A stretch of DNA of 39,231 nucleotides from positions 1 to 39,231 of the forward strand of contig MU266578.1 of assembly GCA_021014945.1 (NCBI GenBank). The letters run 5' to 3'. This stretch comes from Leucogyrophana mollusca (taxonomy: Eukaryota; Basidiomycota; Agaricomycetes; Boletales). Of the stretch, positions 1 to 39,231 are shown one piece after another. The notes beneath the pieces are model-generated. The model did not search any database. It had not been told where the DNA came from and saw nothing but the letters and a program-made list of their open reading frames with translations. The translations under genes were made by a program, and so were the position numbers. The stretch's first letter is position 1. Each line of letters begins with the position of its first letter.

Positions 1-412
1 CAGGCGCCCAACACGCTGCAGAACCTCTGCCTCGACTTCGCAACGCTCGGAGACCGAAAGCTCGTTGAGCGGCCTGCGGTGCACACCATTGCGCCGGATG
101 AGTTCCAGAGTATCAAGGCTGCGATCAAGGTGCGTCCATCTGTCGTTGAGACGTGCGAGAGTGAGCGGCTGGCTTGCGGCATTTGATTTTCCACGTGTTA
201 TCCCGCAACCTTACCCTACCCCTCGCTGCCGTGCCTTGCGCATGGGTCTCGTTGCCGGGGGGGGGGGGCGTCATATTCGGCTCGATCCTTTGGGAAGGCC
301 CAGCCCTAGTCGAATCGTGTGCGACACCAAATGATATTCACATTGGCATCATGGATTGCATCAAGCCGGCATATGCAACGAGGCTCAGGTGCGCGTTGCG
401 TTGCCGGTTTCC
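1..412 (+). pseudogene. SEC26: Coatomer beta subunit fragment (C-terminal part), broken
   Basis: Coatomer beta is a COPI coat subunit acting in Golgi-to-ER transport. The window opens inside an exon reading [20 protein letters not shown], a stretch typical of the beta appendage region, and a second exon from about 246 continues with FGSILWEGPALVES and NDIHIGIMD. The exon end at 129 is followed by a normal GTGCGT donor, but the acceptor expected at 244-245 reads GG where the paralogous copy has AG. Codons just after it are replaced by a run of 12 G, and one base is missing near 374 so the frame is lost. The segment matches 8676-9090 in reverse complement and ends where repeat-like DNA begins. 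It cannot make a working subunit; the left end may continue outside the window. Confidence 0.85.
257..268 (+). repeat. 12-G homopolymer inside the coatomer fragment
   Basis: Twelve consecutive G bases replace sequence that in the inverted sister copy encodes part of the start of the exon. It is either a replication-slippage product or an assembly artefact. Confidence 0.9.
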
Positions 413-610
413 TTAATACTCACTCCCCACTCTTTTCTCTCTGCCCTCACCGCGTCACAGGCGGTTCGTGGCACGTTCGCATCAGGTCCCGCACTCCACA
501 CGCTTTCCGCACGCCTGCTTTCTCAAACACCTCGCCATAGCTCCACGGGCGCGCGAGCGTTGCACAGAACGCGGCTGCTGTTTGGAGGAGCGCGGCTGCT
601 CTTGGCGTGC

Positions 611-1115
611 ACGGTCCCTAGCTCTAGGACTGGTGTGGGACGGCGCAGGAAGGTGCGGGAGGGCGCAAGGAGGTGCCGAGAGGGTGCAGGGCGGCGCAGG
701 ACAATGCGGTCAGGTGCAGGAAGGCGCGGTCGCCACGGTGAGTCAGCCTTTTTGCTGGCGCCCCGCCCCTCCCCCATATACCTACCCTCGCTCCGTCTGC
801 TGGGCCAACAAGCCCTATGGACGGTTTCTACGATAGCCTCCCTTGTGTCCCCCCTCCCCCCAGATTTTGCCACCTTTCATACCTAAACCCATCCTTTAGC
901 CCAGGCGCTTGCTGACCTTAGGCGCAGGGGCGGTAGCAGCCTCGATTAGGCCGCGGTCAAGGTTAAAAAAGGTCCCGCGAATCTCCGCCCACGCTCAGAT
1001 CAACCTGAGGCCGTTTCGCGGCCGAAGCGCCCTGGGTCTCGGCCGCACCCCTCAGCCTCCCTCTCCGGCGCGGTGAGCAGGGGTAGATGCGCAGCAGGGC
1101 GTCCCGGTTCTAGCT
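611..1115 (+). repeat. Dispersed repeat, copy A (longest of three)
   Basis: This segment recurs inverted at 26268-26638 (copy B) and 33644-33957 (copy C). The core seen in all three runs from a GTGAGTCAGCC splice-donor-like start (about 739) through a CT-rich stretch to a CCTTAG acceptor-like end near 923, so it looks like an intron with neighbouring exon pieces. Copies A and C also share the GC-rich tract on the left; copies A and B share about 190 bases on the right, in which one frame stays open and reads RPFRGRSALGLGRTPQPPSP. I do not recognise the parent gene or element. No terminal inverted repeats or target-site duplications were seen. Confidence 0.75.
640..735 (+). repeat. GC-rich degenerate minisatellite
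   Basis: Short imperfect units of the type GGCGCAGGAAGGTGC and GGAGGGCGCAAGGAGGTGC are arrayed here. The same tract occurs inverted in copy C (about 33840-33940) but is absent from copy B, so it is a variable part of the dispersed repeat. In either frame it would code for low-complexity Gly/Arg or Ala/Pro sequence. Confidence 0.7.
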
Positions 1116-1847
1116 GGGGTGGGAGCTGGGCCAAGGGGTCGCCGCGAGCATCGGGTGCTTGATGCCGCGGGCCCGAGTCGGACCCCAACGCCATGGGAGA
1201 AGGCGCATAGCTGCGATCCGGGAGGTGTGGGACTGTGCCGCGACGCGCTGGAGATGCTCGTGCAAAGTCTGCTTGATCTCGGTAGGCCTCACTGCATTCT
1301 GGGCTTTACGACAGGGTGAGCTGATCGGATAATAATGCGCTCGTAGTCGTTGATTCAGCGATCGAAGCCGTAGATGTATACCACGACAAATTCCTCGAGC
1401 TCGAGCACACCCCGCATGCCCCCGATGGTGGCAGACACGCACCAGCAAGCCGTGCCCTCACCCCTTCCAATCGAGGACCCACCCACGCCGGTCCCCCCAG
1501 ACTCTGACCTTTTCCTCCTCCCCCCGCACTACCAAAAATCGGGAATCGGGGCTGGATGTCAATCCGGATGCCCGCGAAACCCGGAGGTGGATAAGTGATC
1601 GACAAGTTATAGCTGAGATTCTCGAGACTGGCGTGCTTGAGCGGATAAGAATGCGAAAAGCAGTCCATTTCAAAGTCAAATTCATGCGTATCTCCATGCC
1701 TTTTTTGCTGTATTGATTATCTCTTCTTGTCCTTACCCTTCGACTTGACTGTTGCTGGATGTTCATCAGCGACATGATACTTCATTCATTCTCCGGACGG
1801 TATGGTAATGTCATCATTTTAATGCTATGCATTGAGGATCATGCACC
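1116..1847. other. No recognised gene
   Basis: Several overlapping open frames occur on both strands but none resembles a known family. On the minus strand around 1340-1410 a frame reads EEFVVVYIYGFDR, a stop, then INDYERIIIRSAHPVVKP, which has coding character and may be a remnant of an unidentified gene. The rest is low-complexity proline/serine sequence and AT-richer spacer before the promoter of the next gene. Confidence 0.4.
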
Positions 1848-1856
1848 TATAAAATA
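1848..1856 (+). promoter_or_regulatory. TATA box of the recombinase-like gene
   Basis: TATAAAATA lies about 107 bases before the ATG at 1955 and 140 before the alternative ATG at 1988, a usual fungal arrangement. It supports the gene being a complete unit with its own promoter. Confidence 0.55.
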
Positions 1857-1954
1857 TCTATTCAGTGCAGCGGGGTGCGCATGCAGATCTGACATCGAAA
1901 CCCATATATAGCCACAGATCATTTCGACATTTTTTGCTGATTGGCAACACAAGG

Positions 1955-4900
1955 ATGGACGTTCGACGTGCATCCAGTGAGCTTACAATGCTACCAACTC
2001 CCGAGGCAACCTGCGACCGTTGCGATTGGAAAGGTAAACCAGAGCTGTTGCGACGTCACAAGACGAAAGAATGCCATGGGAAGGATCATAACGTCTACGG
2101 GATTCCCATTGCAGTGGTCAACAACCAATTCGCGTGCCCAGTGGATTTCTGCTCGCGCAGGTGCAACTCCAAGGACAAACTGTTTGCACACTGTCGAGAG
2201 GTCCATCAATACTTCAGAGGAATGGATGTCCAGCGCCATAGGGAGGAATGTGCAAAATATGTGCAGCAGCAGCAACCTGCTAGTACTACATCCACCGGTA
2301 AAATATCCGCCTTCTCCTGATCTGCCTCTGATATCAAGCTCACCGCATGTTTAGGCCCATCTCACCCACCTGCTCACCCACCAACTATCCTGGATGCTAG
2401 TGATCCCTCCCAAGGCGATGCTTACGCCCTGCCAGCCAACGACGCCAATGACAATAATGGCCTGCCAGGCCACAACGATCATCCTCCCGCAGACCACCCC
2501 CTCCCAGCCAACAACGCTCCTGTCCTCTTAACCGGCCCTGCTCTCCCAGTCGGCACTGCTCCACCAGCGTCGAAAAGCAACAGTCCATTGAGCTTGCCAG
2601 CTCCACCAGGTAGTGACGCTGGCGCAGGCAATATACATCAAGATCCTCTCTGCTTTCTCGAGATGCTGGCGCCGCTGCAGCAGTGGGGGATTTTCTACCA
2701 AAAGGACCTACGGTTATTAGTCTGCTCTAAGTGCGATTTAGCTGTCTTTCCGGATCACCTTGCAGGCCATCTTCGAGACAATGCGAAGCACAAGCACTCA
2801 CCCCGACCATCAAAAGCTAGCGTCCAGGCCGCCTTGGCCAGAGTCACAGAACCCCTCCTTCCTACCAGGGGAGATCCAGATATGCCTCGCCGCCGCATTC
2901 CACCTCTTCCATGGCTGCAAGATCCCGTTCCTGGCTACAAGTGCCGCCACTGCTGCTATTGTTCTGCTAGTACGAAAACCACGCGTCGCCACTCTCAGAC
3001 AAACCATCCCCATCAATCGCACACTGATGCATACGATACCCAAGTCTGGGTCCAGGCTTTGTTTTCGAAGGGAAGGGGGAAGGGTTCCATGTATTTCCAG
3101 GTGTTCCCACCGCTGCAAAATTGCGATCCCGATGGGCTGTATTCTCGATTTCTTCAGCGGTTAGATCTGGCTTTCCAGGAAGGGACCCTGTTCAAAGATT
3201 CTGGCTCTTCCACCTCAATAAAAGCAGATGACTACGCTCCTTTTGTCACTCGGGCGGGGTGGGCTGATGCTATCCAGGGATATTCAACCTTGGCGATCAG
3301 GCAAAGCGTGTCGAGAGCAATTCGCAAATCTGACCCTGCATTCTTTGGCAGAGTTATCGGCATGGGAGCGAAGTATCTCTTGTCCATGGACAGTACGAAG
3401 GAGATCCAGCCTCTGCTGCTGGAGTCACTTACACGATGGCGAATGCGGCGGTAAGTGTGATGCTGTATTATTCTAAGCAATATTCTGACTTCATTTATAG
3501 CCAAGCCTTTCAGCTTCTGCAGGAGCGAAGCTCTGCCCAGAGCTACGGAGCTCTAGCAGACAAGCTGGTATTGATGATATTGCGATCACTCTATGCCCAA
3601 TTTCCAACCACCTCAGCTGCATCTTCTCTGGGTGATGCTACGACGGTGTTGATGGAACGTGACCTTGATGACGCCTCCATAGCGGAAGCCCATAGTGATG
3701 GTAGGACATCAGATAGAGGCAACGGAAGCGACGAAGAGGAGGAGGAGCTAGATGCGGATGGGGACATAGAGTTTCAATGTGATGTTCTAGAGCTGGACGA
3801 TGACGAAAATGAGGATGCAGACAATGACGAGGACAACGTGGACGCTGACACGGATGGGGATGGCAGGGACGAGGACAGTGGGGACGCGGACAGTGGGGAC
3901 GACAGCGGGGACGTGGACAGTGGGGGCACGGACAATGGGGATGTGGACGACACCAACACAGACAACGCGGGCGAGGACGTAGACGAGGACGAGGACATGA
4001 ACATCGTCGAGGATCCGGATCCGGATCATGACCGCTTCGATGTTCATCTCAGTCTCGCGCAACAAAAGTGTGCTAAGGCACTTGCTCACTTCCTGGAAGA
4101 CGAGACATCCAGCGAAAGGAGCATTCTAGAGGCATACCACGCTGTTATCCTTTCTGCATTTACCTCACAGAGCCGAAAGGGTCTTTCTGACAGGTTCCAC
4201 TCTACGGTTGACGCCTTTATGATCCTCAACAGCATTGATGTGGAGGGCAAATTCACGCCTGTTGAACGAAACTCTCCAGAGTTCTCTAAGCTCCAGTATG
4301 TCGCCTTGTACTCAATTTTGAGTGAGGTCGTGAAGGCAGAAGACCCTATTAGGTTCGTTCATATCACGCATGTTCTGCCATGCCAGTGCTCAACCTGTCC
4401 GCAGAAAATTCGACAATGACATGGCCATCTGGCTAGACCCTAGCAAGATGGTACCTTTTGCAGCCCTGCGCCGCTACCATCGTATAGCATATTCCATTGT
4501 TCGAAATCAACTGGGAACTCCTAGGATCCAGTTTCCTTCACGCCGCGGTACCGATTTCATCTTCGATGGCCAACACTCCTCTGCAAAAGAGCTCACAAAT
4601 ATCTATCATGACGCGTTCGAAGAACTCCACCAGATCCTGCGGCAGGACCTTTGTTTAGGCTTGCAAGACGACGTCCTGGGGCCCCTCAGAGACCCAGCCT
4701 CCATCATAGATAATTCTCAACTGCGCAAATTGGGTTATGGAGTGCTGGTGTCAGAAATTGATGAAGGGTGGAAGTTAGTCCGCGCCATTCTTCAAAGTGA
4801 AGACCATCGCAAAAGGTTTTTTTACATCAACGAGGCAGGAGATCCTGTTTTGAAGCATGCTGGAGGAGAATTTTACCTGGATCGTGCGCGCCGATTCAAG

Positions 4901-6355
4901 GAATTGGTATATTTTCTCATCCATCAGATAGCAGGAATGCCGTTAAGGGCATCAGAAGAATCACGCATCAAAGTTGCAGACACAGCGGAGCGATCGCGCA
5001 ACATATACTATATGTATGGCAAGCTAGCATGCGTATCTTTCTACAACAAAACCTCCCATAATACTGGCCTGGACAAGGTCAACCTACGCTTCATCCCTCC
5101 AGCATTGGAAGAAGACTTGCGCAGATTCTATTCTTCCTGTGCCACCTTTGAAGCATGGATTATCTCTCAGCTCGTCCCGGACCCAGATCCACTTTATCTT
5201 CAACACCTCTTCTCCAGCAAAGGGCAGCATTGGCGCGGTCCAGTCTTTTCCAGAATCCTTCAAAGAGAGACGGAGCTTCGCCTTGGATATTCGTTCAGCA
5301 TCAGCCAGCTTCGCCACATCCTTCCTGCAATTGCAGATCACTACAACATCTCTTCCCTCATTGAGCGCCCATCAGATGCTATCTTGCATTCTCAGATGGG
5401 TCATACCGCAAATACTGGTCAGCGCTTGTATTCGAGAGCAGAGCAGGACCATCCAGTATTAACCAATCGCTATGCTCACGACGCGATGGATTTCTGCGAC
5501 GCCTGGCATGCTTTGTGGGGCTTCTCGACTCCTCGCCCTGATTGCATAGGTGCACTGCGTCGCCAAGAAGAGTATGCCTCTGCTAAACCGATCATGACCC
5601 CAACTGCAGTCGGCTCAAACCATGCTCCTGAGCTTGCACAAGCGGTGGAGCCTCACCTTGAACAGGAGAACAAAAATCTCAGGGCAAAGCTTGATATCCT
5701 GACTACAAACATGGCCAATCTGACGGAAATGGTGGCCTCCCTAGCCCAACAAACAGCTGCTCTTTCTAGCAACATATCTGTGCTACTGGATCGGAGTGCA
5801 CCTCGGCATCTCCCAAACTCCCCAGGTGCAAGCTGGGAGTATGAGGTCCCTTCTCCCCCATCCCCTCGTCCTCCATCCCCTCATTTTCCATCCCCGCCTC
5901 CACCACCTCATCACGTTCCCGAGCCTGGCAGCCTGAGAGACAGCATACGGCCACCACCCCCATCCCCCTCCATGCAGCCATCCGAGCAATCGAATCTCAA
6001 TGGTGGTGCGTCAATCAGTGCTGAATCCAAGTCGTCTCCGAGTCTGGGACTGGAGGAAAGCAATGCGCCTTTCCGATGTCCCAAATGCCAGAAGTCATTA
6101 AATACACTAAAGGAGCGAGCAAGCCACATCAGGGAGACTAGCGATTCCTTTCATGTCTTCAGCTCCAAAGTCACCTGGCTTGGGAAATCAGTGAGGGTCC
6201 ACCGTCAGGAGGATCTGGCATTCCGGTGTTTTTGTGGCTTTTCTAACCCCCACATTGAGCAGGTGCAAAATCATTTGAATGAGCTTGCTCCAAATGATGA
6301 GAAACACGTAGATTTTCGCTCTGATATGCCAAAGCCTTCTTTCAGTAGGTTGTAA
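1955..6355 (+). CDS. Zinc-finger protein with tyrosine-recombinase-like core
   Basis: Four exons join in frame: 1955-2297, 2355-3450, 3501-4352, 4405-6355, giving 1,413 residues, or 1,402 from the ATG at 1988. All introns are GT-AG and 50-57 bases. Domains in order: two C2H2-like fingers (about 2008-2210); a DUF3505-like paired finger region (CSKCDLAVFPDHLAGH, then CRHCCYCSASTKTTRRH, 2725-3005); an acidic Asp/Gly stretch (3720-4020); a recombinase-like core (about 4600-5480); a leucine heptad coiled coil (5650-5790); a Pro/Ser linker; and two C-terminal finger-like motifs (CPKCQKS near 6078, CFCGF near 6226). The core carries Arg in GMPLRASE (codon 4946), Lys in YNKTSH (5048), Arg in SQLRH (5312), His in MGHT (5402) and Tyr in QRLYSR (5429). 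Similar fused regions precede RecQ-like helicases in basidiomycetes, but no helicase follows here. DNA strand exchange is inferred, not shown. Confidence 0.8.
3846..3972 (+). repeat. In-frame minisatellite coding acidic Asp/Gly repeats
   Basis: Degenerate 15-base units of the type GTGGACAGTGGGGAC keep the frame of the recombinase-like gene and give five-residue units such as VDSGG, TDNGD and VDDTN. Length changes in whole units would keep the frame, so this linker can vary in length. The minus-strand serine-rich open frame over it is a shadow. Confidence 0.75.
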
Positions 6356-6744
6356 GCCCTCAATTCTTACCACTAACAGCAATGCAACTTGTAACGTTAC
6401 TCTACAATGTGTACTTCCAAATGTGATGTGGCCGTGACATTTGCGCGCGCATGAAGCCTATATTCCCTGTGAGCGACATCCTTGAGCAGCCGTGCAAAGC
6501 TATGTAAAGCGCGACTTGTTGGACTCTCACATTCCCGTAAGCCACCGTTTCCTATCCGCTACTCTGATTCACCAAACCGACTTCCAGCAATCGCTGGGCC
6601 CCCATCGAGTCGTGCTGGAACGCAAGCTGGTGGTTCAGCGAGCCTGCAAGTGCTTGGGTTTCTTGCCATCTTCGCCCAATGTTTTACCACCTCATGGCAG
6701 CTCATGGCATACCCTTCTCTTGCCTGCTCCCCTACCGACCGCCT
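6356..6744. other. Spacer and unassigned sequence
   Basis: The first part is the 3' flank of the recombinase-like gene. From about 6490 a plus frame reads QSYVKRDLLDSHIPVSHRF and looks coding, but I do not recognise it and it runs into the pyrophosphatase remnant without an obvious splice site. It may be a fragment of another gene. Confidence 0.35.
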
Positions 6745-7803
6745 ATCACCGCCGTTTCCAAACCACTAATCTAATGCGACGTCAGATGTGGGAGACTGCC
6801 GGGCGCGCAGGCATCAAGACCGCCAATCTTTTGTGGTGCGGACCCATGCAAACAAGCGGTAACGTATAGGTTCACTGATGCAATTCGACTGGCCTGACCC
6901 TCCCCATACGACATCTGGCGCCTCCTCGACATACTTCGTTCCGTGGAGAGTGAGTATCTTCTATCCGTCATAGGAATCGCACCTCCCACCGCCCATGAGC
7001 CCCCATGGTGAATGAGTCTTTTTTTGTTCAATGCTGAAATTTGCGCTTTGACTGAATGTAGGATTGCGTCCCCTTGAGCGAAAAACATGACCAGTTACTC
7101 GCGTGGATCGATATGCCGTTTGAAGAGAGGCCGCAGTTACTCCTCGGTGAGTAGTCTTTCTATTGTCGTTCGTCCTCTCATACTTATATGCATCCCTTGC
7201 ACACTTTTGAATTGTAGCCTATGAACCTTCACTTGATCAAGCAGGGCACGCAACAGGCCGTGGCTCCGCTCGTATCAATGTACGCCCCTACTTTCCCTTT
7301 CACTCTCGCATACTCACCTTAGTCGCCCTAAGTCAACCCTCCTGATAATCGACCGCTTCGCTCGTACCCTTCAAGCCTCTCTGCTTCTCGAAACCTCACA
7401 GATATAGTCAACGCCATCTTCGTTAGCGATCATGGTATGGCGGACGCGAGCCACCCAGAGTGGGCGCATGCCGACGACAGCGACATCCTTGGAGAGGGAT
7501 GGGAACTGGTCAAGCATCGAGATGGTAAGTTGGCACCTCGACGGGGGAACTACCGGCTTTTTCGCTACCTGGTCCTGACGAACCAACCCACAGGCTGGCC
7601 ATCAATGGACCTGCGCTTTGCCCCTACTGCAAACACGTCGCATATTCTCGAGAAGCTGCTAGTCACCTCTCAAGCGTCCACATCATCAGCGCCAGATTCG
7701 AAGCCTAAATTCGACGTCTGCACGACGCCCCAGCTCGGCTTCTCGCCCGCGCCCCAAGACGTGGCAATGCCCTCCCGGTATCACTTCACAGCGAATGATT
7801 GTC
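6745..7803 (+). pseudogene. Nucleotide pyrophosphatase/phosphodiesterase remnant
   Basis: Type I phosphodiesterases of the NPP group (alkaline phosphatase superfamily) hydrolyse nucleotides or phosphodiesters with two metal ions. Recognisable pieces are METAGRAGIKTANL-like sequence (ETAGRAGIKTANL near 6790), SSTYFVPWR, PLSEKHDQLLAWID, EPSLDQAGHATG (metal ligands D and H), FVSDHGMAD (metal ligands D and H) and GWPSMDLRFAP. Introns include 6950-7061 and 7147-7217. The N-terminal half with the catalytic Thr is absent. Around 6840-6900 a stretch looks partly duplicated with a stop, and a one-base shift lies just before the codons for NLTDIVNAIF near 7395. Homology stops near 7803, where TBC-like sequence begins. 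It is a truncated, frameshifted copy. Confidence 0.75.
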
Positions 7804-7876
7804 TCTGCAGGGACGTAGGCTGCCTGTGGCACGCCTGTCTCGTCCAGCCCTTCTGCGGCCTCGATGATTTCGCGCA

Positions 7877-8368
7877 GGCGCGATGCGACTTCAGGAGATG
7901 GGGCGCGCCCACCAAGAGGCGTTTTCCCTTCTGGTGCGGCTGATGCATTCATGCGACCTGAGAGGCCACTTCCTCCCAGAAATGCCAAAACTTCAACTCC
8001 GTCTGATATGTTTTTGGGCGTGCCCTCTATCAATCTACCCATTTACTGAGCCCCTCTTAGTTCCAGGTATGCTGCTCCGCGTTGTTCCCATCTAATTGGC
8101 GTTCAGCACTCCCATAGTTCGAACGTCTGATGGAGGAGATGCTCCCGCGCTGCATGCCCACTTCCTTCAGCAGGGCATCAAGTCAAGCATGTTCTGTTCG
8201 CAGTGGTTCCTTACTCTCTTCAGCTACCGGCGAGTCCATTCATACCCTCCCCAAAGCCCTGCGCGGACTAGCCCGCTGACCCAGATTCCCACTCGACATC
8301 GTCTTCCGGATATGCGCCAACTGCCTAGCGAGCGGTATCGAAGGCATCTTTGCATCCAGCATTAGACT
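7877..8368 (+). pseudogene. TBC (Rab GTPase-activating) domain fragment
   Basis: TBC proteins stimulate GTP hydrolysis by Rab GTPases in membrane traffic. The plus strand reads EAFSLLVRLMHSCDLRGHFL, then LPEMPKLQLRL, a likely intron, FERLMEEML, and after a one-base deletion near 8147 LHAHFLQQGIKSSMFCSQWF, then LTLFSYR. The next exon (8285 on) gives FPLDIVFRI. The intron between them (8230-8284) starts with GC rather than GT and ends in CAG. The fragment covers the later half of the domain without the arginine and glutamine finger motifs, and stops at 8368 exactly where coatomer sequence on the other strand begins. It is a truncated piece, not a gene. Confidence 0.75.
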
Positions 8369-10666
8369 CCGGGCATGCATATTCGCCGACAAAAAGTCGT
8401 AGTCGCCCGACACCGCGCCCTCTGGCGTGAGGCACGACATATTCGTGGATTTCATGACGTGTTTCAGGTAATCCCGCGGATCACTGTCGTATTTCATCCG
8501 CCGATACCAGACGCCAAGCATAGTTAGCTTGTGTCCACAGGAGATCCGAACGGAAAAGATGGAGCAATGACTCACGGCATGGCAGTTGGCACATTCACTC
8601 TGTTCTCCCACTCAAACTCGGTCCACATGCTCCGGAACTGCACGACAGGGCAAGTCAGCGCTGATACCCTCGAGCAGCAAAGAAAACCGGTGACACGACA
8701 CGCACCTGAGCCTCGTTACAATATGCCACCCGATGCAATCCATGATGCCAATGTGAATATCATTCAGTATCACACACGATTGGGCTAGGGCTGGGCCTTC
8801 CCAAAGGATCGAGTCGAATATGACACCTGTTTCCGTCGGCGAGACCTATGCGCAAGGCGCGGCAGCGAGGGGCAGGGTAAGGTTGCGGGACAAAACGTGG
8901 AAAATCAAGTACCGCAAGTCAGTCGCTCGCTCTCGCACGCCCCAATGACAGACGGACACACCTTGATCGTAGCCTTGATACTCTGGAACCCATGAGGCGC
9001 AATGGTGTGCACCGCAGGCCGCTCAACGAGCTTTCGGTCTCCGAGCGTTGCGAAGTCGAGGCAGAGGTTCTGCAGCGTGTTGGGCGCCTGATTCACGAGG
9101 AGGACGTCTGTTAAGGGGAGGATCAAGAATGAGCGGGTGAGTGGTCGTGCCGTTGAAGCCATGAGGACTTACCGAGCAAGATATCAAACCCGCGCGCCTT
9201 GACGTACGCCTCGGCATAGATGGGGTCCGAGAAGCCTGCAATCAGACCCAGTTAAACCCTAAGTCATCCCCCGGTGGTTATATATGAGGAAGGGTCAGTG
9301 ACCTGCGAGCTGCGAAATACGGCTGAGGTTCGATATGAAGTCTTCGCAGACCTCCCCCGTGCCAGTCGCCTCCCCAAGGTCCTCCACGTACTACAACGGA
9401 ACTCTTTCGGCGACGAATACACGGTGGTCTCAGAGGAATGGTACACATCTGTGGGATCGTCCGCCAGCTTCTTCGAGAACCGGCGGAAAGTGAGCAGATC
9501 GTCGACCTGCGCAGCAGCAACCTGTATGCTCTCTGCGTCTCTCTTCCCCGCAGCCTTCTTCTGCGCGTTCGAAAAGGCAAATCAGTTGACACGCCCCCCG
9601 CCTCCGCGCGGCGACGTACCTCCTGCGCGCCCAGCATTTTCGAATACGCCGCCTTGGTGTCCTTGAGGAAGATATTATGCGCGGCAGGCGCCTCCCGCAG
9701 CTCGCTGAGCGTCTGGATGCAGTTCGGGATCCGCTCGTTGGAGTCTTCATCGATCGGCACCGTCACAAACTTGGACTACCCAACGCGGATCGCAGATGCC
9801 ATGATCCACTTCGCCTGGAACGCGCGGACGTCAGCCTACCCAAAGATGCATCAGCCCAAGTAGCTCGCGTACCTCTGCGCGAATCGCATTCGCCTTTGCG
9901 CGGCCACTCGTCAGCTCGTCGAAGCACAGGACCAACTTCGTCAGAGTCGAAGGGAGCACTGCACCTGTGAAGAAGTCACCGCCGAGGATAAGCGCTAGGA
10001 AAAGGAAACTAGCGCGTCAGCAACACTATCACAACCACCCACGCTGCGCAAGATTGGAGCCAACCAACCTCTCAATGGCGGCATCGAGGCCGCTTTCACA
10101 GCCTCGAGCCTCGCAGAGCTCGCGCTTGTGCATGCAGTCTCTGCCGCATACGTCCCATCCGCCAACACCCTTGGGCGTCTACCGCCACTGCCCTCTGTCT
10201 TTGCCTCCACCTTGTCTTTGTCCTCGCCCTCCGCCTCACCCCCAGCCTCATCCAACAATCGCTGCTCCGACGCCAAAATCGGTATCTCGCCAAGGATCTT
10301 GCGGACCCCCTGCAACGCAACCGTGATGCCCACGATGTCCTCCACGTACTCGCCGAGGATCCACAGGACGTCGCGGTAAACCCTTCCGGACTTGATCTCG
10401 AGGGGGCCTGGATGAACTTCCCGCATATCCCTTGGCGGAGGTGGGAGAACCTCTCGACAACCTCGCTGTCGATTGATTGTGTGAATGCGTGCGTGAGCTC
10501 TGTTTAGTTGGTGTTAGTGGGGGGAGGGAGAGGCAACGAACCGGACGAAGGCGCCGACGTCGAGGGCGGAGGGGTTTCGCCTAGGAACTCCGTGAGGGCG
10601 TGGACGACGCTCGCTGCGACTCGGAGAACTTCACGGCCATTACGTGGAGTTGCTTGCGCTCGGGGC
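8369..10666 (-). pseudogene. SEC26: Coatomer beta subunit, C-terminal half, decayed
   Basis: Reading down from 10666 the minus strand gives PERKQLHVMAVKFSE, VVHALTEFLGETPPPSTSAP, DVLWILGEYVEDIVGI, GEIPILASEQRLLDEA, then after an intron LILGGDFFTGAVLPS, later [53 protein letters not shown] and finally MKSTNMSCLTPEGAVSGDYD, all characteristic of COPI beta. At least eight introns can be placed. Lesions: one base missing near 10620; an apparent shift near 10420; an in-frame TAG at 9776-9778 where the family has Gln; one base missing near 8730. The first half of the protein (adaptin-like HEAT region) is absent and the last residues are replaced at 8368. The cell must have another intact copy, because this subunit is essential in fungi studied. 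Confidence 0.88.
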
Positions 10667-10896
10667 CTGTAAATTGTACCAATCAGCAACAGCAAGGTGG
10701 CCAATGCACAGACAGCAGACCTTCTCGCAGTCTTTTTCCTGCGTCCTCTGGAGCCGGTGTAAGTCCTTGAGTCTGCGAAAGGTGCACTCTGGGCTGCGGG
10801 GACTTGGTTTGCAACAGGGAATAACCTTCCTTTTACGGGTAATCTCCGGTTCGATCCACCCCTGCGCCAATAATATTCTTAGGTGAACAATAAGTT
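10667..10896. other. Junction spacer, no recognised gene
   Basis: This short stretch joins the coatomer pseudogene to the first direct repeat. Neither strand gives a recognisable protein. A tRNA-like B-box word occurs near 10850 but without the rest of a tRNA. Confidence 0.4.
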
Positions 10897-12441
10897 AATA
10901 GACCTTCTCACCGCAGAATCTGCTTCAGGCCGAAAATACAAACCCAAACCCAAAGCTTGATCGGCCGCCGGACCGGGTGCGCACCGAGCTTTAAGTTTTG
11001 GTTGGCTGTTTGATCTCTGCAGCATCATCCACTATCGATCATCCGCATGAGCATTCCTGGATCTCTCAAGCAACCCAGCTCCGGTATCGAACCTCCTGCT
11101 GCCACTGGACCCAGACTCGCCATGTCCGATACGAAGCCCCCGGTTCTGACTTTCGCAGAGAACGAGCTCGATGATGCCACTCGCAAGAGCCTCGACGATG
11201 CAGTACTGAACCTGCGTGGCGGACCAACTGCCGTGGACATGGCTGGTGCCCTCCTCATGGTCATCATAGACAAGTCGAATGGCTCGCTCGATGCGAGACG
11301 CGCGCCAATCAATGCAGCAGGCGAGTTGCTCAACCAGCATGAAGAGTTGCCCGGAATGCTTCAGGCGGCATGGCGCAAGAGATCGTTCAGAGACATTCGC
11401 AACTTGGGTATGAGCGTTACTGTCTTATCCGAGAGCTTGTCACAACCGGCAATATATCTCCAGAAATTCTTCGCCCTTTGCCTCCAGCGCCACCCCGACG
11501 TGGCGGTGCGCCGCAGTTGGACTCCGGCACCCAAGGTGAGCGGCCAAGCTCTCTTAACATGCTTCTTAGAACGAGGTATGCCACTCACCTTTTCTCCGCC
11601 TTCGTTCAGCTATTGGCAACGACTTTCAAGTGGTCATGAGCGCATGGAACAGACCATGCACTGGATGTCATCACCGCCTTCTGCTACGAAACATCAACAA
11701 AATGAAGCGCGGAAAGCCTTATTCTAACACTGTGACTATCATCCAGAGCTCGTGCTCGGGAAAGTCACGGCTAGTGCGCGAACAACCTAACCTCGTTTTC
11801 ACGCTCCCATTCAATCTGCGTTTTGGCGCGGAGAGCAAACGTGATATCTTCCCTCTTATTGCACGAATTCTTCTGATTCCGCGAATTAGAGCTTGCGCAT
11901 CCCCCTCCAGACCGCAATATCCGTGCTTATATTCTTGCCGAAGGGTTCACTCTCCCTGAAAGCCAAGTCCGGTGTTTGCGACTCTTGGCGCATGTATTTT
12001 CCGTTGTCTCCAGCAGTTTAAACGGGATGGTCGGGTTGCTCAAGGGAAAGCAACATAAACGTACCTCACTCGCTGAAGATTGGCGTGCTTACATGGAGGC
12101 GGGCAACAATCGTACGAGAATGCATGATCTCGCCGCCAATGGTTGCACGCAGGAGAGCTCGGTGCGCATATGGTCTCTCGATTGCGCTCTTTATTAATGT
12201 TTCTGCCAACCGACATAGGAGAAGTACCCACGGGCAGTCTGCAGAGAAGCGCGGGGGGGCCGCCACCGTGCAAGCCGCTGTTCAGGAGGCAAAGTCTCAG
12301 CTCGAGGGTCTGCTGAAGCGAATCGACGATAACGACGTTGCCCCAGCCGACGGCAAGTCGAACAATGTTAAATTGATGTTCTACTTCGATGAGGCCCACG
12401 TCCTTGCTACCCGCCCTGCCTTGGATAACGCAGATGGGAAA
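10897..12441 (+). repeat. Direct repeat, copy 1 (1.55 kb)
   Basis: The sequence from AATAGACCTTCTCA to CAGATGGGAAA matches 22409-23973 in the same orientation, about nine bases in ten by eye, including introns and the 5' flank. Homology begins about 150 bases upstream of the ATG and stops abruptly inside the Walker B exon, so the copied unit is not a whole gene. No target-site duplication was seen at either end. Confidence 0.9.
11047..12441 (+). pseudogene. P-loop ATPase gene, 3'-truncated copy 1
   Basis: This is the N-terminal half of the family described for the second copy at 22641-25725. It keeps the ATG context, the N-terminal helical region (LTFAENELDDATRKSLDDAV), the P-loop SCSGKSRL near 11755 and the Walker B motif YFDEAH near 12386. 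The frame conflict after RDIRN near 11405 is shared with the second copy, so it predates the duplication or reflects a real feature. Unlike copy 2, the frame upstream of the second ATG is open here. The gene is cut at 12441, where sequence of the HNH-like gene on the other strand takes over, so the C-terminal half is missing. Confidence 0.8.
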
Positions 12442-14260
12442 CTTGGCTCCCGCCGCGCCATCGCTCCACCGCCCCCAAACATCTCCTCGATCCCGGTTGG
12501 CATCTGCGCGCAATATCGTGGCAGCATGGAAGGAGCGTGCTCCGCCTTTGGCAAAGGCAGCCAAATCGTCGGCAGAGTCAGCAACTTCCCCTCCACTCAG
12601 AGGCGGTGGCCTCTTCGGCCTAAGAAGACGCGCTGGGCGAGGAGATGATCGTTTGCGGGAAGCCGCTTTGGCGGGAAAGAACAGTGTTGAGGGGCTGGGT
12701 GGATATGGTTGGCGGACGCCCATCGCGCACCTACCCCCAGGGCATGAACAGCGCGCATGGCCTGCTTGCACCCGAATCCGGCCCCCCGCAAGAATCCACC
12801 GCGAGGTTCATCGCTGCCTCGGCTCAGGAAGGAGACCCGGCGTCTCCACTCGACTCCCTGCACCCCGCTTTCACCATCGCGAGATTCTGCCGCAGAATCG
12901 GACTTTGGAGAAGTCCCTCTTGAAGATGGCGCTCGCTTTTCGGCGGTACCGCTATCGAACATCACTGCATAACCCCCAACAACCCTGCGGACTCGTGCCA
13001 ATTCCGGCCTCTCCTTCGATTTCGATATCCACCATTATGGCGTCCCTTCCTGGTTACCGCACTGCCAGAATCGCTGTCCCTCATTTCGTCAGCCCAATCC
13101 GTCTGATTAGGTCGTTGGTTGACACTTCGAATGCGGGGATGATTTTCAGTTGGTGGCACGTCCCGAACTCTCTTTCGAGTTCCGCCATGGTAGCGTCCTT
13201 TCTCAGTTACTACATCATGGTCGTCTTTGTCCTTGGGATCGTCACCCCCGTCGTTGTCGTCGTTGTCCTCAGTGTCATCATCCGAGGGATTGTACGGGGG
13301 CCAATAGGAGTCGTTCTCTTGCGCGTTAGCTGGACGTGGCGTGGTCCAGGCCCTATACAGTGTCGTGATCTTGGGCATAATGTGGAATGGATCCGCAAGA
13401 GCCGAAACTTCCTCTGGTTGCAAAGTAGACAGTTGCATCCCCGCCACGACGATGGTAAACTTGGGGTGGATGTGACTGACCAACATGGGGAGCGTGTCAA
13501 AGGGATAGACGTGAACGGTAAAGTCGTCGGGGGAAAATCTTCAGGGGTGGCATGCCGCCCCATGAAAGCGTTGCCTTTCATATCCTTGATAGGTGTAAGA
13601 CGATACTCAGTATCGTTGCGATCCTTGACAAGTCTGTCAGTTACGACAACGGTGTCGATACCGCCCAAACGTACCGGAATGACTGGGAATCGTTCTCTGA
13701 CGTTGTAAACTTGGGACTGTAGAGTGTCATAGTATTGCTGGACAATAGCGGCTTCGGGTAGAAGCAACCACCGAGCAGTGTCATGCATGTGATGGGCAGA
13801 AGGACCAGCTATTTTAAAAGTAGTGGGAAGCAGATCTCAGCAACGCAATAGAACGGGTACCCACCAGGGAAGACATTGCGACGAGTATCGAGATTCAGGA
13901 TATTGACCCGCATATTCCAGTGCCACTCGAGCGACTCGAGCTACTGGCGAAAGAGGGATAAGACTAGAGTTAAATTTTGTGCTAGTCGCATACCAAAGTT
14001 GCGTTTTGCCGGGACTTTCGGGACAAAAGATGGCAGTATTCGATGCTGCGGGTCGAAGAACAATTCTCGACAAGGCAGCGGCCTTCGTTGGGGTCGACTG
14101 CTTGAACACGTTCCTTGGTAGACTGGCGGACGTGATTCATAATGCGTGGCCCCGGCGTACTGTCTAGTCCATAGCGAAATTTGCAACAATCAGATTGCGA
14201 TACGGTTGGCGAGAAGCTTCGAAATTCCAACGCCCACCTTTTCCCACGGTCACCCTCCAC
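12442..14260 (-). pseudogene. HNH_2-like nuclease family gene, probably frameshifted
   Basis: The minus strand from 14260 gives CLVENCSSTRSIEYCHLLSR, an intron ending in a CAGTAG double acceptor, then SLEWHWNMRVNILNLDTRRN (through about 13875), an intron, and HHMHDTARWLLLPEAAIVQQ. The order Cys, His-Leu, Asn-rich NLDTRRN, then His-Asp before a WLL-P motif is that of the HNH_2-type endonuclease-like proteins common in agaricomycetes. Next come LTPIKDMKGNAFMG and, after a one-base deletion near 13511, YPFDTLPMLVSHIHPKF and an acidic tail. The C-terminal part (12442-12960) is low-complexity and only tentatively assigned; it ends at the breakpoint with the direct repeat. Substrate unknown. If the base near 13511 is an assembly error the gene could be functional. 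Confidence 0.65.
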
Positions 14261-14392
14261 GAAGCCCTGAACAAGTAAGGACCCCCTGCGTACTCATAGT
14301 ATCGTATTGGCGAGCGTTTCCTGATGGCCTTGCACCCTCTATGTATGCTGTGAACATGCTGCGCACATATTTGGCGCCTCATGCCATTGGCA

Positions 14393-14636
14393 AGCATTTG
14401 GTCTCTACGGCATGGCCGACATCAAGGTCAGTGCGATTGATAAGGAGTCATGGATTATGATGCTAAGCGCTGCTTAGAACAAACTCGAGGCTCAATATGC
14501 GACCAAACGCGAGGCTGTTATCGATGAAGTCGCCGATCTCGAGCAGCAGCTCGAACTGAAAGGGAATGAGATCTGCATCCTCAACGCATCGATCGACGGT
14601 CTGAAGAGCGTCAACACGGTCACTGCATCTGGCTAG
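14393..14636 (+). pseudogene. Last exons of a coiled-coil protein
   Basis: A small exon ending LYGMADIK (14426) is joined across a 51-base GT-AG intron (14427-14477) to a 53-codon exon without its own start, reading NKLEAQYATKREAVIDEVAD and LEQQLELKGNEI before TAG at 14634-14636. The heptad pattern predicts a coiled coil. The upstream exons could not be recognised, so this is probably the tail of a truncated gene. The final codons lie inside a short sequence also present in the long inverted repeat. Confidence 0.5.
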
Positions 14637-14655
14637 ATGGATAGCAATCGATATA
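14612..14655 (+). repeat. Short sequence shared with both arms of the inverted repeat
   Basis: About 44 bases starting CAACACGGTCACTGCATCTGG recur near 22150-22193 and, inverted, near 38625-38672. It is a third, isolated scrap of the repeat unit. Confidence 0.7.
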
Positions 14656-14758
14656 CTTCATTCATCAGGCCAGGGAGGTGCTCTCGATGCCTTGCGCACA
14701 GGTATCTTGCAGCAAACCTCGACAATCTTGCCCTGGTCCGTGAGCGCATCCGGCGCCT

Positions 14759-15298
14759 TTGACCCAGCCAGGGCTGGATATGGTCCTTGGGCCCAACGAC
14801 TGGCTTTTCGAACGTCCAATTTTGATGCCGGATGACTCACCCTTCAGCTTACGACCTGCCGCTCTGCCATTGCTCGCCTCAAGTCCATATTGCACAGACG
14901 ATGGCTTCATACGAACACCTCATGCATTCATCTTTGACTTCTTCACATCGTCTACGCGCTGCACCAAATCTCGTTTTTACATTTACAAGGGCCTGCTCAG
15001 TCGGTTCTTAGCTTCTCGCTGTTTGGATGCAATGCGGGTGCTAAAGCGCGATATCTGCGGCGTCAATGACCCCACAAAGATGAACCGGGACATCGACGAC
15101 CTTTCCCAGCATCTGCAGGACGATATGCCCGGGCACGTTCGATATGGATGCCTGCACTGGCAACTCTACCTGGCGCCATTCACGACGAAAAGTCTTTCCA
15201 GGACGCGAAGGACTGGCTGTCGACGCACCTGCTGCATTGGTTCGAAGTCGTGAGCTTGCGGGACGATGCACGCGAGGTCTCACGTGCCCTTGCAGTAA
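14759..15298 (+). pseudogene. NACHT/NLR-type STAND ATPase fragment
   Basis: Fungal NLR-like proteins are signalling ATPases thought to act in self/non-self recognition. The frame reads FIRTPHAFIFDFFTSSTRCT, then a Phe-Tyr-Ile motif, RCLDAMRVLKRDICGVNDP, DDLSQHLQDDMPGHVRYGCL and HWQLYLA. This order matches the winged-helix and linker part that follows the NACHT nucleotide-binding domain in agaricomycete proteins. Near 15175 the frame shifts by one base and continues as DAKDWLSTHLLHWFEVVSLR. No P-loop is present upstream and no WD40 or TPR repeats follow, so it is an internal scrap of roughly 140 codons. Confidence 0.7.
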
Positions 15299-15563
15299 CC
15301 GGTTGTACGGTGGTTTGAGGTAGAGTGGCGGAATGAACAATAGACTCCTTGTGTACAATCGAATGGAAAGGTTGCAAGCTGGTAAGCTCAGCGGTATGGA
15401 GCATTCTGGATGCTCTGAATGCAAGATGAGCGAGGCACGGTGATGATCGATTACCTCCTCTAGATCCACCATATGGCACCCCATTGTGAAACGGGAATAT
15501 ACAGCCCATGCAAGCACTTCTAAGGAGGCAGTCTCGGTATCAGATAAAGATCCCCCACAACTC

Positions 15564-15676
15564 GTGGGAACGAATTTCCTTTCTCGCCGTCAAAAATCGT
15601 GTTGGGCTCCTGCAAAATGATGTCATGCAGGAGGTCAATGCGATTTTTGGCGGCGAGAAGAGTATTCCGTTCCCAC
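15564..15676. repeat. 113-bp imperfect hairpin (foldback)
   Basis: Two arms of about 51 bases beginning GTGGGAACG and ending CGTTCCCAC are reverse complements with about eight mismatches and compensating one-base gaps, around an 11-base loop (AAATGATGTCA). The pairing includes the blocks TTCTCGCCG and CAAAAATCG. It could be a tiny foldback element, a fold-back repair product or a small-RNA precursor; nothing in the flanks decides. Confidence 0.85.
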
Positions 15677-16628
15677 AAGTACTCTGGGTCGGCTTGGTGT
15701 GGGGCTCAGGCCCAGCTGCTTTCCTTGCGCCCCTGCTATTACCTGCGCCGGCGGTCAACTTACACCATTTTGGGGTTCAAGGATGCGCAGGTATCAGTTA
15801 ACAAAGGAGCGGTCGCTCGCAAACGATAATGTATATTCACATCTGAATTCTTCAATCCACAGCCATAGGTCTTTCAACATAAAGGGGAAATTGAAGCTGA
15901 TCATCGGAAGCGTATACTTAGTAGACTATCGAGCTTTCAAGACCAGTTTGTTATAACAACGTAAGTTCGGCATAAGCCACCTTTCCGACAGTGGGGGGTG
16001 AGGGTGCGACCACACCACGGCGGTGGCGCTACAGTGGGTTGCTTCCCGTTTTGCAGACTCATTCCGCACATCATCCTGCTAATAAGACTATGAGAAATAT
16101 ACCTAAGGCTTTGGGCGCTGGGCCCCCCTTGCCATCCTCGCCGAGTGGTTCCCAAGGCTGGTTCACATCAACCCAGCTGAGATAGTGGACAGGCTGTCAG
16201 CGAACACAGGATGTGAGCACTTCAAGCTTCATCAGTGAAGCACTCACTAATCGTCGTCGAATGGCGGGGGTATGAGAGAGTCGCGGAACAGTCGTCCGAA
16301 GAGATACCTTGCACTTCAAGGCGTCAAGGGGTTGAATGAATACTCTCCACTCTTGCTACACGCTTTGCGGAGGAAACTGGCCTGGGTCTGGGTCCACCAG
16401 TCCAAGCTGAGTTCGCCGCCGGTCGCACCTGGTGCAGATGGGATAGGCCCGTTGGCCATGAGTGCAAGAGCGACCTTTTCTCCACCTGCTATGAAAATTC
16501 CGGCTTGGCCGTAAAACCTACGAACGTGAGGCTGATCTATAAGCGGGGGAGGCTCTCGCACTCGAGGGATGCTTGCACTGGACATTGGTGGCACCTGATA
16601 ACTTTCAGCGGCTGCCGGGTACCCGTGG
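15677..16628. other. No recognised gene
   Basis: Open frames are short and overlap on both strands without family resemblance. The minus frame at 16316-16708 (for example FYGQAGIFIAGGEKVALALM) looks partly coding and could be the tail of the kinase-like gene or a separate gene; I cannot decide. Confidence 0.35.
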
Positions 16629-18290
16629 TTAGCACAGGAGCGAAAGGAAAGCGGCTGGCGACCAACCTCCCTCATTCTCGGCGGTGTGAGGCGCACTTGA
16701 CGGATCATTCAACGATGGTGCTCGAAGGCGAGAAAGGAGGTCTTCGTCCCAATCGCTGGTGGACTCTTCCCGCTCGGGAGCGTTCTGATGCGATACTAGC
16801 GCATGTACAACATCACTGCTTGCAGGACGCGGCGCAGGGTCCATCTGTCAGCATCAATTGATCAGATCTCACATGAGTCGCCAAGATCATGATTCGTCAG
16901 CCGTGGCGGTCGTCGGTCTTCCTAAAGATCAAAATGGTTTGGAGGGAAGACAGCTCAGAGAAACGCGGGCGTCCAGCATATATCTACGATACTGTGAGCG
17001 GCAATTGAGATGTGAGCGAGCCTGCTAACGAACCTCGTAGCACGCGCAAGCGAACGCGTAAACGTCACTAGCCAAAGTTTTGTGTTCCTTTTCCTTTCCG
17101 ATTTCTTGGTACCTCAGCAACTCGGGAGCCAACCACCGCAGAGCCGCACTCCTGTTTGCTCCGGCAGTAGGTTCCAACTTGACGCTGGAAACGTGAAAGC
17201 TGAATCCCGTGATGCACGCTCTAAAAGATGATGCGACGAGGACGTTGGCCTAGGAATAATTCAATATCAAGTGCATGTCATTTAACTGATTACTGATACC
17301 TTTCAAGTTTCGGTGGATGATCGAGGGGTCGAAGGTGTGTAGATATTTGAGGCCTCGAGCCGCATCTAGCACCTAAGCCGACCGTGAGTAATCGCACGAA
17401 ATTGCAATTCCTGTGCGAGCGCCGCGCACCTGAGACCGACGATCCCCTTGAGGATTGCTCTCGAGATACTGGAGTATATTCCCATTAACCATCCATGGCG
17501 AAACGAGACATGACCGAGGATGGTTTTCGGGCCACTGGAGCACGTCGTAGAAAGGCAGCATTCGAGTATTCGAGAGCTGCCTCCACAACACTGCTTGCTT
17601 GGATCAATTGAAGCCCTTGAACTTGGAGCGGGTGAAAGATAGACCCAAGGGACGTACTTTTGTTTCATCGGCAGAGACATTTCGGGCGACCCCAATAGCG
17701 ATGGCACGACCGCCCACCCTCCTTGCCAGATGTCCCCGAAATGACCGCCCGCGACCTGACCCCCAAATTGCACGCCCCCGATATCTCGAGGCATTGCGGA
17801 TGAACCTCGAGGATTTGAGACAAATCAATAGCGGCCATTATAATCGTCGAACGGATAGCCCCAAGATCGGGGAGATCAAGAACCTGAGGAGAAGGAACAT
17901 CAGGGCTTGCGAATGCAGATGCCGACATGGGGGCCGTAACGCCTGGAGGGGATCGATCAAAGCTTGAGCTTTCCGTTTTCGTTGGTTTCAAAAATAGTTG
18001 TCGCTGCGGTGGGTCGTTGAGAACAACCAGAATCCGAGCCGCGATGCATAGTCTGTCGAGTTTCATTAGCTTCTCGAGGCGAAGCATGGCGCTGTGGTCG
18101 CATGAGTGCCTCTATTCTGTCCCCAATGCTGATCCCCACGATTTTCGATCCAAGCCTGCCTTTTTGCACCGATTGAAAGAGCCCCAGGTCGTGTCGTTGA
18201 TCGAGCGATACTGCACGAACTGGGAGACCTCGTTGTCACTCAACCACTTGGAAAACTTTCCTTTGAAAGACTCAAGCGCTCTGAAAGGCG
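16629..18290 (-). pseudogene. Kinase-like gene lacking catalytic residues (pseudokinase or pseudogene)
   Basis: The minus strand gives a helical N-terminal region (about 18290-17840), a glycine-loop exon reading GGQVAGGHFGDIWQGGW near 17750, AIAIGVARNVSADET, WRQLSNTRMLPFYDVLQWPE, YLESNPQG, GLKYLHTFDPSIIHRNLKG (17366-17302), ANVLVASSFRACITGFSF, AALRWLAPELLRY and ASDVYAFACACYE (to 17037). These are the lobes of a tyrosine-kinase-like Ser/Thr kinase of the kind found in agaricomycete NLR loci. The beta-3 Lys is Gly (codon 17691-17693), HRD is HRN (17307-17309) and DFG is GFS (17205-17207). The junction from HRNLKG to the next exon does not keep frame, so the gene may also be dead. Its serine/acid-rich C-terminus is only tentatively assigned. 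Confidence 0.65.
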
Positions 18291-18414
18291 TGATGATTTA
18301 GGAGTTGCGTTGTCGAAATCGTAATAGCGCACCTAGGACCGTCAGTGCATGGTTTCAGATGTGCCAGAGTATGCAAGAAGCGCTAGAAAATTATTCAAAT
18401 TTTGTCGACTGACC

Positions 18415-18555
18415 GGAGAAATACATCAGTGGGCTGGCGGGACGCAATAACGAGTCGAATCCTGCGTATTCGTCTTCCGAAAGCTGCGAAAAGTGTTTCG
18501 CCACCGTACGGATCCCGCGGGCATTTGCATGAAGCCAGTCAGAGGGTGCCTCAAT
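18415..18555 (-). other. Probable isolated exon of an unknown gene
   Basis: One minus frame reads EAPSDWLHANARGIRTVAKH and then DEYAGFDSLLRP before a GTCAGT donor near 18415. The composition is protein-like and it lies just upstream of the kinase-like gene, possibly as part of its N-terminus. Family not recognised. Confidence 0.35.
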
Positions 18556-19785
18556 CAAGGTTATTCAGGTTTCGGGAACCCCCAGAGCATTACCAAAGCG
18601 TGAAATCATGATATCTGTCCATCGCAAAGATGAACGAGAACCAATGTTCCCCGGTGCATCCGCCGCCCTTGCACCGATCGGGACGGCTCTTCAAAGGTGC
18701 TCGGGGGTCCGGCCCGACATCCGTTGGTGGCATGCACGATATTGTCAGTCAAGTATAGAACGGCGTGCATCATCGATGAGCCTCGCTTTGTCAGATTCCT
18801 ATAAGACCCTTGTACGCAGTGTAAATTCAACTAAACGAGTGTAGCTGCAGCAATAAAGCCCTAAGGTGGCTGTTGGCGACACGTTTGTATCGATGGGTCG
18901 GAATAACGTGCCTTCGAAGTCTAGTTCGGATCATTGAAGGCCTCACGTGCCCACCAATGGGATAAAATGGTACAGTGAAGGGTGTTGCGCTGTAAATTTT
19001 ATGAACCTGGCGTCCACCCCCGCGCAACTTCCTTCACTCCTGCACGAGAGGCCAGGTCCAAATAGGCGTTCGGCGAGGAGGGTGGTACGGAAAGGGAGCT
19101 GCCTGGCGGAAGGGGCACGGGGTTCAAGCGCAAAATGGCAGGATATTCGGGTCGAGAGTATGCGCATTTTGGGGAGCTGAGGGTAAAGAGCGAGGGCAGG
19201 AAAGATGCAAGGAGCGGGGACGTGCACATACAGCTATTGAACGGTCGTTCTTGGGGTAAGATTGAACGGGGTGTGCGTCGAGGGAAGGGATAATGAAGCT
19301 GTTACAAATGCGTCAAAACAGCGAGCAGAATATATCGAAATGCTAAAGCGTACAGCAGATTCACCGCCAGGCGGATCCCTATGCACGGTTTGCATCTGAA
19401 CTGACGACCAGTGACGCGGTTTTTATCGGAGTGAGCTGCGGGAGTGCCGTCGGGAGAGAGAACGTCCCAAGAGAACGTTGATTTCGCGTCGTCGCTGAGA
19501 AAGGTTGCGCGCCTGAGCCTATCGGGACGCCAGCCCAAAATCGGAGCAAGGAACTCGCAGGGCGAGCTAGAACTTAGCTGGTACCTAGTGATACGCAGTC
19601 CGGCCTCCTTCCCTATCCTGCAGGTAACGTATCAGCGAATCTCGTTCATCTCGCGCAGCAGAGCAGTGGAGGCGACCTCGATGCGATCAAGTATCATCTC
19701 GAACAAAGAACAGCTGAGTAATTGTTCCAAAGTTCACACGCCATGTGACCAAATTGTCCAGTCTCATCCAAGTATCCAAGTCTAA
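18556..19785. other. No recognised gene
   Basis: About 1.2 kb in which no frame on either strand resembles a known protein and no RNA gene or repeat was noticed. It may hold the lost 5' end of the TRM44 copy. Confidence 0.4.
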
Positions 19786-21394
19786 CCATCACAACCAAGA
19801 AAGTTCGAAACAGCCATATCACAGCTAATCCACCACCCGAATACAACTCTACCCTCATCCTCCGCTCCGAAACTATCTCCACTGCCCTCCCACCTGCCCA
19901 ATCCCAACACCTCCCCGGCCTCCACCCGCACTCCAATGTCCATCGGAAACTCCTCCCACGACGGCCGGGGAGGGACGCAGTGCCCGAACAGCACTGTACG
20001 CTCTATGCGTACGATGAGGGAGAGTTCGCCGGATCGCCTTGCACACTCGTGCTCACGCCGCTCGCGGAGAAGGAGTCGCTACCATATTGCCACCCCGCCA
20101 TATCCCATCTCGCATTCCGCTACATCCCTTCCTGCCTCTCCCCAACAGCCCTACGCATCGAAGTCATTCCCCTCCCAAACACCCCCACAGACCCCACTTC
20201 CCGCCTTACCGTACCGCCCTCACCCTCCTCGGCACCCTGCACCGCTACGGCTGGGGTGTGCTCACGAATTATCAAAAACGCGCCAATCACGACTGTTTGG
20301 TGCCACGGGAGACGTACCAGGACATGTACCTCCTCATGTGTGAACGGTACAAACGTCCCGTCGATGGGCGGAGGGGGGTGACTGATCCGCTCAAACACGT
20401 TTTCGAGGTACGTGCGTCTTTCGTCTTTTGCGGTAGGAGCGCCAGTGAGCTGAGGGAGGGCTATAGGATATAGGAATTGCGACGTTCTCGATGCTTTTTT
20501 GGAAGGATACTTTTGGCCCCGCCCTCCCGGTGGATTCGTAGACTTGGGGTAAGTAACGTGTCCAACCTTCCGTCGCCCTCCCACTGTCGAACCCACCCAC
20601 GCAGATGCGGAAAACGGCCTCCTCACGCATATCCTCACCGCCGAAGGCTACTCAGGACGCGGCATCGACCTCCGTGCACGCACGTCCTGGGGATACTACC
20701 CACCATCCACCCAGCGCGCTCTACATGTGTGCGCCCTTGACCCTACGCACGTCGGTGGCGCCAGCAGCAACAACAACAACAACAATGTGGACACCCTAAC
20801 CTCACCCGGGGCACCTTCCTCACGGGAAACCACTCCAGTGGGCTGACGCCCTGGCTTCCCATTCTTACCACGACGACTTGCGCATCGGGATACCTCTCCA
20901 TCCCGTGTTGCGCATGGAGTTTCGATGAGCGGTATTCGCGCTCGCGCTCGGGTGAATCGTATCCGTCGGCTGGTGGGGCCAGTTCTTTGGCTGGGGACGA
21001 CGCTGGTGAACATTCGGGATTGGCCGAACATTCTTTCATCGCCTCCCGCAGCCTCGGTGGCGATGGCACCCACAAGAGTTCGTACCCGATGTACAGGATC
21101 TTGCTTAGGCATCCGAGCGAGTGGTTGGGGTGGAGAGTAGAGTATGAGACGCTAAAGATTGCGAGTACGAGGAATTGGGCTTTAGTTGGTACGTCCACGT
21201 TTGTGTCGCGCCCCCCAGTTCTCCCACCCTCCCCTCCCTTCATGAAAAACTCAGCTAACGCACCCTCCCCAGGGCGCACACGCACAGGAGACCCAGATCT
21301 CGCGCTCGGCCGCGCCCAGGCTATCATCGCAGGCGTGATCCAGCACGGATAATTCAAAACGCGCAAGCCGGAAGGTAAAGCGGGGGAGCATTGA
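19786..21394 (+). pseudogene. TRM44: tRNA Ser Um44 2'-O-methyltransferase, frameshifted
   Basis: Trm44 methylates the ribose of uridine 44 in tRNA-Ser using S-adenosylmethionine. The plus strand carries FETAISQLIHHP, EYNSTLILRSETIST, NVHRKLLPRRPGRDAVPEQH, LGTLHRYGWGVLTNYQKRAN, GVTDPLKHVFE, the SAM motif region around DLGCGNGLL, EGYSGRGIDLRARTSWG and EYETLKIASTRNWALVG. Breaks: one base missing near 19830 (HHP to EYN); a shift near 20200; an extra A in the A-run 20611-20614 that splits the GxGxG SAM motif; further frame change near 20800; and TAA at about 21350 followed by 14 in-frame codons with the usual basic end (FKTRKPEGK) to TGA at 21392. The extreme N-terminus is not found. The chain of lesions makes this a pseudogene unless the assembly is poor here. 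Confidence 0.85.
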
Positions 21395-21585
21395 TCCTTG
21401 ACTTCCTGAGCCTGCCAGTATACTAAGGAGCATGGTGGATACGGCGATGCTAATGCCATGATTCTCTCATATCGTTATTCTCGCTAGGCCTGAATACGCT
21501 GTGTAGCCGCGGCCGATCTCATCAACTCGTGATCATCCATAATGCCGAGTCAGATGCGGGCCTCGAAGATACAGTGGGCTCCTGC

Positions 21586-22316
21586 TTTCGACGGAAGTGG
21601 TGCCTCTGTGATATCGTCTGCGGCACTTGGGCGTTCAATTCTTATGGACACGTTTGACGCTCAAGTCAAGAGGCGAGGAACTTTTGCTGGATTTGGTGGA
21701 GGCGTGAGACAGTTGCGGGTCGCGAGTTTGACCATGGGTGATGTAACGCATGAAGGAACGGGATAGCCAGTGTGGTCCACATGAGTCCACACGCCGAATT
21801 CTCTGCGGCCCACGGGTGTTTGTCGTTTTATCCATCCGTGAGCCGATCATGCGTTGCCCCGGTATGGTTCGGATTTGTACACGTACTCTCCACGTCGATT
21901 CAAGCTGGACTGAAAGTGGGCCTGGCATAGGGTGTTACTTAAGGCATTCCTCAACCAGCCTCGATTCGGACTCGGACTAGTGTTGCCATAGCTCGGTTTA
22001 AATCATATCGACCCGCAGCCGGCGTAGTCCTTCAAGCCATTTCCTCCAGTGGGCCAACGTGCGGTTTGCGGCTTTGTGGCTTGAGCACTCTGGGCTGACC
22101 TAAGCTGATCCCCAGCAACACTAACCTCGATCCGCTTCAATACTCCTCAACACGGTCGCTGCATCTGGCCAGATGAATGGAAATCGATATATTGCTGGTC
22201 ACCAATGTACGTTAAACCTCCAATTATAAAAGAGGCCATACTCCAGTGCAAAAAGACCCCACTCGTCGTTGTCAGTGGAGCGTTCGAAGCCTTTCGTCTA
22301 CTCGTACGTGGATCGA
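21586..22316 (+). repeat. Long inverted repeat, left arm
   Basis: This arm matches 38515-39231 in reverse complement with very few differences, chiefly an 18-base insertion near 22186-22207. The inner ends both stop just after CTCGTACGTGGAT. The arm encodes no recognised protein; a minus frame starting MPGPLSVQLES is conserved in both arms simply because the DNA is nearly identical. Confidence 0.9.
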
Positions 22317-22376
22317 TCGAGCGGACGTTGCAAACACAAAAGAAAGATGGTCGTGGGCCGTGCGGGTCCCAAGCGC

Positions 22377-22388
22377 TTTTTTTTTTTT
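22377..22388 (+). repeat. 12-T homopolymer next to the inverted repeat
   Basis: Twelve T bases lie between the inner end of the inverted-repeat arm and the start of direct-repeat copy 2. Taken on the minus strand it is an A-run, as left by insertion of a reverse-transcribed copy, but no matching element body was found. Confidence 0.7.
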
Positions 22389-22408
22389 AGTATGGACAAG
22401 GGTATGTC

Positions 22409-23973
22409 AATAGACCTTCTCATTGCAGAATCTGCTTCAGGCCGAAAATCCAAACCCCAAAGCTTGATCGGCCGCTAGGCCGGGTCCGCACCGAGCTTTA
22501 AGTTTTGGTCGGCTGTTTGATCTCTGCAACATCATCCACTATCGATCATCCACATGAGCATTCCTGGATCTCTCAAAGGATCTCTCAAGCGACCCAGCTC
22601 CGGTATCGAACCTCCTGCTTCCACTTGACCCAGACTCGCCATGTCCAACACGAAGCCCTCGATTCTGACTTTCGCAGAGAACAAGCTCGACGAAGCCACT
22701 CACAAGAGCCTCGACGATGCAGTACTGAGCCTGCGTGACGAACCAACTACCTTGAACATGACTGGTGCCCTCCTCATGGACATCATAGAAAACTCGAATG
22801 GAACGCTCGATACGAGACATGCGTCCCTCAGGGCAGTACGCGAGTTGCTCAACCAGCACAAAGAATTGCTTGGAATGCTGCAGGCGGCATGGCGCAAGGG
22901 ATCATTCAGAGACATTCGCAACTTGGGTATGAGTGTTACTGTCTCATCCGAGAGCTTGTCACAACCGGCAATATCTCTCCAGAAATTCTTCGTCTTTTGC
23001 CTCCAGCGCCACCACGACGTGGCGGTATGCCACAGCTGGACTTTGACACCCAAGGTGAGAGGTCAAGCTCTCTTAACCACAGCTAGTGCTTAACATGCTT
23101 CTTAGAACGAGGTATCTCGCTCACCTTTTCTCAGTCTTCATTCAGCTATTGACAACGACTCTCAAGTGGTCATGGGCGCATGGAACAGACCGTACACTGG
23201 AGATCATCACCGCCTTCTGCTACGAAACATCAACGAAATGAAGCGCGGAAAGCCTTACTCTAACACTGTGACTATCATCCAGAGCTCGTGCTCGGGAAAG
23301 TCACGGCTAGTGCGCGAACAACCTAACCTCGTTTTCACGCTCCCATTCAATCTGCGTTTTGACGCGGAGAGCAAACGTGATATCTTCCCCCTTATTACAC
23401 GAATTCTTCTGATTCCGCGGATTAGAGCTTGCGTATCCTCCTTCAGAGCGCAATATCCGTGCTTATATTCCTGCCGAAGGATTCACTCTCCCTGAAAGCC
23501 AAGTCTGGTGTTTGCGACTCTTGGCGCATATATTTTCCGCTGTCTCCAGTAGTTTAAACGAGATGATCGAGTTACTCAAGGAAAAGCAACCTAAACGTAC
23601 CTCACTCGCTGAAGATTGGCGTGCTTACATGGAGGCGGGCAACAATCGTACGAGAATGTATGATCTCGCCGTCAATGGTTGCACACAAGAGAACTCGGTG
23701 CGTATATGGTCTCTCGATTGCGTTCTTTATTAATGTTTCTGCCACCCGACATAGGAGGAGAAGTACCCATGGACAGAAAAGCGCGGTGAGTCCGCCACCG
23801 TGCCAGCCGCCGTTCAGGAGGTAATGTCTCAGCTCGAAATTCTGCTGAAGCGAATCGACGATAACGACGTTGCCCCAGCCGACGGCAAGTCGAACAATGT
23901 CAAATTGATGTTCTACTTCGATGAGGCCCATGACCTTGCTACCCGCCCTGTCTTGGATAACGCAGATGGGAAA
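22409..23973 (+). repeat. Direct repeat, copy 2 (1.57 kb)
   Basis: Matches 10897-12441 in the same orientation. Copy 2 has a 12-base tandem duplication (GGATCTCTCAAA) near 22566-22589 and lies in the context of the full ATPase gene, so it is the likelier source or the less truncated descendant. Confidence 0.9.
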
Positions 23974-25725
23974 GACATGTACGACGTCTTGTGCTCGTGC
24001 TTAAACTTCTTCACATCGTTGCCGATATTTGCAATCTTCCTCTCGACGAACTCCAATATCAATCAACTCGCCCCTCAAGGCTCACTTGCTAAATCTGCTC
24101 GCATGCGCCAGCACTCGAATACATTGCATGCGCCGGTCACCGAAACCCCATTCGATTGTTCTCCCGCGATGGAGATCGATCCGGGCGAATTTAAGCTACC
24201 CGACTTATCCAAAGTCGAATTCATGGCTAGATTTGGCCGACCTCTGTAAGTGATCGCGTGAATTAGGTGTTTGAATGGACCTGAAGTTGCCCCGGTATAG
24301 GCTCTGGACCATGCTCCCCGCAGGCAATATGTCCGAGGGCAATATCTCGTCTTTGATTATCGACTTTGCCCGAGCGAAATTGATATGCCACAACAACATT
24401 GGTATGCCCGTCGCGGACATGCCGTCCATCGCAAAGACTGCGATTCTGGACGTCCTGCTGTGTCTCGACTTTGAACCTTCCCGTGAGGCAGCAAAGGCGA
24501 GACAGACTGAACTGGTGGCTAGTCATATGCAGACTGCGTTTTCGATGCCCTCCGATCGATCATATCTTCGCTCCGGCTACCCATCTGAACCTATCCTGGC
24601 GGAAGCTGCAGCGCGACAGATGGACGAACTTCAACAGCAGTCTCCGGGCATAAATGTGATGGCTACGCTCCTCAAGGAACGATTTACTAGTGGCCTGATC
24701 GACCGCGGATTACGGGGCGAGCTCGTGTGGCGCCAACTTGTGATGGAAGCTTATCTACGGGCCATTCGAACGGAGCAAAAGGAGCACTATGTATTCAGCA
24801 GAGGCTGCGGCCTGATCACGTTCATCAAGGAACTATTCACCGAGACCTATACAGGCCAGATCCTGAGCAGTGTTCCCGACAACGTTCACAGCACGACCAA
24901 TTTCGTAGACGCGTTCAAAGATGCCCAAGTTCGTTTCACTCACTTTGGGAAGATGGCTGACGATACGGGAGCGACATCGCCCGCCCTGCTCGCCGCGTTC
25001 ATTCAGGGTATGGCAATCATCTGCTGGGACTTGCAGGACCTGGTGGACCTTGTCATCCCCAACGACCCCTTGGCTGTGTCATCCATGACCGGGATCCTCA
25101 TGCAGGTCAAGTTGCGGCGAAACACAGGACCGGTATCAAAGTATGCAGTCGACCAGAAAGTTGTAGGGCTGTTCACGCACACCGAAGACCAGGACGTCCT
25201 GAATCCATACATCACGCCGGTTGCGGCATTAGGCGCCCAGCTGCGGTCACGAAGGCGAGGGTCCGGGCCATGCTTGAGGGCGAGGACCGTGCCACTGCGA
25301 TGCAGACTCCGAGAAAGTGTGTTATCGCCCAGCCGTCAAAGACGACGCCATCCAAGCTCCACATACCCCAGCAGCCTCAGCGAATATCACGCGCGGCAAA
25401 GAAACATCCAAGATATAGCATTTTCGCCTACGGATGTTCGAACACGGTGTACAGGGTCATCGAAAACGAGTCGAGGCTATTGTACAAGTCTTTGCTTGCC
25501 AACAAAGACTTCCTCGACGAGCATCCTCGGCAAGACAAAGATTCGCTGGCGGCAGTGTGGCGCCTGAAACCGTTCTGGACTATAGGTGCAACGTGTTACC
25601 ATTGGATCAAATTGCCGTTTTTGCGCGGTCATCATGAACCGGCCCCAGACGAGGAAGGCGGAGTCATTGTTAGGGCACCCATGGAACATGATGAATCAGA
25701 CTCGAATTCGGATATGGAGGGTTAA
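22641..25725 (+). pseudogene. Large P-loop ATPase (Crinkler-type NTPase family), nearly complete
   Basis: Exons join well: 22641-23054, 23106-23376, 23426-23697, 23755-24245, 24301-25725. The protein has an N-terminal helical region, a P-loop SCSGKSRL near 23291, the FTLPFNLRF motif, Walker B MFYFDEAH near 23913, a FMARFGRPL motif at the exon 4/5 join and a long C-terminal region with RGELVWRQLVMEAYLRA, SRGCGLITFIKELF and RFTHFGKMADDTG. These are hallmarks of an ATPase family expanded in agaricomycetes that I associate, from memory, with Crinkler-like proteins. Lesions: TGA at 22626-22628 in the frame from the upstream ATG (22554), bypassed if 22641 is the start; a frame conflict near 22925 where the more protein-like frame (YECYCLIRELVTTGNISPEI) differs from the spliced one; and a one-base deletion near 25240. 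Probably recently decayed, but possibly intact if these are errors. Confidence 0.7.
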
Positions 25726-26267
25726 GCGCATGCAGGGAAATGAGCTGGCTGCGAAGTGATTTTATGTAGCCGGTTGGATTTCAGGTGTGGCTAACGCATC
25801 GAAATCATATGCGCGCTCGCGATCAATATGTTGTGATGACTCTCATGCCGCACTATGGAATAGGGCTGAAGTACTATTATTTGACCTTTCACTTTCCATT
25901 AAGCACTGCGCAATATATGCCATGGGAAATTTCTATAGTATGTGGCCGACTGCCGAATGGGCGGTGGAGTAGGCCGAGCGGACACAAGGATGATCCTATA
26001 GCGGGATGGAGGATGGAGACATGAACAGGACAGAACCATGCTGTATACGCTATGTAAGACCCCCGGAATGACCCTATCCGACCCCTGGAAGTCCTGGAAC
26101 CCCTACTCCAGCGGGGTGCCGACTTCGCAGTGAAGGATAGGCCCCGACACTCATACAGTGGTACAGTAACTTCGCGATTACGCTAGCGTCTCCAAAGAGA
26201 TGCTCCAACGCAACTTTCACGAGGGAGGCATGAACTCGCCGTCGATTCGCATCGTTAAACCCGGCTA
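25726..26267. other. No recognised gene
   Basis: 3' flank of the ATPase gene followed by unassigned sequence. The minus frame 26074-26469 continues out of repeat copy B and is open for 131 codons, but resembles nothing known. Confidence 0.4.
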
Positions 26268-26638
26268 AAACCGGGACGCCCTGTCGCGCATCTACCCCTG
26301 CTCGCCGCGTCGGAGAGGGAGGCTGAGGGGTGCGGCCGAGACCCAGGGCACTTCGGCCGCGAAACGGCCTCAAGTTGATCTGGGCGTGGGCGGGGATTCG
26401 CGGGACCTTTTTTAACCTTGACCGCGGCCTAATCGAGGCTGCTACCGCCCCTGCGCCTAAGGTCAGCAAGCGCCTGGGCTAAAGGATGGGTTTAGGTATG
26501 AAAGGTGGCAAAATCTGGGGGAGGAAGGACACAAGGGAGGCTATCGTAGAAACCGTCCATAGGGCTTGTTGGCCCAGCAGACGGAGTGAGGGTAGGTATA
26601 TATGGAGGGGCGCCAGCAAAAAGGCTGACTCACGGCGA
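26268..26638 (-). repeat. Dispersed repeat, copy B
   Basis: Inverted relative to copy A. It keeps the donor-like GTGAGTCAGCC start, the CT-rich stretch and the right part with the frame PFRGRSALGLGRTPQPPSP, but lacks the GC-rich minisatellite and a CGT triplet at the left edge. Homology ends near 26268 at CCCGGTTTTAGC. Confidence 0.75.
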
Positions 26639-27711
26639 ATAACACATTCAGCGAATGTAAGTAACCTAACTCTCGGCTGCTTCTCCAAAGGAGCAGCGTG
26701 AGAACTCGTGAACAGCAACAACAGGGCAAGTCACGGAAGTCCACGCGATAGAACCTGAAGAGACAGGTGAAGATAATAGATCACAGATCGGTACTTGCGA
26801 TGAGAATTGATCGACGGCCTAGGGAATAGCAAGGAACATTGCCGAGCCCACTAGTGTTTGCCACAACCCCCCCAATTTTCACGCTGGACGCCTCGGTAAA
26901 AACGATAGCAGGAGACGGAGTGAATCCTTTCGTACCAGAATCATGCACCGGGGCCTCCTATTTACTGCATAAGCAGACCCGTAATATAAAACCTTGTGTG
27001 CTTCCCGCCAGTCAGGCCCGCGGCATCTCGAGGCCACTGACTCTCCGCGATCCAAAGCGACGATCACCCATAAGAGCGACAAGACTATCCAGGACACCAG
27101 TCGCTCGGCCCTATGGCAGGAGAGTACAATGTCTTCCAAGAGAGGGCGTGGATGTCATCCGGAGAAAGTGAACCGCAGTGCATGTTCAGTTGCCGTTGCC
27201 GCGCCGAAAAGCAAGTGTGCCCCCGAGACTGAGAGTGATGCCATGCCTGTGCATCCAGCATGGTAACAGGGTCGATGCGAGATCGCTGCCAGAATGTGGC
27301 GCCGTGAGCTGGGAATTGACGAGACACTGGTACACGCCCCTGGTCGAGATGGTTGAATGGCTTGCAAAAATAAGACTGCGAGGAATTTCAACGACAAGGA
27401 GCAATGCCTACTATCCACACGTGGGGGTCTGGCGTCAGCGCTTCAAACTGCTAAACTTCCAAGGAATTGACGGCCAATAAACTCTCCAGATCCACGCTGC
27501 CTTACCCTCCAGAAGGGGCTCGTCTCGGCTAGTCTATTGTGAATGTTAGTATCCGCCAAGCCCAGATATACTCCTGTGTACAAGGCATTATAGTAACACA
27601 ACAACAAAACCTTTTGTTCGCCAAAAGTACGCGATTGTGGTGGCTCGGTGGTGGCCACATAGTAGCGGTGGCGGTCAAGTCACGCCGCCGCCACGGTGGC
27701 GATATCCCAAT
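26639..27711. other. No recognised gene
   Basis: About 1.1 kb without a recognisable protein, RNA gene or repeat. A GC-rich GGTGGC-type stretch at 27638-27705 precedes the FunK1 promoter and may be part of its upstream region. Confidence 0.4.
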
Positions 27712-27719
27712 ATAAGTAA
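27712..27719 (+). promoter_or_regulatory. TATA box of the FunK1 gene
   Basis: TATAAGTA lies 57 bases before the tail end of the 5' leader and 64 before the ATG at 27776, which sits in a favourable ACCATGC context after a pyrimidine-rich leader. Confidence 0.5.
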
Positions 27720-27775
27720 CTCTGCATGCTCAAACACCATACACTAACTATCTCCACTTTCCCCATCCATTTACC

Positions 27776-30577
27776 ATGCAACCAGAGCAAGGGCCAGATA
27801 AGACGCCAACGCGTCCATCGACAAGCAAATTGGGTTCCCAGACAAAAATACTGAAGTCAACCCCGAACAACCGTGGTTCAGCCGTGAGGAGCGACCACAT
27901 AGAATATACCGGAGTCCAGTACGTCGCGTTCATGTATATGCACCTGATCAATGGGCGTTGAGCCGAGTCACGACAGGGTTTCCGATATCAGACCTTGGAT
28001 TGGTCGCGACGTAGAGAAGACCCAGAATTGCGACATTGATTCCTTGTTGGACGTCCTTTTGCTCCGCTGCTGGAAGCAACATGCTAGTGACCACCCGTCA
28101 CCAAACCAGACAAAGCCGCCACCAGCAAAGGAGTTACGACATCGCTGTCTTCAAGCCGTGCTTCCTATTTGCAATGGTCAACCTATCAGGAGCACAAATC
28201 GCGGAGAAGCGGCCATCGAAACTTCCGCCATCCGGACTCATTTGCAGGAATAGTGAGGTTTAACATCCTGGTCCATAATACAGCTATCTGACGCGTGCGG
28301 GTCAGCGCGAGGCCTCTGATAGAGAAGGACCGTTATAAACCTTGGATCTTAGCTTTTAACATCGTGTTAGAGGCTCTTCGACATACTCGCGTTCAAGGGC
28401 TTCCAGACGAGTCCGGCGACCCTATCATTTTCCAGCAGAACGATCCATCTCTAATTTATCAATATCATCGAGGCGTGAAAACGTGTCGGAAACCCGATGT
28501 CGTGATTGTCCCCACCGAAGTGTCCAAGGCTGCTTTCGAGGATGGGTGGGCCACGCATGCATGGTCTGAACATGCCGCGAACTACGCGTGGCAGAGTCCA
28601 GGGAAAGATAAATCCGCAGGTGAAGAAAGGTCCTTGCAATGGACGGATATCCTGTCTGTCATTGAATTCAAATCGACAAAGCGCCGACTCACGCAGCCCC
28701 CTGCCTCGTACACCATTCAGCAAGACGAGGCTCCCGTGATTCCATATCTGTCGACGGAGTATCTCCGGTCACTCGACTCTACGGAGGACATAGAGGCGGC
28801 TATCCCTCCAGCTACATCCGCCGCCCCAGGATCGAGTTCGATGGGACAAACGAAGAATGCTACGTCGAGCGCCAAGGATGGGTCGAGGACCACCACGTTA
28901 GCACCTAGTAAGCACATCACTCGTTATCGTTGCTGGACGCTTAGCTTTTTGGACTGCAGCTCGTCGATCGACCAGGGAGGTGATCCCCCCAGCCAGAGCC
29001 CTCGCCAACCTGGCCAGAAACCCGGGCGGCGCAGGTCTAAAACGGAAATCCGAAGAACAGACGGCAAACGAGACGTCCAGTAAGCGAGGGAAGATAGAAC
29101 CTCAGCCCAAACCCCCAAAGAAACCGATCGCCACAGTCCAGACGGCGATCTATGTTGCGGAGATGTTCGCCGCGCACCTTGGCACGAACCATCTCATCAA
29201 CCTCATTATAGTTGGCACGTATGAGACATTTACAAGCGGTGCATCACGCTCACATCACGTTTGCAGACGATACGGTGTGGGTCTGGCTATACGATCGCCA
29301 GAATCCCATCCAATGCACGGCGATTGACTTCATCCAGAATCTCCCGTGCTTCTTGGTTTTACTTTTCTGCCTACAGCGGCTGTCACTCGCAAACTGGGGC
29401 AGAAACACGCTGTTCAAGCCTATTTCGACCTCGACGCAGGAACGGGGTCTTCTCGTTCAGGCGGGTGGCGTTGAACTCACCCTTCATCTAGATTCCAAGG
29501 AAAGGGTGACACATCTCGGAGTCAACGGGCGCGCCACCAACGTGTTTCGCGTAACTAGCCCCCAGCTAGAGAAACAACATCCCGGGAAGGAAATGGTTGC
29601 GAAGGTGTTCTGGCCTGAGGATTCACGTACCAGCGAACCGGCCCTCTTGGAGCGAGTAGAGCAGCTCGCCCAAGGGAACCCCAAGGTCGAGGGTCACATT
29701 CCTGAGCTCCTATTCTGGCACAAGTTCGAGAACTCCACGGCGGAACTCCGCGAGGCGCTGGGTCTCGCTGGCGCCAGGGAGGGAAGTCGCTCACTGTACA
29801 TCCTCGTTTTCCCGAAGCTATTACCTATCACCGAGCTATCTGGCGACGAGTTCCTCTCCGCGTGGTGGGATTGTGTCCTTTGTAAGTGCAAACATCCTGC
29901 GATTGCGTTATTACCTGACACCACCTGCAGGCCATCGCGAGCTTTGGGAAGGAGGCATTCACCACCGGGACATCAGTGCCGGCAATCTGATGTACTATAG
30001 GGATCAGTCGGGGCGAGCAGTAGGGGTTCTAAACGACTTCGACCTTGCCACTCTGGCAGAAAACGAAGCCCCTAGTGGCAACCAGCGCACGGGCACGGTC
30101 CCGTTCATGGCTCGAGCGCTACTCACTCCGAAAGGTCTCAAAGGGCAAATCACGCACACTTATCGACACGAAGCGGAATCTTTTGTATGGGTCCTGGTGT
30201 GGGTCTGTCTCCGCTTTCGCGAAGGTCAAGAGAGGAGGCAGCAATCTCGACATCTCGACGAATGGCTGAAAGCCGATGAGGAGACATGCAGGGATAAAAA
30301 GAATACTTTCATTAATGAAGATTTTGAAGAGGTTACCCCGTCACCTTCGCACGAGCGGAACTGGCGTTTGGCAATGAGCCTGATGAATATATTACACCGT
30401 CCATCCCGCCCTCCAAGCGATAGCGACGACGAGGAGGCACAGGAAGCAGAGGAAGAACGTTTCGTGGCGAGACATGATGAGGCCGTCTTCAAGGAATTCG
30501 AGGTCGCGAAGGAGAAACATGCAGCATGGGTGAAGCGGCGAGCCGCTCGGGCACTTGCGAAGCCTGCAAAATCCTGA
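27776..30577 (+). CDS. FunK1-type fungal protein kinase
   Basis: FunK1 kinases are a protein kinase family expanded in agaricomycetes; substrates are mostly unknown. Exon 1 starts at 27776 and splices at 27933/27977. The large exon from about 28312 reads KDRYKPWILAFNIVLEALRH and RKPDVVIVPTE, typical of the FunK1 N-terminal region; it splices at about 28912 to REVIPPARALANLARN. Further exons carry WLYDRQNPIQCTAIDF, the ATP-lobe VAKVFWPED-like segment, an intron joining CVL to CHRELW, then the catalytic loop HHRDISAGNLMYY near 29962, LNDFDLA in place of DFG with its Asp kept, and RTGTVPFMA. A C-terminal acidic and basic helical tail ends at 30577. The join between the second exon (to about 28176) and 28312 does not resolve cleanly, so one intron or a small lesion there is uncertain. 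Otherwise all frames are open. Confidence 0.85.
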
Positions 30578-31823
30578 ACCGTGGCTACCTGCGACTTCGC
30601 CAAAGCCCGTACTTATACTATGGATCCCGTGTATGAACACTGTATGAAGTGACGTACCTGCGATCTTTCCCTCCGCCATTGGCACCTCTTCAGCGGTCCT
30701 CATGCATTCGCGCCGGTAATGAATATTGAGTAGCGTTTCGCTGGATAGCCCCCGAGACACACGCCTCAGGACACCCACAGGACTCGGATGCCTTTGTACC
30801 TTGCCCAATTCAGCCTGCACACCTGCCCAATCCCGACATCCCCCTACTAAACTCACGTTCTTGCCACTTCTGGCTGGGACTTATGACATTACATCAATTG
30901 ATAATCCATTTCACGGGTTTGAGTCGATGCACAAGGCAGCATCATGCATATCCGCTCTGTACCTTGATTTCCCACCTTGGCTTCCGAGTCGAGCGTTTGC
31001 GATATTTATGCAATCAGGACATTAGAGTCAACACAGTTTCAAGTTTCATCCCTTCCGATAGCTTGGCATCCGGTCTAGACACCGCCCGAGATGCCATGAG
31101 TGACCACGATGCAGGCGCATGGAGATGTCTTCCGATGGGCACGTACACCCCGTTAGAGAGACGTCCGTGACCATAGTTATATCCGCGTGCGTTGATCAAG
31201 GAGCCTCAAGTTGATTCGATAAAACTAGTGGCAAAGAATAAACAAAGTAGTATAATTAGCGACAGACTTGGCGAGTTTAGATGTTCATGGGGCTGCCAGT
31301 GCTTCTTCCGAAGGAATAGGACGATCAATCTACCAAATTTGACGAGGAGCGTAACGCAGTGATAAGAAAGTGCCCACCTGCACCTCATCTTTGTCGTCGC
31401 TCGACGCCTCCACAACCCTAGTTACGTTGATTACGAATGGCTGGGGACAATCAGCTTGGCGGGCTCTCAGGGGGTGCAAACCAACGACGCACGAGTGTGG
31501 ACCCAACGACCTCGCGCCTGTCAAAGCTTCTGTGGGCCCTGTTCTCCAGTTTGTAAGCACCTTCTGCGTGGTTCGCGTGCAGAACCAAGCGACTATTCAG
31601 CCTAAAACGACCTCGTGAGCGGAATAAAGGCCGAGAGATGCGGGGAGAACCGACATTGCCAGCAACGGGTTTCCGTAAACTGAGAGGAAGAGTATGCGTG
31701 AGTGCCCCTCCCGAACAACGACGAGATTGCATACTGGATCCAACACAGGAAGATAATGCATTCCAGACGTCTTGGTTGCGATTTAGCCTGCATGCGCTCA
31801 AATCACAGGGAGGAGGCCTACAA
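30578..31823. other. No recognised gene
   Basis: 3' flank of the FunK1 gene and unassigned sequence. The minus frame 30392-30856 overlaps the kinase 3' end and is likely a shadow. The region 31206-31880 has overlapping short frames on both strands without family resemblance. Confidence 0.4.
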
Positions 31824-32895
31824 TTATTTTCCATGGGAAAAATTTGGAATAATATGAGCAGCATTCGATGGGGTTGAATGCGCACTGCTTACAAAGGCGA
31901 GGACCAAGAGGGCAAAGATGCTATTGAAAATCGGCGCTTGTGTCGCTTTCGTTGTGTAGACAAGAAAGAGAGCGGCCCACCTGCTAAACAAGCCAGCCTC
32001 TGGTGCAAGTGAGGCGGTATGAGGGATCATCCTGAAGGCCAAAAATAGTTTCCTGATCACCTGCTGTCCACAATATAATCCTATCGACCGAGATCGAAGT
32101 TCTGCGGTGAATAATGAGGCCAAAAGACAGTACGTATTTCAGCAAAGCACTGACCGCGAGAACCCTGCAGAGCGCTTTCGCCGGAGATAATAGACAGGGT
32201 CAACGTCGCATCGGCAACCGACTGGCTGGTCCACCACATCGTGATCAGCAGGTGCTGTGTAGCATAGAAGGTGACGAGGCTTGTCATCCTGAACGCTATC
32301 CCGCAGACCGCAAAGCTGACCCCGGCGGTGAAAGGCTGAGAACCATGCACAGCATTGGCAAGAGAACCGCGTTCGTGAGCTTCCAGAAGCGAAAGGTGAA
32401 ATAAGACTGGATTGTGACCGTCAGCCTTCGCATAAATCGGATGAAGTCGCCTGTTGGCGCACCTGGACGATAAATCTGGTGACGGCAGTAATTGGGATGA
32501 CGACGATGCCGCCCGGGGGCCAGACGGCGAGCCTCATTGGGTTCTTGTACGCGGTGACGGCTATGAACCACATGGTGGCAACGATGCACACGAGATGTAT
32601 GAGCTCCAAAATCCTTGTGGACCTCAGGATGATAGGCCGATTACTATATATCACACCGACTCACATTACAACGGCAACCTGCAGTGCATGATTAGAAGCG
32701 AAGTTATACCCCCTGTAGCATGCTCACCATGAGTTTGATTATGAGACGGTCTTTGGTGAAGCCGCTGTAGTATATATACGCTTGAATCACGCAGCAACCG
32801 AAGAGTAATGAGGTAGCAACCGCCGCCATATTCACTGGCACGACAACGAGAGTAACATCGGTAGGCGTAAGAGAGTTGCCTGATATGCAGGCCAT
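31824..32895 (-). CDS. Multi-spanning membrane protein, DUF6534-like
   Basis: The minus strand from an ATG at 32895 gives VTLVVVPVNMAAVATSLLFG and CCVIQAYIYYSGFTKDR, then across two short introns LELIHLVCIVATMWFIAVTA and PGGIVVIPITAVTRFIVQ, then SYFTFRFWKLTNAVLLPMLC, SVADATLTLSIISGE and FNSIFALLVLAFV. Alternating hydrophobic helices with short polar loops, the YIYY-KDR motif after helix 1 and the FRFWKLTN motif match the seven-helix fungal family named DUF6534, whose function is unknown. Introns are numerous and I could not fix every junction, so a frameshift cannot be excluded. The neighbouring NRPS scrap and repeat copy C lie upstream. Confidence 0.6.
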
Positions 32896-33431
32896 GGTCC
32901 GATGTTTCTCGATGTCCGCAAAAGCGCGATGTAGATTTGTAGCATTTATACTATAGCTTACCATCATAATGATAAGGACCACAGCACAAACCGAAAGAAA
33001 CCGAACTGCGGGTAAGTCAAAGGGGGACTTTGTGTATCGTTTTCAATCATATTGAGGCGCTTGTTGATGTATGAGCAGCGCATAGCGCCTGGGTCGACGT
33101 CACGAGCACGCGTACTGGAGGTCGGAGGTGCGGCACAGTGGAGGAGTGCAACGCGGTGGTTTGGGGTGCGTGAGTTTGGTCTGCGGTGTGGCGAAATTGC
33201 AGGGGAGTGGCTCCTGGACGTCTGGACGACGGACCCAGTAGAGCGGGGTGTACTGGGCGACGGAGGGCTCCCGGAGGAGTGCGGAGAGGGATGTGTGTAG
33301 AGTCCACGCACGATACGGTCGACTTGGGCTTAAGGTGGTTCATCTCCGGTTGTGATATGGTCTCCGTGTTCCTGCCTCCGGGCGCGAACAGATGCTTGAA
33401 GTAGCCGCGACCGGGAGCAGAAGGGGGGATT

Positions 33432-33608
33432 ACCCTGCGTGACAACGTCATCATAGGTCACCTCATCATTCATGAGGCAAGCGATGGGTGGGTCCTTAAA
33501 TTTGGGCAAATACTCTGCAAACGTCTCGGTTTCGTCGACGACGGTCTTGATGGGAAGCATATTGGCGAAGAACCCGATGACACTAGAGAGCTTTGCAAGG
33601 CGGGGCCG
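33432..33608 (-). pseudogene. NRPS condensation-domain scrap
   Basis: A 59-codon minus-strand stretch includes LSSVIGFFANMLPIKTVVDE and ETFAEYLPKFKD, ending EVTYDDVVTQ. The GFF-N-LP motif followed by a conserved Thr/Phe and a final acidic V-Y-D-V block is the latter half of a condensation domain of nonribosomal peptide synthetases. A full domain has about 450 residues. It is bounded on one side by repeat copy C and has no adenylation or carrier domain near, so it is a captured fragment. Confidence 0.65.
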
Positions 33609-33643
33609 AGCGACAGCCGTGCCAACGTCGAATGAGGACTGAC

Positions 33644-33957
33644 CGCTGCCCCTGCGCCTAAGGTCAGCAAGCGCCTGGGCCAAAGGATGGGTTTAGGTAT
33701 GAAAGGTGGTAAAATCTGGGGGGAGGGGGACCCAAGGGAAACTATCGTAGAAACCGTCCATAGGGCTTGTTGGCCCAGCAGACGGAGCGAGGGTAGGTAT
33801 ATAGGGGAGGGGCGCCAGCAACAAGGCTGACTCACCGTGGCGACCCCGCCTTCCTGCGCCTGACCGCATTGTCCTGCGCCGCCGTGCACCCTCTTGGCAC
33901 CTCCTTGCGCCCTCCCGCACCTTCCTGCGCCGTCCCACACCAGTCCCAGAGCTAGGG
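33644..33957 (-). repeat. Dispersed repeat, copy C
   Basis: Inverted relative to copy A, sharing the GC-rich minisatellite, the donor-like GTGAGTCAGCC and the CT-rich stretch, and ending at the CTTAGGCGCAGGGG junction. It directly abuts the NRPS scrap on one side and a membrane-protein-like frame on the other. Confidence 0.8.
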
Positions 33958-34272
33958 CCTGGCAATGGCGATGTCATCAATCCACTCGCCTTCAGGGGAG
34001 AACATTACTGAACCTTGAAGCTGGAGAAACATAGCAAAGTGAAACGTAAAACACAGGCCACATGTGGGAATGATGTACCGCCTGCGCCAGAGTCTGAGAC
34101 CAAAAGGTGGTAGGCCATTCGTGATCTTAGTGTATTGGATGCTATCTGTGTTCGGGATGAGGTCGCTTGTCGTCTCCTCGTTGATAGGAGCGGTGACGTA
34201 CCGGCACATCGTGACTACCGCGCTTGGGCTTACCAGGTGGTCATGATCTGGCATCATAGCGGAACTAGACAT
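33958..34272 (-). other. Possible membrane-protein fragment
   Basis: A minus frame starting at an ATG at 34272 ends with FGLRLWRRRYIIPTCGLCFT and GSVMFSPEGEW. The pattern of a basic turn and a hydrophobic helix resembles the later helices of DUF6534-like proteins, but the match is weak and the frame runs into repeat copy C. Confidence 0.3.
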
Positions 34273-34499
34273 CTCCGCCGCAGTGACTTTATCTTTTGTT
34301 TCACCGGGACAGCGAGGAGCTAGACGAGCGTCGTGTGTATGGGTGTGACGCCTGAGTCGAGGCCGCCCCCAAACGGGGTGCATGGCCCCGAGGCGCGGGG
34401 AGGCCTTTGTGGGGACTGTACTGGAGCGTTTTCGTCGCCACTCCAGTTGAACTCGATGTCGAGGAGGCAGTGGAGGACATGGCCTCAGGCAACGGTGCG

Positions 34500-34960
34500 G
34501 GTCAGGAAAGACCATCGCTGCGGCCGTGAACGAGACAGCACTCGAGGGCATCGATCTCCTCGCGGAGGGTATTCAGGTTGGGAGGAGCTGAGATCGGTGC
34601 AGATGGCGGAGATGAGGTAGTTGCGCTCGGCGATGTCGCCTTCGAGGGGGGTTAGCAATGCGTGAGGGTGAGAAAAGGAGTTTGAGGGGGAAGAAGGTAG
34701 GAGGGTGGTTGACAAGAAGAGGGGGTAGGGAGGAAAGTATACGAGGGGGGCGAGGGAAATGCGGGCAACGAAGCAAAAGGGGGGAAACGTACATTTTTGT
34801 CGTGCCCTAGCATTCCTAGCGGATATTTTATCCATGAGCTGCCTCTTCTCTCTGGACCCGCGCGCATCCTCTGGCTCGAGGATGGGAGGTTCTAGTTTGT
34901 TGATGGTGGCTCGCTGCCGTTGGCGACGAGGAAAAGGGTGGAGAAGTCAATGAAGGTGGA
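34500..34960 (-). other. Possible small two-exon gene, coiled-coil type
   Basis: A minus frame (about 34930-34797) reads INKLEPPILEPEDARGSREK, then RQLMDKISARNARARQK, up to a GTACGT donor, and a second open stretch (34665-34560) reads EGDIAERNYLISAICTDL. Both look like helical coding sequence and could be joined by an intron of about 140 bases. Family not recognised. Confidence 0.3.
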
Positions 34961-36685
34961 AGTGTCGAGATCGCGTTATCGACTTGCGTTGGCGAGTGGC
35001 TGCGTCTGAGTCGTGTGACAACTCGCGACAAAATCGCGTATCAGCCTTCTGCTTTGCCCTTTCAATTTGTGTTGCAACTCTGCTGATGAATTTGACACTC
35101 GAGATAATTATCTAAATCTCGATCCCCCCGGAGCCAACGGTTTGGAGCACACGGGCCCGGCCTTTGGGCGAGGTTCTAAAAGTGAGTTGTACATGCTGGT
35201 CGAATCAGAGAATTGCCCTCCTTCCCGGTCTCTCGCATGAGATTGACCACCCCACTGCCCGGTCCCTCACGTTCCATTACCACGAAGTTCATGCTAATCC
35301 TACCCATCCGATTTCTCCCTCGTCGCCTGCACACGCCTTTTACTCACCACCTTCATCTACAGGATCATTCAAGGCGATGTCCACTGCTAACCTCTCCACC
35401 TTCTCCGTCACAACCGCGACTACCCAGGCCTCGGGAAACGATTACCGACTAACGACCAACGACGGTGGAACTCGAGTTTCTTGGGAATCCGCCGGGTTAC
35501 TCGAGTGGACAAGGGGACGAGAGCTCGGGCCCTAGCCTTGAGCCGACAACGCCGGCAGCTCTCCCAGCACCTGCGACGACTCAAGGTGAATCCGACAATC
35601 TATCTCCACTAGTGCAGATCGGTGGTCAACGTCCCCGCCCCCCGACTTGATGCATCACCTGCGAAATGAGAATTAGGTGAGCGATGGTTTTGTTTCGTAC
35701 GTACATCATGCATTTTACACATCTCATATATTTTACAGTCGGGCATATCTCCTGTTTAGTGAATATCCCATTGCGATCATCTGGAAAACCTCGTATAGTT
35801 ATCCAACTGAGAGGGCGCAAGGCACCAAACTGCACGCCGTTTGTCACCACCATCTCGGGGTATTTGGATAGGCAGGGCTTGCAACGTAGAGAGCGTTCAG
35901 GATATCTGGTTCATGTATACTGACTGCACTGCACCTTCACTCACTACTACCATACCACCTAATAGCAGACGCCTGACGCCCGATAAGCGATACTCGTGGT
36001 CACGAGTCGATGATAAATTGGGCATTGTCCTATGTGGTGCACTCTCATCGGTATGGATCATTCGGTCTTGCGGCCTGACGGAATGATAGCCCTATTACGA
36101 TGAAGCTAAACGCGTCTGGTGTACCACGGGTTGTGCCTGCTACCTAGAACATCTAGGTTCATAATGAGTGTTGGGCTGCGTGTCATGCAGCGCAGGCGTA
36201 TGCAAAGACATGTAATCCCCCTGCAGAGTACGTACCCTGTTTCCTCGCCGCCCCGTTAGGCTGTCTGGTTCATCTGGTGTTGCAGGTGTACTTAGGTTCG
36301 AAGGTCGGTGTGACGCGCGACGAATTTGCAAGAGGCTCGAGCGCCATCAGCCTGGCATGCGTAGCCCACGGCTAGGCACTGAGTGCGGGGTTCGGGACCC
36401 TTGTATCCATCTTCTGTGCATCACATGAGCTAAGTTCTACCTCTGAAGATCACGTTGGGATGGGTTCAATTCGGAGGCATCCCGACGCGCCGTGACAAAC
36501 CTCCCATCGTAATGATACAGTATCCCTACGGACACCTTGTGCCAACAAAGGGTAGGCTGTGGCAGTCTCGTTGAGCTATTTTGAATGTTGATGCCACCGT
36601 TTAGCGCCCAAGTGTGATATAAAGCCTTGTAGTCCTAACTTGGACTCGATTCGACCAGTATCTCGTCTTCTTCAACGCTTCGATT
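34961..36685. other. No recognised gene
   Basis: A plus frame from an ATG at about 35374 (MSTANLSTFSVTTATTQASG) could be the start of a gene, since it is preceded by a CT-rich leader, but it does not continue convincingly. The remainder, including 35660-36680, shows nothing supported. Confidence 0.35.
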
Positions 36686-37155
36686 ATGAAGTTCGCATCA
36701 AGGAAATATGTTGATTTCATTCGCCAAACCACTGCGAAGTGGGAAAACTGGGAGCCTCCGATCACCTGTGCATCTTGTACTGATGAAGCACGTGGCAGGT
36801 GGGCGACTATGGCGAGGTCAACACCGAGACGGGAGGGTTGGATGTGCAAGGAAATATACGATGAACACTTCAAGGAAATCTTCGAGCAATATCACCCTGA
36901 CATGGATCTAGACAACCATAAGCCAAAAGTGGGCGAGCCAGACAAAGATTTTGTGGTATCCTCCATTGGTGTTAGACGCAGAGATCTGAAGGTTTCACAC
37001 CAGACGTCGTCGTGGTCAGGTCCGACACCGACGCGCCTTGGAGTGAGTTGGTTATCGAAGGGCATTGGGTGTCGCTCTACCTGTGTTTCGTCCCCTGGAA
37101 TCTCCAATTAGCACTCTTCGGGATAGATTGGCTTGCCAACTTTGGTTATACTTAG
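36686..37155 (+). pseudogene. Decayed gene of an unnamed agaricomycete family
   Basis: Three frames must be combined to follow the protein: KYVDFIRQTTAKWENWEPPI; then VGDYGEVNTETGGLDVQGN; then YDEHFKEIFEQYHPDMDLDN with DKDFVVSSIGVRRRDLKV; then DVVVVRSDTDAPWSELVIEG and HWVSLYLCFVPWNLQLALFG to TAG at 37153. A GDYG...TGG...GN-Y block followed by a GARR/GVRRRD turn is, from memory, typical of a widespread uncharacterised agaricomycete protein. Small deletions of two bases near 36855 and one near 36990, plus a shift near 36790, break it. No enzymatic role can be given. Confidence 0.5.
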
Positions 37156-37417
37156 GCTCATGTCGCGAGCGCGTGTCTGCGTTGTCTATCAAAGCAGCGT
37201 TCTTGCCCTGAAGGGGTTGGCCATGCACTGTATCAAGGGGCATTGACTAAAGGTCGAAACGGGTACTTCTAGATCATGATCATTCTTCCTTCGCCATGGC
37301 CTGGACAACTCAAAAAATTTGCACCTCAATGTTCGTTTTTCCTCCCCCTCCTCCCATACGCAACCCTCATAAACTATAACAGCTGACTAGCAGCGATAAA
37401 CATACCTACTCGACGCA

Positions 37418-37816
37418 ATGCCGCCCTTCTATGAAGTCGCTATCGCCCTTCTTGAACAACCACCCCTGAGTTCCAAATGGGCAATCGTTGTTGCATTCAC
37501 ACCTTCATCGGAAAACTGCATCCTCTACGAAATAAGCGGCTTTTCAGAGAACTACACTCTCGAGGCACCGCAGTCGGTGACGCTCACAAGAGGGGAGAAT
37601 GGGTACTGGGGCAAGGTCCTGGTGGGTCGGGTAGATCATGACCGCCTCCATCATTTCAGCGCCACTATCGCGAGTGTCCCCATTGTTCGGGGTGATAGCT
37701 CGTGGAGTTGCCAAAATTGGGTCATGGACAGCCTTGCAGCGTTGCAAGCAGACGGCCATTACATCGTCAATCATGCCACTCACTCGTGGATTAGCGACCT
37801 GCTAGCACAGCCTTGA
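37418..37816 (+). CDS. Small intact protein resembling DUF6914
   Basis: A single-exon frame of 132 residues begins ATGCCGCCC after a CT-rich leader and a TATA-like ACTATAACA upstream. It contains SSKWAIVVAFTPSSENCILY, GYWGKVLVGRVDHDRL, VPIVRGDSSWSCQNWVMDSL and AALQADG. The W-C-NWV-D-L-L pattern in the C-terminal third recalls the basidiomycete family annotated DUF6914, whose function is unknown. No signal peptide or membrane helix is evident. It has no break, in contrast to its neighbours, so it may be expressed. Confidence 0.7.
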   Translation: MPPFYEVAIALLEQPPLSSKWAIVVAFTPSSENCILYEISGFSENYTLEAPQSVTLTRGENGYWGKVLVGRVDHDRLHHFSATIASVPIVRGDSSWSCQNWVMDSLAALQADGHYIVNHATHSWISDLLAQP

Positions 37817-38012
37817 GTGGGAGGCGACGAAAGGCCAGGGCGAGCAGAACCACGCCTTTTGGAGGTTGCAGTGGAACAGAGGGCAATATTATTATGTAGA
37901 TATGTAATTATTTCACATCATTCTTTCCCTTCTCCGTCACTGAAGACACGTAGTCGTCAATACTCCTTGCCCGCGGTGTTCATGTGCGCATGCTCATCCA
38001 CCCAACCTCCTA

Positions 38013-38462
38013 TCACGCCCGACAAGCCTGAACAGCGCGGGCACTGGACATGCCATGTCCATTATCCTCATGGCAGCCTTCTCCGGTATCATGCGTTGGC
38101 TCTAACGGAGAGCAGGCGCCCTGCGTCAGTAAAGAACGAACGAACGAAAGCGCCACTTACTGAGTTCATCTTCGCAACCTGGTTCACCATAGAACCTGAG
38201 ATCGACGTCGAAAGTCGCTTCCAGGGACCACGAGTGCAGCTCCCCGGCCGGTATCTTCGTGATGTCCTCGCACGGTCCACAAGCGAGGCCATCGCCCCAA
38301 TATTTGTGGTCTATGTCAACCCGGTGGGATTCCGAACATCCACCCAACATCCCGCCGGTGCACAAATTTACGTGGTAATAGTCTTTGGTGATGACTCGCG
38401 CGGCGACTTGTGTGGCGCAGATGCCAGCAGCGAGGATGATAGCGGCAGGGCGGCAATACGTG
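38013..38462 (-). CDS. Small secreted cysteine-rich protein (5' end unresolved)
   Basis: Exon 38161-38462 and exon 38013-38101 join across a 59-base GTAAGT-TAG intron to give an open frame ending at TGA 38013-38015. It starts after a CACAG acceptor with CRPAAIILAAGICATQVAA, a signal-peptide core, then NLCTGGMLGGCSE, WGDGLACGPCEDI, GELHSWSLEATFDVDL, FYGEPGCED, and in the last exon GEGCHED and VQACRA. Seven cysteines follow the signal region. Small secreted cysteine-rich proteins of this sort are common in agaricomycetes, some as effectors; role unknown here. The first exon with the ATG is not identified, and the inverted-repeat arm begins about 50 bases upstream, so the 5' end may have been replaced. 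Confidence 0.55.
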
Positions 38463-38514
38463 CTGTGCGTTCCAGACCGAGTGTGTCAGTATGATACTGA
38501 ACGAGAGGATAAGA

Positions 38515-39231
38515 GATCAATCCACGTACGAGTAGACGAATGGCTTCGAACGCTCCGCTGACAACAACGAGTGGGGTCTTTTTGCACTGGAGTATGACCT
38601 CTTTTATAACCGGAGGTTTAACGCACATCGATTTCCATTCATCTAGCCAGATGCAGCGACCGTGTTGAGGAGTATTGAAGCGGATCGAGGTTAGTGTTAC
38701 TGGGGATCAGCTTAGAATAGGTCAGCCCAGAGTGCTCAAGCCACAAAGCCGCAAACCACTTGGCCCACTGGAGGAAATGGCTTGAAGGACTACGCTGGCT
38801 GCGGGTCGATATGATTTAAACCGAGCTATGGCAACACTAGTCCGAGTCCGAGTCGAGGCTGGTTGAGGAATGCCTTAAGTAACACCCTATGCCAGGCCCA
38901 CTTTCAGTCCGGCTTGAATCGACGTGGAGAGTACGTGTACAAATCCGAACCATACCGGGGCAACGCATGATCGGCTCACGGATGGATAAAACGACAAACA
39001 CCCGTGGGCCACAGAGAATTCGGCGTGTGGACTCATGTGGACCACACTGGCTATCCCGTTCCTTCATGCGTTACATCACCCATGGTCAAACTCGCGACCC
39101 GCAACTGTCTCACGCCTCCACCAAATCCAGCAAAAGTTCCTCGCCTCTTGACTTGAGCGTCAAACGTGTCCATAAGAATTGAACGCCCAAGTGCCGCAGA
39201 CGATATCACAGAGGCACCACTTCCGTCGAAA
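38515..39231 (-). repeat. Long inverted repeat, right arm
   Basis: Reverse complement of 21586-22316, reaching the last base of the window, so the true length of the repeat is unknown. It lacks the 18-base insertion seen in the left arm. Confidence 0.9.

Follow-up and report, generated by a model that had tools for sequence, protein, structure and literature searches.

The combination of OrsD (DUF3505) and a RecQ-like helicase has been reported at fungal chromosome ends, according to the accessible parts of two papers (PMC5576322, PMC10532341), and the accessible part of a third gives no more than counts of DUF3505 and a single, unrelated mention of a helicase (PMC4469406). Several other systems are close to the subject. 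Cryptons have terminal repeats of 4–6 bp, and the DUF3504 genes have lost the second Arg together with the catalytic Tyr (PMC3212892, in the excerpted text), and Starships are placed in Pezizomycotina (PMC12134995, likewise in excerpt). In the full-text literature, outside of which most subscription papers and the bioRxiv preprints fall, there was no joint report of a telomere-linked helicase and a tyrosine recombinase, and none of OrsD with a tyrosine recombinase among the matches listed. When tyrosine recombinase, RecQ helicase and basidiomycete were combined, the first two co-occurred solely in reference-list entries. To our knowledge, the origin of the OrsD/RecQ-like helicase genes, which are frequent at fungal chromosome ends (PMC5576322, PMC10532341), is unsettled.

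Leucogyrophana mollusca is a wood-decay fungus. We analysed a stretch of 39,231 nucleotides from its genome, designated here the window. The first-pass annotation had read from it a recombinase-like gene, either mobile or domesticated, and this reading was partly supported by the analyses described below.

Results

In the splice model, positions 1955–6355 of the window form an open spliced frame of 1413 codons and a stop, and the whole gene for this 1413-aa protein consists of four exons (1955–2297, 2355–3450, 3501–4352 and 4405–6355; forward strand, as for all gene features below). The three introns are 57, 50 and 52 nt long and all GT-AG. The public L. mollusca protein P0006 (BV22DRAFT_1181093) is identical to the window protein up to residue 1410, and the earlier description of an intact open gene was borne out by these two results. 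Past residue 1410, the public model continues into duplicated flanking DNA. This run-on (6477–7940) is unlikely to be part of the protein, because it duplicates part of C35:112105-114569, in which no recombinase match was found. From the C35 segment, 134 and 863 bp are absent in the window piece, and the stops seen in 6477–7940 were counted ignoring introns. The gene had also been singled out as the only long open one in the surrounding wreckage, and the other stop-to-stop frames in positions 1–12000, outside 1955–6355, were indeed 237 aa or shorter.

The regions outside the core were analysed by pattern and Pfam searches. Two N-terminal C2H2-like motifs (residues 20–41 and 61–84; 2012–2206) were found by pattern, and their Pfam matches were weak and under the cut-off (E 0.013 and 0.047). 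The OrsD zinc-finger domain (PF12013, formerly DUF3505; 2693–3010) scored 55.7 bits against a Pfam gathering score of 26.6 (E 8.5e-15), which places the protein in this family. An acidic low-complexity linker of Asp, Glu, Gly, Ser and Asn extends from 3703 to 4026, and a 15-nt tandem repeat at 3866–3941 makes up part of it. After the core, a heptad (coiled-coil-like) stretch was recognized at residues 1180–1221 (5651–5776) from the count of a and d positions, 10 of 12 of which are Leu, Ile, Val or Met; none of 300 shuffles reached this count. In the relatives, the heptad score was reached by 0, 0, 2 and 14 of 300 shuffles for P0001, P0002, P0003 and P0007, respectively, and the stretch was not seen in P0004 or P0005 (281 and 273 of 300). 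A C-terminal C2H2-like motif (6077–6154), also found by pattern, had Pfam matches under the cut-off (E 0.058 and 0.14). The label of a multi-zinc-finger gene therefore holds for OrsD, whereas the N-terminal pair and the C-terminal motif score below the Pfam cut-off; similarly, of the proposed ending in coiled coil and zinc fingers, the heptad stretch was found and the C-terminal motif fell short. A core standing without a helicase had been proposed as well, and no helicase match was obtained with the window gene (Pfam, four pieces, E up to 1).

To describe the active site, an alignment of eight rows was used, consisting of the window protein, six database proteins and the C516 gene of the same genome. 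The Box I Arg, Arg945 (R-x-S-E; GMPLR from residue 941; 4946–4948), is Arg in seven rows and Gln in P0001. The candidate catalytic Lys979 (Y-x-K; YNK from 977; 5048–5050), the Box II Arg1067 with the next His, His1068 (SQLRH from 1064; 5312–5317), His1097 (G-H; MGH from 1095; 5402–5404) and the candidate nucleophile Tyr1106 (QRLY from 1103; 5429–5431) are each kept in all eight rows. The motifs thus lie where they had been annotated, with 161 residues from Arg945 to Tyr1106, and the loss of Arg, Lys, His or Tyr in relatives, named beforehand as evidence against the reading, was not observed except for the one Gln and for a decayed relic on C400, in which another residue was read by eye at the position of the first Arg. 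The order R, K, R, H, Y is kept, and nine residues separate His1097 from Tyr1106, as in XerD.

Where H-x-x-R usually begins with His, the window protein has Ser1064 (5303–5305), as had been pointed out before. The column contains Ser in three rows, Arg in three and Asn in two, and none of the eight rows shows the H-x-x-R of tyrosine recombinases. This His is no strict requirement, because archaeal integrases have K-x-x-R and Y-x-x-R. A His directly after the Box II Arg is not among the usual catalytic residues. Therefore, of the Arg-His in SQLRH, which had been listed as part of the active site, both residues are conserved, but His1068 is regarded as a conserved neighbour.

Just 20 of the 155 gap-free columns of the alignment are invariant. 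The C516 gene is the most distant row, identical to the window at 41 of the 160 aligned columns from Arg945 to Tyr1106, and all five active-site positions are identical between the two (hypergeometric P 0.0009). When the same spacing pattern was slid over 133 offsets against C516, five of five positions agreed solely at the true offset, and the next best offset gave four. As judged from the aligned sequences, the agreement of the five active-site residues exceeds chance.

The eight rows were compared with 71 XerD-type rows by hhalign. The score was 34.7 (E 3e-4) over 141 columns, with a probability of just 38%, and R, K, R-H, G-H and Y were in register with the XerD-type profile; Lys979 paired with the Lys of the XerD G-K-G-N-K. 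As controls, the best of 100 shuffles of the family columns scored 22.1, the best of 200 shuffles of the XerD columns 21.2, and the reversed profiles 14.6 and 14.1. In the set of XerD-column shuffles and maskings, an hhalign error was printed for two runs, and the scores read for these two may not be their own. The score was 29.0 (14%) without C516, 29.6 (14%) when C531 pieces were added, one row of which was visibly misaligned at its start, and 14.9 (0.3%) with C516 alone. Masking the five catalytic columns gave 23.9, and masking eight gave 21.5, which is level with the best shuffles. As single proteins, five known recombinases scored 12.3–20.7, 70 viral ones 10.8–25.9 (median 15.6) and 16 unrelated proteins 10.5–20.6, and the single known recombinases were not set apart from the unrelated ones. 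The profile match to XerD-type enzymes appears weak but specific.

The Pfam families suggested for comparison in the first-pass annotation, Crypton-linked (GCR1_C, DUF3504), Starship-captain (DUF3435) and phage-integrase, yielded no match with four gene pieces at E up to 1, and PHROGs yielded no integrase match at E up to 10. The predicted structure was of low confidence (pLDDT 56.6, pTM 0.64), too poor to judge the fold, and a fold search with this model returned no recombinase among the matches listed. The absence of a recombinase HMM match in Pfam and PHROGs, the poor fold model and the modest hhalign probability are what would be expected if the family consisted of zinc-finger proteins and not of tyrosine recombinases, the R-K-R-H-Y pattern having arisen by chance. 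However, the five positions are identical to the most distant row solely at the true one of the 133 offsets, and the XerD-profile register beats 300 shuffles in two sets; we consider such a coincidence very improbable.

BLASTP aligned the window gene with C516 over residues 656–1106 (4027–5431, enclosing the intron 4353–4404) at 21% identity in 480 columns (E 5e-20), and this comparison, made without the multiple alignment, paired the same five active-site residues. On C516, OrsD and the core are followed by DEAD (E 5.7e-15) and Helicase_C (E 1.4e-14), and the RecQ-type helicase frame begins 156 nt beyond the end of the core frame. The remark that comparable regions are fused to RecQ-like helicases in basidiomycetes was supported by a homologue adjoining such a frame in the same genome. 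The genes, as predicted from their frames, belong to a family in which one branch lies beside a RecQ-type helicase frame and the branch in the window has no helicase. The C516 sister suggests that fungi have a family of possibly mobile recombinases that has been little described. At least five close relatives, one of them named as Suillus spraguei, were present among 7998 protein candidates scored, and at least one more in a second set of 7998; a set of 3332 contained none except the window's own protein. C531 was considered as a third branch and rejected. Its BLASTP pieces against C516 had E values of 1e-8 and 8e-7, and just R-x-T-E and R-H coincide; the first of these alignments does not extend to Y-x-K, and the second has G-H and Tyr out of register, so that the active site of C531 rests on a reading by eye.

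Genome searches defined a block at 1500–6449 without DNA-level duplicate in the genome, except for short recombinase-gene fragments; these searches skip very common words, and the duplicates are a lower bound. Both flanks of the block are duplicated DNA from other, differing loci. In this one L. mollusca assembly, one intact copy was found, and neither element ends nor an empty site. Besides the decayed relic on C400, a divergent relative, C307 and C420 carry short pieces of genes of this kind. Compared with the window, the C307 fragment has 3 synonymous and 11 non-synonymous changed codons and the C420 fragment 6 and 23, counts that give no sign of selection and are uninformative. Duplicated blocks are abundant and scattered along the contig. 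An integron-like array of captured fragments with the gene at its head was considered as well, but was rejected as a feature particular to the gene, because these blocks spread along the contig; no shared junction site was seen by eye at 14 positions examined.

The single intact copy, the several zinc-finger motifs and the lack of detected element ends are consistent with a domesticated recombinase, that is, an enzyme that once belonged to a mobile element and has been retained to regulate by binding DNA. The DUF3504 and GCR1_C genes, which derive from Cryptons, set a precedent (accessible text of PMC3212892). On the other hand, the Tyr and the second Arg that the DUF3504 genes lost according to that source are kept here in all eight rows, and the relatives found were few (at least six), unlike those of a stable host gene. 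Domestication is therefore judged unlikely. Similarly small is the probability that we assign to a gene that is a sister or an offshoot, without helicase, of a telomere-linked OrsD-RecQ element. It would then be part of a subtelomeric repeat system and act there, with a helicase perhaps supplied in trans. OrsD, core and RecQ-type helicase frames occur together on C516, the first and last are reported at fungal chromosome ends (accessible parts of PMC5576322 and PMC10532341), and the contig contains many duplicated blocks. However, the assembly contains no exact (TTAGGG)4 by which a chromosome end could be recognized, and the helicase frame on C516 begins 156 nt after the core frame.

Discussion

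The explanation that we favour, with some reserve, is that the gene product is a tyrosine recombinase, divergent and probably active, which is a sister of the helicase-linked form and most likely serves a mobile element of low copy number. The zinc fingers, OrsD and the others, would bind the recognition DNA. From the conservation and the XerD-type alignment, the core (approximately residues 760–1165) is predicted to cleave and rejoin DNA via a phosphotyrosine at Tyr1106, which Arg945, Lys979, Arg1067 and His1097 would assist, and the heptad stretch after the core may help to keep the enzymes together. At its simplest, the enzyme would act as the transposase or integrase for such a small element, because about 4.95 kb around the gene is unduplicated while the decayed relative and the gene fragments lie elsewhere in the genome.

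A broader proposal is more tentative, and we put it forward as possible rather than probable: the basidiomycete OrsD genes may constitute a family of tyrosine recombinases that has so far gone undescribed, in which Box II is non-canonical and which has two branches, one coupled to RecQ (the telomere-linked helicases) and one stand-alone with a coiled coil. In that case, the telomere-linked helicases would be mobile elements that seek telomeres and are driven by a recombinase, and the window gene would be an intact, probably active copy of the stand-alone branch. If the stretch on the helicase side is a working recombinase, the OrsD/RecQ genes could be selfish elements responsible for their own placement, an idea for which the stand-alone branch in the window would offer a test system. 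A basidiomycete counterpart would also be added to the Cryptons and the Starship captains.

Compared with known systems, the OrsD-RecQ telomere-linked helicases share OrsD with the window gene, and the core homologue on C516 precedes a RecQ-type helicase frame. Unlike them, the window gene has no helicase match and instead carries the heptad stretch together with a weakly scoring zinc-finger motif, and the accessible parts of PMC5576322 and PMC10532341 do not mention a recombinase core. CryptonF of fungi resembles the window gene in having a recombinase gene without other transposition genes (PMC3212892, in excerpt), but the window gene has no GCR1_C or DUF3504 match (E up to 1). Starship captains (DUF3435) are fungal tyrosine recombinases and often lone genes (excerpted text of PMC12134995), but the window gene has no DUF3435 match (E up to 1). 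The XerD-type tyrosine recombinases have the same R, K, R, H, Y order with the profile in register, but in the window gene the first Box II His is absent, the similarity is barely detectable and the N-terminus is a large zinc-finger region. By motif alone, it can be likened to the SSV1- and pNOB8-type archaeal integrases, in which Box II is also without the His and reads K-x-x-R and Y-x-x-R (accessible part of PMC8371274).

Gene structure and domain organization of the recombinase-like protein

The genome holding the window comprises 32.3 Mb in 545 contigs, of which the window is contig C252. Four exons, 1955-2297, 2355-3450, 3501-4352 and 4405-6355, give a spliced open frame of 1413 codons. 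The protein deposited from the window, BV22DRAFT_1181093 of Leucogyrophana mollusca (P0006), is identical to this frame up to residue 1410; its model, with 1703 aa, bypasses the stop at 6353-6355 and continues through 6477-7940, a segment that partly duplicates C35:112105-114569 on another contig. The public model, in which the recombinase gene is fused with a partial duplicate of the C35 region (window 6346-7943), is probably a chimera, and the predicted 1413-aa form was taken as the gene. The OrsD domain (PF12013) was secure in Pfam (55.7 bits against a cut-off of 26.6). Three stretches match the C2H2-like pattern, two N-terminal and one C-terminal, with scores below the Pfam cut-offs, and an acidic linker connects OrsD with the recombinase-like core. 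C-terminal to the core, 10 of 12 a/d positions in a heptad stretch are Leu, Ile, Val or Met, and none of 300 shuffles matched it. In the same shuffle test on database relatives, the counts were 0/300 for P0001 and P0002, 2/300 for P0003 and 14/300 for P0007, while the stretch was not seen in P0004 or P0005, where 281 and 273 of 300 shuffles, respectively, reached the score.

Conservation of the active site residues

Arg945, Lys979, Arg1067, His1097 and Tyr1106 are located as the first-pass annotation had claimed, with 161 residues from the first to the last. Five relatives (P0001-P0005) were found at E ≤ 0.001 among 7998 candidates scored, including a Suillus spraguei protein (P0002) with 40% identity across 71% of the query; a separate search yielded P0007, one of 7998 candidates scored. 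These six proteins were aligned with the window protein and the related gene on contig C516 of the same genome. The Lys, Arg, His and Tyr are identical in all eight rows and the first Arg is kept in seven, P0001 being the sole row with Gln at this position. Invariant positions are few in the stretch from the first Arg to the Tyr, making up 20 of its 155 gap-free columns. At the usual first-His position of Box II, the H-x-x-R box, none of the eight rows has His; Ser, Asn or Arg is found there. This is compatible with activity, because PMC8371274 describes archaeal integrases in which the box reads K-x-x-R or Y-x-x-R.

Comparison with known tyrosine recombinases

In hhalign, the eight-row core aligned with 71 XerD-type rows over 141 columns (score 34.7, E 3e-4, probability 38%), with R, K, R-H, G-H and Y all in register. 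The best scores of the controls were 22.1 from 100 shuffles of the family columns and 21.2 from 200 shuffles of the XerD columns, and reversal of either side gave 14.6 and 14.1. Other results weigh against membership. The score was 29.0 without C516, 29.6 with pieces of a possible further relative on contig C531, and 14.9 with C516 alone. Masking of the five catalytic columns lowered it to 23.9, and masking of eight columns to 21.5, and therefore the motif itself supplies much of the signal. By this measure, single known recombinases (five at 12.3-20.7; 70 viral ones with a median of 15.6 and a range of 10.8-25.9) were not set apart from 16 other proteins (10.5-20.6). The window protein matched no integrase family in Pfam or PHROGs, and its predicted structure was of low confidence (pLDDT 56.6, pTM 0.64), with no recombinase among the matches listed. 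We hold the core to be a divergent tyrosine recombinase, a membership that is favored and not proven.

Related and candidate cores in the same genome

The genome search for OrsD found one other match, on C516 (a lower bound, from two candidates scored). On this contig, OrsD (1675-1977) lies upstream of a 675-aa frame (2445-4472) that aligns with the window core, followed after 156 nt by a second frame of 672 aa (4628-6646), in which DEAD and Helicase_C domains were found; the two are seen as separate frames. This order bears out, in the same genome, the link to RecQ-like helicases that the first-pass annotation had drawn. The 675-aa frame shares 21% identity with window residues 656-1106 (E 5e-20), and the five active-site residues coincide pairwise. 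Seven places were matched in a genome search with it: the frame itself, the window gene at E 4e-9, C531 at E 4e-4, C399 and three at E > 0.1. The C399 match is short (15418-15609, L218; E 3e-4) and has one internal stop.

On C531, a distant recombinase-like frame pair (L223, 4835-5978) carries, by eye, R-x-T-E, Y-x-K and R-H, plus G-H and Tyr at the right spacing, and the OrsD search reported no match there. In BLASTP against C516 (E 1e-8 and 8e-7), only R-x-T-E and R-H coincide. Because Y-x-K lies beyond the first of these alignments, and the second has G-H and Tyr out of register, C531 is treated as a lead to a possible recombinase-like relative and was left out of the eight rows. A weak PF00589 match (E 0.08) was also observed at C59:15781-15954 (L052), within a 372-aa open frame, which may encode the recombinase of a DIRS-like element.

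C400 holds a decayed, divergent relative of the window gene with stops, in which the first Arg is, by eye, not kept in place. Frames resembling a Copia-type retrotransposon (by eye; L044, 389-2016) adjoin it.

Genomic surroundings and the nature of the gene

The gene is flanked by duplicates, on the left at 1-414 (C259), 425-632 (C28), 695-1020 (C366, C530), 1253-1409 (C150) and 1410-1499 (C79), and on the right at 6450-7916 (C35), 7908-8362 (C74) and 8364-9300 (C259), with 82-92% identity to the source loci. This mosaic (1-1499 and 6450-9300) has fragments in common with at least eight other contigs, and some junctions are a few bases apart. Between the flanks, no duplicate of 1500-6449 was found in the genome except pieces of recombinase-like genes, which match window 4017-4108 and 4200-4437 (C307) and 4403-4635 (C420). 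Much of the remainder of C252 is likewise duplicated, and therefore the mosaic is a trait of the contig and not of the gene. The left and right flanks stem from different loci, and this genome therefore allows no empty site to be read. An inverted repeat, 1-414 and 8680-9090 (88% identical, both copies C259-related), brackets the gene and the mosaic. Direct and inverted segmental duplicates occur inside the contig (10891-12441/22403-23973 and 21586-22318/38515-39231).

A low-copy recombinase-driven element is a better fit than a domesticated regulator derived from a recombinase for the retained catalytic residues, the scarcity of close relatives among the candidates scored, the presence of relics and fragments in this genome, and the position of an intact frame amid duplicated blocks. 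Among known systems, OrsD/DUF3505 with a RecQ-like helicase is reported from fungal subtelomeres in the excerpts of PMC5576322 and PMC10532341; no published link of this pair to tyrosine recombinases was found, with preprints and most subscription papers outside the scope. The DUF3504 genes, according to the excerpted text of PMC3212892, are domesticated Crypton recombinases that lost the Tyr and the second Arg, whereas both are kept in the window gene.
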